In this document: positions 1 through 64,000 of the stretch, one piece after another
Layout: each line of letters opens with the position of its first letter
Position numbering within the stretch: position 1 is the first letter of the stretch
NCBI RefSeq assembly: GCF_008974245.1
Contig: NZ_BBZI01000012.1
Coordinates: forward strand, 62,001 to 126,000
Source of the DNA: Streptomyces abyssomicinicus
Lineage (GTDB): Bacteria > Actinomycetota > Actinomycetes > Streptomycetales > Streptomycetaceae
Length of the DNA: 64,000 nt
Reading direction: 5' to 3'
The notes under the pieces: model-generated
What the model saw: only the letters and a program-made list of their open reading frames with translations
Told to the model about the DNA's origin: nothing
Database searches by the model: none
Program-made: the position numbers and the translations under genes

Positions 1-695
1 GCCCGGTCGTCGATCAGCAGCACCGCCCCGGGCAGCGCGCGGGCGAGGCGGATGCACAGCTCGGTCTCCTCGCAGCCCAGCGGCCGCCGGTCGCCGTCCC
101 GTCCGATGCCCGTGGCGAAGCCGCCGGCCGCCTCGAAGGCGGTGCGCCGGAACGAGGCGTTGCCGCCCAGCACGTTGCGCACCCGCACCCGGCCGGGCGG
201 CAGGCCGCGGTAGGTGCAGCCCACCACCCAGTCGAACTCCTCCGGGAACCAGGGAGGCCGGCGGCCCGACTCCCAGGCGGGCTCGGTGCGGCCCCCGACC
301 GCCATCACCCGGGGGTCGTCGTACGCCTCGGCGAAGTGGCGCAGCCACCTCGGGTCGGCCACCGCGTCGTCGTCCAGGAAGGCGACCACCTCCCCCCGGG
401 CCTCGGCGATGCCGGTGTTCCGCCCGGCGGACAGGCCGCGCGGGCCGGCGTTGGCGACCACCCGCACCGAGGGCTCGTCCTTGTACTCCCGCTCGAGCCT
501 CTCCCGCAGCACCGGGTTGTGGTCGGCCACCAGCAGGGTCTCCAGGGCGGGCCGGGACTGCGCCCGCACCGATGCCACCGCGGCGAGGATGTCCGCCCAG
601 CGGTCCTCGGTGTAGACGCAGATCACCACCGAGATCTCCGGCAGTGCCGGGCCGGCCGGCAGCCCGCTCCTGTCGTGTGCGGCGGGCCTCGTCAC
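1..695 (-). CDS. Family 2 glycosyltransferase, 3' end outside window
   Basis: The readable 231 codons start at a GTG whose first four bases (GTGA) overlap the stop of the upstream glycosyltransferase, so the two are translationally coupled. The N-terminal half reads as a GT-A fold: an ISVVICVYTED first strand, a FLDDDA acidic motif (nucleotide-sugar and metal binding), a GGNASFRR segment and a GCEETELCIRLA motif with the acidic residues that normally include the catalytic base. No membrane helix is seen in this part. Such enzymes transfer a sugar from an NDP-sugar to a lipid or glycan acceptor; the acceptor cannot be told. The C-terminus lies beyond position 1. Confidence 0.85.
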   Translation of the reverse strand, partial: MTRPAAHDRSGLPAGPALPEISVVICVYTEDRWADILAAVASVRAQSRPALETLLVADHNPVLRERLEREYKDEPSVRVVANAGPRGLSAGRNTGIAEARGEVVAFLDDDAVADPRWLRHFAEAYDDPRVMAVGGRTEPAWESGRRPPWFPEEFDWVVGCTYRGLPPGRVRVRNVLGGNASFRRTAFEAAGGFATGIGRDGDRRPLGCEETELCIRLARALPGAVLLIDDR

Positions 696-1516
696 GACAC
701 CTCGCCGGGGGTCGCGCCGAGCATCGGCGACGGGCGCGAACGCCCGCGCAGGGCCCGGCGGTTGGACCGCTCCGCCAGGATCACCCGGAGCACCCGCAAC
801 CCGTCCCGGACCGCCCGCAGGTTGCTGACGCCGTGGATGCGCAGGTACTCGTGGCTGGGGATCTCCTGCACCTTGAGACCGGCCTTGACGACGCGGATGT
901 TCATCAGGGTCTCGACCTCGAACCCGGTGCAGTCCAGGTCGATCCGGTCCAGGCAGTGACGCCAGAAGGCGTTGTAGCCGTAGCAGAGGTCGGTGTAGCG
1001 GGCGCCGAACTTCCGGTTGACGGCCGCGCACAGCATGCGGTTGCCCAGCTTGCGGACGAAGGTCATGTCGTCGGTGCCGCCGCCGTTGGCGAACCGTGAC
1101 CCCTTGGCGAAGTCCGCGCCGGAGACCAGGGCCGAGACGTAGCTGACGATCTCGTTGCCGTCGGCGGAGCCGTCCGCGTCGATCATGACGACGATGTCGC
1201 CGGTGCAGGCCGCGAACCCGGCGATCAGGGCGTCCCCCTTGCCCTTGCCGGTCTGCCGCACCACCTTGACGTCCGGCCACAGCTCACAGGCCACGGCCAC
1301 GGTGTCGTCGGTGGAGTCGCCGTCGACCAGGACCACCTCGTGGATCCAGTCCGGCAGGGTCTTGAAGACGTACGGAAGGTTCTCCGCCTCGTTCATGGCG
1401 GGGATCACCACGCTGACCGGTGGAGCGATGGCCAGGTGCGAGGTGATCGGCCGGTACCGGTCCGCCGCCGTGTAGATGTCGGGCCCCGGTGTGACCGGGG
1501 GCAGCACTGCGCTCAT
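692..1516 (-). CDS. Family 2 glycosyltransferase, dolichyl-phosphate mannosyltransferase-like
   Basis: This 274-residue GT2 protein has the family layout: VSVVIPAMNEAENL at residues about 34-47, VVLVDGDSTDDT, then a MIDADGS motif in which the DxD aspartates bind metal and nucleotide sugar. No C-terminal membrane helices are evident, so it is a soluble or peripheral single-domain enzyme resembling polyprenol-phosphate mannose/glucose synthases. The ATG start is preceded by an AGGGA ribosome site about 8 nt away. It is the first gene of a pair with the glycosyltransferase downstream (GTGA overlap), suggesting that both act on the same cell-surface glycan. The donor and acceptor are unknown. Confidence 0.85.
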   Translation of the reverse strand: MSAVLPPVTPGPDIYTAADRYRPITSHLAIAPPVSVVIPAMNEAENLPYVFKTLPDWIHEVVLVDGDSTDDTVAVACELWPDVKVVRQTGKGKGDALIAGFAACTGDIVVMIDADGSADGNEIVSYVSALVSGADFAKGSRFANGGGTDDMTFVRKLGNRMLCAAVNRKFGARYTDLCYGYNAFWRHCLDRIDLDCTGFEVETLMNIRVVKAGLKVQEIPSHEYLRIHGVSNLRAVRDGLRVLRVILAERSNRRALRGRSRPSPMLGATPGEVS

Positions 1517-2038
1517 GGGTCTGGTCCCTCTCGTCCGGCGGACCGCCCACCCCCGGGCGGCCGCTGTGAGTCCGGTTCGAAAGGGGGGTTCTCACCTACG
1601 GCATGCAGGAAGGGATCTCCACGCGTGCCGGGTGAGCCGGCAGAACTGTCCGGGCCCCGTTGGCCGGAGCCCGGGCGCGCGGCACGACTCGAGGACCGGT
1701 CGTGTCATCGAGCACCCCCCTACCGCGCGACCGCCCCTGTCCGTCCTGGCTCCGAGCCCTCCCCCTGAACCGCACAACGACGGACCGGTGCGTATGAGAT
1801 GTATGACGATATTGGCAATTGGTCGGTAATCGCAATACCTGAAAGGTGATCCGACGGTTTGCCGGGATGAGGCGTTCCGTCCGTTTACCGACCCGATCGC
1901 CGGATGACGGGCCCAATCTGACGCAATGACGGGACGGCGGTCAAGATGCCGAATTCGCACGTGACACGCGTTAACTGATGGTTCATCGGGGATTGGGTGG
2001 GGGATCACCGCCGTGACGAGACGTCGTCGCATGGTTTG
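1517..2038. other. Intergenic region between divergent genes, no gene seen
   Basis: This non-coding stretch separates the divergent glycosyltransferase pair and first lipase. Its middle (about 1790-2030) is less GC-rich than the surroundings and probably holds the promoters for the leftward genes. Open frames here look like random high-GC frames with no family features. I see no tRNA, terminator or convincing repeat. Confidence 0.5.
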
Positions 2039-2073
2039 TTGACATGCCCACTTCCTGTCAACGCGTGTAGCTG
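2039..2073 (+). promoter_or_regulatory. Conserved 35-nt block upstream of lipase 1
   Basis: The block starts TTGACATG, contains CACTTCC and GTCAACGCG, and ends GTAGCTG. 31 of 35 positions match the block at 3130-3164 before the second lipase, while flanking sequence differs. TTGACA and TAGCTG look like -35/-10 elements but are 23 nt apart, longer than usual, so the conserved centre may be an activator or repressor site rather than a plain promoter. I recall similar blocks upstream of other secreted Streptomyces enzymes, but that is memory only. Confidence 0.6.
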
Positions 2074-2121
2074 GTACCACAGTTCAGGCAGAGACAACTG
2101 CAGACCAGGGAGGCTCCACCC

Positions 2122-2925
2122 ATGAGACGTTTCCGTACGTCCGCCGTCGTGAGCTCGTTCCTCCTCTCCGTAGGCCTCGCCTTCACGGGCGCGGCCGCGG
2201 CACAGGCGTCCGCCCAGGCGGCCGGAGCGTACGTCGCGCTCGGTGACTCGTACTCCTCCGGTGTGGGGGCCGGGAGTTACACGGCCGAGAGCGGCAACTG
2301 CAAGCGCAGCACCAACGCGTACCCGCAGCTCTGGGCCAACGCCAACTCGCCGTCCTCGTTCTCGTTCGTGGCCTGCGGGGGAGCCACGACGAGTTCGGTG
2401 CGCAGCTCGCAGATGGCCCCGCTCAACGCGAACACCGCCCTGGTCTCGGTGACCGCCGGCGGCAACGACGCCGGGTTCGCGGACGTCATGACGACCTGCG
2501 TCATCAGCTCGAACTCGGTGTGCGTCGACCGGATCAACTCGGCGCGGTCGTTCATCACCTCGACGCTGCCGGGGAACCTCGACTCCCTGTACGCCGACAT
2601 CGAGAACCGCGCCCCCAACGCCCGGGTCGTCGTCCTGGGCTACCCCAAGTTCTACGACGTCGCGGCGGTCTGCGTCGGCCTCTCCGACACCAAGCGTTCG
2701 GCGATCAACGCGGCGGCCGACCACCTGAACTCCGTCATCGCCGGGCGTGCTTCGGCCCACGGGTTCGCCTTCGGGGATGTCCGCCCCACCTTCTCGGGGC
2801 ACGAGATCTGCTCCGGCAGCTCCTGGCTGCACAGCGTGAACTGGACGAACATCGGTGAGTCCTACCACCCGAAGGCGGCCGGCCAGTCCGGCGGTTACCT
2901 CCCGGTCCTGAACGCCAACGACTGA
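2122..2925 (+). CDS. Secreted SGNH/GDSL lipase-esterase (copy 1)
   Basis: This 267-residue secreted hydrolase has an N-terminal signal peptide (MRRFR basic start, hydrophobic stretch about residues 8-25, Ala-rich cleavage region near 28-36). The SGNH catalytic blocks are clear: GDSYSSG with nucleophile Ser43, the GGND block III, and a C-terminal SYHP block with the catalytic His. Six cysteines in the mature part suit three disulfides, as in the Streptomyces rimosus/coelicolor lipases of this subgroup. It should hydrolyse aryl esters and acylglycerols outside the cell. The start follows a GGGAGG ribosome site. The next gene is a close full-length paralog, so this is a tandem duplication. Preceded by the 35-nt block and followed by a strong hairpin. 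Confidence 0.95.
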   Translation: MRRFRTSAVVSSFLLSVGLAFTGAAAAQASAQAAGAYVALGDSYSSGVGAGSYTAESGNCKRSTNAYPQLWANANSPSSFSFVACGGATTSSVRSSQMAPLNANTALVSVTAGGNDAGFADVMTTCVISSNSVCVDRINSARSFITSTLPGNLDSLYADIENRAPNARVVVLGYPKFYDVAAVCVGLSDTKRSAINAAADHLNSVIAGRASAHGFAFGDVRPTFSGHEICSGSSWLHSVNWTNIGESYHPKAAGQSGGYLPVLNAND

Positions 2926-2945
2926 CGTCCCCGGCGAGCGGCCGC

Positions 2946-2976
2946 GCCCCCGTCGCCCGTTCAGGGCGCGGGGGCC
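2946..2976 (+). terminator. Hairpin terminator after lipase 1
   Basis: GCGCCCCCG-type left arm and GGGCGcGGGGGC right arm give about 12 paired bases with one bulge and a short GTTCA loop, 20 bp after the lipase stop. There is no T-run, as is usual in Streptomyces. It separates the two lipases into separate transcripts. Confidence 0.75.
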
Positions 2977-3129
2977 GTGGCGTTCGGTCCGTTTCCCTCC
3001 GCCTGTGACCGATCGGCGGCGAATGCGCCGCGCCTGAGCATTCGTCGGGATTCGGTACGGGATCATCGTCCCGGCCGGTGTCATCCTTCCGTCCACGCGG
3101 AGAAAAGGCGGCTCCGGCAGATGAATTTT

Positions 3130-3164
3130 TTGACATGAGCACTTCCCGTCAACGCGCGTAGCTG
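3130..3164 (+). promoter_or_regulatory. Conserved 35-nt block upstream of lipase 2
   Basis: Second copy of the TTGACATG...CACTTCC...GTCAACGCG...GTAGCTG block, with identical length and spacing to 2039-2073; the differences are at four positions. The distance to the lipase start is similar (about 45-50 nt). The duplicated control region implies that both lipases are co-regulated although a terminator separates them. Confidence 0.6.
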
Positions 3165-3207
3165 TCACAGTTCCCGCAGGAATTTCGCAGACCATGGAGG
3201 CCCCCCC

Positions 3208-4011
3208 ATGAGACGTGTTCGCGCGTCCGCAGTTGTGAGCTCTTTCCTTCTCGCCGTGGCCCTCGCCTTCACCGGTGCGGCGGCCGCACAGGCGTCCGCC
3301 CAGGCCGCCGGCGCGTACGTGGCGCTCGGCGACTCCTACTCCTCAGGAGTGGGAGCGGGCAGTTACCAGACGTCCAGCGGGAACTGCAAGCGCAGCAACC
3401 TCGCGTACCCGCAGCTGTGGGCCAACGCGAACCAGCCCTCGGCCTTCTCCTTCATGGCCTGTTCCGGCGCGACGACGAGTTCGGTGCGCAGCTCGCAGCT
3501 GGCCCCGCTCAACTCGAGCACCGCCCTGGTCTCCGTGAGCGCCGGCGGCAACGACGCCGGGTTCGCCGACGTCATGCAGACCTGTGTGATCAGCAGCGAC
3601 ACGACCTGCCTCAACCGGATCGCCACGGCGCGCAGCTACATCACGTCGACGCTGCCCGGGAACCTCAACGCGCTGTACGCCGACATCAAGAACCGCGCCC
3701 CCAACGCCCGGGTCGTCGTCCTGGGCTACCCGAAGTTCTACAACGTGGCGGCGATCTGCGCCGGTCTCTCCGACACCAAGCGCACGGCGATCAACCAGGC
3801 GGCCGACCTGCTCAACTCGACCACGTCGGGGCGTGCCTCGGCCTACGGGTTCCGCTTCGGTGACGTCCGGCCCACCTTCACCGGGCACGAGCTCTGCTCC
3901 GGCGACTCCTGGCTGCACAGCGTGAACATCACGTCCATCGGTGAGTCCTACCACCCGAAGGCGGCGGGCCAGTCGGGCGGTTACCTGCCCGTCCTGAACG
4001 CCAACGACTGA
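3208..4011 (+). CDS. Secreted SGNH/GDSL lipase-esterase (copy 2)
   Basis: A 267-residue paralog of the preceding lipase, the same length and alignable without gaps. It keeps the signal peptide, GDSYSSG nucleophile motif (Ser43), GGND block, SYHP histidine block and six cysteines. Differences cluster in surface-like segments (for example ITSIGESYHP against WTNIGESYHP just before the His block, and TTCLN against SVCVD), so substrate range may differ. A GGAGG ribosome site lies 7-8 nt before the ATG. It acts outside the cell on esters/lipids. The copies are similar enough for a fairly recent duplication or for gene conversion to have kept them alike. Confidence 0.95.
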   Translation: MRRVRASAVVSSFLLAVALAFTGAAAAQASAQAAGAYVALGDSYSSGVGAGSYQTSSGNCKRSNLAYPQLWANANQPSAFSFMACSGATTSSVRSSQLAPLNSSTALVSVSAGGNDAGFADVMQTCVISSDTTCLNRIATARSYITSTLPGNLNALYADIKNRAPNARVVVLGYPKFYNVAAICAGLSDTKRTAINQAADLLNSTTSGRASAYGFRFGDVRPTFTGHELCSGDSWLHSVNITSIGESYHPKAAGQSGGYLPVLNAND

Positions 4012-4028
4012 CGCGGACGGCCGTGACC

Positions 4029-4061
4029 GCGCCCCCGTGCCCCGACCGGGCCCGGGGGCGC
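4029..4061 (+). terminator. Hairpin terminator after lipase 2
   Basis: GCGCCCCCG and CGGGGGCGC arms form a perfect 9-bp stem (more with the inner GC pairs), 17 bp after the stop codon. It lies between the convergent lipase and Ser/Thr kinase genes. Confidence 0.75.
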
Positions 4062-4082
4062 TGCCGTTCCCGGGCACCGGCC

Positions 4083-4160
4083 CCCGGGACCTGCCGCCCG
4101 GGACCGGTCCCCGGACCTGCCACCCGGGACCGGTCCCCGGACGGTCCCCGGACCGGTCTG
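4083..4160. repeat. 26-bp-period GC-rich tandem repeat
   Basis: The 20-nt unit CCCGGGACCGGTCCCCGGAC occurs exactly at 4097-4116 and 4123-4142, with degenerate partial copies on both sides. Each unit is itself palindromic around ACCGGT, so the region can fold into several hairpins just after the kinase gene end (read leftward). Confidence 0.7.
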
Positions 4161-4165
4161 CGGGA

Positions 4166-5785
4166 TCAGTCCTCGCCCTCGTCAGGATCGGGGGAGGGCT
4201 CCTCCGAGTGGTCCGGGGGCTCGCACACCACGGCGACGGACACGGAGTTCGAGGTCGCCTCGAGCGGCTTGTCGACCTCGACGTGCACGGCCCCCTCCAG
4301 TGCCCCCTCCACGCCGTCCAGGTTCAGCTGGACCCGCTCCTCCCGGGCGGTCTCCCCGCCCTCAACGAAGGCCAGCGTCCGCCATCCCTCGTCCACCGCG
4401 TGGTCGAGCCCGTCGGACACCCAGCGGTAGCGCACCTCGGCCGGCAGCCGGCCCACCGTGAACGAGGCGGTCAGGGAGGGCCGTTGCTCCGCCGGAGGCG
4501 GGCAGGCGCCGCCGTACTCGGTGTGCGAGCCGGTCACCGTGACCCGCACCGACTGGGCCGGCTGCGTCGAGGGGGACGGGCTCGGGCTCGCCGACGTCGC
4601 GGAGGGGGAAGGGCTCGGCTCGTCACCCTTCCCGGAGGACGGCTCGGCGCTGCGTGTGCCGGCGCCCGAGGTCGCCGAGGCGCCGGGGTCGGAGGGATCG
4701 TCCCCGCGGTCCGCCAGCTTCCACGCCAGCCCCGCCACCAGCAGGGCCAGCACCAGCACACCCACCACCAGGGCGGTCCGCGCCCCGTCCCCGCCGCGGT
4801 CGTCGTCCGGGCGCCGTGTCTCGTCGAAGCGGCGCGGGGGAGGCGGCGGCGGTGGCGCGGCGACGTGGTGCCCGGTCCCGCGGCGCGGGCTGCCGTCGCC
4901 CGGCGGGAGGGGGACCGTCGCGGCGGTGGCGCCGGCGGACGCCGCCGGTCCGGGGTCGCCGCCCGCGGCCACCAGGCGCAGTTGCCGCTCGGCCGCCTCC
5001 CCGGTGATCCGCCGCGCCGGGTCCTTGCGCAGCAGCCCGTCGATCACCCCGGCCAGCGGTCCGGCCCAGCGGGGCGGCGCCTGCGGCTCGTCCACCACCG
5101 CCCGCAGCGTGGACAGCGGGGTGTCGAGCCGGAACGGGGAGCTGCCCTCGACCGCCGCGTAGAGCAGCACGCCCAGCGACCACAGGTCCGCCTCGGGGCC
5201 CGACGGGCGGCCGAGGGCACGTTCCGGCGCCAGGTACTCGGGGGAGCCGATCACCTCGCCGGTGCGGGTCAGCGCCGTGTCCCCGGCCAGGGTGGCGATG
5301 CCGAAGTCGGTGAGGACCACCCGGCCGTCGTTGGAGATCAGCACATTGGCCGGTTTCACGTCCCGGTGCAGCACCCCCACCTCGTGCGCGGCCCGCAGCG
5401 CGGCCAGCACGTCCGCCCCGACGGCCGCCGCCCGGGCCGGGGGCAGCGCGCCCTCGGCCTCCAGCACGTCGGACAGTGACAGGCCGCGGACCAGCTCCAT
5501 CACGATCCAGGGGCGCCCGCCGTCGGTGACCACGTCGTAGACCGTCACCACCGAGCGGTGCGAGATGCGGGCCGCCGCCCAGGCCTCCCGCTCCAGCCGG
5601 GCGTACATGCGCTCGACCTCGTCGTCCGGCAGTCCGGCCGGCGCGCGGACCTCCTTGACGGCCACCTCGCGGCGCAGCACCTCGTCGCGGGCCCGCCACA
5701 CCGTGCCCATCCCGCCGCTGCCGAGCGGGGACAGCAGGCGGTAACGGCCGGAGACGAGGCGTTCCGCGTCCGGTTCCTCCGTCAT
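4166..5785 (-). CDS. Membrane-anchored Ser/Thr protein kinase (PknB type)
   Basis: This 539-residue protein has a complete N-terminal Hanks kinase domain (about 13-265): GSGGMG nucleotide loop, VAVKE with the ATP lysine, HRDVKPANV with catalytic Asp, DFG metal motif and SPEYLAPE activation segment. A Pro/Ala-rich linker follows, with a run of seven prolines. One membrane helix (ALVVGVLVLALLVAGLAW, about 335-355) leads to an outside part rich in Ser-Pro repeats, then a folded-looking domain with two cysteines (ACPP and VVCEP) that may form a disulfide. There are no PASTA repeats, so the signal sensed is unknown. The RBS is GAGGTG. It lies convergent to the lipases; a functional link is not shown. 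Confidence 0.93.
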   Translation of the reverse strand: MTEEPDAERLVSGRYRLLSPLGSGGMGTVWRARDEVLRREVAVKEVRAPAGLPDDEVERMYARLEREAWAAARISHRSVVTVYDVVTDGGRPWIVMELVRGLSLSDVLEAEGALPPARAAAVGADVLAALRAAHEVGVLHRDVKPANVLISNDGRVVLTDFGIATLAGDTALTRTGEVIGSPEYLAPERALGRPSGPEADLWSLGVLLYAAVEGSSPFRLDTPLSTLRAVVDEPQAPPRWAGPLAGVIDGLLRKDPARRITGEAAERQLRLVAAGGDPGPAASAGATAATVPLPPGDGSPRRGTGHHVAAPPPPPPPRRFDETRRPDDDRGGDGARTALVVGVLVLALLVAGLAWKLADRGDDPSDPGASATSGAGTRSAEPSSGKGDEPSPSPSATSASPSPSPSTQPAQSVRVTVTGSHTEYGGACPPPAEQRPSLTASFTVGRLPAEVRYRWVSDGLDHAVDEGWRTLAFVEGGETAREERVQLNLDGVEGALEGAVHVEVDKPLEATSNSVSVAVVCEPPDHSEEPSPDPDEGED

Positions 5786-6147
5786 GGCTCACCTCTTCTC
5801 TCCAGGACCGGGTGACCGGGTGACCGGTTCACCCCGGGAACGCTTTTCGGAACGTTCCACGGGGGTACGGGGACTGCCGGGGCGTGGCCTCCCCGGTGTT
5901 CTGCCCGCCCGCGGGGCGGGGGATGCGCGACGGGCGTCACCCGCGGTGACCTGCGATCCTGGTGGCGAGGTCCGGCCGGCCGCTGTGCCGGGTGTCCAAC
6001 TCGCCCTGAAACCTCATGCATCGGGTGAGGAGTTGTCAACCGTCTTGCGGAAAAGGTGAATTCTGTGATCGAGATGCGCCATCCCCCACCAAGGGCGATA
6101 GGGTTGCCCTGCCCGGGCCGGGTGGACTCGTACGGGTGGGGAGTGTC
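5786..6147. other. Divergent intergenic region with short GGTGACC repeats
   Basis: It lies between the leftward kinase and rightward small-protein gene. Near the kinase start (about 5808-5835) there are direct GGTGACC(C/G) repeats next to an inverted GGTTCACC, a possible protein-binding site close to the kinase ribosome site. No gene is convincing in the rest. Confidence 0.45.
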
Positions 6148-6414
6148 ATGGAACAGATAACGATGCGTAACAGGGCGCGAGTCCCTGCGATCACCTGCGG
6201 AAGCAGCGCGAGCAGTTCGCGCCTCGACCGCCATCTGTCGGTGCTTTCGGGCCCCGCCATACCTCAGCGCGAGACGGTGGAGGCCACCTCGCTGATGCGC
6301 GAGCTGACGGCGCGTGACGTGCCGCGGGAGCGCGGCAAGGGGCACCGGGTCCAGCGGGTGTCGCTCTTCGCGCCGCTGCGCCGGCTGACCCGCTCGCTCT
6401 TCGGCGGGCGCTGA
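6148..6414 (+). CDS. Small basic conserved-looking protein, 88 aa
   Basis: The 88-residue product has no membrane helix and many Arg/Ser residues. The N-terminal part (ITCGSSASSSRLDRHLSVL) contains a single Cys; the C-terminus is strongly basic (RVSLFAPLRRLTRSLFGGR) and may be an amphipathic helix. An ATG with GGGGAG 6-7 nt upstream supports this start over longer frames. I believe similar small proteins occur in other Streptomyces at this position, but no function is known. It stands alone between divergent and same-strand promoters. Small size makes the call less secure than its neighbours. Confidence 0.7.
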   Translation: MEQITMRNRARVPAITCGSSASSSRLDRHLSVLSGPAIPQRETVEATSLMRELTARDVPRERGKGHRVQRVSLFAPLRRLTRSLFGGR

Positions 6415-6785
6415 GCCGTCCGCCCCCACCGCCGGTTCTCCGCTGCGCACACGACACTCCCGTCGTCCCCTCGACCCGCAGCGGAGGCCGGCGCCGTCGT
6501 TCCCATGGTGCCGCCCGGGCGCTGTCGCCTCCGCCGGTCCGAAAGGACCGCACGGACCGCATGGACCGCCGCGCGGCGGTCTGTGCGGCCGCCGCCGATC
6601 GTGGTGTGAACCTTGTCTCTCCTCCCAGAGCGGCCCCGCTCGCTCTGGCGCGCCCAAGCGAGCGCTCGCTAACTTGAGCGGCGGACGACGCCCCCAAGCG
6701 CTCGGCATCCCCCCCGGCCCCCGGCTTCGCCCGGGCCGGGGGGCCCGTGAGCCGGGGCCCCAGCCCCGCCCTGGAGGACGCACTG
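6415..6785. other. Leader region of the aldehyde dehydrogenase gene
   Basis: This is non-coding on the + strand. It contains the 14-bp palindrome at 6657-6670 and, at about 6690-6745, a C/G-rich hairpin-forming segment (GGCCCCCGGCTTCGCC...) related to the dispersed palindromic sequence at about 9622-9710. The RBS GGAGG for the next gene is near 6771. Other open frames here look spurious. Confidence 0.5.
6657..6670. promoter_or_regulatory. Perfect 14-bp palindrome, likely TetR-type operator
   Basis: AGCGAGCGCTCGCT reads the same on both strands and sits about 115 bp upstream of the aldehyde dehydrogenase start. Its form (even-spaced, GCGC centre, AGCGAGC arms) is typical of TetR-family operators. 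No TetR gene is adjacent; the nearest is at 10.8-11.5 kb. Confidence 0.55.
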
Positions 6786-8177
6786 ATGAAGGCACACGAC
6801 GGCATGTACATCGACGGGGCCTGGAGGGCGGCCGCCGGGCCCGACACGATCGCCGTCCTGAACCCCGCCGACGAGCAGGTCATCGCCCAGGTGCCGGCCG
6901 GTTCGGCCGAGGACGTGGACGCGGCGGTCCGGGCCGCCCGTGCCGCGCTGCCGGCCTGGGCGGCCACGCCGCCCTCCGAGCGCGCCGCCCGGCTGGCCGC
7001 CCTGCGCGACGTGCTGACCGCCCGCAAGGACGAGATCGCCGAGACCGTCACCGCGGAGCTGGGGGCACCGCTCGGGTTCTCGCAGAAGGTGCACGCCGCC
7101 TCGCCCATCGCGGTCTGCGGCTCCTACGCGGACCTGGCCGCCTCCTTCCCCTTCGAGGAGAAGGTCGGCAACTCCACGGTGTACCAGGAGCCGATCGGCG
7201 TGGTCGCCGCGATCACCCCGTGGAACTACCCGCTGCACCAGATCGTCGCCAAGGTGGCCCCCGCGCTGGCGGCGGGCTGCACGGTCGTCCTCAAGCCGGC
7301 CGAGGACACCCCGCTGACCGCTCAGCTCTTCGCCGAGGCGGTCGACGAGGCGGGGGTGCCGGCCGGTGTCTTCAACCTGGTCACCGGGCTGGGCCCGGTC
7401 ACCGGGCAGGCGCTGGCCGAGCACGACGGCGTCGACATGGTGTCGTTCACCGGCTCCACCGCCGTCGGCCGCTCCATCGCCGCCACCGCCGGGGCCGGGC
7501 TGAAGAAGGTCTCCCTCGAGCTGGGCGGCAAGTCCGCCAACGTGATCCTGCCCAGCGCCGACCTCGGCAAGGCGGTCGCGGTGGGTGTGGCCAACGTGAT
7601 GGCCAACTCGGGTCAGACCTGCAGCGCCTGGACCCGGATGCTGGTCGACGCCGACCGGTACGAGGAGGCCGTGGAGCTCGCCGCGCAGGCCGCCGCCAAG
7701 TACGGGGACCGGATCGGGCCGCTGGTCAACGCCAAGCAGCAGGCGCGGGTGCGCGGTTACATCGAGAAGGGCGTGGCCGAGGGCGCCCGCCTGGTGGCCG
7801 GCGGCCCCGAGGCCCCCGCCGGGAAGAAGGGCTTCCACGTCAGCCCCACCGTCTTCGCGGACGTCACCCCTGGGATGACCATCGCCCAGGAGGAGATCTT
7901 CGGGCCGGTGCTGACCGTCCTGAAGTACCAGGACGAGGACGACGCCGTGCGCATCGCCAACGGCACCGTGTACGGACTGGCGGGCGCGGTCTGGGCGGGC
8001 GACGAGGCGGAGGCCGTCGCCTTCGCGCGCCGCCTGGAGACCGGGCAGGTCGACATCAACGGCGGCCGGTTCAACCCGCTGGCCCCCTTCGGCGGCTACA
8101 AGCACTCCGGGGTGGGCCGGGAACTCGGCTCGCACGGGCTGGCCGAGTTCCTCCAGACCAAGTCCCTCCAGTTCTGA
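6786..8177 (+). CDS. NAD(P)-dependent aldehyde dehydrogenase
   Basis: This 463-residue enzyme oxidises an aldehyde to a carboxylic acid. The catalytic Cys is in NSGQTCSAW (Cys279 from this start) and the general-base Glu is in LELGGKSAN (Glu245); TPWNYP and GSTAVG belong to the cofactor-binding fold, and EEIFGPVL and PFGGYKHSG are family signatures. I start at the ATG preceded by GGAGG 9 nt upstream; a GTG 39 nt earlier is in frame but has no such site. It is followed by a Zn alcohol dehydrogenase on the same strand, so the pair could convert an alcohol to an acid in two steps. The substrate is unknown. Confidence 0.93.
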
Positions 8178-8232
8178 GCCCCGCTTCTGAGCCCTTCCGG
8201 TTCTGATCCCTACCGGTTCTGAGCCGTTCCAG
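8172..8232 (+). repeat. Four tandem 13-16-bp repeats
   Basis: Units TTCTGAGCC(C/G)(T/C).. recur at 8172, 8185, 8201 and 8217 with a 16-bp period after the first. The first unit includes the last sense codon and stop of the aldehyde dehydrogenase (TTC TGA). It looks like slippage expansion of the gene end; no hairpin is seen. Confidence 0.8.
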
Positions 8233-8267
8233 TCCCAAGTCCCCCCATTTCCAGGAGCGTTCATCCC

Positions 8268-9350
8268 ATGGTTCTCGCCGCCGTGGCGCCCGCGATCGGC
8301 GCGCCGCTGGAAGTCACCGAGATAGAACTTCCCCCGACCGGCCCCGGCCAGGTCCGGATCCGGCTCGTCGCCGCCGGGGTGTGCCACTCCGACCTCTCCA
8401 TCGCCAACGGCACCATGCGGGTGCCGCTGCCGGCCGTCCTCGGGCACGAGGGCGCCGGTGTCGTGACCGAGGTGGGGGAGGGCGTCGGCCATGTCGCGGT
8501 GGGCGACCAGGTGGTGCTCAACTGGTCCCCGTCCTGCGGCAGCTGCCCGTCCTGCGACCTGGGCGAGGTCTGGCTGTGCGCCCGCTCGCTGGACGGGGCC
8601 ACCGCCCCCTACGCCCGCCGGGCGTCGGACGGGCTGGATCTGTACCCCGGGCTGAACGTGGCCGCCTTCGCCGAGGAGGCGGTGGTCGCCGCCAACACCG
8701 TGCTGCCGCTGCCCGAGGGTGTTCCGCTGGCCGACGCGGCGCTGCTGGGGTGCGCGGTGCTCACCGGCTACGGCGCCGTGCACCACGCGGCGCGCGTGCG
8801 GGAGGGCGAGACGGTCGCCGTCCACGGCGTCGGCGGGGTGGGGCTGGCCACGGTCCAGGCGGCGCGGATCGCCGGGGCGTCGAAGATCATCGCGGTGGAC
8901 GTCTCCCCGGCCAAGGAGGAACTGGCGCGGGCGGCGGGCGCGACGGACTACGTCGTCGCCTCCGAGCAGACGGCCCGGGAGATCCGCGGGCTCACCGGCA
9001 AGCAGGGCGTGGACGTCGCGGTGGAGTGCGCGGGGCGCGCCGTCACCATCCGCGCGGCCTGGGAGTCCACCCGGCGCGGCGGCCGCACGACGGTGGTGGG
9101 CATCGGGGGCAAGGACCAGCAGGTCACCTTCAACGCGCTGGAGATCTTCCACTGGGGGCGCACGCTGGCCGGCTGCGTCTACGGCAACTCCGACCCGGCG
9201 CGGGACCTGCCGGTGCTGGCGGAGCACGTCCGGGCGGGACGGCTGGACCTCGGCATGCTGGTCACCGACCGCATCGGCCTCGCCGACATCCCGTCCGCGT
9301 TCGACAACATGACCGCCGGAAAGGGTGGTCGCGCCCTGGTCGTCTTCTGA
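8268..9350 (+). CDS. Zn-dependent alcohol dehydrogenase (MDR family)
   Basis: This 360-residue medium-chain dehydrogenase/reductase has catalytic zinc ligands Cys39 (AGVCHSD) and His60-Glu61 (LGHEGAG). Structural zinc cysteines are at 90, 93, 96 and 104 (C-x2-C-x2-C-x7-C). The Rossmann motif is GVGGVG near 180-190. It interconverts an alcohol and aldehyde using NAD(P). An AGGAG ribosome site precedes the ATG. It lies 90 bp after the aldehyde dehydrogenase with no hairpin between, so the two probably form an operon. Substrate not predictable. Confidence 0.93.
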   Translation: MVLAAVAPAIGAPLEVTEIELPPTGPGQVRIRLVAAGVCHSDLSIANGTMRVPLPAVLGHEGAGVVTEVGEGVGHVAVGDQVVLNWSPSCGSCPSCDLGEVWLCARSLDGATAPYARRASDGLDLYPGLNVAAFAEEAVVAANTVLPLPEGVPLADAALLGCAVLTGYGAVHHAARVREGETVAVHGVGGVGLATVQAARIAGASKIIAVDVSPAKEELARAAGATDYVVASEQTAREIRGLTGKQGVDVAVECAGRAVTIRAAWESTRRGGRTTVVGIGGKDQQVTFNALEIFHWGRTLAGCVYGNSDPARDLPVLAEHVRAGRLDLGMLVTDRIGLADIPSAFDNMTAGKGGRALVVF

Positions 9351-9843
9351 CCGGGAGCCGCGCTCCGGGGCCGCCCCCGTACAGGGGCCGCTCCGTTCGC
9401 GGCGCCCCCCTCCCGCGGAGCCGCCCCTCCCGCGGAGCCGCCCCTTCTGGGGCCCGCCTCCTTCCAGGGCCCGCCTCCTTCCAGGGCCCCGCCTCCTTCC
9501 GGGGCCGGCGCCTCTGTTCCGGGCGCCCGTCTCCGGCCGCACGGGGTTCGTCCCGCGGTGACGTCGGCCGCCGCGGGGCGGGCCGGACCGCTCGAGGCGG
9601 AGGGCGCCGCCCTGCGCCCGCCTCCCCCAGACTTCGTCCGGGGGGACCCCCACCCCCAAGCTCTCGGCTTCGCTTGAGCAGGGGGCACCCCCATCGCCCC
9701 CTGGGCGGCCCAGCCGCCCGCAGAGGGGACCGGGCCAGGCCCCGCGAGGACGTGTCCGCTCCGCGAACCGGGGCCGGGGCCAGGGCCGGACCGGGCCCGG
9801 CAAGGAGGTGTCCGCTGCGCGGGCCGTGGCCGGGCCAGGCGGG
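9351..9843. repeat. Repeat-rich intergenic region with a dispersed palindromic element
   Basis: No gene is visible in this stretch between convergent genes. At about 9408-9442 a 17-18-bp unit (CTCCCGCGGAGCCGCC) is duplicated, and at 9450-9501 a 17-bp unit (GGGCCCGCCTCCTTCCA) is present three times, the last slightly changed. At about 9622-9710 there are two hairpin-forming units, CCCCCAGACTTCGTCCGGGGG and a longer one from CCCCCAAGC to GCAGGGGG. I recall such units as dispersed in many Streptomyces intergenic regions. They may serve as a bidirectional terminator. Confidence 0.65.
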
Positions 9844-10770
9844 TCAGGAAGGGCTCGCCCCCGCCGTCCCCGCCGCCGCGCGCCGGGGACGCGAGCGGGA
9901 GACCGCGACGCCCGCCAGGCACAGCGCGCCGCCCGCCAGCGTCACGAGCCCCGGCACCTCGCCGAGGAACACCCACGACATGGCGACCACCAGGGCGGGG
10001 ACCGCGTACGTCGTCGCCCCCATCCGGCTCGCCGTGGTCCGCGCCAGCGCGTACGCCCACGTCGTGAACGCGACGGCGGTCGGGAACACCCCGAGGTACA
10101 CCATGTTCAGCGTCGCCGACACCGGCGCGTCGGCGGCCTGCTCCACCAGCTGCCCCGCGAACGGCAGACACGCCGCCGCCCCGATCGCGCAGCCGAACGT
10201 CGTCACCTGCAGCGCGCTCCCGTGCGCCAGCGCCGGCTTCTGCGAGACCACCCCGCCCGCGTAGGCCACCGCCGCCAGCAGGCACAGGCCCATGCCCAGC
10301 ACGGACGCCCCGCCGCCGTCCGACATGGACAGCCCCACCGTCACCGCGCCCGCGAAGGACACCGCCATGCCCGCCAGCAGACGCGGCGGCATCGGGTCGC
10401 CCAGCAGCCGCGCGCCGAGCAGCGCGGTCAGCAGCGGCCCCACGTTGACCACCAGCGCCGCCGTCCCGGCGTCCACCAGCTGCTCCCCCCAGTTGAGGAC
10501 GACCATGTAGAAGCCGAACCACAGCAGGCCGGATATGACGATGCCCCGCCAGGCCCCGCGCGGCGGCAGCCCCTCCCGCCGGATCAGCAGGAGCACGCCC
10601 AGAGCCAGCGTCCCCGACAGGAGCCGGCCCAGGGCCAGCGCGCCCGGCGAGTACACCTCGCCCGCGCTGCGGATCGAGACGAAGGCGGAGGCCCAGAGCA
10701 CCACCGTCACGGCGGCGGCCCCCGCGGCCAGCGGTTCGGCGCGCCGGAGCGGCGCGGAAACGGTCGTCAT
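9844..10770 (-). CDS. EamA/DMT-family membrane transporter
   Basis: This 308-residue protein has about ten hydrophobic helices arranged as two EamA repeats, the drug/metabolite transporter pattern (RhaT/YdcZ-like): VLWASAFVSIR in helix 1, TALVVNVGPLLTALLGA closing repeat one, and AYALARTTASRMGATTYAVP in repeat two. It likely exports a small metabolite or amino acid; the substrate is unknown. The ATG at MTTVSAP begins the first repeat; upstream codons in the same frame lack membrane character and overlap the TetR gene, so I excluded them. It lies 41 bp after the TetR gene on the same strand, so the regulator may control it. Confidence 0.88.
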   Translation of the reverse strand: MTTVSAPLRRAEPLAAGAAAVTVVLWASAFVSIRSAGEVYSPGALALGRLLSGTLALGVLLLIRREGLPPRGAWRGIVISGLLWFGFYMVVLNWGEQLVDAGTAALVVNVGPLLTALLGARLLGDPMPPRLLAGMAVSFAGAVTVGLSMSDGGGASVLGMGLCLLAAVAYAGGVVSQKPALAHGSALQVTTFGCAIGAAACLPFAGQLVEQAADAPVSATLNMVYLGVFPTAVAFTTWAYALARTTASRMGATTYAVPALVVAMSWVFLGEVPGLVTLAGGALCLAGVAVSRSRPRRAAAGTAGASPS

Positions 10771-10811
10771 GGCCGCGAGCCTAGGCCGCGGGCGGCGGGC
10801 CGCGCTCTTCC

Positions 10812-11492
10812 TTATTCCGCCGCGTCCGGCTCCCCGGGCGTCCGGGGTGCGTCGCCCGTCCCGGAGAGTTCCCCGTACTGCCGCTCCAGTCCGTCCAGCA
10901 GTGCCCGCAGGCCCGTCCGGAAGGCCCGCTCGTCGATCTCCTCCTGCCGCCCGGCCAGCAGGTGCGCCTGGCCGAGGTGCGGGTAGTCGGCCGGGTCGTA
11001 GGCGGACTCCTCGCCGACGAAGCCGCCCGCGAACGAGCCCAGCGCGGAGCCCATGACGAAGTACCGCATCAGCGCGCCGACCGAGGTGGCGTGGGCCGGC
11101 GGCCAGCCTGCCTCGACCATCGCCCCGTACACCGCGTCCGCCAGCCGCAGCGCCGCCGGACGGCGGCCCGGCCCGCGCGCCAGCACCGGGACGATGTGCG
11201 GGTGCCGGCGCAGGGCGGACCGGTAGGAGAGCGCCCAGTCGTGCAACGCGTCCCGCCAGGCGGCGCCCCGCTCGAACACCGACAGGTCGACCTGCGCGCT
11301 CACCGCGTCGGCGACCGCCTCCAGGATGTCGTCCCGGCTGCGGAAGTGGTTGTACAGGGAGGGCCCGCTCACCCCCAGTTCGGCCGCGAGCCGCCGGGTG
11401 GAGACCGCGGCCAGTCCCTCGGCGTCGACCAGGGAGAGAGCGGTCTCGACGATCCGGCCGGTGGAGAGCAGCGGGGTGCGCGGGCGTGGCAT
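10812..11492 (-). CDS. TetR-family transcriptional regulator
   Basis: The 226-residue protein begins MPRPRTPLLSTGRIVETAL. The N-terminal helix-turn-helix is VSTRRLAAELGVSGPSLYNHFRSRDDIL (about 28-55), the standard TetR DNA-binding pattern. The C-terminal part resembles TetR_C ligand-binding domains (AWRDALHDWALSYRSALRRHP). An alternative ATG three codons upstream (MCA) is possible. The gene is divergent from the acyl-CoA dehydrogenase and an A/T-rich palindrome lies in the gap, so it likely represses both itself and that gene. The following EamA gene may be a second target. Confidence 0.9.
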   Translation of the reverse strand: MPRPRTPLLSTGRIVETALSLVDAEGLAAVSTRRLAAELGVSGPSLYNHFRSRDDILEAVADAVSAQVDLSVFERGAAWRDALHDWALSYRSALRRHPHIVPVLARGPGRRPAALRLADAVYGAMVEAGWPPAHATSVGALMRYFVMGSALGSFAGGFVGEESAYDPADYPHLGQAHLLAGRQEEIDERAFRTGLRALLDGLERQYGELSGTGDAPRTPGEPDAAE

Positions 11493-11532
11493 GGCGCACA
11501 TGGTAGAGGCTCGCCGCGGAGGCTCGACCGAT

Positions 11533-11554
11533 TTAACTAGCAGTGCTAATTTAA
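11533..11554. promoter_or_regulatory. A/T-rich palindromic operator between TetR and ACAD genes
   Basis: TTAACTAGCAGTGCTAATTTAA has inverted AGCA/TGCT cores and outer TTAA arms. It stands out as AT-rich within very GC-rich DNA and lies in the only gap between the divergent tetR and acyl-CoA dehydrogenase genes. Probable autoregulatory operator of the TetR protein. Confidence 0.7.
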
Positions 11555-11598
11555 GCCCCGGACAGACGGCACAGGAACCGACCGTGGGGTGGCACACC

Positions 11599-12750
11599 GT
11601 GAATCTGGGGCTCAGCGAGGAGCAGGCGGCCGTACGGGAACTCGCCCGGGACTTCGTGACGCGGGAGATCGCACCGCACGTCGTCGACTGGGACCGCTCG
11701 GAGGAGGTCGACCGGGGCATCGTGAAGAAGCTCGGCGAGGTCGGCTTCCTGGGGCTGACCATCGACGAGGAGTACGGTGGCTCCGGGGGTGACCACCTGG
11801 CCTACTGCCTGGTCACCGAGGAGCTGGGGCGCGGCGACTCCTCGGTGCGCGGCATCGTCTCGGTCTCCCTCGGCCTGGTCGCCAAGACCGTGCAGAGCTG
11901 GGGCACCGAGGAGCAGAAGCGCGCGTGGCTGCCCCGGCTCACCTCCGGCGAGGCGCTGGGATGCTTCGGCCTCACCGAGCCGGGCACCGGATCCGACGCC
12001 GGCAACCTCGTCACCCGCGCGGTGCGCGACGGCGGCGACTACGTCCTCAACGGCACCAAGATGTTCATCACCAACGGCACCTGGGCCGACGTGGCGATCG
12101 TCTTCGCCCGCTCCACCGACGCGCCGGGCCACAAGGGTGTCTCCGCCTTCCTGGTCCCCACCGACACCCCCGGCCTGACCCGCAACACCATCCACGGCAA
12201 GCTCGGCCTGCGCGGCCAGGCCACCGCCGAACTGGTCCTCCAGGACGTGCGGGTGCCCGCCTCCGCCCTGCTCGGCCCCGAGGGCAAGGGCTTCGCCATC
12301 GCCATGTCCACCCTGGCCAAGGGCCGGATGTCGGTCGCCGCCGGCTGCGTCGGCATCGCCCAGGCGGCGCTGGACTGCGCGGTCGCGTACGCGGGTCAGC
12401 GCGAGCAGTTCGGGAGGACCATCGCCCACCACCAGCTGGTGCAGGAACTGCTCGCCGACATCGCGCTCGACGTGGACGCCGCCCGGCTGCTGGTGTGGCG
12501 GGTCGCCGACCTCGTCGACCGCGGGCTGCCGTTCGCCGTCGAGGCGTCCAAGGCCAAGCTGTTCGCCTCCGAGGCGGCCGTGCGCTGCGCCAACAACGCG
12601 TTGCAGGTGTTCGGCGGGTACGGGTTCATCGACGAGTACCCGGCCGGCAAGCTGGTCCGGGACGCCCGGGTGATGACCCTCTACGAGGGCACCAGCCAGA
12701 TACAGAAGCTGCTCATCGGCCGCGCGCTCACGGGGGTGTCGGCGTTCTGA
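11599..12750 (+). CDS. Acyl-CoA dehydrogenase
   Basis: This FAD enzyme of about 383 residues introduces an alpha,beta double bond into an acyl-CoA. N-terminal domain: LSEEQAAVRELARDFV; FAD/substrate motif GCFGLTEPGTGSDA; KMFITNGTWADV; C-terminal domain QVFGGYGFIDEYP and LYEGTSQIQ, whose Glu is the usual catalytic base in short/medium-chain enzymes. The GTG at VNLGL begins the family fold. A GTG 15 nt earlier with AGGA 7 nt upstream is the alternative start. It is divergent from a TetR gene with a shared operator, so expression likely depends on an acyl-CoA or related ligand. Chain-length preference is not readable. Confidence 0.92.
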   Translation: MNLGLSEEQAAVRELARDFVTREIAPHVVDWDRSEEVDRGIVKKLGEVGFLGLTIDEEYGGSGGDHLAYCLVTEELGRGDSSVRGIVSVSLGLVAKTVQSWGTEEQKRAWLPRLTSGEALGCFGLTEPGTGSDAGNLVTRAVRDGGDYVLNGTKMFITNGTWADVAIVFARSTDAPGHKGVSAFLVPTDTPGLTRNTIHGKLGLRGQATAELVLQDVRVPASALLGPEGKGFAIAMSTLAKGRMSVAAGCVGIAQAALDCAVAYAGQREQFGRTIAHHQLVQELLADIALDVDAARLLVWRVADLVDRGLPFAVEASKAKLFASEAAVRCANNALQVFGGYGFIDEYPAGKLVRDARVMTLYEGTSQIQKLLIGRALTGVSAF

Positions 12751-12836
12751 GCGGCTCCTCGTGAGTACGCCGGACCACCGGCGCATGAGTACGCGGGCGG
12801 ATGTGCCGGGTGGCGCGTCCGCCCGATGCTTTCCCC

Positions 12837-13124
12837 ATGACCGAGACACCCGTCAAGCAGCAGAACACCGTGGCCTTCTACGGCCAGGCGGTGGCATCGT
12901 TCGTCATCGCGCTGAGCGCGACCTGTGTCGGCATCGTGCGGATGGAGGCGAGCGCCTGGGTGCGCGGCTTCTTCGCGGTGGCCGTCCTCTACCTGGTGAC
13001 CTCCAGCTTCACGCTGGCCAAGGTGATCCGGGACCGCCAGGAGGCGGGAGCCATCGTCAGCCGGGTGGACCAGGCCCGCCTGGAGAAGCTCCTGGCCGAG
13101 CACGATCCCTTCCAGAAGCTCTGA
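12837..13124 (+). CDS. YiaA/YiaB-family small inner-membrane protein
   Basis: The 95-residue protein has two hydrophobic helices, VAFYGQAVASFVIALSATCVGI (about 11-32) and GFFAVAVLYLVTSSFTLA (about 45-62), followed by a charged cytoplasmic tail. The spacing and YG..VASF motif match the YiaA/YiaB domain, of unknown function. No ribosome site precedes the ATG; a GATGCT hexamer ends 6 nt upstream, so a leaderless mRNA is possible. It is an isolated gene between the acyl-CoA dehydrogenase and a TetR gene. Confidence 0.82.
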   Translation: MTETPVKQQNTVAFYGQAVASFVIALSATCVGIVRMEASAWVRGFFAVAVLYLVTSSFTLAKVIRDRQEAGAIVSRVDQARLEKLLAEHDPFQKL

Positions 13125-13143
13125 GGAAGTCGGGACGCACACT

Positions 13144-13159
13144 CTAAGCGCCCGCTCAG
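13144..13159. promoter_or_regulatory. TetR-type operator, CTAAGC half-site (copy 1)
   Basis: CTAAGCGCCCGCTCAG is an inverted repeat with one mismatch, about 100 bp before the TetR gene at 13262. It shares 13 of 16 positions with the site at 14427-14442 before the MaoC gene, which flanks the same regulator. Likely bound by that TetR protein. Confidence 0.6.
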
Positions 13160-13261
13160 GCTCCGGCGGTATGGTGGTCCCCCCGCACCTACGGCGTGCG
13201 GTCCGGAGGGTCTCCGTCCAGGGTGGGTGAGGACGGGGAACGAGAGAGGCGAGGGCGAGCG

Positions 13262-13897
13262 ATGAGTACGGCGGAGGAGACGACGGCCGGCAGCGGCGGC
13301 GAGCGGCAGCCCTGGGCCGAGGTCACACCCGAGGCCGCCCGGCGTCTGCTGGTGGCCGCGGTGGACGCCTTCGCCGAGCGGGGCTACCACGCCACCACGA
13401 CCCGCGACATCGCGGGCCGCGCGGGGATGAGTCCGGCCGCGCTCTACATCCACTACAAGACCAAGGAAGAACTGCTGGCCCGGATCAGCCGGATCGGTCA
13501 CGAGAAGGCCCTCGCCATCCTGCGTGACGCCGCCGACGGCGAGGGCACGGCGGCCGAGCGGCTCGCCGAGGCGGTCAGCTCCTTCGTCCGGTGGCACGCC
13601 GCCCAGCACACCACCGCGCGGGTCGTGCAGTACGAGCTGGAGGCGCTCGGCGAGGACACCCGCGCCGAGATCGTGGGGCTGCGCAAGCAGGTTGACGCGC
13701 AGGTGCGCCGGCTCATCCAGGAGGGCGTCGAGGCGGGCGAGTTCGAGGTGCCGGACGCGCAGGGCGCCACGCTGGCCATCATGTCCCTCTGCATCGACGT
13801 CGCCCGGTGGTTCCGGGTGGACGGCCGCTGGACGCCCGACGAGGTCGGCGCGCTCTACGCCGACCTCGTGCTCAGCATGGTGGGCGCCAAGCGGTAG
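13262..13897 (+). CDS. TetR-family transcriptional regulator
   Basis: The 211-residue regulator has the TetR helix-turn-helix at about 40-70 (TTTRDIAGRAGMSPAALYIHYKTKEELL). Its C-terminal core (SFVRWHAAQHTTARVVQYELEAL) resembles the TetR_C domain of KstR2-like and other lipid-metabolism regulators. The ATG at MSTAEE is chosen because upstream codons in frame carry no family features. It is convergent with the MaoC dehydratase gene; similar CTAAGC operators precede both genes. I infer that it controls MaoC and itself in response to an acyl-CoA. Confidence 0.9.
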   Translation: MSTAEETTAGSGGERQPWAEVTPEAARRLLVAAVDAFAERGYHATTTRDIAGRAGMSPAALYIHYKTKEELLARISRIGHEKALAILRDAADGEGTAAERLAEAVSSFVRWHAAQHTTARVVQYELEALGEDTRAEIVGLRKQVDAQVRRLIQEGVEAGEFEVPDAQGATLAIMSLCIDVARWFRVDGRWTPDEVGALYADLVLSMVGAKR

Positions 13898-13924
13898 CGG
13901 GCCGCGGCGTCCGGGCCGCGGCGT

Positions 13925-14386
13925 TCAGAGGTAGTACCGGGACACCGACTCGGCGACGCAGACCGGCTTGTCGCCGCCCTCGCGCTCGACGGTGAACGCC
14001 AGCGTGAGCTGGACGCCGCCCGTCACGTCCTCCACGGCGGTGATCCTCCCGGTGGAACGCAGCCGCGAGCCCACCGGCACGGGGGAGGGGAAACGCACCT
14101 TGTTCGTGCCGTAGTTGACGCCCATCTTCACGCCCTCGACGGTGATCAGCTGCGGGCCGAAGAGCGGCAGCAGCGACAGGGTCAGGTAGCCGTGCGCGAT
14201 GGTGGTGCCGAACGGGCCCTGGGCGGCCTTCTCCGGGTCGACGTGGATCCACTGGTGGTCGCCGGTGGCCTCCGCGAACAGGTCGATCCGCTTCTGGTCG
14301 ACCTCGAGCCAGTCGGTGTACCCGAGCTGCTCGCCCACGGCGGCCTTCAGCTCGTCGGGGGAGGTGAAGATCCTCGGCTCTGCCAT
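13925..14386 (-). CDS. MaoC-like (R)-specific enoyl-CoA hydratase/dehydratase
   Basis: This 153-residue hot-dog-fold protein carries the hydratase-2 signature FAEATGDHQWIHVDPEKA (about 38-55), where Asp and His do catalysis, then GPFGTTIAHGYLTLSLLP and the C-terminal strands. Single-domain MaoC proteins hydrate trans-2-enoyl-CoA to (R)-3-hydroxyacyl-CoA. The ATG at MAEPRI has GGGA upstream. A perfect CTAAGC/GCTTAG operator sits 41-56 bp before the start. It is convergent with the TetR gene; no beta-oxidation genes are directly attached. Orthologs are common in Streptomyces; the exact acyl substrate is unknown. Confidence 0.9.
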   Translation of the reverse strand: MAEPRIFTSPDELKAAVGEQLGYTDWLEVDQKRIDLFAEATGDHQWIHVDPEKAAQGPFGTTIAHGYLTLSLLPLFGPQLITVEGVKMGVNYGTNKVRFPSPVPVGSRLRSTGRITAVEDVTGGVQLTLAFTVEREGGDKPVCVAESVSRYYL

Positions 14387-14426
14387 GTCGCTGTCCCTGG
14401 CCTCTCGCGTCTGCGGTGCGCAATCT

Positions 14427-14442
14427 CTAAGCGACTGCTTAG
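14427..14442. promoter_or_regulatory. TetR-type operator, CTAAGC half-site (copy 2)
   Basis: CTAAGCGACTGCTTAG has perfect 6-bp inverted arms and lies just upstream of the MaoC gene (leftward), in the gap to soxR. The matching site is 13144-13159. Confidence 0.65.
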
Positions 14443-14511
14443 CATGGTCGGGGGCCACGCATCGTGTCAATGCGTGTGCCGGGGCGGGGTCCGGCCGGTT
14501 AGGGTCCGGGC

Positions 14512-14973
14512 GTGCCTCAGATCCCCGTGAAGGTCCAGGAACTCACCGTCGGCCAGCTCTCGGCCCGCAGCGGGGTGGCCGTCTCCGCGCTGCACTTCTA
14601 CGAGGCCAAAGGGCTGATCAGCAGCCGGCGCACCCCCGGCAACCAGCGCCGCTACGGCCGCGACACCCTGCGGCGGGTGGCGTTCGTCCGCGCCTCGCAG
14701 CGGGTGGGGATGCCGCTCGCCGCGATCCGCGACGCGCTCGCGGAACTGCCGGACGGGCGGACGCCGACCCGCGAGGACTGGGCCCGGCTGTCCGAGAAGT
14801 GGCGCGCCGAACTGGACGAGCGGATCCGCCGCCTGGAGCGGCTGCGGGACCACCTCACCGACTGCATCGGGTGCGGGTGCCTCTCCATGACGACGTGCGG
14901 GCTGTCCAACCCGGACGACACCATCGGCGCCCGCCTGACCGGTTCCCGCCTCGCCCCGGAGTCCCGGGCGTAG
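14512..14973 (+). CDS. soxR: SoxR redox-sensitive MerR-type activator
   Basis: The 153-residue MerR-family protein has the N-terminal winged helix (VGQLSARSGVAVSALHFYEAKGLI), a dimerisation helix and the SoxR-specific [2Fe-2S] cluster motif CIGCGCLSMTTC near 120-131. In Streptomyces SoxR responds to redox-active pigments and turns on export and detoxification genes. The GTG start follows a TAGGGT hexamer (14500-14505) by only 6 nt, and no ribosome site fits, so a leaderless transcript is likely. It is divergent from MaoC. No SoxR target is obvious next to it. Confidence 0.95.
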   Translation: MPQIPVKVQELTVGQLSARSGVAVSALHFYEAKGLISSRRTPGNQRRYGRDTLRRVAFVRASQRVGMPLAAIRDALAELPDGRTPTREDWARLSEKWRAELDERIRRLERLRDHLTDCIGCGCLSMTTCGLSNPDDTIGARLTGSRLAPESRA

Positions 14974-15353
14974 GCGCCGAAGGCGCCGCGGGCGCCGTGC
15001 GCGCACGGGCGCCGGCACGGGCGTCGGCACGGTCGGACGGCGCGGGTGGGCGCGGTCGGGTGGTGGGCGTGGGCGCGGCCGGGGCGCGCGCACCTGACCG
15101 CGCCCGCCCCGCCCCGCCCCGCCGCTCCGTGCCGCGCGAGTCGCCGCTCCGTGCCGTGCCCGCGCCGCGCCCCGGCCACCCCGCGCCCGTGTCCGTGCTG
15201 CTCCGTGCCCCTGCCGCCCTGCCGCCCTGGCGCGCCGGCCGCCATGTGCCCGTGCCCGCCCCGCGGTACGGGGCCGTCGGGGCGGGCGCCCGCGGCCAGC
15301 CGCCCCGCGCCCGTGTCCGTGCCGCCGGCACCGCGCCGAGCCCGTGCCTGCGG
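14974..15353. other. Low-complexity GC-rich intergenic stretch
   Basis: About 380 bp of simple-sequence G/C repeats (GGCGCCG, CCGTGCC and similar) lies between convergent soxR and the leftward hypothetical gene. No gene, tRNA or clean hairpin was found. Confidence 0.5.
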
Positions 15354-15959
15354 TCACGCGGAGACCAGTTGCCGCCGCCCCCGCCGGGCCGTCTCGACCG
15401 CCTCCGGGGTGAGCACCGGCAACGGGACCAGGATCCCGCACCCCACGCACACCGGCCCGCTGGAGGGCTCGTGGCTCATCCCGTGACGCCAGGCCAGGTC
15501 CTCGTCGCCGCAGACCGGGCAGCTCCTCCCCGGCTGCCGCTCCAGCGCGCCGATCAGCCGGCGCAGCACCTCCGGCAGCGGGTCCGAGGGATGGACCCGC
15601 GGGTCGTCGCACCAGGCGATCCCGAACCCGCCCCAGGTCATGCGGTGCCAGTCGTCCACCGACCCCGGCCGCCGCAGCCCGTCGTGCTTCTCCCGCCGCC
15701 GGCGCTGCGCGAACGCCACCTCGTAGGCCAGCCAGATCTCCCGGGCCTGCTCCAACTCCGCCACCGCGCCCACCAGTCGGCGGGGATCGGGGGAGCGGTC
15801 CTCGGGACCGAACCCCCAGGTGACGCAGAGGTGGTCCCAGGTCGCCCGGTGGCCGTACGGCGCGAACCGCTCCAGGCACTTGCGCAGCGAATACCGCCGC
15901 AGCGCCAGATCGCACCGTTGGTCCCGTACTTGTCTCGCCAGACTCCGGAATCCCGCCAT
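15354..15959 (-). CDS. Hypothetical protein with C-terminal CxxC pairs
   Basis: The 201-residue product is not a family I recognise. The N-terminal three quarters is basic and helical-looking (LRRYSLRKCLERFAPYGHRATWDHL, repeated Arg, Trp). The C-terminus holds CPVCGDEDLAWRHGMSHE followed by CVGCG, a C-x2-C ... C-x2-C pattern that could bind one zinc. There is no signal peptide or membrane helix. The ATG has a strong GGAGG ribosome site 8 nt upstream. A long in-frame extension upstream is spurious because it runs through the next gene on another frame. Possibly a nucleic-acid-binding or regulatory protein; this is a guess from the zinc-like motif. Confidence 0.72.
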   Translation of the reverse strand: MAGFRSLARQVRDQRCDLALRRYSLRKCLERFAPYGHRATWDHLCVTWGFGPEDRSPDPRRLVGAVAELEQAREIWLAYEVAFAQRRRREKHDGLRRPGSVDDWHRMTWGGFGIAWCDDPRVHPSDPLPEVLRRLIGALERQPGRSCPVCGDEDLAWRHGMSHEPSSGPVCVGCGILVPLPVLTPEAVETARRGRRQLVSA

Positions 15960-16148
15960 CGACCGTACCTCCGTCGCACGTGCACCTGATCCGCTGCCCA
16001 ACTCGGCGTCGTCGTAAGGACGTCGCCGAATAGACGTGCCGACCGCCCAACCGGCTCCATCGGGTTGGCCGAGGTATGCCATAAGCCGGACGGCACACTC
16101 ATGCGGGTTCCTGTTGGCGGCGGGACTATGCGCGACAACAGGAACAGA

Positions 16149-16182
16149 ACGGGCGGGACGCGTCGTTACGCGTCCCGCCCGT
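16149..16182 (-). terminator. Perfect hairpin after the NamZ-type gene
   Basis: ACGGGCGGGACGCG and its exact complement form a 14-bp stem with a TCGTTA loop, 20 bp past the stop codon at 16202 (leftward transcription). Confidence 0.85.
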
Positions 16183-16201
16183 CCCACCCTTCCCGTCCGG
16201 C

Positions 16202-17476
16202 TCAGCGGTAGAGCAGGTACTGCCTCCGCGTGGCACGGAAGCCGGCCAGCTCGTCCTTCCAGCCGGCCACCACCTCGTCCAGACCGGCGCCCGCGTCGAT
16301 GCGGGTGCGCACGCCGGTCGAACCGGTCAGCTTGTCGATCCAGTTGTCCGCGCGCCAGGCGAACCCGCTCCACGTCGCCCTTGCGGTGATCAGCAGCCCG
16401 ATGCCGGTGCGCACGGGGTCGAAGGCCGCGCGGTCGTCGACGTGCACCTGGACGCCGCCGACCGTCTGGCCGGAGAACTTGTTGAAGGTCGGCGCGAAGT
16501 ACGCCTCCCTGAACCGCACGCCGGGCAGGCCGAGTTCGTTGGCGGCCGCGGCCCACGAGCCGTCGACGCCGGGCGCGCCGAGCAGTTCGAAGGGGCGGGT
16601 GGTGCCCCGCCCTTCGGAGAGGTTGGTGCCTTCGAAGAGACAGGTGCCGGGGTAGACCAGCGCGGTCTCCGGGGTGGGCATGTTGGGGCTCGGCGGCACC
16701 CAGGGCAGCCCGGAGGCGTCGTAGAACTCGTCGCGCCGCCAGCCGGTCATCCGCACCGTCTCCAGCTCCACGGGGGAGGCAAGGAACTCCCCGTTGAAGA
16801 GGAGGGCCAGTTCCGCCACCGTCATCCCGTGCTGCTGGGAGATCGGCTTGCGGCCGACGAAGGTGGCGAACTGCGGGTGCATGACGGGGCCTTCGGCCGA
16901 GCGGCCGGAAACGGGGTTGGGCCGGTCCAGCACCACGAACCGCTTGTCGGCCAGCTGGGCGGCCTCCATGCAGTCGTACAGCGTCCAGATGTAGGTGTAG
17001 AAGCGGGCGCCCGCGTCCTGGATGTCGAAGACGACGGTGTCCACGCCCGAGGCGGTGAAGACGTCCGCCAGCGGCTGTCCGCTCTTGAGATAGGTGTCGT
17101 AGACCGGCAGTCCGGTGGCCGGGTCCCGGTAGAAGCCCTCGGAGCCGCCCGCCTGCGCGGTGCCGCGGAAGCCGTGCTCCGGCCCGAAGACCGCCACCAG
17201 GTCGACCCGGTCGTCCGCGTGCATCACGTCGACGATGTGCGTCGTGTCGCGGGTGATGCCGGTCGGGTTGGTGACCACGCCGACCTTGTCGCCGTCCAGC
17301 AGCGCGTAGCCGTCCGCGGCGAGGCGCTCGAAGCCGGTCCGCAGCGGTCGCCCGCCCGACGGCGGGGTGGCCGGGACCGGCGGGCCCGGCGCCCCGGCCG
17401 CCTGCGCGGCGCCGGCCGCGGTGGCGGACAGGGCGGCGGTGGCCGCGGTGAGCAGGCCTCGTCTGGACACTCTCAT
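16202..17476 (-). CDS. Tat-exported exo-beta-N-acetylmuramidase NamZ-type (DUF1343)
   Basis: This 424-residue secreted protein has a twin-arginine signal (MRVSRRGLLTAATAALS, Ala-rich tail to about 28). The mature part is a full DUF1343 domain: VGVVTNPTGIT, VFGPEHGFRG, VFDIQDAGARFYTYIWTL, LDRPNPV, PGTCLFEGTNLSEGRGT and FNKFSGQTVGGVQVHV. This family (GH171) includes NamZ, which removes MurNAc from the non-reducing end of peptidoglycan fragments. It probably works in cell-wall recycling or scavenging outside the membrane. The start is fixed by a GGAGG site 9 nt upstream and the RR motif. It is a single gene, terminated by a strong hairpin; no transport or MurNAc-use genes are adjacent. Confidence 0.92.
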   Translation of the reverse strand: MRVSRRGLLTAATAALSATAAGAAQAAGAPGPPVPATPPSGGRPLRTGFERLAADGYALLDGDKVGVVTNPTGITRDTTHIVDVMHADDRVDLVAVFGPEHGFRGTAQAGGSEGFYRDPATGLPVYDTYLKSGQPLADVFTASGVDTVVFDIQDAGARFYTYIWTLYDCMEAAQLADKRFVVLDRPNPVSGRSAEGPVMHPQFATFVGRKPISQQHGMTVAELALLFNGEFLASPVELETVRMTGWRRDEFYDASGLPWVPPSPNMPTPETALVYPGTCLFEGTNLSEGRGTTRPFELLGAPGVDGSWAAAANELGLPGVRFREAYFAPTFNKFSGQTVGGVQVHVDDRAAFDPVRTGIGLLITARATWSGFAWRADNWIDKLTGSTGVRTRIDAGAGLDEVVAGWKDELAGFRATRRQYLLYR

Positions 17477-17653
17477 CGTGCGTGACCTCCGTGCATCGTG
17501 GTGTGGTGCTGGCGGGTTTTCCTCGCTCCGGTGGTGCTCCGGCATCCCTGTGGGGCGGCCGGTGCCGTGTGTCATGCCCACGCGAGAGGCGCTCCACCCC
17601 CCGCCGTTCGGCCCGATCCCCGAACGGCCCTGTCCGAACCCCTTCCGCGCTAC

Positions 17654-17669
17654 ATACCGACCGGTTAGT
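17654..17669. promoter_or_regulatory. Operator before SDR-ligase-TetR operon
   Basis: ATACCGACCGGTTAGT, centred on CCGG, lies about 57-72 bp upstream of the SDR start. Its first 12 bases are identical to one arm of the site at 23199-23216 (read on the other strand), which precedes the kinase-ACAD operon. Likely site of the TetR protein at 20239. Confidence 0.65.
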
Positions 17670-17725
17670 CTGACGCCGCAGTCCAGCGGCGACAGCGCCG
17701 TGTCACGTCGTGTCGGAGGAGACCG

Positions 17726-18493
17726 ATGGTGGAAGCCGTGCAGGATGCCCGGGTCGTCGTCACCGGGGCGGGAGGCGGCATCGGAGCCGCGATGGCCAGG
17801 CGATTCGCCGCCGAGGGGGCCCGGGTCGTGGTCAACGACCTGGACGCGGGGAAGGCGGAGGCCGTGGCCCGGGAGATCGGCGCCACCGCCGTCCCGGGAG
17901 ACGCCTCGGAGACCCTCGGCGCGGCGCGTCAGGCGCTGGGCGGACGGATCGACGTCTTCTGCGCCAACGCCGGCATCGCGGGCAGCGACGGCAGCCTCAC
18001 CCCGGACGACGACGCCTGGGAACGCGCCTGGGACGTCAACGTGATGGCGCACGTGCGGGCCGCCCGCGCGCTGCTGCCGGAGTGGCTGGAACGCGGCGAC
18101 GGGCGCTTCGTCGCCACCGTCTCCGCGGCCGGACTGCTCACCATGATCGGCGCCGCCCCCTACAGCGCCACCAAGCACGCCGCCTACGCCCACGCGGAAT
18201 GGCTCTCGCTCACCTACCGCCACCGCGGGGTCAAGGTGCACGCGATCTGCCCCCAGGGCGTGCGCACCGACATGCTGTCCGGCTCCGGCAGCGCGGGCGA
18301 CCTGGTCCTCGCCCCCACCGCGATCGAGCCCGAGGACGTGGCGGACGCGCTGTTCAAGGGGATGGAGGAGGACCGCTTCCTGATCCTCCCGCACCCGGAG
18401 GTCGCCGAGTACTACGCGGCCAGGGCGGCCGACCCGGAGCGCTGGCTGACGCACATGAACCGTCTGCACCAGAAGTGGGAGAGCATCCGATGA
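17726..18493 (+). CDS. Short-chain dehydrogenase/reductase (SDR)
   Basis: A 255-residue classical SDR: the TGAGGGIG cofactor motif at residues about 13-20, NAGIAG at about 82, a catalytic YSATK (Tyr-x3-Lys) and an upstream Ser region (VSAAGLL). It oxidises or reduces a hydroxy/keto substrate with NAD(P). A GGAGGAG site precedes the ATG. Its stop overlaps the next gene start (ATGA), so it is coupled to the acyl-CoA ligase. In the lva pathway the equivalent enzyme (LvaD) is a 3-hydroxyacid/acyl-CoA dehydrogenase acting on an intermediate; a similar role here is inference from gene content. Confidence 0.9.
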   Translation: MVEAVQDARVVVTGAGGGIGAAMARRFAAEGARVVVNDLDAGKAEAVAREIGATAVPGDASETLGAARQALGGRIDVFCANAGIAGSDGSLTPDDDAWERAWDVNVMAHVRAARALLPEWLERGDGRFVATVSAAGLLTMIGAAPYSATKHAAYAHAEWLSLTYRHRGVKVHAICPQGVRTDMLSGSGSAGDLVLAPTAIEPEDVADALFKGMEEDRFLILPHPEVAEYYAARAADPERWLTHMNRLHQKWESIR

Positions 18494-20148
18494 CGACCGA
18501 ATCCCGGTACGCCGCCAAGCCGTGGCTCGCTCTGCTGAGTGACGCGCAGAAGGCGCCGCTCACGCCTCCGGCCGGCGCGGTGGACGCCCTGCGGCGCGCC
18601 CTCGCCACCCGCGCGGACGAGACCTTCCTCGCCTACTTCGACGGCCGCCTCACCTACCGGGAGGTGGACGCCCTCACCGACTCGGTGGCCGGCCGCCTCG
18701 CCGCACGCGGCGTCGCCAAGGGCGACCGGGTCGCCGTGCTGCTGCAGAACTCCCCGGCCTTCGCGCTCGCCGTCCTCGGCGCGTGGAAGGCGGGCGCGAT
18801 CGTGCTGCCGGTGAACCCGATGTACAAGACCGGCGAGGTCAGGCACGTCCTCGAGGACGGCGGGGTCAAGGCGCTGGTCTGCTCCGACCGCGCCTGGGAG
18901 GCCTACCTGCGCGACGCCGCCGACGGCACCCCGGTCGAGTTCGCCCTCACCGCCTGCGAGCTGGACTTCCAGGGCCGCGACGACAAGCGCGTCCTGGACT
19001 TCGAACGCCTCCCGGTGGCCGCCGACGCCGAGGACCTCACCGAGGCCGCCCGGGCCGGCCACGCCGCCCCCGAGGGCCGGGAGACCGGCCCCGAGGACAT
19101 CGCCCTGATCAGCTACACCTCGGGCACCAGCGGCACCCCCAAGGGCGCCACCAACACGCACGGCAACCTGATGTACAACGCCGAGCGGCAGGCCACCGGC
19201 CTCGGACTTCCGGCGCACGCCCGCTACTTCGCGCTGGCCCCGCTGTTCCACATCACCGGCATGGTCTGCCAGTTCCTGGCCGCCCTCAACAGCGCCGGCA
19301 GCCTGGTGCTCGCCTACCGGTTCGAGTCCGGCGTGGTCCTCGACGCCTTCCAGGAGCACCGCCCGGCCTACACCGTCGGCCCGTCCACCGCCTTCATGGC
19401 GCTGGCCGCCCACCCCGCCGTCAGCCGGCAGCACTTCCGTTCCTTCACCCAGATATCGTCCGGCGGCGCCCCGCTGCCGCCCGCGCTGGTGGAGAAGTTC
19501 GAAGCCGCCTTCGGCCCGTACATCCAGAACGGCTACGGGCTCACCGAGTGCAGCGCCCCCTGCGCCTCCGTCACCGGCGGCCTGCGCGCCCCCGTCGACC
19601 CCGTCTCCGGCACCCTCGCCGTCGGCCTGCCCGGCGCCGACACGGTGGTGCGCATACTCGACGACCGGGGCGAGGAGGTCCCCTTCGGCGAGCAGGGCGA
19701 GATCGTGGTGAAGGGCCCGCAGGTGGTCCCCGGCTACTGGCGGCGCCCGGAGGCCACCGCCGAGACCTTCCCCGACGGGGAGCTGCGCACCGGCGACATC
19801 GGCTTCATGGACGAACAGGGCTGGCTGTACGTCGTCGACCGCAAGAAGGACATGATCAACGCCTCCGGCTTCAAGGTGTGGCCGCGCGAGGTGGAGGACG
19901 TCCTCTACACCCACCCGGCGGTCCGCGAGGCGGCCGTGGTCGGCGTGCCCGACGGCTACCGGGGCGAGACCGTCAAGGCGTACATCTCGCTGCGTCCGGG
20001 AGCCGACGCCACCGGCGAGGAGCTCGCCGCATACTGCAAGGAACGGCTGGCCGCGTACAAGTATCCGCGGCTGGTGGAGATCCTGCCCGACCTGCCGAAG
20101 ACGGCGACTGGCAAGATCCTGCGCAGGGAACTGCGCGGAACGAAGTAG
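18490..20148 (+). CDS. Long-chain-fatty-acid-type acyl-CoA ligase
   Basis: This 552-residue AMP-forming ligase activates a carboxylic acid with ATP and CoA. The P-loop-like A3 motif is SYTSGTSGTPKG; A5 is NGYGLTEC; A7 is RTGDIGF; A8 is VDRKKDMINASGFKVWP; and the A10 lysine is in PKTATGKILRREL. The length and motifs fit fatty acid/aromatic acid ligases rather than acetyl-CoA synthetase. It is the second gene of the operon, overlapping the SDR by 4 bp; the TetR gene follows 90 bp later. It would supply the CoA thioester for the kinase-ACAD pair encoded convergently. The acid substrate is not readable. Confidence 0.93.
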   Translation: MTTESRYAAKPWLALLSDAQKAPLTPPAGAVDALRRALATRADETFLAYFDGRLTYREVDALTDSVAGRLAARGVAKGDRVAVLLQNSPAFALAVLGAWKAGAIVLPVNPMYKTGEVRHVLEDGGVKALVCSDRAWEAYLRDAADGTPVEFALTACELDFQGRDDKRVLDFERLPVAADAEDLTEAARAGHAAPEGRETGPEDIALISYTSGTSGTPKGATNTHGNLMYNAERQATGLGLPAHARYFALAPLFHITGMVCQFLAALNSAGSLVLAYRFESGVVLDAFQEHRPAYTVGPSTAFMALAAHPAVSRQHFRSFTQISSGGAPLPPALVEKFEAAFGPYIQNGYGLTECSAPCASVTGGLRAPVDPVSGTLAVGLPGADTVVRILDDRGEEVPFGEQGEIVVKGPQVVPGYWRRPEATAETFPDGELRTGDIGFMDEQGWLYVVDRKKDMINASGFKVWPREVEDVLYTHPAVREAAVVGVPDGYRGETVKAYISLRPGADATGEELAAYCKERLAAYKYPRLVEILPDLPKTATGKILRRELRGTK

Positions 20149-20238
20149 TTCCCGGCGGCCGGGCGGCGTCCGGCGGCCGGACGGCTCCCCCATAGGCACG
20201 ACGGCAGAAGAAGAACCGGAAGGACAGGTGGCGGCACG

Positions 20239-20832
20239 ATGGCCAGGACGACGGACGGAGAGGGCACGCCCGTTCCCCAGCGGCTGCTGGCCGCCGCCAC
20301 CCGTCTCTTCGCGGAGCGCGGCTACGACCGCACCTCCGTGCAGGAGATCGTGGAGGCGGCCGGCGTCACCAAGGGCGCGCTGTACCACTACTTCGGTTCC
20401 AAGGAGGACCTCCTCCACGAGGTCTACGCCCGGGTGCTGCGGCTCCAGCAGGAGCGGCTGGACCACTTCGCGCGGATGGACGCCCCGGTGGAGCGGCGGC
20501 TGCGGGACGCGGCGGCGGACGTGGTGGTCACCACCATCGACAACCTCGACGACGCGTCGATCTTCTTCCAGTCGATCCACCACCTCAGCCCGGAGAAGAA
20601 CAAGCAGGTACGGGCCGAACGGCGGCGCTACCACGAGCAGTTCAAGGGGCTGATCGAGGAGGGACAGGAGTCCGGGGTCTTCTCCCGGGCCACGCCGGCC
20701 AGCCTGGTCGTCGACTACCACTTCGGCTCCATCCACCACCTGTCGACGTGGTACCGGCCCAACGGCCCGCTGAGCCCCCGCGAGGTCGCCGACCACCTCG
20801 CCGACCTGCTGCTGCGCGCGCTTCGGCCCTGA
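20239..20832 (+). CDS. TetR-family regulator of the SDR-ligase-ACAD regulon
   Basis: This 197-residue TetR protein has the HTH RTSVQEIVEAAGVTKGALYHYFGSKEDLL at about 33-61, with the frequent GALYHYF recognition helix. The C-terminal domain is of the type that binds acyl-CoA-like ligands in lipid regulators. It is the third gene in the SDR-ligase direction and sits between both halves of the putative regulon. Two CCGACCGGT operators, one before the SDR and one before the kinase-ACAD operon, are its probable sites. There is no matching operator directly before this gene, so it is probably made from the SDR promoter. Confidence 0.9.
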   Translation: MARTTDGEGTPVPQRLLAAATRLFAERGYDRTSVQEIVEAAGVTKGALYHYFGSKEDLLHEVYARVLRLQQERLDHFARMDAPVERRLRDAAADVVVTTIDNLDDASIFFQSIHHLSPEKNKQVRAERRRYHEQFKGLIEEGQESGVFSRATPASLVVDYHFGSIHHLSTWYRPNGPLSPREVADHLADLLLRALRP

Positions 20833-20860
20833 CGCGGGCCGCACGGCGCGGGCGGGAGGC

Positions 20861-20909
20861 ACGGCGCGGGGGCGGGACGGGTTCCGGACCCGTCCCGCCC
20901 CCGCGCCGT
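20861..20909. terminator. Bidirectional 22-bp hairpin between convergent genes
   Basis: Arms 20861-20882 and 20888-20909 are perfectly complementary over 22 bp with a TCCGG loop. The hairpin ends the TetR transcript from the left and ACAD transcript from the right. Confidence 0.88.
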
Positions 20910-20914
20910 TCCGG

Positions 20915-22129
20915 CTAGAGGTACTTCTTCAGCTCACGCCGCGCCAGCGACCGCTGGTGGACCTCGTCCGGCCCGTCCGCCAGCCGCAGGGTCCGCGCCC
21001 CCGCGTACAGCTCCGCCAGCGGGAAGTCCTGCGACACACCGCCCGCCCCGTAGAGCTGGATGGCCTGGTCCAGGATCCCGCACACCGTCCGCGGCGTGGC
21101 GATCTTGATCGCCTGGATCTCGGTGTGGGCCCCCTTGTTGCCCACCGTGTCCATCATCCAGGCCGTCTTCAGCACCAGGAGCCGCAGCTGCTCCACCGCG
21201 ACCCGGGCGTCGGCGATCCAGTTCTGCACCACGCCCTGCTGCGCCAGCGGCTTGCCGAAGGCGTCGCGCGACACCGCGCGGCGGCACATCAGCTCGATGG
21301 CCCGCTCCGCCATGCCGATCAGCCGCATGCAGTGGTGGATCCGGCCCGGGCCCAGCCGCGCCTGGGCGATGGCGAAGCCGCCGCCCTCCTCGCCGACCAG
21401 GTTCGACACCGGCACCCGGACGTCCTCGAAGACGACCTCGGCGTGCCCGCCGTGGTACTCGTCGCCGTACCCGAACACCGTCATGGCACGCTCGACGCGC
21501 AGCCCCGGGGTGTCCCGCGGAACCAGCACCATCGACTGCTGGCGGCGGATGTCCGCGCCGTCCGGGTCGGTCTTGCCCATCACGATGAAGATCTGGCACG
21601 CCGGGTTCATCGCCCCCGAGATGTACCACTTGCGCCCGTTGATCACGTATTCGTCGCCGACCCGCTCGATCCGGGTGGTGATGTTGGTGGCGTCCGAGGA
21701 GGCCACCTCCGGCTCGGTCATCGCGAAGGCGGACCGGATCTCACCGGCCAGCAGCGGCTCCAGCCACTGCTTCTTCTGCTCCTCGGTGGCGAACTGGTTC
21801 AGCAGCTCCATGTTCCCGGTGTCCGGCGCCGCGCAGTTGAGCGCGTCCGGGGCGAGCTGGGGGGAGCGGCCGGTGATCTCGGCGAGCGGCGCGTACTGGA
21901 GGTTGGTGAGCCCGGCGCCGTACTCGGCGTCCGGCAGGAACAGGTTCCACAGCCCCCGGCGGCGCGCCTCGGCCTGCAGGTCGTGCAGGACCGGCACGTG
22001 CTCCCACGGGTCGGCGAGGGCGGCGCGCTGCTCGCGGGCCACGGCCTCGGCCGGGTAGACGAACTCCTCCATGAAGTCCAGGAGGTCGGCGCGCAGTTCC
22101 TCGGTGCGTGCGTCGAACGCGAAGTCCAT
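20915..22129 (-). CDS. ACAD10/11-type acyl-CoA dehydrogenase (LvaC-like)
   Basis: A 404-residue FAD protein distinct from ordinary acyl-CoA dehydrogenases: AFAMTEPEVASSDATN, KWYISGAMNPACQ, RHHCMRLIG-type segment (RIHHCMRLIGMAERA) and a C-terminal QLYGAGGVSQDFPLA followed by RLADGPDEVH. The last two are hallmarks of the ACAD10/11 subgroup. In that group the enzyme works with a kinase that phosphorylates the 4-hydroxyl of a hydroxyacyl-CoA, and the ACAD then removes the phosphate and isomerises the chain. The gene starts 2 nt after the kinase stop codon, so they are tightly coupled. It ends at the strong hairpin shared with the TetR gene. Confidence 0.92.
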   Translation of the reverse strand: MDFAFDARTEELRADLLDFMEEFVYPAEAVAREQRAALADPWEHVPVLHDLQAEARRRGLWNLFLPDAEYGAGLTNLQYAPLAEITGRSPQLAPDALNCAAPDTGNMELLNQFATEEQKKQWLEPLLAGEIRSAFAMTEPEVASSDATNITTRIERVGDEYVINGRKWYISGAMNPACQIFIVMGKTDPDGADIRRQQSMVLVPRDTPGLRVERAMTVFGYGDEYHGGHAEVVFEDVRVPVSNLVGEEGGGFAIAQARLGPGRIHHCMRLIGMAERAIELMCRRAVSRDAFGKPLAQQGVVQNWIADARVAVEQLRLLVLKTAWMMDTVGNKGAHTEIQAIKIATPRTVCGILDQAIQLYGAGGVSQDFPLAELYAGARTLRLADGPDEVHQRSLARRELKKYL

Positions 22130-22131
22130 GA

Positions 22132-23157
22132 TCAGCCTTCCTGAAGAGTGGTGAGGCCGTGCTCGATGAAGAGGGGCACCAGGTCGCCGATGCGGTCGAA
22201 GCCGCCGCCGACGGTCTGGCCGAGCGTGTAGCGGTAGTGGATGCCCTCGAGGATCACCGCGAGCTTGAACCAGGCGAAGGCGGTGTACCAGGAGACGGCC
22301 GAGACGTCACGGCCCGACAGTGCGGCGTACCGCTCGACCAGTTCGGCCGGGTCGGGGTGGCCGGCGGCCTCGGCGGTGGTGGAGACGGGGGAGCCCGGCA
22401 GACCGTGCGGGGTGCTGTACATGACCAGCAGGCCCAGGTCGGTCAGAGGGTCGCCCAGGGTCGACATCTCCCAGTCCAGGACGGCCTTGATCCGGTCGTC
22501 GTCGCCGATGAGCACGTTGTCCAGGCGGTAGTCGCCGTGCACCACGGCCGGCGCCGGGGAGTCCGGCAGCCTCCGGCCCAGCGCCGCGTGCAGCTCGTCG
22601 ATGCCTGACAGCTCGCGGCTGCGGGAGGCGGCCAGCTGCTTGCCCCAGCGCCGCAGCTGGCGTTCCAGGAAGCCCTCCGGGCGGCCGAAGTCGCCCAGCC
22701 CGACCGTCTCCGGGTCCAGCGAGTGCAGTTCGACGAGGGTGTCGACCAGCCCCAGCACCGCCGCACGGGTGCGCTCCGGACCGAGCGGGGCGAGCTGCTC
22801 GGTGGTCCGGTAGGGCGTGCCGGCCACGAACTCCATCACGTAGAACGGCGCGCCCAGCACCTCCTCGTCCTCGCAGAGCAGCACCGGCGCCGGCACCGGC
22901 ACGGCCGTCGGGTGCAGGGCGCTGATCACTCGGTGCTCGCGGCGCATGTCGTGCGCCGTGGCCAGCACGTGGCCCAGCGGCGGGCGGCGGACCACCCAGC
23001 GGCCGACGCCGTCGGTGACGTGGTAGGTGAGGTTCGACCGGCCGCCCTCGATGAGGCGGGCGGACAGCTCGCCCTGGAGCAGACCGGGCCGCTCGCGGTC
23101 GAACAGATCGCGCAGCCGGTCCAGGTCCAGGCCTGGCGGATGGTCGGGGCGGCTCAT
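22132..23157 (-). CDS. APH-fold kinase of ACAD10/11 type (LvaA-like)
   Basis: This 341-residue phosphotransferase has the aminoglycoside-phosphotransferase fold: LIEGGRSNLTYHV and WVVRRPP (ATP-binding N-lobe), catalytic loop VVHGDYRLDNVL with the Asp base, and metal motif VLDWEMSTLGDPLTDLG. The last motif matches the N-terminal domain of mammalian ACAD10/11 and bacterial LvaA, which phosphorylate 4-hydroxyacyl-CoA, rather than antibiotic kinases. Here it is a separate gene immediately before the ACAD, as in lva operons. An operator-like palindrome lies 42-60 bp upstream. No LvaB-like small partner gene is seen next to it. Confidence 0.9.
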   Translation of the reverse strand: MSRPDHPPGLDLDRLRDLFDRERPGLLQGELSARLIEGGRSNLTYHVTDGVGRWVVRRPPLGHVLATAHDMRREHRVISALHPTAVPVPAPVLLCEDEEVLGAPFYVMEFVAGTPYRTTEQLAPLGPERTRAAVLGLVDTLVELHSLDPETVGLGDFGRPEGFLERQLRRWGKQLAASRSRELSGIDELHAALGRRLPDSPAPAVVHGDYRLDNVLIGDDDRIKAVLDWEMSTLGDPLTDLGLLVMYSTPHGLPGSPVSTTAEAAGHPDPAELVERYAALSGRDVSAVSWYTAFAWFKLAVILEGIHYRYTLGQTVGGGFDRIGDLVPLFIEHGLTTLQEG

Positions 23158-23198
23158 TCTCCAGCTCCTTCGGGCGACAACGAAGACACCCGATCATG

Positions 23199-23216
23199 AT
23201 GCCGACCGGTCGGTAT
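23199..23216. promoter_or_regulatory. Operator before kinase-ACAD operon
   Basis: ATGCCGACCGGTCGGTAT contains a perfect 12-bp palindrome CCGACCGGTCGG and outer AT/AT. Read on the minus strand it begins ATACCGACCGGT, the same 12 bases as the site at 17654. This gives sequence support for one TetR regulon covering both operons. Confidence 0.7.
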
Positions 23217-23290
23217 GCCGTCCATAGTCCGAACCTAACGTGACGGGAACAACCTTGGCGAGGGCCCTTTGGCCCCCGGACACTCCCCGG

Positions 23291-23992
23291 TTACGGCGCC
23301 AGCACGTCCAGCTCGCGCAGCGCGCCCACGGTGATCTCCCGCGTCAGCCGCTCCGCCTCCCCGGCGTCGCCCTCCCGGACCGCCTCCGCGACCCTGACGT
23401 GCAGCGTCACGGCCGCCGGGTCCGGGTCCTCGAACATCACCTCGTGGCGGGTGCGGCCGCTGAGGACCTCGGCCACCACGTCCCCGAGGCGGGCGAACAT
23501 CTCGTTGCCCGAGGCTCCGAGGACGATCCGGTGGAAGCCGACGTCGTGCACCAGGTACTCGTCGAGGCGCCCCCCGCGTGAGGTGGCGACCATGCCGAGC
23601 GCGCACCGCGTCAGCTCCGCGCACTGCTCCGCGGAGGCGTGACGCGCGGCCAGCCCGGCCGCGACCGGCTCCACCGCCGAGCGCAGCACGGTGAGGGAGC
23701 GCAGCTGGCGGGGGCGGTCGGCGCCGGCCAGTCGCCAGCGGATGACCTGCGGGTCGTAGACGTTCCACTCCTCGACCGGCCGCACCGTCACGCCCACCCG
23801 GCGGCGGGAGGCGACCAGCTGCATCGACTCCAGCACCCGCACCACCTCGCGCATGACGGACCTCGACACCCCGAGGTCCTGGGCGAGCTCGTCGGTGCGC
23901 AGGACGCTTCCGGGCGGGTGGTCGCCGGCGGTGATCGCGTGCCCGAGGCGGTGGAGTACCTGTGCGTGCAGCCCGCGGGCCTGGACGGTCAT
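23291..23992 (-). CDS. GntR/FadR-family regulator of gluconate genes
   Basis: The 233-residue protein has an N-terminal GntR winged helix (LRTDELAQDLGVSRSVMREVVRVLESMQLV, about 30-60) and an all-helical FCD ligand domain with conserved Asp/His residues (VHDVGFHRIVLGASGN). It is divergent from gluconokinase and a gluconate permease, so gluconate or a phosphate derivative is the likely inducer. The start is ATG at MTVQAR; an in-frame GTG 27 nt upstream touches the operator and is less likely. The AAAAGTC/GACTTTT inverted repeat in the divergent gap is its probable operator. Confidence 0.9.
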   Translation of the reverse strand: MTVQARGLHAQVLHRLGHAITAGDHPPGSVLRTDELAQDLGVSRSVMREVVRVLESMQLVASRRRVGVTVRPVEEWNVYDPQVIRWRLAGADRPRQLRSLTVLRSAVEPVAAGLAARHASAEQCAELTRCALGMVATSRGGRLDEYLVHDVGFHRIVLGASGNEMFARLGDVVAEVLSGRTRHEVMFEDPDPAAVTLHVRVAEAVREGDAGEAERLTREITVGALRELDVLAP

Positions 23993-24022
23993 GGGATCAG
24001 GGTATGGGATGCCGCACACCGC

Positions 24023-24037
24023 AAAAGTCAGACTTTT
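24023..24037. promoter_or_regulatory. GntR-type operator in the gluconate divergent promoter
   Basis: AAAAGTC-A-GACTTTT is a perfect 7-bp inverted repeat with one central base. It is strikingly AT-rich and lies between the divergent gntR and gluconokinase starts. FCD-type GntR proteins bind such short odd-spaced palindromes. Confidence 0.75.
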
Positions 24038-24122
24038 TATGGTCCAGGGCTTGAATTTGTCACATCACTTGGGTTTCAGTGTCCCCCGACAACCAGAAGT
24101 CGACGAGGACTGCGAGAACGCC

Positions 24123-24647
24123 ATGGCCCCCACTCCCGCCATACCCGCCCCACCGGTCGTGGTGGTCATGGGGGTCGCCGGAACCGGCAAGACCACGATC
24201 GGCCGCCGCCTCGCCGAACTCCTCGGCGTCCCCTACGCCGAGGGCGACGACTTCCACCCGCCCGCCAACATCGCCAAGATGTCGGCCGGCACCCCGCTGG
24301 ACGACGCCGACCGGGCCCCCTGGCTGGACCTGATCGGCGCCTGGGCCGACGAGCACCGCGCGAGCGGCGGCGTGGTCAGCTGCTCGGCGCTCAAGCGGGT
24401 CTACCGCGACCGCCTGCGCGCGGCCGCGCCCGGCCTGTTCTTCGTCCACCTGAGCGGCGAGCGGGAGCTCATCGAGGAGCGGATGTCCGGCCGCAAGGGC
24501 CACTTCATGCCGCGCTCGCTGCTCGACTCGCAGTTCGCCACGCTCGAGCCGCTCCGGCCGGACGAGGCCGGCGTTGTCGTGGACCTCTCCGCCGCCCCGG
24601 AGGAGATCGCCCGGACGGCCGAGGCCGCCCTGCGCGACCTGCCCTGA
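24123..24647 (+). CDS. gntK: Gluconokinase
   Basis: The 174-residue kinase phosphorylates D-gluconate to 6-phosphogluconate for the pentose phosphate pathway. The Walker A motif is GVAGTGKTT near residues 17-25; EGDDFHPPANIAKMSAGTPLDDADRAPWL is the classic GntK substrate/lid region, and GRKGHFMP is near the C-terminal lid. Length is normal for bacterial thermoresistant gluconokinase. It is followed 79 bp later by the permease in the same direction and is divergent from gntR with a shared operator. The N-terminal leader MAPTPAIPAPP is slightly longer than usual. Confidence 0.95.
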   Translation: MAPTPAIPAPPVVVVMGVAGTGKTTIGRRLAELLGVPYAEGDDFHPPANIAKMSAGTPLDDADRAPWLDLIGAWADEHRASGGVVSCSALKRVYRDRLRAAAPGLFFVHLSGERELIEERMSGRKGHFMPRSLLDSQFATLEPLRPDEAGVVVDLSAAPEEIARTAEAALRDLP

Positions 24648-24726
24648 CCACCCCCCTGCCCCCGGATTCCCCCCACATCCGACCCCCCACCCGCACCTCC
24701 CCCCGTACCCCCCGCAAGGAACCACC

Positions 24727-26127
24727 GTGACCAGACTCAGCGTCGAGACCCTGGCGGCGGACGCCGTCGAGCCGATCACCTCGGCCGGCCATGCCCACCT
24801 GGGCCTCGCCGTGCTCGCGGGCATCGCCGTCATCGTCGTGCTCATCACCAAGTTCAAGCTGCACGCCTTCCTGGCGCTGACCGTCGGCTCGCTGGCCCTC
24901 GGCGCCTTCGCGGGCGCGCCGCTGGACAAGACCATCACCAGCTTCACCACCGGTCTGGGCTCCACCGTCTCCGGCGTGGGCGTGCTCATCGCGCTCGGCG
25001 CCATCCTCGGCAAGCTGCTGGCGGACTCCGGCGGCGCCGACCGGATCGTGGACACCATCCTGGCCAGGGCCCGCGGCCGCGCCATGCCATGGGCGATGGT
25101 GCTGATCGCCTCGGTGATCGGTCTGCCGCTGTTCTTCGAGGTCGGCGTGGTCCTGCTGATCCCGGTGGTGCTGATGGTGGCCCGCCGCGGCAACTTCTCG
25201 CTGATGCGGATCGGCATCCCGGCCCTCGCCGGCCTCTCCGTGATGCACGGCCTGATCCCGCCGCACCCCGGCCCGCTGGCCGCCATCGACGCGGTCGACG
25301 CGGACCTCGGCCTCACCCTGGCCCTGGGCCTGGTCGTCGCGATCCCCACCGTGATCGTCGCCGGCCCGCTCTTCTCCCGCTACGCGGCCCGCTGGGTGGA
25401 CGTCGCCGCCCCCGAGCGGATGGTCCCCGCCGTGGACGAGGACCAGGACCCCGAGAAGCGCCCGGGCTTCGCGCCCACCCTGGCCACCATGCTCCTGCCG
25501 GTCGTGCTGATGCTCGCCAAGGCGCTCGTCGACATCGTCGTCGACGACCCGGAGAACTCCGTCCAGCGCGTCTTCGACGTCATCGGCTCGCCGATGATCG
25601 CCCTGCTGGCGGCCGTGATCGTCGGTCTCTTCACGCTCGGCCGCGCGGCCGGGTTCACCAAGGCGCGGATCTCCGTCACGGTGGAGAAGTCCCTCGCCCC
25701 GATCGCCGGCATCCTGCTGATCGTCGGCGCGGGCGGCGGCTTCAAGCAGACGCTGATCGACTCCGGCGTCGGGCAGATGATCCTCGAGATATCCGACAAC
25801 TGGTCGATCCCGGCCCTGCTGCTCGCCTGGCTCATCGCCGTGGTGATCCGCCTCGCCACGGGCTCGGCGACCGTCGCGACCATCTCCGCGGCCGGTCTGG
25901 TGGCCCCGCTCGCGGCCGGCATGTCCCCGGCCGAGACGGCGCTGCTGGTCCTCGCCATCGGCGCGGGTTCGGTCTTCTTCAGCCACGTCAACGACGCGGG
26001 ATTCTGGCTGGTCAAGGAGTACTTCGGACTCTCCGTCGGCCAGACGATCAAGACCTGGTCGGTGATGGAGACGGTGATCTCGGTGGTCGCCGGCGCGATG
26101 GTCCTGCTGCTGTCGTTGTTCGTCTGA
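24727..26127 (+). CDS. GntP-family gluconate permease
   Basis: This 466-residue integral membrane protein has about 12-14 hydrophobic helices. Signatures of the GntP family are IGLPLFFEVGVVLLIPV, HGLIPPHPGPLAAI, ATGSATVATISAAG and FSHVNDAGFWLVKEYF. It imports gluconate by proton symport. The GTG start follows an AAGGA site (GGAACCACC). It is the last gene of the gntK-permease operon; the GntR-family regulator upstream is divergent. The adjacent C-rich gap between gntK and this gene has no hairpin. Confidence 0.95.
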   Translation: MTRLSVETLAADAVEPITSAGHAHLGLAVLAGIAVIVVLITKFKLHAFLALTVGSLALGAFAGAPLDKTITSFTTGLGSTVSGVGVLIALGAILGKLLADSGGADRIVDTILARARGRAMPWAMVLIASVIGLPLFFEVGVVLLIPVVLMVARRGNFSLMRIGIPALAGLSVMHGLIPPHPGPLAAIDAVDADLGLTLALGLVVAIPTVIVAGPLFSRYAARWVDVAAPERMVPAVDEDQDPEKRPGFAPTLATMLLPVVLMLAKALVDIVVDDPENSVQRVFDVIGSPMIALLAAVIVGLFTLGRAAGFTKARISVTVEKSLAPIAGILLIVGAGGGFKQTLIDSGVGQMILEISDNWSIPALLLAWLIAVVIRLATGSATVATISAAGLVAPLAAGMSPAETALLVLAIGAGSVFFSHVNDAGFWLVKEYFGLSVGQTIKTWSVMETVISVVAGAMVLLLSLFV

Positions 26128-26220
26128 CGACGCGACGGCGTCCGTCCAGCGACGCGGCGCCCCTTCCGACCGCCCGCGGTCCCGGGTTCTTGACGCCCCG
26201 GGCCCGCGGGCTTCGCGTCG

Positions 26221-26260
26221 TCCGTCCTTCCGTCCTTCCGTCTTTCCGTCCTTGCGTCCG
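26221..26260 (+). repeat. 8-bp tandem repeat (TCCGTCCT)n
   Basis: Five head-to-tail copies of TCCGTCCT with minor changes make a pyrimidine-rich tract about 45-80 bp upstream of the NUDIX start. It could vary in copy number by slippage. Confidence 0.8.
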
Positions 26261-26302
26261 CCCGTCCCGTCCCGCCGCGGCGGGGTGGGGTTGGATGGGG
26301 GC

Positions 26303-26845
26303 ATGAGCGACACCGACCCCTCGCACGCGGCGCGTTCCGCGGAGGAGATCCTCGACATCGTCGACGAGCACGACCGCGTCGTCGACCGGCGGCCCCGCGG
26401 AGAGGCATACGCGCTGAACCTGCGGCACCGGTGCGTGTTCGTCGAGGCGCGGGACGCCTCGGGCCGCGTCTTCACCCACCGCAGGACGGCGGCCAAGCTG
26501 GTCTTCCCCTCCCTGTACGACACCTTCGTCGGCGGTGTGGTCGGCGCGGGGGAGTCCTACGACGAGGCCGCCCTGCGGGAGGCCGAGGAGGAGCTCGGGG
26601 TGAGCGGGCTGCCGCGGCCGGAGTTCCTCTTCAGGTTCCTCTACGACGACGGCGCCGGCCGCAGCTGGTGGTCCGCCGTCTACCAGGTCCGGTGCGACCT
26701 GCCGGTCCTGCCCCAGCCGGAGGAGGTCGCCTGGCACGGCTTCCTCACCGACGACGAGATCGAAGCCCGGCTGGACACCTGGGAGTGGGTCCCGGACGGC
26801 CTGGAGGCCCACCGCCGGCTGCGGGAGTTCCGCGGACGCGGCTGA
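26303..26845 (+). CDS. NUDIX hydrolase
   Basis: The 180-residue protein contains a full Nudix box, G-VVGAG-E-SYDEAAL-REAEEELGV (GX5EX7REUXEEXGU), around residues 75-97, with the metal-binding glutamates in place. The N-terminal EEILDIVDEHDRVVDRRPRGEAY resembles the isopentenyl-diphosphate isomerase/YfcD branch of the NUDIX superfamily, which often has DEx.. leading strands, so the substrate may be a nucleoside diphosphate derivative or an isoprenoid-like diphosphate; not decided. The ATG is preceded by a G-rich leader. It is a stand-alone gene convergent with the YchJ-family gene. Confidence 0.9.
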   Translation: MSDTDPSHAARSAEEILDIVDEHDRVVDRRPRGEAYALNLRHRCVFVEARDASGRVFTHRRTAAKLVFPSLYDTFVGGVVGAGESYDEAALREAEEELGVSGLPRPEFLFRFLYDDGAGRSWWSAVYQVRCDLPVLPQPEEVAWHGFLTDDEIEARLDTWEWVPDGLEAHRRLREFRGRG

Positions 26846-26859
26846 ACGCCGGGGCGCGG

Positions 26860-27243
26860 TCAGTCCGAGACGTCGCCGTCCACGTACAGCCAGCCCCCGG
26901 AGCCGGGCTCGCGCGTGAAGCGGCTGTGCTCCGTCATGGCGCCGCCACGGTAGGAGGCGCGGAAGGTGACCGTGCCGGTGGTGTGGAAGGCCGAGCCGCC
27001 CTCGGTGGCGAGGATCTCCAGGCCCGTCCAGCGGGTCCCGGGGTCCAGGCCGAGCTCCGCGGGGCGCGTCCGCGGATGCCAGGTCCGCAGCAGGTAGCCG
27101 GTTTCCAGCCGCACGAAGGCGCTGTACCGGGAGCGCATCAGCTGCGCGGCGGTGGCGGCGGAGGCGGCACCGGAGTGGAACCGCCCGCAGCAGGCGTCGT
27201 ACGGCTGGGGCAGCCCGCAGGGGCAGGAACGCGCGGTGACCAT
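26860..27243 (-). CDS. YchJ-family protein (UPF0225)
   Basis: A 127-residue protein with an N-terminal metal-binding SEC-C-like motif (SCPCGLPQPYDACCGRFHSG) and the NTF2-like YchJ domain (LMRSRYSAFV, TWHPRTRP, GTVTFRASYR). The cysteines (C-x-C ... C-C) match the zinc site of the family. The molecular function of YchJ is unknown. It ends 14 bp from the NUDIX gene (convergent) with almost no space for a terminator. Its start MVTARSC begins directly with the motif, as in family members. Confidence 0.92.
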   Translation of the reverse strand: MVTARSCPCGLPQPYDACCGRFHSGAASAATAAQLMRSRYSAFVRLETGYLLRTWHPRTRPAELGLDPGTRWTGLEILATEGGSAFHTTGTVTFRASYRGGAMTEHSRFTREPGSGGWLYVDGDVSD

Positions 27244-27340
27244 ACGGCCATTCTGCCCGCCGCGCGCGGCCTCGCGGCCCCGGCCCCCGCGCCCGGGCGC
27301 CCACCGCCCGCGCCGCCGGCCCCTGTGCCGTGGCCCGCGC

Positions 27341-27370
27341 CTGCCTCGCGCTGCCTCGCGCTGCCTCGCG
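27341..27370. repeat. Three perfect 10-bp repeats
   Basis: CTGCCTCGCG is repeated exactly three times in the GC-rich 207-bp gap between the YchJ and ferritin-like genes. Confidence 0.85.
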
Positions 27371-27450
27371 CCGCCGCGTGCTGCTTCGCCCGGCTCCGCC
27401 GGGGCCGCGCCGCGCGTGGCCCCGCGTGGAGTCGCCCGGCTTCGTCCCGC

Positions 27451-28245
27451 TCAGGCGAACTCGGGCGCCGCGGTCGCGGGACCGCCCAGCGCGTCGCGCA
27501 TCTCCGGCGCGGGCATCCGCAGGCTCACCATGCGACGCAGGCCGCCCGCCCGCTCGAACGCGTACGCCGCGTGGATCCCGCCGGTCAGCGCGGCCAGCTT
27601 CGGCCGGGACCAGCCGAGGATCCGGCCCATGCGCGTCATCACCGCGACGCTCACGTCCCGGTAGACGGCGATCTCGGCCAGCGCGGTCTCCCGCAGCGTC
27701 CGCCGGATCAGCGGCCCGTACCCGGCCGCCGACAGCCGCAGCAGCTCCTCGTGGCAGTAGGCCAGGTGGTTGTCCTCGTCGGCGGAGATCATCCGCACCG
27801 CCCGCCCGACATCCGGGTGCTCGCCGAAGTACCTGCACAGCAGCCGCATCTGCTCCGACGCCCGCTGCTCGGTGACCCGGCTGTGCGCCAGGTAGGTGAC
27901 TAGGTCCCGGACCGTCAGGGTCTCCTCGCGGCGCAGCTTGTCGTGCGGGAGCCCGATGCCGTTGCGCTCCAGGAGCATCGTGTAGTCGGTGTCCGGCGGC
28001 ACCTCCACCGGCTCCAGGCCGCGCTTGCGCATCAGCGCGTTGAAGATCCGCCCGTGCTTGTCCTCGTCCGCCCCGTGCCGGGCGATCCGCGGCGCCATGG
28101 CCTGTTCCTCCGCCGGCACCAGCGCCGCGATGCGGGCGTTCTCCCAGCCGCCCTGCGTCTCGCCGCCCGCGGCGACGGAGCAGAACAGGCGGAACGCCTC
28201 GTCGTTGTCGAAGATCTCCTGGAACAGACTCCTGGCCGAAAGCAT
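27451..28245 (-). CDS. Ferritin-like domain (diiron) protein
   Basis: The 264-residue helical protein carries paired carboxylate/histidine motifs of a ferritin-like diiron site: PAEEQ ... GADEDKHGRIF (about 48-75) and VTEQRASEQM ... SADEDNHLAY (about 125-170). The remaining C-terminal region is helical (YRDVSVAVMTRMGRILGW) without clear membrane segments. It may be an oxidase/oxygenase or an iron-binding protein; the substrate is unknown. The ATG with AGAGG 5 nt upstream is preferred over an in-frame GTG 21 nt earlier. It is a single gene. Streptomyces have orthologs, annotated only by fold. Confidence 0.85.
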   Translation of the reverse strand: MLSARSLFQEIFDNDEAFRLFCSVAAGGETQGGWENARIAALVPAEEQAMAPRIARHGADEDKHGRIFNALMRKRGLEPVEVPPDTDYTMLLERNGIGLPHDKLRREETLTVRDLVTYLAHSRVTEQRASEQMRLLCRYFGEHPDVGRAVRMISADEDNHLAYCHEELLRLSAAGYGPLIRRTLRETALAEIAVYRDVSVAVMTRMGRILGWSRPKLAALTGGIHAAYAFERAGGLRRMVSLRMPAPEMRDALGGPATAAPEFA

Positions 28246-28462
28246 GGACACCTCTTTCGAGGACACGGGCGGGGACTTCCGGAGAACGAGTCAACGGCCG
28301 CGACAGGGCGGGCGCAACAGCTCAGCTTCTCCGATCGGCCGACCGAAGGACCGACCCGGCCCGCCCCCGCACGTAACCGGCGGGCGGCGGGAGCGTTGTT
28401 CCCGGTGACGGCCGTGGCGGGGAGGACCCCCGAGCCCCCACCACGGCCGCAGGCCCCGGAAA

Positions 28463-28506
28463 CCCGCAGGGGCCCGCCGCCCGGCCGGGCGGCGGGCCCC
28501 TGCGGG
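28463..28506. terminator. 44-nt perfect palindrome after the LLM gene
   Basis: Two 22-nt arms are exactly complementary with no spacer (centre GGCC). It lies 11 bp beyond the LLM oxidoreductase stop (leftward) and would form a very stable hairpin terminator. Confidence 0.85.
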
Positions 28507-28517
28507 GCGTCGCCCCG

Positions 28518-29573
28518 TCAGGCCAGACCGGCGCGCTCCAGGGCCTCCATGCCCGCGCGCAGCGCGGTGATCCGCTCCTCGAGCGTGAAGCCGGCCGGGG
28601 CCAGGGTCAGCGTGGTGACACCGGCGGCGGCGTACGCCTTCATCCGGTCGGCGATCCGGTCCACGGACCCCAGCAGGGTGGTCTTGTCGATCAGGTCCTG
28701 CGGGACCGCGGCCGCCGCGCCGTCCTTGTCGCCGGCCAGGTACTTGTCCTGGATCTCGGCGGCGGCCTGCTCGTAGCCCATGCGCTGGGCCAGCTGGTTG
28801 TAGAAGTTCTGCTTCCGGCTGCCCATGCCGCCCACGTAGAGCGCGGTGTAGGGGCGGAAGGTGTCGGCCAGCGCCGGGACGTCCTTGTCCTCGCCCACGG
28901 CCAGCGGCACGGTCGGGACGATGTCGAAGCCCTCCAGCGTCCTGCCCGCCTTCTCGCGGCCCGCGCGGATGTGCTTCACCGCGGTCTCCTCGAGGTGCTC
29001 GGCCGACGGGAAGATCAGCAGGGCGCCGTCCGCGATCTCACCGGTCTGCTCGAGGTTCTTCGGACCGATCGCCGCGATGTAGACCGGGATGTGCTCGCGC
29101 TGCGGGTGCACGGTGAGCTTGAGCGGCTTGCCCGGGCCGCCCGGGAGCGGCAGCGTCCAGTGCTCACCCTCGTAGGACAGGCGCTCGCGGGTCATCGCCT
29201 TGCGGATGATCTCCACGTACTCACGCGTCCGGGCGAGCGGCTTGTCGAACTTGACGCCGTACCAGCCCTCGGAGACCTGCGGGCCGGACACGCCCAGCCC
29301 CAGCCGGAACCGGCCACCGGAGAGCGAGTCCAGGGTCGCGGCGGTCATCGCCGTCATGGCGGGCTGTCGGGCCGGGATCTGGAAGATGGCCGAGCCCACG
29401 TCGATCCGCTCGGTCTGGGCGGCGACCCAGCTGAGCACCGTGGCGGCGTCGGAGCCGTACGCCTCCGCGGCCCAGCACACCGAGTAGCCCAGACGGTCGG
29501 CCTCCTTGGCCACCTCCAGGTTGTCCTGGTCCATTCCGGCGCCCCAGTAGCCGAGATTGATCCCGAGCCGCAT
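28518..29573 (-). CDS. F420-dependent LLM-class oxidoreductase
   Basis: This 351-residue TIM-barrel protein belongs to the luciferase-like monooxygenase class: MRLGINLGYWGAG start, WAAEAYGSDAATVLSW, GSAIFQIPARQPAMTAMTAATLDSLSGGRFRLGLGVSGPQV (central signature) and GADGALLIFPSAEHL-type cofactor region. In actinobacteria this subgroup normally uses coenzyme F420; the substrate is unknown. The ATG has GGGGAG 5 nt upstream. A perfect TTACTGATCAGTAA palindrome just before the RBS suggests repression by an unlinked regulator. It is divergent from an aldo/keto reductase. Confidence 0.92.
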   Translation of the reverse strand: MRLGINLGYWGAGMDQDNLEVAKEADRLGYSVCWAAEAYGSDAATVLSWVAAQTERIDVGSAIFQIPARQPAMTAMTAATLDSLSGGRFRLGLGVSGPQVSEGWYGVKFDKPLARTREYVEIIRKAMTRERLSYEGEHWTLPLPGGPGKPLKLTVHPQREHIPVYIAAIGPKNLEQTGEIADGALLIFPSAEHLEETAVKHIRAGREKAGRTLEGFDIVPTVPLAVGEDKDVPALADTFRPYTALYVGGMGSRKQNFYNQLAQRMGYEQAAAEIQDKYLAGDKDGAAAAVPQDLIDKTTLLGSVDRIADRMKAYAAAGVTTLTLAPAGFTLEERITALRAGMEALERAGLA

Positions 29574-29583
29574 GCCGCTCCCC

Positions 29584-29597
29584 TTACTGATCAGTAA
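29584..29597. promoter_or_regulatory. Perfect 14-bp palindrome at the LLM gene 5' end
   Basis: TTACTGATCAGTAA is self-complementary, AT-rich, and ends 11 nt before the LLM start codon, next to its ribosome site. Its form suits a TetR- or MarR-type operator. No regulator gene is adjacent. Confidence 0.65.
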
Positions 29598-29756
29598 CGT
29601 CCCTGTCCAGCAGGACCCTAGCGCGCCGGAGGCCTGGTGGGGAGCGGGGGACGACGCGATGCGGGTCACGTCCGGGGGTGACGGGCGGGGCGGCCCGCGC
29701 CCGGGTTGTCCACAGGGTGCCCCGGGAGCCGAATCCGGCCAGTAATGTGCGCGTTC

Positions 29757-30740
29757 ATGAAGCAGAGGCATCTCGGCCGGACCGGCCTTCGCGTGTCCCG
29801 CATCGGACTCGGCACCCTCACCTGGGGCCGGGACACCGACGAGCACGACGCGGCCGAGTTGTTGAAGGCGTTCTGGGAGGCCGGCGGGAACCTGGTCGAC
29901 ACCGCCGACATATACGGCGGCGGGGAGGCCGAGTACCTGCTGGGCCGGCTGATCGCCGACCTGGTGCCGCGCGAGGACCTGGTCATCTCCACCAAGGCGG
30001 GCAGCGTGCCCGACCCGGAGCGCCGGGTCGACGGCTCGCGCGGCCACCTGCTCGCCGCCCTCGACGCCTCGCTGGCCCGCCTCGGCACCGACCACGTCGA
30101 CCTGTGGCAGGTGCACGCCTACGACGAGGACACGCCGATCGAGGAGACCCTGCAGGCGCTGGACATCGCGGTGACCAGCGGTCGGGCCCGCTACGTCGGC
30201 GTGTCCAACTTCTGCGGCTGGCAGCTCGCCCGCGCGGCCACCTGGCAGCTTGCCGCGCCCGGGGCGCGGACCGCGCTGGCGGGCACCCAGCTGGAGTACT
30301 CGCTGCTCCAGCGCGGCGTCGAGCGCGAGGTGCTGCCCGCGGCCCGGGAGCTGGGGATCGGCCTGCTGCCCTCCTCGCCGCTGGGGCGCGGAGTGCTCAC
30401 CGGCAAGTACCGCACCGGCACCCCCGCGGACTCGCGCGGCGCCTCGGAGCACCTCGCCCCGTTCGTCGCGCCCTACCTCGACGACGCCGCCGGGCGCATC
30501 GTGGACGCCGTGGCCACCGCCGCCGACGGGCTCGCCGTCACGCCGCTGCAGGTCTCGCTGGCCTGGATCCGCGACCGGCCCCAGGTCACCGCGCCGATCG
30601 TCGGCGCGCGCACCGCGCAGCAGCTGGAGGCGGCGCTGTCGGTGGAGACGCTTACCCTTCCAGACGAGATCTGCCGGGCCCTCGACGACGTGTCGGCGCC
30701 CGTGCACCGCTATCCCGATCACGACTGGAGCACGCTGTGA
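29757..30740 (+). CDS. Aldo/keto reductase
   Basis: The 327-residue TIM-barrel oxidoreductase has the AKR tetrad: Asp/Tyr in DTADIYGGGEAE, Lys in VISTKAG and His in WQVHAYD. It reduces carbonyls with NADPH. I chose MKQRHLG; a TAATGT -10-like hexamer (29743-29748) ends 8 nt before this ATG, so the ATG at 29745 would lie inside the promoter, and the mRNA is probably leaderless. The stop overlaps the next gene's GTG start (GTGA), coupling it to the RecD2-like protein, an unusual partner. Confidence 0.92.
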   Translation: MKQRHLGRTGLRVSRIGLGTLTWGRDTDEHDAAELLKAFWEAGGNLVDTADIYGGGEAEYLLGRLIADLVPREDLVISTKAGSVPDPERRVDGSRGHLLAALDASLARLGTDHVDLWQVHAYDEDTPIEETLQALDIAVTSGRARYVGVSNFCGWQLARAATWQLAAPGARTALAGTQLEYSLLQRGVEREVLPAARELGIGLLPSSPLGRGVLTGKYRTGTPADSRGASEHLAPFVAPYLDDAAGRIVDAVATAADGLAVTPLQVSLAWIRDRPQVTAPIVGARTAQQLEAALSVETLTLPDEICRALDDVSAPVHRYPDHDWSTL

Positions 30741-33160
30741 CGACGGACCCCGAGACCACGGAGCAACCCGAGCCGGGGCCGCGGGAAGAGGCCGCGGCGG
30801 GCGACGGCACCGCCGTCGAGGGCGCCGGGAGCCCCGAGGGCGCGGATTCCCCGGCGGACACGGCACCCGCCGGGGGAGGGGCCGCCGAAGCCGCCGAAGG
30901 GGCCGCCGGTTCCGGTGCCGGTGCCGGTGCCGAGGTCGCTGGAGGCACGGGCTCGGAGGCGGACGGTGCGGCCGGTGCGGCCGGTGGCGCCGCCGAAGGC
31001 AAGGCGGCCGACGGCGCCGACGGCGGGACCGAAGGCGCCGACGGCGGTGACGGTGAGGCCGAAGGCGCCGACGTTGCCGCCGAGGGCGCCGGGGAGGCGT
31101 CCGCGGAGGCGCCGGAGGTCTCCGAGGCCGAGGCGGAGCTGCGCGCGCAGAAGCTGGAGCGGGAGCGGATCGAGCGCCGCAAGGCGGCCAAGCAGGGCCC
31201 CGTGGAGGCCGGTGGCAAGCTCTCCGGCACCGCCGCGGAACTGCTCGCCGCGGTCCGCGCCGTGGAGAGCGGCGAGAAGCCCGCCGGCAGCGTCTTCAGC
31301 GAGCCGCCCGCGCCGCGCCGCGTCGCCGTGCCGGAGCCCGAGCGTCCACGGCACCCGGTGACCCCGCCGCCCGCCGCCGTGGCCCCCGCCGGGCCCGCCC
31401 CGGCCGCCGTCGAGGCCGTCCGCGCCGTCCTGGCCGCCGGGGGAGCCCCGGAGGCGCTCGCCCCGGCCGCGGCCGCCGTCCTCGGCGAGGGCGCCGACGC
31501 CCTGCTCCGCGAGGACCCCTGGCAGCTGCTGCGCGTGGAGGGCGTCCGGCCCGAGCACGCCGACGCCTTCGCGCGCGCCCTGCCGGGCCCCGAGGTCCGC
31601 CCCGACGACGAACGGCGGGGCCGCGCCCTGACCGTTCATCTGCTGGAGCGCGCCGCCCTCTCCGGGCACACCGCGCTGGAGGCGCCCGCCCTCGCCACCG
31701 CCCTCGCCGGGCAGGGCGTGCCCGACCCGGAGGCCGCCGTGCAGAGCGCGGTCGCCGAGGGCGACGTACTGGTCTTCCAGGACGCCCTGGACGACGCCCC
31801 GTCCCCGTCCCCGGCCGCCGTGGCGGACGAGGCGGACGGGACCGGCGAACAGGACGGCGAGGGCGAACCCGCCCGCCCGGTGCGGGTGCTGATCGGACTC
31901 GAGCGGTACGCCCTGGCCGAGGAGAGCCTCGCCGACGGCCTGGCCCGCCTGGTCAACACCGCGCCCGCCGCCGAGGAGGCCGACTGGGAGGCGGCCGCCT
32001 CCCGGCTCGGCGGCTCCGCCGCGGAACTGGTCCGCGCGGTCGCCGGCCACGCCCTGGTGCTCCACACCGGCGGCGAGGCCGCCCGCGCCGAACCCGCCGC
32101 GCTGCTTGCCGCCGCGGCCACGCTGGGGCTGCGGGTCTGCGCCGTCACCCACACCGCGGACGGCCGCGGGCGCCTGCGTGCCGCGCTCGCCGGCGGGCCC
32201 GTCGGCGAACGCGCTGTGGTCACCGCGGCCGGGCTGCTGTCCGGCGCGCAGGGGCCCGGCCGGGACGCCGACGGGGCGCTCGACCTCGACCTGCTGGTCG
32301 TGCTGGACGCCCCGCAGCTCGGCGTGGAACACGCCGCCATGCTCGTGGAGTCGCTGCCCGACGGGGCCCGGCTGGTCCTCGGCGGCGACCCGGGCACGCT
32401 GTGGTCGGCGGGGGCCGGACGGGTCTTCGCCGACCTGCTGGCCGCGAAGGTCTGCCCACAGGTGGCCTCCCGGACGCCGGACCCGGGACCGGTCGGGGAA
32501 CTGGTCTCCGCCGTCGGCGTCGGCGAGCTGATCTCCGTCGACTCGCCCGGTCACGAGGTCGCCGTCGTCCCGGTCCGCGACCCGCGCGAGGCGGTGCACC
32601 GGACGGTGCAGCTGATCGCGGACTCGGTACCGCGGGCGATCGGGGTGCCGTCCGAGCAGACCCAGGTGATCACCCCCGGGCACGGCGGCGCCGTCGGCAC
32701 GCGGGTGCTGAACCCCGCGCTCAAGGAGCGGTTCAACCCCGGGCCCGGGCGGTTCGCCGGCTTCGACCCCGGGGACCGGGTGGCCTACTCGCCGGAGCCT
32801 GGGCGCACCGCGCTGGGGCGGGTCGTCACCGGGGACGCGCAGGGGCTCCACCTGGACCTCGGCGGCGCACCGGTCGTCGTCGCGCCGGACGACGTCGAGC
32901 GGACGCTGCGTCACGGGTGGGCGGTGACCGCGCACCAGGCGGTGGGGCACCGGTGGCCGGCCGTGGTCGCGGTGCTGCCGGGCGACGCGGGCGCGGCGCT
33001 CACCCGTGCCTGGGTCTACACCGCCTTCGGCCGCGCGGAGCGGCACCTCTCGGTGGTCCAGGGCGTCGGCCCCGCCCTCGCCGAAGCCGTCGCCTCCGCC
33101 CTGCCCAGGCCCCGCACCACCCGCCTGCCCGCCCTCCTCCGCGCGGCGGACCAGAACTGA
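30737..33160 (+). CDS. RecD2-like helix-hairpin-helix protein lacking ATPase motifs
   Basis: The 807-residue protein has a disordered acidic Ala/Gly/Glu-rich N-terminus (about 1-140), then a part resembling the RecD2 N-domain with helix-hairpin-helix segments (DPWQLLRVEGVRPEHADAFA, ERAALSGHTAL) and a C-terminal half following the RecD helicase core. Expected motifs are degenerate: the Walker A site near 440 reads TGGEAARAEPAA with no GKT, and motif II near 517 reads LVVLDAPQL instead of DEAS. Motif III (LVLGGDPGTLWSAGAG), motif V (VTAHQAVGHRWPAVVAVLP) and motif VI (VYTAFGRAERHLSVVQG) are still traceable. It should bind DNA or protein but not hydrolyse ATP. GTG start overlaps the aldo/keto reductase stop. 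Confidence 0.85.
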   Translation: MTTDPETTEQPEPGPREEAAAGDGTAVEGAGSPEGADSPADTAPAGGGAAEAAEGAAGSGAGAGAEVAGGTGSEADGAAGAAGGAAEGKAADGADGGTEGADGGDGEAEGADVAAEGAGEASAEAPEVSEAEAELRAQKLERERIERRKAAKQGPVEAGGKLSGTAAELLAAVRAVESGEKPAGSVFSEPPAPRRVAVPEPERPRHPVTPPPAAVAPAGPAPAAVEAVRAVLAAGGAPEALAPAAAAVLGEGADALLREDPWQLLRVEGVRPEHADAFARALPGPEVRPDDERRGRALTVHLLERAALSGHTALEAPALATALAGQGVPDPEAAVQSAVAEGDVLVFQDALDDAPSPSPAAVADEADGTGEQDGEGEPARPVRVLIGLERYALAEESLADGLARLVNTAPAAEEADWEAAASRLGGSAAELVRAVAGHALVLHTGGEAARAEPAALLAAAATLGLRVCAVTHTADGRGRLRAALAGGPVGERAVVTAAGLLSGAQGPGRDADGALDLDLLVVLDAPQLGVEHAAMLVESLPDGARLVLGGDPGTLWSAGAGRVFADLLAAKVCPQVASRTPDPGPVGELVSAVGVGELISVDSPGHEVAVVPVRDPREAVHRTVQLIADSVPRAIGVPSEQTQVITPGHGGAVGTRVLNPALKERFNPGPGRFAGFDPGDRVAYSPEPGRTALGRVVTGDAQGLHLDLGGAPVVVAPDDVERTLRHGWAVTAHQAVGHRWPAVVAVLPGDAGAALTRAWVYTAFGRAERHLSVVQGVGPALAEAVASALPRPRTTRLPALLRAADQN

Positions 33161-33247
33161 CGGCGGGCGGCGGGCCGCCCACCGCGGTGCTGCCGCGGGC
33201 GGTCCCGCCGCCCGCGGCGGCACCGGATCGGAGAGGAGGAGGAAGGG

Positions 33248-33883
33248 TCAGCCGAGGTCGTCGTCCGGCTCGTCGTCGAAGACGGCGGAGACGTCGAAGC
33301 GGCAGACGACTCGCGCGGGATCGGCCCCCTCGAAGGGGAGGGACAGCCAGTCACCCGGCTCCGCAGGCTCGTCCAGCGCCGTGACCCAGAGCGTCGAGTC
33401 CCCCTCCTCCAGGCCGAACTCCCGGTGCCGCGAGGCGATCTCGTCCGCCTCGTACTCGCCGAACAGCAGCCCCAGCGCCCCGTGCGCCGTCCGGGAGAAC
33501 GCGTCGTCGCCGAGACCGCCGGCCTCGTCCTCGTCGGCCTCCTCGATCCGCCGTGCGGAGGCCAGCAGGCGCTGCGGGTCGGTCACCGTGTAGTCCCGGC
33601 GGATCAGCACGCTGACCGCCTCGGGTTCCGTCGGCCCCTCGTACGGCGGGAGCGACTCCTCGATCCCCGGGATCTCGAACGGCGTGACCTCGTCGTGCAC
33701 CGTGTACAGCAGCTCGTCGTACACCTCGGCCGCCGCGGCCAACTGGTTGAACGCATCGTGGACGGCCGGGTCGTCCTCCCCCGAACGCTGTTCGACCGCC
33801 GCAAGGTGACGGTCGAGCGCGACCTTGACGGCCTCGACGGCGGCACGGACCTCGGCAGCGGTGGGCTGCGCAGCATCAGACAT
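33248..33883 (-). CDS. Acidic conserved hypothetical protein
   Basis: This 211-residue, very acidic protein is not a family I can name. The N-terminus is a helical segment (EVRAAVEAVKVALDRHLAAVEQ), the middle has VYDELLYTVHDEVTPFEIP and VSVLIRRDYTV, and the C-terminus ends in DDEPDDDLG. There is no signal peptide or membrane helix. The ATG at MSDAAQ begins the protein proper. It is divergent from the small DUF5703 gene with a 47-bp gap, so the two share a short promoter region. Probably cytoplasmic; function unknown. Confidence 0.75.
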   Translation of the reverse strand: MSDAAQPTAAEVRAAVEAVKVALDRHLAAVEQRSGEDDPAVHDAFNQLAAAAEVYDELLYTVHDEVTPFEIPGIEESLPPYEGPTEPEAVSVLIRRDYTVTDPQRLLASARRIEEADEDEAGGLGDDAFSRTAHGALGLLFGEYEADEIASRHREFGLEEGDSTLWVTALDEPAEPGDWLSLPFEGADPARVVCRFDVSAVFDDEPDDDLG

Positions 33884-33930
33884 GGTGCAGACGCTATCCG
33901 TACCGGGGCGGTGCACGCACAATGGATGCG

Positions 33931-34119
33931 ATGGCCGAATACGAATTTGTCAACGTGTACGTACCGCGGGGGGTCTCCCGCAAGGACGCCACACGCCTGC
34001 TGACGGACCACGCCGAGTACGGACACTGGGAGTTGGACCGGCTCACACTGATGCGGGACGGCAGCCGCAGGGTGCGGTTGCGCAGACGGATCATCCGCCA
34101 GGTACGCGCGACATGGTGA
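33931..34119 (+). CDS. DUF5703-family small basic protein
   Basis: A 62-residue protein with the compact DUF5703 pattern EYEFVNVYVPRGVSRKDATRLL...YGHWELDRL...RRVRLRRRIIRQVR. It is strongly basic at the C-terminus and conserved in actinobacteria, function unknown; RNA or membrane association is a guess from charge. An ATG 9 nt earlier exists, but CACAAT (a -10-like hexamer) overlaps it and ends 7 nt before this ATG, favouring a leaderless mRNA from here. Confidence 0.87.
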   Translation: MAEYEFVNVYVPRGVSRKDATRLLTDHAEYGHWELDRLTLMRDGSRRVRLRRRIIRQVRATW

Positions 34120-34125
34120 AAGACG

Positions 34126-34156
34126 GAAGCGGGTCCCGCCAGGCGGAGCCCGCTTC
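34126..34156. terminator. Hairpin between DUF5703 and chpC
   Basis: GAAGCGGG/CCCGCTTC and CCGCC/GGCGG arms form a 13-bp stem with a 2-nt internal mismatch, placed between two convergent stops. It probably works in both directions. Confidence 0.75.
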
Positions 34157-34182
34157 AGTCGTCCATCAGAAGGAGATCTGTG

Positions 34183-34947
34183 TCACGCCGCGGCGCGCGC
34201 CCGGCGGTAGAGCAGCGCACCGGCCAGCAACGCGCCCGCGCCGAGCGTCAGACCCGCGCCCGCCGGGAAGCCCGCGCCGGTCTCGGCGAGCTGCGGCGGG
34301 GTTCCGCCGTGCGGTGCCGGCCCGTCAGGAGTGCCGGGCGTGTCGGGGGTGCCCGGCGTGTCGGGCGTGTCAGGCGTGTCGGGAGTGTCGGGCGTCTCCG
34401 GGACGTCAGGCTTGCCCGGCTTGCCCGGCTCGTCGGGCCGCTCCGGCGTGACCGGAGGCTTGCGGTGACGCCCGCCGCCCTCGCTCACGCAGTCGTTGCC
34501 CACGGCGGGGTTGCCGAGCCCGATCACATTGACGCTGTTGCCGCAGAGGTTCACCGGAACGTCCACGGGCACCTGAACGGTGTTGCCGGACCCCACGCCG
34601 GGCGAGCCGGAGGTCCGGCCGTCGGCCCGCGCGCCGCCGCCGGCGGAGCTCCCCGAGCCCCCGTGGTCCGCACGGTGCTTGCCGCCGCCGTGGTCGCTCT
34701 TGCCGCCGCCGGTCCCGCAGCCGTTGCCGGCCGCCGGGTTGAGCAGCCCCACCACGTTCACGGTGTTGCCGCAGAGGTTCACGGAGACGTCCACCGGAAC
34801 CTGGATCGTGTTGCCCGACAGAACGCCGGGCGAGTTGGCCGCCGAGCCGCCCGCGTTCGCGTCGGCGTGCGCGTGTCCGCCGGCCGCGGCGATGACACCG
34901 GTCGCCGCCGCCACGGTCATCAAGCCCTTGCGGGTGACGTGCCTCAT
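34183..34947 (-). CDS. chpC: Long chaplin with sortase signal, ChpC-like
   Basis: The 254-residue precursor has a Sec signal peptide (about 1-29), two chaplin domains (GNTIQVPVDVSVNLCGNTVNVVGLLNP and GNTVQVPVDVPVNLCGNSVNVIGLGNP, each with two Cys), a Gly/Ser/His linker, a Pro-Asp-Thr repeat spacer and a C-terminal LAETG sorting motif with membrane helix and RRARAAA tail. Sortase E-type enzymes anchor it to the wall, where chaplins assemble into amyloid-like films that let aerial hyphae leave water. Right next to it lies the short chaplin gene, the same order as chpC-chpH of S. coelicolor. AGGAA precedes the ATG. Confidence 0.93.
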   Translation of the reverse strand: MRHVTRKGLMTVAAATGVIAAAGGHAHADANAGGSAANSPGVLSGNTIQVPVDVSVNLCGNTVNVVGLLNPAAGNGCGTGGGKSDHGGGKHRADHGGSGSSAGGGARADGRTSGSPGVGSGNTVQVPVDVPVNLCGNSVNVIGLGNPAVGNDCVSEGGGRHRKPPVTPERPDEPGKPGKPDVPETPDTPDTPDTPDTPGTPDTPGTPDGPAPHGGTPPQLAETGAGFPAGAGLTLGAGALLAGALLYRRARAAA

Positions 34948-34999
34948 GGAAAATTCCTGCCTTCGACCTTGTCCGATTACCTGAGAGAGGCGGCGGACC

Positions 35000-35030
35000 G
35001 GCCGGCCCCGGGGGAAACCCGGGGCCGGCC
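35000..35030 (-). terminator. 13-bp perfect hairpin after chpH
   Basis: GGCCGGCCCCGGG and its exact complement flank a 5-nt GGAAA loop, about 35 bp beyond the chpH stop (leftward). It isolates chpH from chpC, fitting the different expression timing expected of short and long chaplins. Confidence 0.88.
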
Positions 35031-35064
35031 GTCACAGCGCCGCGTGGGGAGACGGGGCGCCGTG

Positions 35065-35298
35065 TCAGCCGTTGAAGCAGGCGTTGCCGAAGGCCGGGTT
35101 CAGCAGACCGATCACGCTGATGCTGTTGCCGCAGACGTTCACCGGCACGTGCACGGGGACCTGGATGACATTGCCGGAGACCACGCCGGGGGAGCCCGCC
35201 GCGGCACCCTGGGCCTCCGAGTCGGCGGCGGCCATGCCCGCACCGGCCAGCAGCAGACCACCGGTGGCAGCGGCGGCGGTGACGATCTTCTTGATCAT
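35065..35298 (-). CDS. chpH: Short chaplin ChpH-like
   Basis: A 77-residue precursor: signal peptide MIKKIVTAAAATGGLLLAGAGMAAA (about 1-25) and one chaplin domain with SGNVIQVPVHVPVNVCGNSISVIGLLNPAFGNACFNG, including both conserved cysteines. There is no sorting signal, so it is secreted and self-assembles at the air-water interface. The GGGAGGA ribosome site gives a firm start. It is co-located with the long chaplin gene downstream, separated by a strong hairpin. Expressed in submerged and aerial growth in relatives. Confidence 0.95.
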   Translation of the reverse strand: MIKKIVTAAAATGGLLLAGAGMAAADSEAQGAAAGSPGVVSGNVIQVPVHVPVNVCGNSISVIGLLNPAFGNACFNG

Positions 35299-35434
35299 GA
35301 TTCCTCCCTGGAATGGCAAAGCGACCCAAGTGCGGTCGCATCACCTGTAACGAGGAAGGGCTAATAGGGCTACGAGCCTATGAGCGCATTCACCCGTCCC
35401 GGGAAGCTGCTGGACGCCTGATCGAATCTTTGGC

Positions 35435-36745
35435 TCAGGAAGCGTCCAGGAAACGGTCCAGGACCCGCACCCCGAACTTCAGTCCGTCCACCGGCACCCG
35501 CTCGTCCACACCGTGGAACATCCCGGCGAAGTCCAGCTCCGGCGGCAGCTTCAGCGGCGCGAAGCCGAAGCAGCGGATGCCCAGGTCGTCGAAGGACTTG
35601 GCGTCGGTGCCGCCGGAGAGCATGTACGGCACCGCCCGCGCGATCGGGTCCTCGGCCTGCAGCGAGCTCTGCATGGCGTCGACCAGCCGCCCGTCGAAGC
35701 CCGTCTCCAGGGCCTTGTCCGCGTGCACGTCCTCGCGCCGCACCCGGGGGCCGAGCAGGCGGTCCAGGTCGGCGAGGAACTCCTCCTCGTAGCCCGGCAG
35801 GAAGCGGCCGTCGACGTGGGCGGTCGCCTGGCCGGGGATGACGTTCACCTTGTAGCCGGCCCCGAGCATGGTGGGCGCGGCGGAGTTGCGCAGGGTGGCC
35901 CCGACCATCTTGGCGATGCCGCCCAGCTTGGCCAGCGTCTCCTCCATGTTCTCCGGGTCCAGCTCGGTGCCCAGGGCGTCGGAGAGCTCGTCCAGGAACG
36001 AGCGGACCGTCTTGGTCACCCGCACCGGCCACTGGTGGCGGCCCAGCCGCCCGACCGCCTCGCACAGCTCGGTGACGGCGTTGTCGTTGTTGGTCATCGA
36101 GCCGTGGCCCGCCGTGCCGTCCACGGTCAGCCGCATCCAGTGCATGCCCTTCTGGGCCGTCTCGACCAGGTAGAGCCGCAGCTTCTCGTTGACCGTGAAG
36201 GAGAACCCGCCGACCTCGCCGATCGCCTCCGTGACGCCCTCGAACAGGTCCCGGTGGTTGTCGACCAGGTGCCGCGCGCCGTAGGTGCCGCCGGCCTCCT
36301 CGTCGGCGAGGAACGCCAGCACCACGTCCCGCGGCGGCTTGCGGCCGCTGCGCAGGCGGTCGCGGACCACGGCGAGGGTCATCGCGTTCATGTCCTGCAT
36401 GTCGACCGCGCCCCGCCCCCACACGCACCCGTCGGCGATCTCGCCGGCGAAGGGGTGGTGGGTCCAGTCGTCCGCGTTGGCGGGGACGACGTCGGTGTGC
36501 CCGTGGATCAGCAGCGCCGGCCGGGACGGGTCCTCGCCCTCGATCCGCGCCACGGTGGACGCCCGGCCGGGGTGCGACTCGATGATCTTCGGTTCCAGAC
36601 CCACCTCGGCGAGCTTCTCCGCCACGTACTCGGCGGCCTTCCGCTCGCCGGGACCGGAGTGGTCGCCGTAGTTGCTGGTGTCGATCCGGATCAGCTCCCG
36701 GCAGAGGTCGACAACCTCGTCCTCCCCGGTGACCTTCTCGCTCAC
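35435..36745 (-). CDS. M20/M25/M40-family metallopeptidase
   Basis: The 436-residue enzyme has the di-zinc M20 pattern: LLIHGHTDVVP (His and Asp), WGRGAVDMQD (bridging Asp), FLADEEAGG (catalytic and metal Glu), and a C-terminal HG ligand in AGMFHGVDE. A lid/dimerisation domain occupies the middle (LDIGA-like NEKLRLYLVETAQKG). It hydrolyses peptides or N-acyl amino acids in the cytoplasm. It resembles the dipeptidase branch; the substrate is unknown. The ATG MSEKVT is normal for the family. It is a single gene between chpH and a tRNA. Confidence 0.93.
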   Translation of the reverse strand: MSEKVTGEDEVVDLCRELIRIDTSNYGDHSGPGERKAAEYVAEKLAEVGLEPKIIESHPGRASTVARIEGEDPSRPALLIHGHTDVVPANADDWTHHPFAGEIADGCVWGRGAVDMQDMNAMTLAVVRDRLRSGRKPPRDVVLAFLADEEAGGTYGARHLVDNHRDLFEGVTEAIGEVGGFSFTVNEKLRLYLVETAQKGMHWMRLTVDGTAGHGSMTNNDNAVTELCEAVGRLGRHQWPVRVTKTVRSFLDELSDALGTELDPENMEETLAKLGGIAKMVGATLRNSAAPTMLGAGYKVNVIPGQATAHVDGRFLPGYEEEFLADLDRLLGPRVRREDVHADKALETGFDGRLVDAMQSSLQAEDPIARAVPYMLSGGTDAKSFDDLGIRCFGFAPLKLPPELDFAGMFHGVDERVPVDGLKFGVRVLDRFLDAS

Positions 36746-36908
36746 GCGCTACCTCCCGCTGTCGTCCGGCTGTGGTCCCCCCACATCCTCCCTCTCCCGG
36801 AGCGCGGGGACGAGAGGGGGCGTGATCAGGCACCCCGGAAAGCCTGGTAATGTTTTCCCTGTCGCCGCGAGGGGAACGGAAGAACCCCGCAGCGGTGGCA
36901 GACACCTT

Positions 36909-36996
36909 GTCCGGGTGGCGGAATGGCAGACGCGCTAGCTTGAGGTGCTAGTGCCCTTTATCGGGCGTGGGGGTTCAAGTCCCCCCTCGGACACCA
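36909..36996 (+). tRNA. tRNA-Leu, anticodon GAG
   Basis: An 88-nt tRNA including the encoded CCA. The acceptor stem GTCCGGG pairs with CTCGGAC; the anticodon arm is CTAGC-TTGAGGT-GCTAG, giving anticodon GAG. The long class-II variable arm is TGCCC..GGGCG and the T arm has GGTTCAAGT. It reads CTC/CTT leucine codons. A strong terminator hairpin follows immediately. Confidence 0.97.
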
Positions 36997-36999
36997 TGC

Positions 37000-37030
37000 G
37001 AAGGGCCGCGGTCGAAGACCGCGGCCCTTC
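37000..37030. terminator. Perfect 14-bp hairpin after tRNA-Leu
   Basis: GAAGGGCCGCGGTC and its exact complement flank a GAA loop, starting 4 nt after the tRNA CCA end. It also faces the end of the leftward corA gene about 70 bp away. Confidence 0.92.
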
Positions 37031-37101
37031 GGCGTTTCCCTGCCCGTCGGCCCGGCGCCGCCCGGGGCGCGGCGCACGGGCCCGGACCCGCGCTGCGGGC
37101 G

Positions 37102-38103
37102 TCACAGCCAGTCGCGCCGTTTGAACGTCCGGTACAGCAGCACCTCCAGCAGCGCCATCACCGCGATCACCGCCGGGTAGGACCAGGTCCAGGTCAGCTC
37201 CGGCATGTGCTCGAAGTTCATGCCGTAGACGCCCGCGAGCATGGTCGGCACGGCCGCCATCGCCGCCCAGGCCGAGATCTTCCGCATGTCGTCGTTCTGC
37301 CGCACGCTCATCTGGGCGAGATGCGCCGAGAGGATGTCCGACACCAGCCGGTCGAGGGCCTCCACGGACTCGTTGACCCGGGTCAGGTGGTCGCCGACGT
37401 CACGGAAGAACGGCCGTGCCTCGTCGTCGACGAACGGCACCCGCGTGAGGCCGGAGCCGGTCTCCGCGAGCCGGGTCATCGGTGCGCTCAGGGGCCCGGT
37501 CGCCCGCCTGAACTCCAGGATCTGCCGCTTGAAGTCGTAGATCCGCGAGGCGGTGTTCTGCGAGCCCTCGGAGGAGGGGGAGAAGACCTCCGCCTCCAGT
37601 TCCTCCAGGTCCGTCTGGAGCTCGCGGGCCACCTCCAGGTAGTGGTCGACGGTCGCGTCGGCGACCGCGTAGAGGACGGCGGTGGGGCCGGTGGCCAGGG
37701 TCTCCGGCGCGTTCTCCAGCCTGTCCCGGACGGAGGCGAGCGGCGACGCCGCGCCGTGCCGCACCGTCACGATGAAGGAGTCGCCCAGGAAGACCATGAT
37801 CTCGCCGGTCGACACCGTGTCGCCGTGGGGCTCGTAGAGGACGGGCTTGAGAACCAGGAACAGCGAGTCGTCGTACACCTCCAGCTTCGGCCGCTGATGG
37901 GCCTTGAGCGCGTCCTCCACCGCCAGCGGATGGAGCCCGAACTCCTCCGTGACCAGCTCGAACTCCTGCTCGGTGGGGCGGTGCAGCCCTATCCAGACGA
38001 ACGCGCGGTCCCCGGCGGCGCGTGCCTCCGCCAGGGCGTCGGAGTAGTCGTCCGGCCCCGCGGTCCTGTGGCCGTCCCGGTACACGGCGCAGTCGACGAT
38101 CAC
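37102..38103 (-). CDS. corA: CorA-family magnesium/cobalt transporter
   Basis: This 333-residue protein has the large N-terminal cytoplasmic domain (FVWIGLHRPTEQEFELV, DALKAHQRPKLEVYDDSLFLVLK) followed by long helices and two C-terminal membrane helices; the first ends with the signature YGMNFEHMPEL (the GMN motif), and the tail is KRRDWL. It forms a pentameric Mg2+ channel. The GTG at VIVDCAV is used; a GTG four codons upstream is possible but crowded by the GAGGAG site. No neighbour shares its direction closely, and the upstream region is shared with the divergent phosphatase gene. Confidence 0.95.
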   Translation of the reverse strand: MIVDCAVYRDGHRTAGPDDYSDALAEARAAGDRAFVWIGLHRPTEQEFELVTEEFGLHPLAVEDALKAHQRPKLEVYDDSLFLVLKPVLYEPHGDTVSTGEIMVFLGDSFIVTVRHGAASPLASVRDRLENAPETLATGPTAVLYAVADATVDHYLEVARELQTDLEELEAEVFSPSSEGSQNTASRIYDFKRQILEFRRATGPLSAPMTRLAETGSGLTRVPFVDDEARPFFRDVGDHLTRVNESVEALDRLVSDILSAHLAQMSVRQNDDMRKISAWAAMAAVPTMLAGVYGMNFEHMPELTWTWSYPAVIAVMALLEVLLYRTFKRRDWL

Positions 38104-38214
38104 GGTGGTGCGCACTCTCCTCGTGGTTGCCGGTCCCCGGCGCCTGGTGGCGGCCGGGGGTGGGGACACCCGGTGCCGGGCCCCGTCCCCCCTTGTACCC
38201 CTACCCTGGGCGGC

Positions 38215-38913
38215 ATGCCCACGCTGATCCTGGTCCGGCACGGACGCTCCACCGCCAACACCGCGGGAATCCTCGCCGGACGCATGCCCGGAGTGACCCT
38301 CGACGAACGCGGAGCCGCGCAGGCCGCCGCCCTTCCGGCCCGGCTCGAGGGGGTGCCGCTGGCCGCCGTGGTCAGCAGCCCGCTCCAGCGGTGCCAGGAG
38401 ACCGTCCGGCCCCTGCTCGACGCCCGGCCGGGCCTGCGCCCGCACACCGAGGACGGGATCAACGAGTGCGACTACGGCGACTGGACGGGCCGCAAGCTCG
38501 ACGAGCTGATCGACGAGCCGCTGATGGAGATCGTGCAGGCCCACCCCACCGCCGCGGCCTTCCCCGGAGGGGAGTCCATGCGCACCATGCAGCACCGGGC
38601 GGCCGAGGCGGTCAGGCGGTGGAACCGGCGGATCGAGGAGGAGCACGGGGCCGACGCGGTCTACCTGATGTGCTCGCACGGCGACATCATCAAGTCGCTG
38701 GCCGCCGACGCGCTCGGGCTGCACCTCGACCAGTTCCAGCGGATCTCCGTGGAGCCCTGCTCGGTCACCGTCGTCCGGTACACCCGGACCCGGCCCTTCC
38801 TGGTACGCCTCGGTGACACCGGGGACTTCGCCTCGCTGGTCCCCCGCCCGGACCGGGAGACCGAGGGGTCCGGCGGCGCCGCCACGGTCGGAGGCGGCGC
38901 CGGGGCACCGTGA
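38215..38913 (+). CDS. Histidine phosphatase family protein (MSMEG_4193 type)
   Basis: The 232-residue protein has the LVRHGRSTAN phosphohistidine motif near the start, a second His in MCSHGDI and the acidic catalytic region INECDYGDW. It belongs to the phosphoglycerate mutase-like branch conserved in actinobacteria beside DUF3090, the SCO1664-like gene and mshC. The substrate is unknown. TACCCT at 38202-38207 ends 7 nt before the ATG and no ribosome site is visible, so the mRNA is likely leaderless. The C-terminus is Gly/Pro-rich and variable. Confidence 0.92.
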   Translation: MPTLILVRHGRSTANTAGILAGRMPGVTLDERGAAQAAALPARLEGVPLAAVVSSPLQRCQETVRPLLDARPGLRPHTEDGINECDYGDWTGRKLDELIDEPLMEIVQAHPTAAAFPGGESMRTMQHRAAEAVRRWNRRIEEEHGADAVYLMCSHGDIIKSLAADALGLHLDQFQRISVEPCSVTVVRYTRTRPFLVRLGDTGDFASLVPRPDRETEGSGGAATVGGGAGAP

Positions 38914-38977
38914 TCGTCGCCGCAGTAGGGTGAAGCGCGTCAGCCCGTACCGTCGTCGATTCCCCAGGAGACAGGAC

Positions 38978-39562
38978 GTGTCACGTCAGGTGTTCCTCTA
39001 CGATCCGCCGGACCGCTTCGTGGCCGGCACGGTCGGGCTGCCCGGGCGAAGGACGTTCTACCTCCAGGCCAGCACCGGGACCCGGGTGACCAGCGTGGCC
39101 CTGGAGAAGACCCAGGTCGCCGCGCTCGCCGAGCGGATGGACGAGCTGCTGGACGAGGTGGTGCGCCGCAGCGGGGGCAGCGCCTCGGTCCCCGCGGTCG
39201 CCCCCGCCGACATCGTGGACACCGAGCCGCTGCGGACGCCCGTGGAGGAGGAGTTCCGGGTCGGCACCATGGCCCTCGCCTGGGACAGCTCCGACCAGCG
39301 GATGATCGTCGAGGCGCAGGCGCTGGTGGAACTGGAGGCGGAGACCGAGGAGGACCTCGCCGCCGCCGAGGAGCAGATGCTCCAGGACGAGGAGAACGGT
39401 CCGCCCGTGCTGCGGGTGCGCCTCACCGGGACCCAGGCGAGATCGTTCGCCAAGCGCGCCCTGGAGGTCGTCGACGCCGGGCGCCCGCCGTGCCCGCTGT
39501 GCAGCCTGCCGCTCGACCCGGAGGGACACGTATGTCCGCGCCAGAACGGATACCGGCGCTGA
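38978..39562 (+). CDS. DUF3090 family protein with C-terminal zinc-finger-like motif
   Basis: The 194-residue protein begins SRQVFLYDPPDRFVAGTVGLPGRRTFYLQA, typical DUF3090, has a central acidic helix (AETEEDLAAAEEQMLQDE) and ends with [20 protein letters not shown], a C-x2-C ... C pattern fit to bind zinc. Function unknown; always near the SCO1664-like and mshC genes in actinobacteria. The GTG start follows AGGAG by 7 nt. It overlaps the next gene by 31 bp, so it is coupled to it. TAGGGT about 45 nt upstream may be a local promoter. Confidence 0.92.
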   Translation: MSRQVFLYDPPDRFVAGTVGLPGRRTFYLQASTGTRVTSVALEKTQVAALAERMDELLDEVVRRSGGSASVPAVAPADIVDTEPLRTPVEEEFRVGTMALAWDSSDQRMIVEAQALVELEAETEEDLAAAEEQMLQDEENGPPVLRVRLTGTQARSFAKRALEVVDAGRPPCPLCSLPLDPEGHVCPRQNGYRR

Positions 39563-40398
39563 GCCTGCCCGCCGGGGGAGCGGCCGCCGCGACCTCGGAC
39601 CCGGCCGTCGCCGAACTGCTGGCCCGGGGCGAGCTGACCGTGCGCGGGCGGATCCCGGAGGCGTCCAACGCCGCGCTGTACTGCACCGTCTCGCTGGACG
39701 GGCGGGAGACGGCGTGCGTCTACAAGCCGGTCGCGGGGGAACGGCCGCTGTGGGACTTCCCCGACGGGAACCTGGCCCGCCGGGAGGTCGCCGCCTACGA
39801 GGTGTCGCAGGCCACCGGGTGGGGCCTGGTGCCGCCCACCGTGCTGCGCGACGGCCCGTACGGGGAGGGCATGTGCCAGCTGTGGATCGAGCCGGCCGGC
39901 GACGACGGGGCCGGCGGGGAACTGCTCGCCCTGGTCGACCCCGAGAACCCCGGCCCGGGCTGGAAGGAGATCGGCCTCGCGGAGGTGGGCGAAGGACGCA
40001 CCGCGCTGCTGGTCCACGCCGACGACCCGCGGCTGCGGCGGCTGGCCGTGCTGGACGCCGTGATCAACAACGCCGACCGCAAGGGCGGGCACCTGCTGCC
40101 GGCGCCCGGCGGGCGGCTCCTCGGCATCGACCACGGGGTCACCTTCCACACCGACGACAAGCTGCGCACGCTGCTGTGGGGGTGGGCGGGGGAGCCGCTG
40201 CCCGAGGAGGCCGTCGTGGTCCTGCGGCGCCTCGCGGACGCGCTGGCGGAGGACGGGACGCTCGCCGCGCGGCTGCGTCCCCTGATCACCGGGGCCGAGC
40301 TGGACGCCACCCGCGCGCGGGTCGCCGCCCTCCTGGAGGCGGGGGTCCACCCCCGGCCGGGCGGCGACTGGCCCGCCCTGCCGTGGCCCCCGATCTGA
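39532..40398 (+). CDS. SCO1664-family kinase-like protein (PI3/4-kinase-like fold)
   Basis: This 288-residue protein has kinase-like landmarks: [19 protein letters not shown] with the ATP-type Lys, [19 protein letters not shown], catalytic-loop-like [12 protein letters not shown] (D and N of the loop) and GIDHGVTFH in place of DFG. The pattern resembles the HipA/phosphatidylinositol-kinase-like superfamily. It is conserved with DUF3090 and mshC across actinobacteria but unassigned. The ATG has GGAGG 7 nt upstream and starts inside the DUF3090 gene. The substrate may be a protein, lipid or metabolite; the gene linkage suggests mycothiol or F420 metabolism, which is inference. Confidence 0.88.
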
Positions 40399-40621
40399 CG
40401 ACCGCCGCCTTCCGCGCCACCTCCTCCGCGCCACCTCTTCCGCGCCACGCCTTCCGCGCCACGCCCGCCCTGCCGCACCGCGGCGCGGGTCGGCGCGGGA
40501 GGCCGGCGGCCCCGCAAGCACAGGCGGCGGGGGTGGCGCAAGAGCGCCTGTTCGGTCACATGGCGCTCGGCCGGCGCGGACCGGTTCGTGGCCGGAACAT
40601 CTGTCCGGTTACGCTCATGAC

Positions 40622-41851
40622 ATGCATGCCTGGCCCGCTTCCGACGTCCCCGCCCTGCCCGGTCAGGGCCGCGACCTGAGGATCCACGACACCGCGACCA
40701 ACGGTCCGGTCACCCTCACCCCTGGCCCCGTCGCCCGCATCTACGTCTGCGGCATCACGCCCTACGACGCCACCCACATGGGTCACGCGGCGACCTACAA
40801 CGCGTTCGACCTCGTCCAGCGCGTCTGGCTGGACACCAAGCGCCAGGTCCACTACGTCCAGAACGTCACCGACGTGGACGACCCGCTGCTCGAGCGGGCC
40901 CAGCGCGACGACCTCGACTGGGTGGCGCTCGCCGAGCGTGAGACCGCCCTGTTCCGCGAGGACATGACCGCTCTGCGGATGCTCCCGCCGAAGGACTACA
41001 TCGGCGCCGTCGAGGCCATCCCCGGCATCGTCCCGCTGGTCGAGCGCCTGCTCGCGGCCGGTGCCGCGTACGAGCTCGAGGGCGACGTCTACTTCTCCGT
41101 GGAGTCCGACCCGCACTTCGGTCAGGTGTCCCGCCTGGACGCCGCCGCGATGCGCCTGCTCTCGGCCGAGCGCGGTGGCGACCCGGAGCGCCCGGGCAAG
41201 AAGAACCCGCTCGACCCGATGCTGTGGATGGCCGCCCGCGAGGGCGAGCCGAGCTGGGACGGCGGCAGCCTCGGCCACGGCCGCCCGGGCTGGCACATCG
41301 AGTGCGTGGCCATCGCCCTGGACCACCTGGGCATGGGCTTCGACGTGCAGGGCGGCGGCTCCGACCTCGCCTTCCCGCACCACGAGATGGGGGCCTCGCA
41401 CGCCCAGGTGCTGACCGGCGAGTTCCCGATGGCCAAGGCGTACGTGCACGCCGGCATGGTCGGCCTGGACGGCGAGAAGATGTCCAAGTCCAAGGGCAAC
41501 CTGGTCTTCGTCTCCACGCTGCGCCAGGACGGCGTCGACCCGGCCGCCATCCGGCTGGCGCTCCACGCCCACCACTACCGCAGCGACTGGGAGTGGACCG
41601 ACCAGGTCCTCCAGGACGCCGTCGCCCGTCTGCACCGCTGGCGCGCCGCCGTCTCCCGGCCCGACGGCCCGCCCGCCGAGGCGCTGGTCGAGGAGATCCG
41701 CGACGCCCTCGCGAACGACCTGGACGCCCCGGCCGCGCTGGCCGCGGTGGACCGCTGGGCCGCCGTCCAGGAGAGCACCGGCGGCACGGACATCGGCGCC
41801 CCCGGCGTCGTCACCCGCGCGGTGGACGCCCTGCTCGGCGTCGCGATCTGA
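40622..41851 (+). CDS. mshC: Cysteine--1-D-myo-inosityl glucosamine ligase MshC
   Basis: The 409-residue ligase joins cysteine to GlcN-Ins with ATP, the third mycothiol step, and is related to cysteinyl-tRNA synthetase. ATP-binding motifs are THMGHAAT (HIGH-type) and KMSKSKG. Zinc ligands are expected at the Cys of [14 protein letters not shown] and the downstream [15 protein letters not shown] regions. It lacks the CysRS tRNA-binding C-domain, fitting the shorter length. A TACGCT hexamer (40610-40615) ends 6 nt before the ATG, suggesting a leaderless message. It follows the phosphatase/DUF3090/SCO1664 row and converges on parJ through a strong hairpin. Confidence 0.95.
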
Positions 41852-41862
41852 CCGGTCCGAAA

Positions 41863-41902
41863 GGGAAGCGCCCCGCGCCGGCAACGGCGCGGGGCGCTTC
41901 CC
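41863..41902. terminator. 18-bp perfect hairpin between mshC and parJ
   Basis: GGGAAGCGCCCCGCGCCG and its complement enclose a GCAA tetraloop. It serves both convergent genes. Confidence 0.93.
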
Positions 41903-41949
41903 CGCCGGTCTCCGCCCGCTGTGCGGGCCCTGTGCTCCGCCGTGCGGGC

Positions 41950-42909
41950 TCAGTCCTCCGAACCCGGCCCTGAGCCCGATCCCGGTCCGGAACCCGGACC
42001 GGGCCCCTGCGGCGGTTCCTCGTCGTCCCCCGCCTTGGGCGGCCTGCCCGGACGGGACCGGCCCCCCGGAGTGTCACGGCGGCGCAGGTACCGCTCGAAC
42101 TCGCGGGCGATCGCCTCGCCGGAGGCCTCCGGGAGGTCCGCGGTGTCCCGGGCCTCCTCCAGGGTCTGCACGTACTCGGCGACCTCGCTGTCCTCGGCGG
42201 CCAGCTGGTCCACGCCGACCTGCCAGGCCCGCGCGTCCTCCGGGAGCTCACCCAGCGGGACGCGGATGTCGATCAGGTCCTCCAGCCGGTTCAGCAGCGC
42301 CAGCGTGGCCTTCGGGTTCGGCGGCTGCGACACGTAGTGCGGCACCGCCGCCCACAGGCTCACCGCCGGCACCCCGGCATGCGTGCAGGCCTCCTGGAGC
42401 ACGCCGACGATGCCGGTCGGACCCTCGTACTTGGTCTCCTCCAGGTCCATCCGCCGCGCCAGGTCGGCGTCGGAGGTGGTCCCGCTGATCGGCACCGGCC
42501 GGGTGTGGGGGGTGTCGCCGAGCAGCGCGCCCAGGATCACCACCAGCTCCACACCCAGCTCGTGGGCGAAGCCGAGCAGCTCGTTGCAGAACGTGCGCCA
42601 GCGCATGGACGGCTCGATGCCGCGGACCAGCACCAGGTCGCGCGGCTTGTCCCCGCCGACGCGCACCACCGAGAGCCGGGTCGTCGGCCAGGTGATCTTC
42701 CTGACCCCGTGGTCCAGCCAGACCGTGGGGCGGTTGACCTGGAAGTCGTAGTAGTCCTCGGCGTCGAGCGCCGCGAACACCTCGCCCTTCCACTCCTTCT
42801 CGAGATGCGCGACCGCGGCGGAGGCGGCGTCACCGGCATCGTTCCAGCCCTCGAACGCGGCCACCATGACCGGGTCGATCAGCTCGGGTACCCCCTCGAG
42901 CTCGATCAC
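41950..42909 (-). CDS. parJ: PAC2-family protein, ParJ-like ParA partner
   Basis: The 319-residue protein has a PAC2 (proteasome assembly chaperone-like) domain: VMVAAFEGWNDAGDAASAA, RPTVWLDHGVRKITWP, LVLVRGIEPSMRW, LGALLGDTPHTRPVPISGTTSD, GPTGIVGVLQEACTHAGVP and WAAVPHYVSQPPNPKATLALL. The C-terminal tail is a low-complexity GPGSGPGS. In S. coelicolor the matching gene (SCO1662) is parJ, whose product interacts with ParA and affects chromosome segregation during sporulation; from memory, I infer orthology from neighbours. GTG with GGAGG about 6 nt upstream is the likely start. Confidence 0.87.
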   Translation of the reverse strand: MIELEGVPELIDPVMVAAFEGWNDAGDAASAAVAHLEKEWKGEVFAALDAEDYYDFQVNRPTVWLDHGVRKITWPTTRLSVVRVGGDKPRDLVLVRGIEPSMRWRTFCNELLGFAHELGVELVVILGALLGDTPHTRPVPISGTTSDADLARRMDLEETKYEGPTGIVGVLQEACTHAGVPAVSLWAAVPHYVSQPPNPKATLALLNRLEDLIDIRVPLGELPEDARAWQVGVDQLAAEDSEVAEYVQTLEEARDTADLPEASGEAIAREFERYLRRRDTPGGRSRPGRPPKAGDDEEPPQGPGPGSGPGSGSGPGSED

Positions 42910-43105
42910 CCAGCGCCTCCTTCCGACGTGCCCTCGCGTACGCCCCAACCTTACGGCGTAGGAGGGGACTGCCCGCAGCCCCCTCGTACGGCCGGTGAGC
43001 GATCACTGCCCCGCCTCGTGCGGGCGCACACCCACAGCGCACACACGGCGCGCACACCCTGCCCGCACACCGCCGCGAGGACCCGCCGGGCGCGGCAGCG
43101 GGGGC

Positions 43106-43148
43106 GGCGGCCCCGGCGCCGGATCGTCCTCCCGGCGCCGGGGCCGCC
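43106..43148 (-). terminator. 17-bp perfect hairpin after glpK
   Basis: Two exact 17-nt arms (GGCGGCCCCGGCGCCGG and complement) with a 9-nt loop lie immediately beyond the glpK stop at 43155 (leftward). Confidence 0.9.
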
Positions 43149-43154
43149 GGCGCG

Positions 43155-44687
43155 TCACTCCTCGACCCAGTCCATCGTCCGCCGCACCGCCTTCAGCCAG
43201 TTCCGGTACTCGCGGTCCCGCACCTCGGCGTCCATCCGCGGCGTCCACTCGGCGTCCTGGCGCCAGTTGGCGCGCAGTTCGTCGACGCCCTTCCAGAAAC
43301 CGACGGCCAGACCCGCCGCGTAGGCGGCGCCGAGGCAGGTCGTCTCGGACACCTCGGGGCGCACGACGGGGGCGTCGAGGCAGTCGGACAGGATCTGCAT
43401 CAGCAGGTCGTTGCCGGTCATGCCGCCGTCCACCCGCAGGGTGGCGAGCTGCACGCCGGAGTCCTTGGCCATGGCGTCGGTGATCTCCCGGGTCTGCCAG
43501 GCCGTGGCCTCCAGGACGGCCCGCGCCAGGTGCGCCTTGGTGACGTACCGGGTGAGCCCGGCGATCACCCCGCGGGCGTCGGAGCGCCAGTACGGGGCGT
43601 ACAGGCCGGAGAACGCGGGCACGAAGTAGGCGCCGCCGTTGTCCTCCACCGATGCGGCCAGCGGCTCGATCTCGGCGGCGTCGGCGATCAGCCCCATCTG
43701 GTCGCGCATCCACTGCACCAGCGAGCCGGTGACCGCGATGGAGCCCTCCAGCGCGTAGACCGGCTTCTGGTCGCCGATCCGGTAGCCCACCGTGGTGATC
43801 AGGCCGCTGTAGGAGTTGATGATCTTCTCGCCGGTGTTCATCAGCAGGAAGGTGCCGGTGCCGTAGGTCGACTTGCCCTCGCCCTCGGCGAAGCAGGTCT
43901 GGCCGAACAGCGCGGCCTGCTGGTCACCCAGCGCCGAGGCGACCGGGATCCCCTCCAGCAGCTCGCCGAGGTCCCCGCCGCCGACCTGCCCGTACACCTC
44001 GGCCGAGGAGCGGATCCGCGGCAGCATCGCGGTGGGCACGCCGATCGACTCGCAGATCCGCTCGTCCCAGTCCAGGGTGCGCAGGTTCATCAGCAGGGTG
44101 CGGGATGCGTTGGTGACGTCGGTGACGTGCCGGCCGCCGTTCACCCCGCCGGTCAGGTTCCAGATCACCCAGCTGTCCATGGTGCCGAAGAGGACGTCCC
44201 CGGCCTCCGCCCGCTCCCGCAGGCCGTCCACCCGGTCCAGCAGCCAGCGCGCCTTGGGACCGGCGAAGTAGGAGGCCAGCGGCAGGCCGGTCTCCCGGCG
44301 GAACCGGTCCTGGCCCACGTTGCGGCCCAGCTCCCGGCAGAGCGCGTCGGTGCGGGTGTCCTGCCAGACGATGGCGTTGTGCACCGGCAGGCCGGTGTGC
44401 CGGTCCCACAGCACGGTGGTCTCGCGCTGGTTGGTGATGCCGATGGCCACGATGTCCTTGCGGGTGACGCCCGCCGCCCTGATGGCCCCGGCGACCACCT
44501 CCTGGACGTTGGTCCAGATCTCCATCGCGTCGTGCTCCACCCAGCCCGGTTGGGGGAGGATCTGTTCGTGCTCCTTCTGGTCGACCGCGACGATCCGGCC
44601 GTCGCGGTCGAAGACGATGCAGCGGCTGGACGTCGTGCCCTGGTCGATGGCCGCGATGTACGGGCCGGAGCTCTTCTTGTCGGTCAC
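43155..44687 (-). CDS. glpK: Glycerol kinase
   Basis: This 510-residue FGGY-type kinase makes sn-glycerol 3-phosphate from glycerol. Key parts: [15 protein letters not shown] (ATP site), [45 protein letters not shown], and the C-terminal [15 protein letters not shown]. Length and motifs are standard. The GTG start has GGGGAG upstream. It lies 122 bp after glpF in the same direction, so they form an operon with glycerol uptake first. A strong hairpin ends the operon, so the glycerol-3-phosphate dehydrogenase gene usually found next (glpD) is not in it. Confidence 0.96.
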
Positions 44688-44809
44688 TGGTCACTCCCCG
44701 AGGTGTGCGGACGGGTACGTGCGGGTGGGTGGTGCCTGCCTCACTGCGCTGCCTGCCTCACGGCGCTGCCTGACTCACCGCGCCGGATCTCCCCCGGGCG
44801 CATGCTCCC

Positions 44810-45625
44810 TCAAGCGAAGAGCGCCCGGTAGAGACCCGCCGCGACGACCGCGCCGATCAGCGGACCGACGACCGGCACCCACGCGTACCCCCAGTCGGAG
44901 CCGCCCTTGTTGGGCAGCGGGAGGAGGGCGTGCACCAGGCGCGGGCCGAGGTCACGGGCCGGGTTGATCGCGTATCCGGTGGGCCCGCCGAGCGACAGGC
45001 CGATCGAGACCACGAGCAGGGCGGTGATCAGTCCGCCCAGCGGGCCCAGGCCGTCGCCCTCGGCGTTGAGGCCCTGGGTGAGCACGCCCAGCAGCAGGAC
45101 GACGGTGCCGATGACCTCCGTCGCCAGGTTCAGCAGCGGCCTGCGGATCTCCGGGCCGGTCGAGAAGACGCCCAGTACCGGTCCCGCGTCCGGTTCCCGC
45201 GCCTCCAGCGCCTTGCCGGTGGCGGTCGGTGTCTTCTGCGCACCGGGGCCGCCGACGGTCTCGTGGTCGGTCAGGTGGGCATGGAACTGTCCGTAGTAGG
45301 CGACCCAGACCAGGGTCGCCCCGATCATCGCGCCGGCCATCTGCCCGGCCCAGTACAGCGGCAGGTCCGCCCAGGACGTGCCGCCGTCCAGTGCCAGGGC
45401 CAGCGTGACCGCCGGATTGAGATGGGCCCCGGAGACGGGTCCCGTGGCGTAGACCGCGACCATCACGGCCAGGCCCCAGCCGAAGGCGATGGAGAGCCAT
45501 CCGGCGTTTCGGGCCTTGGACGCCTTGAGTGTGACGGCGGCGCAGACGCCGGCGCCGAGGAGGATGAGAAGAGCCGTCCCTACTGTCTCGCCGATGAGGA
45601 TCTGGGAGCTCGTCATCCTCCGCAT
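44810..45625 (-). CDS. glpF: Glycerol uptake facilitator (aquaglyceroporin)
   Basis: A 271-residue MIP channel with six helices and two NPA boxes: [13 protein letters not shown] and [13 protein letters not shown]. The Asp after the second NPAR is the aquaglyceroporin signature, so glycerol and not only water passes. An inserted loop of about 40 residues ([24 protein letters not shown]) between helices 3 and 4 is longer than in E. coli GlpF. The ATG at MRRMTSS is used; ATG three codons later is directly behind GGAGG with no gap. It heads the glpF-glpK operon. The expected regulator gylR is not present upstream; metH is divergent instead. Confidence 0.92.
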
Positions 45626-45839
45626 GGTAATGACGAGACACGTGGGGCGACACCTGAGCGTGACGGCGCGATTACGCCATGATCCGGTCCGGGTGCGAGG
45701 TGCCCCCATCCGGAGTCCGCGAAGTGGACCGGGACGCCGCTTCGTGGACGGCCGGGCTAGGCTGATCCGGTGCGCACCCCGCGGAATCGGTCCGCGACAG
45801 CGCAAAGCCGACAGCCGTCGCATCCCAGGGAGCAGCTCC

Positions 45840-48800
45840 ATGGCCTCGTCGCCGTCCCCGTCCGCAGCCGACGCCCGTGCCCGCGTCTCCGCCCTCCGAG
45901 AGGCCCTGGCCACCCGCGTGGTGGTCGCCGACGGGGCGATGGGCACGATGCTCCAGGCGCAGGACCCCACCCTGGAGGACTTCCAGGACCTCGAGGGATG
46001 CAACGAGATCCTGAACGTCACCCGCCCGGACATCGTCCGTTCGGTGCATGACGCCTACCTCGAGGTGGGGGTCGACTGCGTGGAGACCAACACCTTCGGC
46101 GCGAACCACACCGCCGCCGCCGAGTACGACATCGCCGACCGGGTCCACGAGCTCTCCGAGGCCGGTGCCCGGATCGCCCGTGAGGCGGCCGACGACTTCA
46201 CCGCCCGCACCGGCGCGCAGCGCTGGGTGCTGGGTTCCATGGGCCCGGGCACCAAGCTGCCCACCCTGGGCCACATCGGCTACCCCGTGGTCCGCGACGG
46301 CTTCCAGGCCAACGCCGAGGGCCTGCTCGGCGGCGGCGCCGACGCCCTGATCGTGGAGACCACCCAGGACCTGCTGCAGACCAAGGCCGCCGTCGTCGGC
46401 GCCCGCCGCGCCATGGAGGCCACCGGCGTCCAGGTGCCGCTGCTGGTGTCGATGGCGTTCGAGACCACCGGCACCATGCTGCTCGGTTCCGAGATCGGCG
46501 CCGCGCTCACCGCGCTGGAGCCGCTCGGCATCGACATGATCGGCCTGAACTGCTCGACCGGCCCCGCCGAGATGACCGAGCACCTGCGCTACCTGGCCCG
46601 GCACGCCCGCATCCCGCTGCTGTGCATGCCCAACGCCGGCCTGCCCGTCCTCACCAAGGACGGGGCGCACTTCCCGCTGGACGCCGAGGGCCTGGCCGAC
46701 GCCCAGCAGGACTTCGTCCGCGACTACGGCCTCTCCCTGGTCGGCGGCTGCTGCGGCACCACGCCGGAGCACCTGCGCCAGGTGGTCGAGCGCGTCCGGG
46801 GCGCCGCCCCCGCCGAGCGCGACCCGCGCCCCGAGCCCGGCGCCGCCTCGCTGTACCAGACGGTGCCCTTCCGCCAGGACACCTCGTACCTCGCCATCGG
46901 CGAGCGCACCAACGCCAACGGGTCGAAGAAGTTCCGCGAGGCCATGCTGGAGGGCCGCTGGGACGACTGCGTGGAGATGGCCCGCGAGCAGATCCGCGAG
47001 GGCGCGCACATGCTCGACCTGTGCGTGGACTACGTGGGCCGGGACGGCGTCGCCGACATGGCGGAGCTCGCCGGCCGCTTCGCGACCGCCTCCACCCTGC
47101 CGATCGTGCTCGACTCCACCGAGGTGGACGTGCTGCGGGCCGGCCTGGAGAAGCTGGGCGGGCGCGCCGTCATCAACTCCGTCAACTACGAGGACGGCGC
47201 CGGCCCCGAGTCGCGCTTCGCCAAGGTCACCGAACTCGCCCGGGAGCACGGCGCGGCGCTGATCGCGCTGACCATCGACGAGGTGGGCCAGGCCCGCACG
47301 GCCGAGAAGAAGGTCGAGATCGCCGAGCGGCTGATCGACGACCTGACGGGCAACTACGGCATCCAGGAGTCGGACATCCTGGTCGACTGCCTGACCTTCA
47401 CCATCTGTACCGGCCAGGAGGAGTCCCGCAAGGACGGCGTCGCCACCATCGAGGCGATCCGCGAGCTCAAGCGCCGCCGCCCGGACGTGCAGACCACGCT
47501 CGGCCTGTCCAACATCTCCTTCGGCCTCAACCCGGCCGCCCGCATCCTGCTCAACTCCGTCTTCCTCGACGAGTGCGTGAAGGCGGGCCTGGACTCGGCG
47601 ATCGTGCACGCCAGCAAGATCCTCCCGATCGCCCGGTTCAGCGAGGAGGAGGTCACCACCGCGCTGGACCTGGTGTACGACCGCCGCCGCGAGGGCTACG
47701 ACCCGCTGCAGAAGCTCATGCAGCTGTTCGAGGGCGCCACCGCCAAGTCGCTCAAGGCCGGCAAGGCCGAGGAACTGGCGGCGCTGCCGCTGGAGGAGCG
47801 TCTCAAGCGGCGCATCATCGACGGCGAGCGCAACGGCCTGGAGGCCGACCTCGACGAGGCGCTGACCACCCGCAAGGCCCTCGATATCGTCAACGACACG
47901 CTGCTGGACGGCATGAAGGTGGTCGGCGAGCTGTTCGGCTCCGGCCAGATGCAGCTGCCGTTCGTCCTCCAGTCCGCCGAGGTGATGAAGAACGCGGTCG
48001 CCCACCTCGAGCCGCACATGGAGAAGACCGACGAGGCGGGCAAGGGCACCATCGTGCTGGCCACCGTCCGTGGCGACGTGCACGACATCGGCAAGAACCT
48101 CGTCGACATCATCCTCAGCAACAACGGCTACAACGTCGTCAACCTCGGCATCAAGCAGCCGGTCTCGGCGATCCTGGACGCGGCCGAGGAGCACAACGCG
48201 GACGTGGTCGGCATGTCCGGCCTGCTGGTGAAGTCCACGGTGATCATGAAGGAGAACCTGGAGGAGCTGAACCAGCGCGGCCTGGCCGCCCGCTTCCCGG
48301 TGATCCTCGGCGGCGCGGCCCTGACCCGCGCCTACGTCGAGCAGGACCTGCACGAGATCTACCAGGGCGAGGTCCGTTACGCCCGCGACGCCTTCGAGGG
48401 CCTGCGCCTGATGGACGCGCTGATCGGCATCAAGCGCGGCGTGCCCGGCGCCAAGCTGCCGGAGCTGCGGCAGCGGCGGGTGAAGGCGGCCCCCGCCCTC
48501 CAGGTGGAGGAGCGCGCGGAGGAGGGGCCGGTCCGCTCGGACGTGGCCACCGACAACCCGGTGCCCGCTCCGCCCTTCTGGGGGACCCGGGTGGTCAAGG
48601 GCGTGCAGCTCAAGGAGTACGCCTCCTGGCTCGACGAGGGCGCGCTGTTCAAGGGCCAGTGGGGCCTGAAGCAGGCCCGCACCGGCGACGGACCGACCTA
48701 CGAGGAACTGGTCGAGACCGAGGGCCGCCCGCGGCTGCGCGGCCTGCTGGACCGGCTGCAGACGGAGAACCTGCTGGAGGCCGCCGTCGTGTACGGCTAC

Positions 48801-49355
48801 TTCCCCTGTGTCTCCAAGGGCGACGACCTGATCCTGCTGGACGAGGACGGCGGCGAGCGCACCCGGTTCACCTTCCCCCGCCAGCGCCGCGGCCGCCGGC
48901 TCTGCCTGGCCGACTTCTTCCGCCCCCAGGAGTCCGGGGAGACCGACGTGGTCGGCCTCCAGGTCGTCACCGTCGGCTCGAGGATCGGCGAGGAGACCGC
49001 CCGGCTGTTCGCCGCCGACTCCTACCGCGAGTACCTGGAGCTCCACGGCCTGTCCGTGCAGCTCGCCGAGGCGCTCGCCGAGTACTGGCACGCCCGGGTC
49101 CGCTCCGAGCTCGGCTACGCCGGCGAGGACCCGGACGACATGGGCGGCATGTTCGAGCTCAAGTACCGCGGCGCCCGCTTCTCCCTGGGCTACGGGGCCT
49201 GCCCCGACCTGGAGGACCGGGCCAAGATCGCCGAGCTGCTGAGGCCCGAGCGCATCGGCGTCCACCTCTCCGAGGAGTTCCAGCTCCATCCGGAGCAGTC
49301 GACCGACGCCATCGTCATCCACCACCCGGAGGCGAAGTACTTCAACGCCCGCTGA
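45840..49355 (+). CDS. metH: Cobalamin-dependent methionine synthase
   Basis: The 1171-residue multidomain enzyme transfers methyl from methyl-THF via cobalamin to homocysteine. In order: homocysteine-binding Zn domain ([11 protein letters not shown] ... [10 protein letters not shown], the three Cys ligands), pterin-binding domain ([13 protein letters not shown]), cobalamin cap and Rossmann domain (DVHDIGKN with the axial His, and [12 protein letters not shown]), and AdoMet activation domain ([15 protein letters not shown], near the C-terminus). All key residues are intact and length is normal. GGGAG 7 nt before the ATG. It is divergent from glpF. I could not find a convincing cobalamin or SAM/SAH riboswitch in the 200-bp leader, which would be worth an RNA-family search. 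Confidence 0.97.
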
Positions 49356-49443
49356 GCGCCGTCCGCGATCCGACGTCCGCCGTTCGCCGCCCGTCATGGA
49401 CGGGCGATCCGCCCGAACCGGTCGTACACTGGTCGATCCGCCG

Positions 49444-49485
49444 CAGGCCGGCCGCCCTCCCCGCGCGGGGAGGGCGGCCGGCCTG
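49444..49485 (+). terminator. 20-bp perfect hairpin after metH
   Basis: Arms 49444-49463 and 49466-49485 pair completely around CG. It starts about 90 bp past metH and about 50 bp before the HAD gene. Confidence 0.88.
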
Positions 49486-49533
49486 TCGGCCCCCGGCGTT
49501 CCTCAGCCCCTCTGCGCAAGGAGGTCTCCACGG

Positions 49534-50271
49534 ATGACCAGTACGGTCCCCGCCACCACGACCCGGACGGCCGAGGAGTCCGGCCTCCAGGCGGTACTGC
49601 TCGACATGGACGGCACCCTGGTGGACACCGAGGGCTTCTGGTGGGACGTGGAGCGGGAGGTCTTCGCGGCCCTGGGCCACACCCTTCAGGAGTCCTGGCG
49701 TGAGGTGGTCGTGGGCGGGCCCATGAGCCGCAGCGCCGGGTTCCTGATCGAGGCCACCGGCGCCGACATCGCGCTCGAGGAGCTCTCCGTCCTGCTCAAC
49801 CAGGGCTTCGAGGCGCGTATCGAGGAGCACCTGCCGCTGATGCCGGGCGCCGCCCGCCTGCTCGCCGAACTCCACGCCCACGACGTCCCCACCGCGCTCG
49901 TCTCCGCCTCGCACCGCCGGGTCATCGACCGGGTGCTCACCGCCCTGGGGGCCCACCACTTCCGCCTCACCGTGGCCGGTGACGAGGTCCCGCGCACCAA
50001 GCCGCACCCGGACCCCTACCTGCTCGCCGCGACCGGTCTCGGCGCCGACCCGGCCCGCTGCGCGGTCGTCGAGGACACCGCCACCGGTGTCGCCGCCGCC
50101 GAGGCGGCCGGCTGCCGGGTGGTCGTGGTGCCGTCCGTCGCCCCGCTGCGGCCGGGGCCCGGCCGCACCGTCGTGAAGTCGCTGGAAGAGGTCGACCTGC
50201 GTTTCCTGCGGTCGCTGATCCCCACTCATGAGGGCGTCCGGGGTATCCGGGGCGTCCTGGGCACGGAATAG
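49534..50271 (+). CDS. HAD-superfamily phosphatase
   Basis: This 245-residue HAD hydrolase has motif I LLDMDGTLVDTEGFW (both Asp), motif II LVSASHRR, a Lys of motif III in EVPRTKPHPDPYLLAA, and motif IV VVEDTATGVAAAEAAG. The cap is type C1 helical, as in phosphoglycolate/beta-phosphoglucomutase-like proteins. It removes phosphate from a small metabolite, not identifiable. An AAGGAGG site 8-9 nt before the ATG gives a sure start. A TTCG-loop hairpin follows the gene. Confidence 0.93.
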   Translation: MTSTVPATTTRTAEESGLQAVLLDMDGTLVDTEGFWWDVEREVFAALGHTLQESWREVVVGGPMSRSAGFLIEATGADIALEELSVLLNQGFEARIEEHLPLMPGAARLLAELHAHDVPTALVSASHRRVIDRVLTALGAHHFRLTVAGDEVPRTKPHPDPYLLAATGLGADPARCAVVEDTATGVAAAEAAGCRVVVVPSVAPLRPGPGRTVVKSLEEVDLRFLRSLIPTHEGVRGIRGVLGTE

Positions 50272-50296
50272 GCGCATCGCGTACACCATTCGTTCA

Positions 50297-50312
50297 CCCC
50301 GCTTCGGCGGGG
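50297..50312 (+). terminator. TTCG-loop hairpin after the HAD gene
   Basis: CCCCGC-TTCG-GCGGGG, a 6-bp stem with the very stable UUCG-type loop, ending 40 bp past the HAD stop. Short but compact. Confidence 0.65.
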
Positions 50313-50468
50313 CACTTACCCACCGTGTTTCCGGGAATACGAGAAAGGCGCACCGCCTCTCGATCACGGAGATAGCCGGGCCTGATTCCGGGTTTCTTTT
50401 CCGCCGATCAATCCTGTGACCTTCGCCACGTCGGAGGGGGTCGGTGGCGCCCGTGTTCCGTCGTGGAG

Positions 50469-50499
50469 CCCCCGTCGGTCCTTCCGGCGGGGGTTCTTT
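50469..50499 (+). terminator. Hairpin with T-tract in intergenic region
   Basis: CCCCCGTCGG pairs with CCGGCGGGGG (one G-U pair) with a short loop and is followed by TTCTTT. This is the most classical factor-independent terminator in the window and lies far from any upstream gene end. Confidence 0.75.
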
Positions 50500-50726
50500 G
50501 TGCCCGGTTTGGGGAAATGCCGCACGAATCCTTCCGCGGCGGCGTTGCCGCTGCGTCCGCGGCCGGTTCCGAAGCGTGACGGCAAATCAGTTGCGGTCCG
50601 TTCCGGGCGTCCGGGCGGCGGCGGCTAATGTCGGCCGCGAGAAACATCCTTCGCGCCCGCGACCCGACGCGCACCACCCTCGTCCCGCCGGGTACGCGGA
50701 AATCGACAGCCTGGAGACGTCCGAGC

Positions 50727-52334
50727 ATGAACCGCAAGACTCTGGCGCTGCCGGCCGTGATCGGCCTGGTGGCTCCCCTGATCGCCGCCTGCGGCGGATC
50801 CGACGGCGGTTCGGACGACACCTCGCTCAAGGTGGGCACCACCGACCGGATCTCCGCCTCGGCCGAGGCCCCCGCCCCGCTCGACCCCGCGTACGCGTAC
50901 GACGTCGGGAGCTGGAACATCCTCCGGCAGTCGCTGCAGACCCTCCTGGTCCAGCCCCGCGGCGGCGGCGACCCGCAGCCCGAGGCGGCCGAGCACTGCG
51001 CGTTCACCGACACGGGCAACGAGCGGTACTCCTGCACCCTCCGCAAGGACCTGAAGTTCGCCGACGGGGACCCCGTCACCGCGGACGACGTGAAGTACTC
51101 GGTCGAGCGGGTCCTGCGCATCGACTCGGAGAGCAGCGTCGCCGGTCTGCTCTCCACCGTGGACACGGTGGAGACCCGTGGCGACCGCGAGGTGGTCTTC
51201 CACCTGAACTCCGCCGACGCGACCTTCCCGTACAAGCTCTCCACCCCGGTCGCCGCCATCGTCGACCCGGACGAGTACCCCGAGGACCGGCTCCTCGACG
51301 GCTTCTCGGTGCACGGCTCGGGTCCGTACACCATGGAGGCCCAGGTCGAGGACGGCACCCTGGCGAAGGCCGTCTTCACCAGGAACCCGGATTACCACGG
51401 CTCGTTGGACGTCCGCAACGCGCGGGCCGAGCTGGTGGCCTTCGAGTCCGCCGAGGCGATGGGCACGGCCATAGCCGGGGGCGACATCGACGTGATGTCG
51501 CGGACGCTGACACCCGACCAGGTCAACGAGCTGGACGCCGAGCCCGACGACGGCATCGAGGTGGTCGAGATGTCCGGTCTGGACATCCGCTACCTCGCCT
51601 TCGACACCGACGCCCCCGCCGTGCAGAACAAGGCGGTCCGCCAGGCGATCGCGCAGGTCGTCGACCGCAACGAGCTGGTCGCCCGGGTGTACGGCGCCCA
51701 GTCCGAGCCGCTCTACTCGCTCGTCCCGGCCTCCCTGCCCGGGCACTCCAACGCCTTCCTGAACAAGTACGGTGAGCCGAGCGCCGCCAAGGCGGCCAAG
51801 ATCCTCGACGAGGCCGGCATCAGCACCCCGGTCCCGCTCGACCTGCACTTCACGCTCGACCACTACGGCTCCGCCACCGCGGAGGAGTTCGACGTGCTGG
51901 CCGACCAGCTCAACGCCAGCGGGCTGTTCACGGTGGGCGACCCCAAGGGCGCGCCGTGGAAGGAGTTCCGCCCGGCGTCCCTGAAGGGCAAGTACGAGGT
52001 CTGGGGCATGGGCTGGTTCCCCGACTTCCCGGACGCCGACAACTACCTGGCGCCGTTCCTCGACAAGAAGAACTTCCTCGGGTCCCCCTACGCCAACAGC
52101 AAGGTGCAGCAGATTCTGATCCCCCGTTCGCGGCGCGAGCCCGACCGGATGGACGCGGCGCCGAGCCTGACCGAGGTGCAGGACATCGTCGCCGAGGACG
52201 TACCGGTGCTGCCGCTGTGGCAGGGCAAGCAGTACATCGCCGCCCGCGACGACGTCACGGGCACCGCCTACGCGCTCAACTCCTCCTCCACGCTTCAGCT
52301 CTGGGAGCTGGGCAAGGGCGTCGGCTCCGAGTGA
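50727..52334 (+). CDS. ABC-transporter family-5 substrate-binding lipoprotein (1)
   Basis: A 535-residue peptide/nickel/opine-type binding protein. The lipoprotein signal has lipobox LIAAC with Cys22; the rest fits SBP_bac_5 (PLDPAYAYDVGSWNILRQSLQTLL, DDVKYSVERVL, PVRQAIAQVVDRNELV-like AVRQAIAQ). It captures an oligopeptide or similar solute outside the membrane. No permease or ATPase gene is adjacent, so it must share transport proteins encoded elsewhere. It precedes a second homolog of similar length (110 bp gap); they are paralogs only partly alike. Confidence 0.92.
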   Translation: MNRKTLALPAVIGLVAPLIAACGGSDGGSDDTSLKVGTTDRISASAEAPAPLDPAYAYDVGSWNILRQSLQTLLVQPRGGGDPQPEAAEHCAFTDTGNERYSCTLRKDLKFADGDPVTADDVKYSVERVLRIDSESSVAGLLSTVDTVETRGDREVVFHLNSADATFPYKLSTPVAAIVDPDEYPEDRLLDGFSVHGSGPYTMEAQVEDGTLAKAVFTRNPDYHGSLDVRNARAELVAFESAEAMGTAIAGGDIDVMSRTLTPDQVNELDAEPDDGIEVVEMSGLDIRYLAFDTDAPAVQNKAVRQAIAQVVDRNELVARVYGAQSEPLYSLVPASLPGHSNAFLNKYGEPSAAKAAKILDEAGISTPVPLDLHFTLDHYGSATAEEFDVLADQLNASGLFTVGDPKGAPWKEFRPASLKGKYEVWGMGWFPDFPDADNYLAPFLDKKNFLGSPYANSKVQQILIPRSRREPDRMDAAPSLTEVQDIVAEDVPVLPLWQGKQYIAARDDVTGTAYALNSSSTLQLWELGKGVGSE

Positions 52335-52390
52335 CCCCCCACCCGCCGGTCCCGTCCCGCGGGCCGGTGGGGACACCCCCCACATCGCAG

Positions 52391-52410
52391 CCGGACTCGG
52401 CCGAGTCCGG
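52391..52410. promoter_or_regulatory. 20-bp perfect palindrome before the second binding protein
   Basis: CCGGACTCGGCCGAGTCCGG is exactly self-complementary, located between the two binding-protein genes, 33 bp before the second start. It could be a terminator/attenuator hairpin or an operator. Confidence 0.55.
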
Positions 52411-52443
52411 TCTCCGTATCCAACGCACGACAAGGCTCATCAC

Positions 52444-54030
52444 GTGAAGAGACATCATCGGTGGCCGGTTCTGCCCGCGCTCGCCGCCCTGTCCGCGGGT
52501 CTGCTCGCCGGCTGCGGCACGGGTGAGGAGGCGGGCGACAACGCCGACTCCACGGTCGTCGTCGGCATGACCGACGACGTGCTCGCCACCGACCCGGCCT
52601 CCGGCTACGACCCGGGTTCCTGGCTGCTGTTCAACAACGTCTTCCAGTCGCTGCTCTCCTTCCCCCGGGGCGGGATCGAGCCGAAGCCGGAGGCCGCGGA
52701 GGAGTGTCACTTCACCGACGGGCAGACCCAGGTCTTCGAGTGCACGCTCCGCGACGGCCTGGAGTTCAGCAACGGCGACCCGTTCACGTCCGAGGACGTG
52801 AAGTTCACCTTCGACCGGATGCTCAAGATCAACGACCCGTCCGGCCCGGCCGTCATGTTCGCCTCGCTCGACAAGATCGAGACGCCGGACGAGAAGACCG
52901 TCGTCTTCAAGCTGAAGTTCCCGGACGCGACCTTCCCCAGCAAGATCGCCTCGGGCGCCGGCTCGATCGTCCCGCGGGGCGAGTACCCGGCCGACAAGCT
53001 GCGTGAGGACGGCGAGGCCGTCGGCTCCGGTCCCTACCAGCTCGACTCGTTCGACGAGGAGAAGGCCGTCTTCTCCCTCAACACCGGCTACAAGGGCACC
53101 GCCGAGACGCGCAACGCGGGCGTCACCCTCCAGCTCTTCCGCGGCGACCGCGCCGCCCTCAAGACCGCGCTGACCGAGGGCGAGGTGGACGTGGCCTACC
53201 GAGGCCTGGCCGCCAGCGACATCGCCGACATCGAGGAGAACAGCACCGGCGACGAGGAGATATCGGTCCTCGAAGGCAACAGCGCCGAGGTCCAGCACCT
53301 GGTCTTCAACGTCAAGGACCCGGTCGTCGGCAACCCCGGCGTCCGCAAGGCCATCGCGTACCTGCTGGACCGCGAGGCCCTGATCGACAAGGTCTACGAG
53401 CAGACCGCCACGCCGCTGTACTCGATCGTCCCCGCGGGCATCACCGGCCACAACACGGCCTTCTTCGACACCTACGGCGGCAAGCCGTCCAAGACCGCCG
53501 CGGCGCAGGCGCTGACCGAGGCGGGCGTCACCGACAAGGTGAAGCTGACCCTGTGGTCCACCCCGGACCGCTACGGCCCGTCCACGGACGACGAGTTCGA
53601 GGCGATCGCCGAGCAGCTCAACTCCAGCGGGCTGTTCGACGCCCAGGTGAAGTCGGTGAAGTTCGACCAGTACGAGAAGGACATCGCCGACGGCAAGTAC
53701 GGCGTCTACGTCAAGGGCTGGGTGCCGGACTACCCGGACCCGGAGAACTTCACCGGTCCGTTCTTCGGCGAGGGCAACGTCCTCGGCAACAACTACGAGA
53801 ACGAGACCATCACCGAGGACCTCGTCCCCGCCACCGCCGCTCAGCGGGAACGTTCCGCCACGGCCAACGACTACGGCCAGCTCCAGGACATCGTGGCCGA
53901 GGAGCTGCCGATCCTGCCGGTCTGGCAGGCCAAGCAGTACGCGGTCGTCCGTGACGGCGTGTACGGCCTCGAGAAGTGCCTGGACGCCTCGACGGTGTTC
54001 CGCTTCTGGGAGATCAGCAAGAGCGGCTGA
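52444..54030 (+). CDS. ABC-transporter family-5 substrate-binding lipoprotein (2)
   Basis: The 528-residue lipoprotein has lipobox LLAGC with Cys24 and the SBP_bac_5 fold (DPASGYDPGSWLLFNNVFQSLLSF, EDVKFTFDRMLKIND, RKAIAYLLDREALIDKVY, KGWVPDYPDPENFTGPFF). It shares gene layout and motif positions with the preceding protein but differs throughout, so it likely binds a different peptide-like solute. The GTG start is preceded by AAGG. There are no permease or ATPase genes nearby. A 52-nt perfect palindrome ends the unit. Confidence 0.92.
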   Translation: MKRHHRWPVLPALAALSAGLLAGCGTGEEAGDNADSTVVVGMTDDVLATDPASGYDPGSWLLFNNVFQSLLSFPRGGIEPKPEAAEECHFTDGQTQVFECTLRDGLEFSNGDPFTSEDVKFTFDRMLKINDPSGPAVMFASLDKIETPDEKTVVFKLKFPDATFPSKIASGAGSIVPRGEYPADKLREDGEAVGSGPYQLDSFDEEKAVFSLNTGYKGTAETRNAGVTLQLFRGDRAALKTALTEGEVDVAYRGLAASDIADIEENSTGDEEISVLEGNSAEVQHLVFNVKDPVVGNPGVRKAIAYLLDREALIDKVYEQTATPLYSIVPAGITGHNTAFFDTYGGKPSKTAAAQALTEAGVTDKVKLTLWSTPDRYGPSTDDEFEAIAEQLNSSGLFDAQVKSVKFDQYEKDIADGKYGVYVKGWVPDYPDPENFTGPFFGEGNVLGNNYENETITEDLVPATAAQRERSATANDYGQLQDIVAEELPILPVWQAKQYAVVRDGVYGLEKCLDASTVFRFWEISKSG

Positions 54031-54037
54031 CCCGGTT

Positions 54038-54089
54038 CGTGACGGCGGCGCCCCCACCCGGGATCCCGGGTGGGGGCGCCGCCGTCACG
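54038..54089. terminator. 52-nt perfect palindrome between convergent genes
   Basis: Both 26-nt arms are exactly complementary; the centre is GGGATCCC with no loop spacer. It lies between the binding-protein stop and the leftward response-regulator stop, so it likely terminates both. Confidence 0.92.
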
Positions 54090-54126
54090 CGTGGCGCGCG
54101 GGCCCACCGGCCGCGCCCGCCCGGGA

Positions 54127-54798
54127 TCACTGGCCGCCGGGACGCACCAGACCGCTCTCGTACGCGTACACCGCCGCCTGCACCCGGTCGCGCAGCCCCA
54201 GCTTGGTCAGCACGTGCCCGACGTGGGTCTTCACCGTCGTCTCGCCCACGAACAGGTCCGCCGCGATCTCCGCGTTGGACAGGCCGCGCGCGACCAGCTT
54301 CAGCACCTCGACCTCACGCTCGGTCAGCGTGCGCAGCGCGTCCGGCACCGTCTCCTCGCCCGACGGCAGGTGGGTGGCGTACTTGTCCAGCAGCCGCCGG
54401 GTGATGCTCGGCGCCAGCATCGCCTCACCGGCGCCCACCACGCGGATCGCCTGCACCAGCTCGTGCGCCGGGGCGTCCTTCAGCAGGAAGCCGCTGGCAC
54501 CCGCGCGCAGCGCCTCCACGACGTACTCGTCCAGGTCGAAGGTGGTCAGCACCAGCACCTTGGCCGGGCCGTCGCGCTCCGGACCGGTGATGCGGCGGGT
54601 CGCCTCCACCCCGTCCATCCGCGGCATCCGGATGTCCATCAGGACCACGTCCGGCTGCATCGTCCGGACCTGGTCCACGGCCTGGCGGCCGTCGCCGGCC
54701 TCGCCGACGACGGCGATGTCCTGCTCGGCCTCCAGGATCATCCGGAAGCCGGTGCGCAGCAGAGGCTGGTCGTCCACCAGCAGGACGCGGATCGCCAC
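54127..54798 (-). CDS. NarL/LuxR-family response regulator, orphan
   Basis: This 223-residue protein has a receiver domain (VLLVDDQPLLRTGFRM, phospho-Asp in VVLMDIRMPRMDG, Thr and Lys in LTTFDLDEY and FLLKDAP) and a C-terminal LuxR helix-turn-helix (LTEREVEVLKLVARGLSNAEIAADLFVGETTVKTHVGHVL). It should activate transcription when phosphorylated. The GTG start has GGGAG 7 nt upstream. No histidine kinase gene is adjacent: the next gene upstream is a RecB-like nuclease. Its kinase partner must be elsewhere, or it is atypical. Confidence 0.94.
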   Translation of the reverse strand: MAIRVLLVDDQPLLRTGFRMILEAEQDIAVVGEAGDGRQAVDQVRTMQPDVVLMDIRMPRMDGVEATRRITGPERDGPAKVLVLTTFDLDEYVVEALRAGASGFLLKDAPAHELVQAIRVVGAGEAMLAPSITRRLLDKYATHLPSGEETVPDALRTLTEREVEVLKLVARGLSNAEIAADLFVGETTVKTHVGHVLTKLGLRDRVQAAVYAYESGLVRPGGQ

Positions 54799-54853
54799 GT
54801 GACATCTCCCTCGGTCTCCGGCCGGCGACGCAACCCCCGGCGGCCGGCCCGGT

Positions 54854-55819
54854 TCATTCTGCCGTGCGCGGCGCCGGCGTGGGCAGGGTGACCGGCAGCG
54901 GGTACGGCGGGGGTGTGCCGCCGAACTCCGGGCAGCGGTCCTGATGATCGCACCAGTCGCAGAGCCGGCCGCGGCGGGGACGCCACTCGCCGGTCGCCGT
55001 GGCCAGGGTGATCGCCTCCCACAGGGCGAGCAGTCTGCGCTCCACCCGCTGGAGGTCGGCGGGGACCGGGTCGTACGTCACCACGTCGCCGCTGCCCAGG
55101 TACACCAGCTGGAGGCGGCGCGGCAGCACCCGCTTCAGCCGCCACACCACCAGGGCGTAGAACTTCATCTGGAACAGGGCCTCCTCCGCGTACTGCGGGC
55201 GGGGGGCCTTGCCGGTTTTGTAGTCCACGATCCGGACCTCGCCGGTGGGAGCCACGTCGACCCGGTCGATGATCCCGCGCAGCCGCAGGCCCGACTCCAG
55301 CTCCGTCTCCACCGTGAACTCCCGCTCCACGGGCTCCAGGCGGGTCGGGTCCTCCAGCGTGAACCAGCGCTCCACCAGCCCCTCGGCCTCCTCCAGCCAG
55401 CGGGCCAGACGGGTGCCGTCGGGGTCGTCGGCGAACAGCTCCATCACCTCGGGACGGCTCTCGCGCAGGCGCTCCCACTGGCCGGGCAGCAGGTCACGGG
55501 CGCGGGGCGCGGTCCGCTCGGCGGCGGGGACGTCGAAGAGGCGCTCCAGCACCGCGTGCACCAGCGTGCCGCGGGTGGCGGCCGCGCTGGGCTTCTCGGG
55601 CAGGCGGTCGATCACCCGGAAGCGGTAGAGCAGCGGGCACCGCATGAAGTCCGCGGCACGCGAGGGAGACAGCGACCTCGGCGGAGCGGCGGCGGGCGCG
55701 ACCGGGGACGGGGCGTCCGCCGGGTTCGCGGCGTCCGCCGGGGTCGCCGCCTCCGCCGGGGGCGGCGCGGCCGTCGCGGCTTGCGGTGCCGCGGTCGGGG
55801 CGGCGGGGCTGGTCTCCAT
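54854..55819 (-). CDS. RecB-like PD-(D/E)XK nuclease with Fe-S cysteines
   Basis: The 321-residue protein has an Ala/Pro-rich N-terminal tail (about 1-48), then a single RecB-family nuclease domain: TRGTLVHAVLERLF (His motif), GIIDRVDV and VRIVDYKTGKAP (Asp ... Asp-x-Lys catalytic motifs) and QMKFYALVVW. Cys61 (MRCPLLY) and C287, C290, C296 (CDWCDHQDRC) match the four-cysteine [4Fe-4S] layout of Cas4/AddB/RecB-exonuclease proteins. It probably acts on DNA ends in repair. There are no CRISPR genes nearby, so it is not a Cas4. The ATG follows 22 non-family codons that I excluded. Confidence 0.9.
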   Translation of the reverse strand: METSPAAPTAAPQAATAAPPPAEAATPADAANPADAPSPVAPAAAPPRSLSPSRAADFMRCPLLYRFRVIDRLPEKPSAAATRGTLVHAVLERLFDVPAAERTAPRARDLLPGQWERLRESRPEVMELFADDPDGTRLARWLEEAEGLVERWFTLEDPTRLEPVEREFTVETELESGLRLRGIIDRVDVAPTGEVRIVDYKTGKAPRPQYAEEALFQMKFYALVVWRLKRVLPRRLQLVYLGSGDVVTYDPVPADLQRVERRLLALWEAITLATATGEWRPRRGRLCDWCDHQDRCPEFGGTPPPYPLPVTLPTPAPRTAE

Positions 55820-56011
55820 GCCATCAGACCTTACGGCCCGGCGCCGACAGCCGGGGACCGTACCGGACATGGGCACGGTCACAGCGGGAAAGGCTCAGGG
55901 GGGTGCCAAGGCGTGCGATGCGGGTTCCGCCGCATAACATCGGACTCGAGCCGAATCCACCGCACGCGGGCGCGTGGAGGGCGAACGCATTCGGACGAGG
56001 GGACAACCGGC

Positions 56012-57982
56012 GTGGAGCAGAGCGGCGCGAGCGAGGACCCGCGACCCGAGGACGACGTCCCGCCGCCCGCCTCCTCCGACGACCCCGCCGCCCAGGACGG
56101 GACCCGGTCCCCTGAGCCGCCGGAACGATCCGACACCGCCGCGGACGGGGCCGGTGCCGCGCCCGGCGCCGGAGCCACGCCGCCCGGCGACCCGGGACGG
56201 CCCGCCGCGGGGGGCGGGGCTTCCGGCGAGGACGCGCAGCCCGATCCGCCGGAGCCGGAGCCGGAGCCGGCTCCGGATGCCGATCGGCCCGGTGGCGCCG
56301 GGGCCGGTCCGGAGGGCGCTGCCGCCGCGGACGACGATTCTGCCGCGCGGGGCGGGGAGGACGCTCCGCGTGCGGGGTCGGCCCCCGGTGCCGGCGAGGC
56401 CGGGACGGATCCGGCCGCGTCGGACCGGCCAGGGACGGACCCGGCCGGGTCCGGCGGTGGCGCGTCGGCGGAGGGTCCGAAGGCGGAGGGTCCGAAGGAG
56501 GAAGTTCCTCAGCCAGAGGGTCCCGAGGCGCAGGGTCCGAAGCCGGAAGGTCCGAAGCTGGAAGGTCCGAAGCCGCAGGGTCCGAAGCCGGAAGGACTCG
56601 AGCCGGAGGGCCCGAAGAGGGAAGGCCCCGAGGCGGCGGGTCCCGAGGCGGCAGGCCCCGCGGCGCAGGGCCCCGGATCGGGGCATGCCGAGGGGCGCGG
56701 CGAGGCCGGGGAACGCGCCGGTGGTGCGGGGGAGGAGCCGGTGCGGGGGCCCGGGGAGACCCCGTCGGGGCGCGCGCTCGCCGGCGGGCACGGGCCCGTC
56801 AGGACACGGGACACGCAGGACGAGGACCGGGAGAAGGAACCCCGCAGCGGGCTCCTGATGGGACGCCCCTTCGGGGTCCCCGTCTACGTCTCGCCCAGCT
56901 TCTTCCTGGTCGCCGCCCTGATCACCTGGGTCTTCGGCGACCGGCTCGAGCCGATCCTCCCCGACCTCGGCGCCGCCCGCTACCTGGTCTCCCTCTCCTT
57001 CGCCCTGGCCCTCTACGCCTCCGTGCTGGTCCACGAACTGGCCCACACCGTCGCCGCCCTCCGCTTCAAGCTGCCGGTGCGCCGCATCCAGCTCCAGTTC
57101 TTCGGCGGCTTCTCGGACATCGGCAAGGAGTCCGAGACCCCCGGCCGCGAGTTCGTGCTGGCCTTCGTGGGCCCGCTCCTCTCCCTCGTCCTGGCCGGCG
57201 TCTTCTACCTGACCCTCTTCGCCGTGGAGCCCGGCACCGTGCCGGGCGTGCTGCTGGGCGGCCTGATGATCTCCAACCTGATCGTCGCCGCCTTCAACCT
57301 GCTCCCCGGCCTCCCCCTGGACGGCGGCCGGATGCTCCGCGCCGTGGTCTGGAAGATCACCGGCAGGCCCATGAGCGGCACCGTCGCGGCCGCCTGGGCC
57401 GGACGGGCGCTGGCCGTCGCCGTCCTGATCGGCTTCCCGCTGCTCACCCGCTCCGGCGCCGTCGGCGAGGCCCAGACCGACGGCATGGACACGGTCCTGG
57501 ACGCGCTGCTCGCCGCCATCGTCGCCGCGATCATGTGGACCGGCGCGGGCAACAGCCTCCGCATGGCCCGGCTGCGCGAGCACCTGCCCGACCTGCGCGC
57601 CCGCACCCTCACCCGTCGTGCCGTCCCCGTGCAGCCGGACACCCCCGTCTCCGAGGCGCTGCGCCGCGCCAACGCGGCCGGCGCCCGCGCCCTCGTCGTG
57701 GTGGACGCCTCGGGCCTGCCGATCTCCCTGGTCCGCGAGACCGGCATCGCCGGCGTGCCCGAGCACCGCCGTCCCTGGGTCGCGGTGAGCACCCTGGCGA
57801 CCGGCCTCACCGAGGGCATGCGGGTCTCCGCCGAGCTGGAGGGCGAGGACCTGCTGGAGGCCCTGCGGGCCACCCCCGCCACGGAGTACCTGGTGGTCGA
57901 GGAGACCGGCGCGATCTACGGCGTCCTCTCCGCCGCCGACGTCGAGCACGCCTTCGTCAAGGCCATGACCCGTTCCCACTGA
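56012..57982 (+). CDS. Site-2 protease (M50) with CBS domain and long repetitive N-terminus
   Basis: The 656-residue protein has a 282-residue low-complexity, Pro/Gly/Ala/Glu-rich N-terminus including about 14 EGPKx/EGPEx repeats (about 154-223). The normal M50 core follows: MGRPFGVPVYVSPSFFLV, VHELAHTVAALRFK (His341, Glu342, His345), several membrane helices and LLPGLPLDGGRMLR with metal-binding Asp437. A CBS-pair region follows to the C-terminus. S2P enzymes cut membrane proteins such as anti-sigma factors. The GTG start with AGGGG upstream makes the repeats part of the gene. It is divergent from the nuclease. Confidence 0.92.
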   Translation: MEQSGASEDPRPEDDVPPPASSDDPAAQDGTRSPEPPERSDTAADGAGAAPGAGATPPGDPGRPAAGGGASGEDAQPDPPEPEPEPAPDADRPGGAGAGPEGAAAADDDSAARGGEDAPRAGSAPGAGEAGTDPAASDRPGTDPAGSGGGASAEGPKAEGPKEEVPQPEGPEAQGPKPEGPKLEGPKPQGPKPEGLEPEGPKREGPEAAGPEAAGPAAQGPGSGHAEGRGEAGERAGGAGEEPVRGPGETPSGRALAGGHGPVRTRDTQDEDREKEPRSGLLMGRPFGVPVYVSPSFFLVAALITWVFGDRLEPILPDLGAARYLVSLSFALALYASVLVHELAHTVAALRFKLPVRRIQLQFFGGFSDIGKESETPGREFVLAFVGPLLSLVLAGVFYLTLFAVEPGTVPGVLLGGLMISNLIVAAFNLLPGLPLDGGRMLRAVVWKITGRPMSGTVAAAWAGRALAVAVLIGFPLLTRSGAVGEAQTDGMDTVLDALLAAIVAAIMWTGAGNSLRMARLREHLPDLRARTLTRRAVPVQPDTPVSEALRRANAAGARALVVVDASGLPISLVRETGIAGVPEHRRPWVAVSTLATGLTEGMRVSAELEGEDLLEALRATPATEYLVVEETGAIYGVLSAADVEHAFVKAMTRSH

Positions 57983-58039
57983 GCATCCCACCGGGCCCGC
58001 CAGGTCGGGACACCCCCCGCGGACCGGTAGGCTGGTCAC

Positions 58040-58939
58040 ATGTCCGAACCGACCGGTGCCGCCCGCAGGCGCGGGCCCTTCAAGGTCGGGGACCAGGTTC
58101 AGCTGACCGACCCCAAGGGCCGCCACTACACGTTCACGCTGGAAGCGGGAAAGAACTTCCACACCCACAAGGGTTCCTTCCCGCACGACGAGCTGATCGG
58201 CGCCCCCGAGGGCAGCGTTGTCCGCACCACGGGGAACGTCGCCTATCTGGCGCTGCGCCCCCTGCTCCCCGACTACGTCCTGTCCATGCCCCGCGGCGCC
58301 GCCGTGGTCTACCCCAAGGACGCGGGGCAGATCCTCGCCTTCGCCGACATCTTCCCCGGCGCGCGCGTCGTGGAGGCCGGCGTCGGCTCCGGATCGCTCA
58401 GCTCCTTCCTGCTGCGCGCCATCGGCGACCAGGGCATGCTGCACTCCTACGAGCGCCGCGAGGACTTCGCCGAGATCGCGAAGCAGAACGTGGAGCGCTA
58501 CTTCGGCGGTGAGCACCCCGCCTGGCAGCTCACCGTGGGCGACCTCCAGGACAACCTGAGCGACACCGAGGTCGACCGGGTCATCCTCGACATGCTCGCT
58601 CCCTGGGAGTGCCTGGAGGCGGTCTCCAAGGCCCTCGTGCCCGGCGGCATCCTCTGCTGCTACGTGGCCACCACCACGCAGCTCGCCCGCACCGTCGAGT
58701 CCATCCGCGAGATGGGCTGCTTCAACGAGCCGACGGCCTGGGAGTCGATGATCCGCAACTGGCACATCGAGGGCCTCGCGGTCCGTCCGGACCACCGGAT
58801 GATCGGCCACACCGGCTTCCTGCTCACCGCCCGCCGCCTCGCGGACGGCGTCGAGCCGCCCATGCGCCGCCGCCGCCCCGCCAAGGGCGCCTACGGCGAG
58901 GACTACGCCGGCCCCAACGCCGACGGCGGTTCCCGCTAG
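58040..58939 (+). CDS. trmI: tRNA (adenine-N1)-methyltransferase TrmI
   Basis: The 299-residue protein methylates adenine 58 of tRNA. It has an N-terminal beta domain (FKVGDQVQLTDPKGRHYTFTL), the SAM-binding fold VVEAGVGSGSLSSFLLRAIG and the catalytic-site VDRVILDMLAPWECLE. A basic C-terminus (MRRRRPAKGAYGED) is common in actinobacteria. TAGGCT at 58028-58033 ends 6 nt before the ATG and no ribosome site is evident, so the mRNA may be leaderless. It stands just upstream of the proteasome-tagging genes as in other actinobacteria. Confidence 0.95.
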   Translation: MSEPTGAARRRGPFKVGDQVQLTDPKGRHYTFTLEAGKNFHTHKGSFPHDELIGAPEGSVVRTTGNVAYLALRPLLPDYVLSMPRGAAVVYPKDAGQILAFADIFPGARVVEAGVGSGSLSSFLLRAIGDQGMLHSYERREDFAEIAKQNVERYFGGEHPAWQLTVGDLQDNLSDTEVDRVILDMLAPWECLEAVSKALVPGGILCCYVATTTQLARTVESIREMGCFNEPTAWESMIRNWHIEGLAVRPDHRMIGHTGFLLTARRLADGVEPPMRRRRPAKGAYGEDYAGPNADGGSR

Positions 58940-59245
58940 CCCCGGCAGCACCACACAGCCCCGCCCGGCGTGCGCACCCCGTGCGCACGCCCCGCAACTC
59001 CCCGGCGCACCGGCCGGGTTGCCGCGCACCGCACGGCAACCAGGCCGGTGCGCCTCGCTGTTGGCGGGCCTCCTCCTCGCCGTGGCCCGCGTCCTCCCCG
59101 CCGTGGACGCAGGGCTGTCGGCGTGCCGTGTCCGCCCCGTGGACGGCCTGCGCACACCGCCACCCCGCGGTTCCCGGGCACTGTGACGTGTGGCACGATG
59201 CTGAGCATCCCACCGGCACCGTCCCTCCACGGGAGACACCCACTC
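58940..59245. other. GC-rich intergenic stretch after trmI
   Basis: About 300 bp rich in simple GC words with scattered G-C hairpins but no strong one. Frames through it are not supported. A weak GGGAG site near 59230 serves the next gene. Confidence 0.45.
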
Positions 59246-59836
59246 GTGCAGCACTCCGACGTCCCGGAACTGGCACTCCCGCACGCCTTCCCCCGCCCCG
59301 TCCACTGGCTCGCGACGGCCACCGCGATCGCCTGTGTGGTGGCCCTCTCCTCCCTGGTGCAGCCCGGCCACGCCACGGCGGTGCAGCCGAAGGACGGCAA
59401 GGCCGCGACGGCCGCCCCCGCCGAACGCCCGGCGCCGGACCCGGCCGCCGTGAGCTTCCCCCTCGACTGCGGCGACATCGCCGAGCCGGTGGTCGCCCGG
59501 CAGGCCGCGGGCGACCTCGACGGGGACGGCAGCCCCGAGACGGTCGCCGCCGTGCACTGCGACAGCGCCATGGGAACGCCCCCCGACGCCGTGTACGTCC
59601 TCACCCGTGCGGGGGACACCGGCACGGCGCGTCTGGTCGCCACCCTGGTGGAACCGGAGGAACGCCACACCGTCACCGGCCTGGCGGTGCGCGACGGGCA
59701 GGTCGAGGCCACGGTGCTCGGTTACTCCTCGGCGAAGGTGCCCAGTTGCTGCCCGGACGTGGAGGAGGACGTCAACTGGCGCTGGGCCGACGGCGCGTTC
59801 CACCGCGGCTCGCCGGACGACACCGAACAGGTCTGA
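59246..59836 (+). CDS. Membrane-anchored or secreted hypothetical protein
   Basis: The 196-residue protein has a short cytoplasmic start, one hydrophobic helix ([17 protein letters not shown], about 19-35), and an exported part with an EF-hand-like [16 protein letters not shown] segment and four more-or-less spaced cysteines, including CCP. No catalytic motif is recognised. The DGDG repeat and VAAVHCDS resemble FG-GAP/VCBS-type beta-propeller single blades, which bind calcium; only one blade is seen. The GTG with GGGAG upstream is chosen; an upstream ATG (MLSIPP) is the alternative. It lies between trmI and arc in the same direction. Function unknown. Confidence 0.78.
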
Positions 59837-60041
59837 GGGCCGCACCGCCTGCCGCCCGGTCACGGCCGTTGATGTTCACTGCTTTCGATCCACGATCCTT
59901 GGGTATCTCCCTGGCAGTGAGGGAGAGCGCAAGGGTGAAGATCGGACACCTTCCGACGGTCTTTGTGATCTAGGGTTTCAATCGACACCCGCCCAGGTAG
60001 GGTCTGGAAGCGTCCAGCTCCCCTTGGAGGAGGTGAGGACC

Positions 60042-61808
60042 GTGGCAGCCCACGACGACGACATGAACCGCGGCATCCGCCCGGGTCGAGGGTCCGAGGA
60101 CCCGGCCGGGCAGATCGCCTACCTTGAGCAGGAGATCGCCGTCCTGCGACGCAAGCTCGCCGACTCTCCGCGGCACACGAGGCTTCTCGAAGAGCGGATC
60201 GTCGAGCTGCAGACCAATCTGGCCGGCGTGTCCGCGCAGAACGAGCGGCTCGCCGGCACGCTCCGGGAGGCCCGCGACCAGATCGTGGCCCTCAAGGAGG
60301 AGGTCGACCGGCTCGCCCAGCCGCCGGCCGGTTTCGGCGTGTTCCTCGCGGCGAACGAGGACGCGACGGCCGACATCTTCACCGGCGGCCGCAAGCTCCG
60401 GGTGAACGTCAGCCCCAGCATCGACCTCGACGAGCTCCGGCGCGGCCAGGAGGTGATGCTCAACGAGGCGCTCAACGTGGTCGCCGCCATGGAGTTCGAG
60501 CGCGTCGGCGAGATCGTCACCCTCAAGGAGATCCTGGAGGACGGCGAGCGCGCCCTGGTGGTCGGGCACACCGACGAGGAGAAGGTGGTCCGGCTCGCCG
60601 AACCGCTGCTCGACGTCGTCATCCGGGCCGGCGACGCCCTGCTGCTCGAACCCCGCTCCGGGTACGTCTACGAGGTCGTGCCCAAGAGCGAGGTCGAGGA
60701 GCTGGTCCTCGAAGAGGTCCCCGACATCGGGTACGACCAGATCGGCGGTCTCGGCGGCCAGATCGAGGCCATCCGGGACGCGGTCGAGCTCCCCTATCTC
60801 TACCCCGACCTCTTCAAGGAGCACGAGCTGCGCCCGCCCAAGGGCGTCCTGCTCTACGGCCCGCCCGGATGCGGCAAGACGCTCATCGCCAAGGCCGTGG
60901 CGAACTCGCTGGCCAAGAAGGTCGCCGAGGTCACCGGTCAGGCCGCGGGGAAGAGCTTCTTCCTCAACATCAAGGGCCCCGAGCTCCTGAACAAGTACGT
61001 CGGCGAGACCGAGCGGCAGATCCGCCTGGTCTTCCAGCGGGCCCGTGAGAAGGCCAGCGAGGGCACGCCCGTCATCGTCTTCTTCGACGAGATGGAGTCC
61101 CTCTTCCGCACCCGCGGCTCGGGCGTCAGCTCGGACGTCGAGAACACCATCGTCCCCCAGCTCCTCGCCGAGATCGACGGCGTCGAGGGGCTGCAGAACG
61201 TGGTCGTGATCGGCGCCTCCAACCGCGAGGACATGATCGACCCGGCGATCCTGCGGCCGGGCCGGCTCGATGTGAAGATCAAGATCGAGCGTCCGGACGC
61301 CGAGGCGGCCAAGGACATCTTCGGGAAGTACCTCACCGAGCGCCTGCCGCTCCACGGGGACGACACGGCCGAGCACGGCGGCGACAAGTCCGCCACCGTC
61401 CAGGCCATGATCCAGTCCGCGGTGGAGCACATGTACGCGGAGTCCGAGGAGAACCGCTTCCTGGAGGTCACCTACGCCAACGGCGACAAGGAGGTCCTGT
61501 ACTTCAAGGACTTCAACTCCGGTGCCATGATCGAGAACATCGTGGGCCGCGCCAAGAAGATGGCGATCAAGGACTTCCTCGACCACGAGCAGAAGGGTCT
61601 GCGGGTCTCCCACCTCCTCCAGGCGTGTGTGGACGAGTTCAAGGAGAACGAGGACCTGCCCAACACGACCAACCCGGACGACTGGGCCCGGATCTCCGGC
61701 AAGAAGGGCGAGCGGATCGTGTACATCCGGACCCTGATCACCGGGAAGCAGGGCTCGGACACCGGACGGTCCATCGACACGGTGGCCAACACCGGTCAGT
61801 ACCTGTAA
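60042..61808 (+). CDS. arc: Proteasome ATPase ARC/Mpa
   Basis: The 588-residue AAA+ ATPase forms a hexameric ring that recognises pupylated proteins and unfolds them into the 20S proteasome. An N-terminal coiled coil (about 22-85) binds Pup, followed by tandem OB domains, then the AAA module with Walker A GPPGCGKT (from residue 273), Walker [10 protein letters not shown] and sensor ILRPGRLD. The C-terminal GQYL gives the HbYX-like activating tail. The GTG start has a GGAGGAGG site. TAGGGT (59998-60003) is a likely -10. dop and pup follow on the same strand. Confidence 0.96.
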
Positions 61809-61809
61809 C

Positions 61810-61860
61810 GAGAAGGGGGCGGCCGCGGATGCCCTTCGGGGCGACCGCGGCCGCCTTCTC
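61810..61860 (+). terminator. Branched hairpin after arc
   Basis: The outer 11-bp GGCGGCCGCGG/CCGCGGCCGCC stem extended by GAGAAGG/CCTTCTC encloses a small GCCC-TTCG-GGGC hairpin, just 2 nt past the arc stop. Confidence 0.85.
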
Positions 61861-62067
61861 CCGCTCCGCCCGGCAGGAACGACCGGGTGCCGCGGGAGGG
61901 GCAAAGAGACTAATGATCTCCCCGTCGGCGCAAAGGCGTTCTAGGCTCGTCGGTACCGCCGCTCCGTCGCCGCGGGCAGACCGAAGGGGCACCGCACCCG
62001 CGCCGGAGCACGGGTGGTACTTGAGGGCCGCCCCCGACCGAGGGCGCCGCCGGGCAAGGAGGGCCGC

Positions 62068-63582
62068 ATGACCGTACGGCGAGTGATGGGGATCGAGACG
62101 GAGTACGGGATCTCCGTCCCCGGCCACCCCAACGCCAATGCCATGCTCACCTCGTCCCAGATCGTCAACGCCTACGCGGCGGCGATGCACCGGGCCCGCC
62201 GGGCCCGCTGGGACTTCGAGGAGGAGAACCCGCTGCGGGACGCGCGCGGTTTCGACCTGGCGCGGGAGGTCGCCGACTCCAGCCAGCTCACGGACGAGGA
62301 CATCGGCCTCGCCAACGTGATCCTGACCAACGGCGCGCGTCTCTACGTGGACCACGCCCATCCCGAGTACAGCGCCCCCGAGGTCACCAATCCGCGGGAC
62401 GCGGTGCTGTGGGACAAGGCGGGCGAGCGGATCATGGCCGAGGCCGCCGAGCGGGCGGCCCAGCTGCCCGGCGCGCAGCCCATCCACCTCTACAAGAACA
62501 ACACCGACAACAAGGGCGCCTCCTACGGGACGCACGAGAACTACCTGATGAAGCGGGAGACCGCCTTCTCGGACATCGTGCGCCACCTGACGCCCTTCTT
62601 CGTCTCCCGCCAGGTCTTCGCGGGCGCCGGCCGGGTCGGCATCGGCCAGGACGGCAACGAGCACGGCTTCCAGCTGAGCCAGCGGGCGGACTACTTCGAG
62701 GTCGAGGTGGGCCTCGAGACGACTCTGAAGCGGCCCATCATCAACACCCGCGACGAGCCCCACGCGGACGCGGAGAAGTACCGCCGCCTGCACGTGATCA
62801 TCGGCGACGCGAACCTCTCCGAGATCTCGACCTATCTCAAGCTCGGCACCACCTCCCTGGTGCTCTCCATGATCGAGGACGGTTTCATCGCCGTCGACCT
62901 GGCCGTCGACCAGCCGGTGCGCACCCTGCACCAGGTCTCGCACGACCCGACGCTCAAGCGTCTGGTCGTGCTGCGCAGCGGCCGCAAGCTCACCGCGGTG
63001 CAGCTCCAGATGGAGTACTACGAGCTGGCCCGCAAGTACGTCGAGGAGCGCTTCGGGGCCGACGCCGACGACCAGACCAAGGACGTCCTGTCCCGCTGGG
63101 AGGATGTTCTCGGCCGGCTGGAGAGCGACCCGATGAGCCTGGCCGGCGAGCTGGACTGGGTGGCCAAGCGGGAGCTCATGGAGGGCTACCGCCGCCGGGA
63201 CACCCTGGACTGGGACGCCCCCCGGCTCCACCTGGTCGACCTGCAGTACGCCGACGTGCGGCCCGACAAGGGCCTCTACAACCGTCTGGCGGCCCGCGGG
63301 CGGATGAAGCGGCTGCTCGACGAGCAGGACGTCCTCAAGGCCGTCACGCAGCCCCCTGAGGACACCCGGGCCTACTTCCGGGGCAGGTGCCTGGAGCAGT
63401 ACGCGGACGACGTGGCCGCGGCGTCCTGGGACTCGGTGATCTTCGACCTGCCCGGCCGTGACTCTCTGCAACGTGTGCCCACCCTGGAGCCGCTGCGCGG
63501 CACCCGGGCGCACGTCAAGGAGCTCCTCGACCGGTGCCGGACGGCGGAGGAGCTGGTCAAGGTGCTGAGCGGGAACCGCTGA
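62068..63582 (+). CDS. dop: Depupylase/deamidase Dop
   Basis: The 504-residue enzyme deamidates the C-terminal Gln of Pup and removes Pup from proteins. Conserved parts: [11 protein letters not shown] (catalytic Glu-type N-terminal motif), [27 protein letters not shown] and [25 protein letters not shown], all of the glutamine-synthetase-like Dop/PafA family; the long insert loop typical of Dop lies in the first third. AAGGAGG precedes the ATG. A TAGGCT hexamer at 61942-61947 may be the promoter. pup follows, so the modification module is intact. Confidence 0.95.
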
Positions 63583-63590
63583 GCGATCTT

Positions 63591-63610
63591 CCACCCCGGG
63601 ATCGGGGTGG
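63591..63610 (+). terminator. Short hairpin between dop and pup
   Basis: CCACCCCG/CGGGGTGG, an 8-bp stem with a GGAT loop, 8 nt after the dop stop. A weak terminator or processing site; pup would need its own promoter (TAGGGT, 63688-63693) or read-through. Confidence 0.6.
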
Positions 63611-63729
63611 GATTGGTCCCGAAGGGGAATCATCGGGATGGTTTCTCCGTGTGAGGGAACTGTGGGGTCGATGTCGGACCCTGCTAGTAGGGTCTGATCA
63701 AGAACGTCGAACCGAGCGGGGTGAGGGTT

Positions 63730-63948
63730 ATGGCGACCAAGGACACCGACGGCGGACAGCAGAAGGCCACGCGGTCGACCGAGGAGGTCGACGAGCAGGC
63801 GCAGGACGCGCAGGCGAGCGAGGACCTGAAGGAACGGCAGGAGGCGCTCAGCGACGACGTCGACTCCGTCCTGGACGAGATCGACGACGTGCTCGAATCC
63901 AACGCCGAGGAATTCGTGCGGTCATTCGTTCAGAAGGGCGGCCAGTAG
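63730..63948 (+). CDS. pup: Prokaryotic ubiquitin-like protein Pup
   Basis: The 72-residue, intrinsically disordered modifier begins MATKDTDGGQQK and ends EEFVRSFVQKGGQ. The C-terminal GGQ is the deamidase substrate: Dop converts Gln to Glu, then a ligase attaches it to lysines, and ARC recognises the central helix region (EALSDDVDSVLDEIDDVLE). The ATG chosen yields the usual Pup length; three upstream codons are excluded. Proteasome subunit genes are expected directly to the right, outside the window. Confidence 0.97.
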   Translation: MATKDTDGGQQKATRSTEEVDEQAQDAQASEDLKERQEALSDDVDSVLDEIDDVLESNAEEFVRSFVQKGGQ

Positions 63949-64000
63949 GCCCTGCGGGCCTTCGAAGCGAAGGCACAGAGCCGAGCACGGGGGCTGCCCT

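Follow-up and report, generated by a model that had tools for sequence, protein, structure and literature searches.

Which reaction does a five-gene locus of Streptomyces abyssomicinicus serve, in which a kinase gene and an acyl-CoA dehydrogenase (ACAD) gene lie side by side: the levulinate (lva) pathway of Pseudomonas, or a pathway of the mammalian ACAD10/ACAD11 type? The locus lies in a stretch of 64,000 nucleotides, here called the window. Between 17726 and 23157, five intact reading frames were found, and the family of each was confirmed by Pfam (Table 1). The genes form two convergent operons, each with one putative operator ahead of it; the SDR stop and the ligase start share the bases ATGA. 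Unlike the fused mammalian form, the kinase and ACAD are separate frames; their coordinates gave the 2-nt gap reported in the initial annotation, and the two motifs quoted there were both found in the kinase and ACAD translations. When 20845-20915 was folded, the hairpin between the operons had a free energy of -62.6 kcal/mol (z -5.15), and none of 200 shuffles was equally stable; it is a probable two-way terminator. The neighbouring genes scanned just outside the module ends were NamZ and GntR, then GntP, and the window's genome carries a single copy of the module. Ten frames in stretches from other genomes were also inspected; those lying between TetR and ACAD encoded M28 peptidases, a two-component pair, DUF642, lysyl oxidase, and one protein without a family, and none looked related.

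Table 1. Features of the module, with positions in the window
Feature	Position	Strand	Basis or remark
Operator 1 (putative), ATACCGACCGGTTAGTCT	17654..17671	+	54 bases ahead of SDR start
Classical SDR oxidoreductase, 255 aa	17726..18493	+	Intact frame, Pfam
Acyl-CoA ligase, 552 aa	18490..20148	+	Intact frame, Pfam
TetR-family repressor, 197 aa, PfmR-like	20239..20832	+	Last gene of operon behind operator 1
GC-rich hairpin between convergent operons	20861..20909	.	Folding versus shuffles
ACAD11-type acyl-CoA dehydrogenase/phospho-lyase, 404 aa	20915..22129	-	Pfam, alignment, tree
APH-fold 4-hydroxyacyl-CoA kinase (predicted), 341 aa	22132..23157	-	Pfam, alignment, tree
Operator 2 (putative), ATACCGACCGGTCGGCAT read towards kinase	23199..23216	-	41 bases ahead of kinase start

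The best solved relative of the ACAD was mouse ACAD11 (E 6.7e-137, 55% identity); solved chains outside the ACAD11-like group began only at E 6.5e-42. R258, H266-C267-M268-R269, and D385 of the ACAD align with R626, HCMR (634-637), and D753 of ACAD11; according to the accessible part of PMC12440821, mutagenesis of the mouse enzyme showed that the R, the HCMR, and the catalytic Asp matter. In the kinase, D209, N214, and R166 align with D220 (catalytic), N225, and R176 (CoA contact) of ACAD11, and the counterpart of R86 (CoA contact) could not be placed with certainty. In the ACAD tree, computed by a quick method with SH-aLRT support and without bootstrap, the window ACAD fell within a 20-row ACAD11-type clade (SH-aLRT 100), apart from the lva enzymes. 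The kinase tree placed the window kinase with mouse ACAD11, 3dxp, and 9o56 on one side of a 100/100 split; across it lay the lva-type kinases, a separate clade whose genes mostly adjoin a small DUF6285 gene. Two distant outgroup kinases fell on the ACAD11 side with long branches, so the root of this tree is unsure. The catalytic loop reads D-x-R-x-G-N in the kinase lineage that goes with DUF6285 and mostly D-[YF]-[RK]-x-D-N in the lineage of ACAD11 and the window, and the window kinase is 31% identical over 216 amino acids to the lva-type kinase of Stutzerimonas. By alignment and phylogeny, these results assign the kinase and ACAD to the ACAD11 branch and not to the lva branch of Pseudomonas. 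The ACAD10/11-type pair proposed in the initial annotation was thus borne out by residues and trees. The phylogeny suggested there, against LvaA/LvaC and ACAD10/11, favoured the ACAD11 side only, and the labels LvaA-like and LvaC-like did not hold in the strict sense.

HCMR was present in all seven lva-type ACADs examined, as was the Asp motif. Compared with mouse ACAD11, the ACADs of seven lva-type loci (five Pseudomonas) showed 32-36% identity and 50-52% similarity, unlike the LvaC-ACAD11 identity of 56% published in PMC11342911 (accessible part); KT2440 is outside the present sample. At some actinobacterial loci (L062, L063, L070, and L074), the kinase is of the ACAD11 type and its partner ACAD of the LvaC type.

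The alternative that survives best is a true levulinate pathway, in which the SDR would reduce 4-oxovaleryl-CoA and the remaining steps would proceed as in Pseudomonas putida. The enzyme classes are those of the lva order apart from DUF6285, which we equate with LvaB by gene order; among the 79 loci of the lva-type scan that bear a kinase, 20 showed the order kinase-DUF6285-ACAD-SDR-ligase. However, the kinase and ACAD sit in the other branch, and DUF6285 gave no match at E <= 0.001 in the window's whole genome, which extends genome-wide the earlier remark that no LvaB gene is visible. By pairwise identity, the SDR and ligase are 27% and 33% identical to the lva-operon proteins of Stutzerimonas. 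The SDR is nearer to a Deinococcus SDR sitting between ACAD and kinase (46%), and further SDR relatives occur beside or near kinase/ACAD in Tsukamurella (55%) and at some actinobacterial loci. The likeness of the two proteins to lva enzymes thus appears to be no more than generic family resemblance, and the designations LvaD-like and LvaE-like were not sustained in the strict sense. Also against this alternative, the regulator is a TetR protein and not of the PrpR/sigma-54 type, and NamZ, GntR, and GntP, not DUF485/symporter genes, lie outside the ends. With both trees on the ACAD11 side and the SDR and ligase identities low, nothing points specifically to levulinate as the substrate, and we consider this pathway unlikely here.

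DUF6285 as an absolute marker was dropped because both systems often coexist: 22 of the 25 DUF6285-bearing actinobacterial genomes also have the ACAD at E <= 1e-110. Gene adjacency and kinase clade are therefore needed to separate them. The small DUF6285 profile with its 300-base rule overlooks known cases (L105 among them), so a "none" from it is weak. The ligase is missing from 3 of 20 genus modules that keep the SDR and TetR, and hence is not obligatory.

The operators had been described as sharing 12 of 12 bases. This match was obtained when the 23199 site was read on the minus strand, towards its own operon, and not on the plus strand, on which 23199-23216 reads ATGCCGACCGGTCGGTAT. The 7,929,138-base genome contains three exact copies of the 12-mer ATACCGACCGGT, two of which fall in these operators, and zero-mismatch matches to the degenerate 18-mer were found genome-wide only at these two. 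The kinase-side operator was present in all 20 stretches fetched from other genomes of the genus, and the SDR-side operator in all 13 fetched genus stretches reaching that far. Anchored on 21 sequences, window included, per-column conservation was 95% in the kinase-side operator, 67% in the 25 bases upstream, and 50% in the 40 bases downstream. The operator pair is more than chance, and the proposal of two operons with a common operator is supported by both the genome-wide counts and the conservation across the genus. Two other families (L058 and L065) also have like operators ahead of the kinase and the TetR; near the related kinases of L056, L059, L061, L135, L147, and L148, no operator-like site was found. 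When up to three mismatches were allowed, the 18-mer had 164 matches in forward and 198 in reverse orientation, and its reversed control had 140 and 154, counts so close that a wide regulon is unsupported. The third 12-mer copy (G000:C10:44944) lies between divergent alpha/beta hydrolase and molybdopterin oxidoreductase genes; it was set aside as an operator since the palindrome is broken in its second half, although it could still be a half-site target. One-mismatch sites lie inside a reading frame (C5:1190848) and in an intergenic region (C5:1470483).

The best solved structure for the TetR protein was 3vpr (E 5.4e-26), which we take to be PfmR. The protein is 35% identical over 188 aligned positions to the TetR encoded in the pTT27 operon of T. 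thermophilus, and in sequence it resembles PfmR. The accessible part of PMC7022988 gives the PfmR operator consensus as TACCGACCGNTNGGTN and reports binding at 0.3-1 nM to the measured sites TACCGACCGGTTGG and TACCGACCGGTCGG; each operator of the window, read towards its own operon, agrees with 12 of the 13 fixed positions of that consensus. In two genomes, the TetR gene is present while all four enzymes are missing, and the surrounding 10 kb stretch contains no operator, so the TetR protein may have another job.

We also examined the distribution of the pair. The kinase was found in 57 of the 61 genomes of the genus, and both genes are gone together in 3 of the 61. Among 296 actinobacterial genomes, 98 of the 103 bearing the ACAD have the kinase too; at the chosen cut-offs, 20 of the 118 genomes with the kinase lacked the ACAD, and 5 of the 103 with the ACAD lacked the kinase. 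Among the best 30 ACAD places, the kinase lies within the 1.5 kb flanks in 18, 9 of them in the genus; thus, outside the genus it adjoins the ACAD in only 9 of 21. These patterns bear on a second alternative, ordinary fatty-acid or branched-chain beta-oxidation, in which the ACAD would be a plain dehydrogenase and the APH-fold protein would phosphorylate something unrelated. The SDR, ligase, and TetR belong to generic families, which would be compatible with such a role, but the phosphate-binding R/H/R and the Asp replacing Glu are present in the window ACAD and in none of the five ordinary ACADs of the alignment, and the kinase and ACAD genes, separated by only 2 nt, share their pattern of occurrence and of loss, which makes this alternative very improbable.

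On a Streptomyces plasmid, a related pair (72% for the ACAD, 53% for the kinase) lies in what looks like a biosynthetic cluster, with ScbR/ScbA genes 13-15 kb away. This pair, together with the single copy and near-universal presence in the genus, would suit the idea that the same chemistry clears or recycles a 4-hydroxy compound made by Streptomyces, such as an opened gamma-butyrolactone signal, instead of food, but the scanned neighbours included no signal gene, the TetR protein is PfmR-like with an ScbR-family score of 71.7, under half of the 150-bit cut-off, and we give this idea hardly any credence. Butyrolactone signals, moreover, open to a primary alcohol, not to the type of hydroxyl favoured by ACAD10. 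That enzyme prefers R secondary 4-hydroxyls (PMC11342911, accessible part).

Our preferred reading, judged from sequence comparison, is that the module is probably an ACAD10/11-type 4-hydroxy acid pathway spread over two TetR-repressed operons and ending in 2-enoyl-CoA; most likely, it converts 4-hydroxyacyl-CoA to 2-enoyl-CoA under TetR control and without LvaB. The CoA thioester would be made by the ligase or by another cellular ligase, and the SDR probably interconverts 4-oxo and 4-hydroxy groups. The kinase would phosphorylate the acyl-CoA at its 4-hydroxyl, after which the ACAD11-type dehydrogenase with FAD would strip the phosphate to give 2-enoyl-CoA, which would enter ordinary beta-oxidation. 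The PfmR-like TetR would repress both operons, its own gene included, via the two matching operators and release them once pathway acyl-CoA or free acid builds up. We infer that the natural substrates are 4-hydroxy fatty acids or opened gamma-lactones.

A gene set near-universal among the sampled genomes of the genus would thereby gain a concrete, testable reaction, from 4-hydroxy acid to 2-enoyl-CoA, and could serve as a model of ACAD11 in two genes, each half of which could be purified on its own. The presence of two kinase lineages, with DUF6285 accompanying only one, suggests why LvaB occurs in lva but not in ACAD11. As a more speculative and rather doubtful extension, the two lineages may share their chemistry, one needing DUF6285/LvaB and the other acting alone, with PfmR-type repressors attached to both (Thermus and Streptomyces). 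If so, PfmR-type proteins would be specialized for sensing 4-hydroxy- or 4-phospho-acyl-CoA, and both PfmR and the Streptomyces TetR would have a pathway intermediate as ligand. With a shared repressor type, the ligand could be sought among the pathway intermediates.

Compared with known systems, the module shares with the lva operon of P. putida the enzyme classes and the two-step phosphorylation/elimination logic. The lva operon differs in its kinase/ACAD branch, in having LvaB (DUF6285), and in its unrelated sigma-54 type regulator and DUF485/symporter, whereas the window has TetR within and NamZ/GntR/GntP outside. The PfmR (TTHB023) regulon of Thermus thermophilus HB8 has the same operator core and SDR, AMP-binding, ACAD, and kinase genes, but its kinase and ACAD are lva-type, accompanied by DUF6285 and histidine phosphatase, and its genes stand in one long row instead of two short operons. 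The ACAD-SDR-phosphotransferase-histidine phosphatase operons of Deinococcus and Pseudoalteromonas, with a similar set in Azoarcus, likewise combine an ACAD and a kinase of the ACAD11 type with an SDR that separates or adjoins them, but additionally encode a histidine phosphatase and further proteins; a tblastn search (E <= 1e-20) of the histidine-phosphatase operon stretches L132, L133, and L137 revealed no PfmR-like TetR. Working bacterial kinase/ACAD orthologue pairs are already known, as such orthologues replaced the ACAD10 domains in an assay (PMC11342911, accessible part). In relation to mammalian ACAD10/ACAD11, both Streptomyces proteins group with ACAD11 and keep the placeable key residues, but they are encoded by two genes of one operon, without HAD and in the company of an SDR, a ligase, and a TetR repressor.

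The module consists of two operons facing each other (table) in a genome of 7,929,138 bases. A hairpin of -62.6 kcal/mol lies between them, with a stability above that of all 200 shuffles. The neighbouring NamZ, GntR, and GntP genes look unrelated to the module.

Features of the module and its surroundings (window coordinates)
Feature	Position	Strand	Arrangement
NamZ exo-beta-N-acetylmuramidase gene	16202-17476	-	left neighbour of operator 1, opposite strand to the SDR operon
Operator 1	17654-17671		heads operon 1 (SDR side)
SDR	17726-18493	+	operon 1, facing operon 2
Acyl-CoA ligase	18490-20148	+	operon 1, facing operon 2
TetR	20239-20832	+	operon 1, facing operon 2
ACAD	20915-22129	-	operon 2, facing operon 1
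Kinase	22132-23157	-	operon 2, facing operon 1
Operator 2	23199-23216		heads operon 2 (kinase side)
GntR and GntP genes			past operator 2

The 12-mer ATACCGACCGGT was found in three copies genome-wide, two of them within the module at the operators, which bears out the initial annotation that both sites share it. When the genome was searched with the degenerate 18-mer, zero-mismatch matches were confined to operators 1 and 2. The third 12-mer copy (L033 1939-1956, G000:C10:44944 of the same genome) is located between divergent alpha/beta hydrolase and molybdopterin oxidoreductase genes. Between VOC-family and MFS transporter genes (L079 1501-1518, G000:C5:1470483), an 18-base sequence resembling the operators forms an almost perfect palindrome and perhaps serves another TetR.

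The closest solved relative of the TetR protein was 3vpr (E 5.4e-26), which we take to be PfmR of Thermus thermophilus. It shares 35% identity with the TetR protein encoded in the pTT27 operon, next to the TTHB023/PfmR sites described in PMC7022988. Each operator matches 12 of the 13 fixed positions of the PfmR consensus given there, TACCGACCGNTNGGTN; for close sites, binding at 0.3-1 nM was measured (PMC7022988).

Synteny and operators were compared in 20 stretches from the genus, representing 20 of the 56 other kinase-bearing genomes. Operator 2 was kept in all 20, and operator 1 in all 13 that are long enough to include it; 12 of these 13 read ATACCGAC[CT]GGTTAGTCT, and the remaining one has a central CAG. 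Per-column conservation of the kinase-side site was 95%, compared with 67% and 50% in its flanks (21 aligned sequences including the window). Kinase and ACAD occurred together in 20/20 stretches, TetR in 19/20, and the complete five-gene set in 14/20. The ligase was missing from three modules (L040, L048, and L051), two stretches (L041 and L043) end short of the SDR, and one (L054) contains kinase and ACAD alone.

The kinase was detected in 57 of 61 genus genomes, the present one included (E <= 1e-60). Three of the four kinase-free genomes (G035, G037, and G051) likewise lack the ACAD, and the fourth, G043, still has the ACAD and the two sites together with a kinase of reduced length. G041, scored as positive, has only a 137-residue kinase piece next to a stretch of N in its assembly, and its kinase-side site is absent. 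In G035 and G051, TetR was kept, with none of the four enzymes or operators in the surrounding 10 kb stretch (L238 and L239); another TetR gene, 32% identical, was seen ~3 kb off. An ACAD 87% identical to that of the window was found in Streptomyces cathayae, and a plasmid of this species carries a partial copy of the module (L134, 5916-9778) with kinase, ACAD, a TetR piece, and SDR, flanked by IS3 genes at both sides and retaining two operator-like sites. On a plasmid of Streptomyces sp. NBC_00388 (L271), a biosynthetic-looking cluster of anthranilate synthase, ketosynthases, CoA-transferase, and AfsA-like hotdog genes encloses a kinase and ACAD of the ACAD11 type (18853-21215), 53% and 72% identical to those of the window; ScbR/ScbA genes are located 13-15 kb from the pair.

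Outside the genus, sites were detected at the expected places in three loci: L058 (kinase-front site, two mismatches; two sites upstream of TetR, one and three), L065 (in front of kinase and of TetR, three each), and L057 (in front of kinase, four). Near the related kinases of L056, L059, L061, L135, L147, and L148 no site was found, the best in each stretch lying elsewhere with at least four mismatches, or none being present. Among 296 actinobacterial genomes, the ACAD was found in 103, the kinase in 118, and both in 98 (Fisher p 5e-51, uncorrected for kinship). The kinase lay in the flanks of 18 of the best 30 ACAD places (genus, 9/9; outside genus, 9/21), and the two genes are thus not always neighbours.

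The closest solved relative of the ACAD was mouse ACAD11 (E 6.7e-137; best match beyond the ACAD11-like group, 6.5e-42). By alignment, its R258, H266, R269, and D385 correspond to R626, H634, R637, and catalytic D753, reported as essential in ACAD11 (PMC12440821); the catalytic Asp was placed because chain 8v3v has Asn at that position. Kinase residues D209, N214, and R166 align with D220, N225, and R176 of ACAD11. R86 of PMC12440821 had no certain counterpart; the kinase's Arg-Glu pair at 73-74 aligns with that of ACAD11.

In a kinase tree of 67 rows, the 33 entered as DUF6285- or lva-type separated from the other 34 with a split support of 100/100. The window kinase, mouse ACAD11, 3dxp, and 9o56 all fall among the 34. 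The midpoint root divides the branch between the two groups into 1.31 and 0.48; the rooting is tentative, because two far outgroups on long branches are also among the 34. The catalytic loop ends in D-N in 48 of 51 window-like kinases (exceptions: L065, G-N; L136, E-N; one outgroup without the motif) and in G-N in 33/33 DUF6285-type and 79/79 lva-type kinases; solved 9o56 has N-N. In an ACAD tree of 41 rows (quick method), the phospho-lyase-like ACADs formed one clade of 36 (support 98) with 15 LvaC-type rows, 20 ACAD11-type rows (support 100), and a single row next to the ACAD11-type group. The initial annotation had likened kinase and ACAD to both families; in these trees, built without KT2440 LvaA/LvaC and human ACAD10, both sit on the ACAD11 side, and a placement with LvaA/LvaC was not supported.

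DUF6285 was detected in 25 of the 296 genomes (24 above the curated cut-off), and 26 of the 29 DUF6285 loci returned (two being repeats) were flanked by a match to an APH kinase. A scan for lva-type loci returned 80, 79 with a kinase and one without. On a Stutzerimonas plasmid and in 20 of the 79 kinase-bearing named loci, a regulator (-) is followed by kinase, DUF6285, optionally a histidine phosphatase, ACAD, SDR, and ligase. This arrangement corresponds to the lva order, and LvaB was therefore equated with DUF6285, a term of which no mention was found in the literature searched. In 73 of 79 lva-type loci, no more than 6.5 kb separated DUF6285 from the kinase, and in 65 it came directly 3' of the kinase (strict script); beside the kinases of L146 and L207, two of the 33 rows, none was seen. 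At four actinobacterial loci (L062, L063, L070, and L074), an ACAD11-type kinase lies near an LvaC-type ACAD, and DUF6285 was not detected beside the kinase by a test with known misses. DUF6285 thus seems to track kinase type rather than ACAD type. In several phyla, a histidine-phosphatase gene accompanies kinase/ACAD modules, whether ACAD11-type or lva-type (L132, L133, L137, L141, and L142), and is perhaps a counterpart of the ACAD10 HAD domain; it is absent among the window's five genes.

The module is best read as an ACAD11-type route for 4-hydroxyacyl-CoA that is under repressor control and dispenses with LvaB, for which we infer the substrate, the inducer, and the role of the SDR. The predicted chemistry is based on the conserved residues, the clade, and a published study of related enzymes (PMC11342911), in which bacterial orthologues were substituted for ACAD10 domains; working bacterial ACAD10/11 orthologues are thus already known. 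The SDR is 46% identical to a Deinococcus SDR located between ACAD and kinase and 55-61% identical to those of some actinobacterial modules (L059, L061, L148, and L253); at many ACAD loci, no such SDR was seen inside the short flanks examined. Compared with the lva system, identities are 27% for the SDR and 33% for the ligase. In the PfmR system, the pTT27 operon also has SDR, AMP-binding, ACAD, phosphotransferase, DUF6285, and histidine phosphatase genes.
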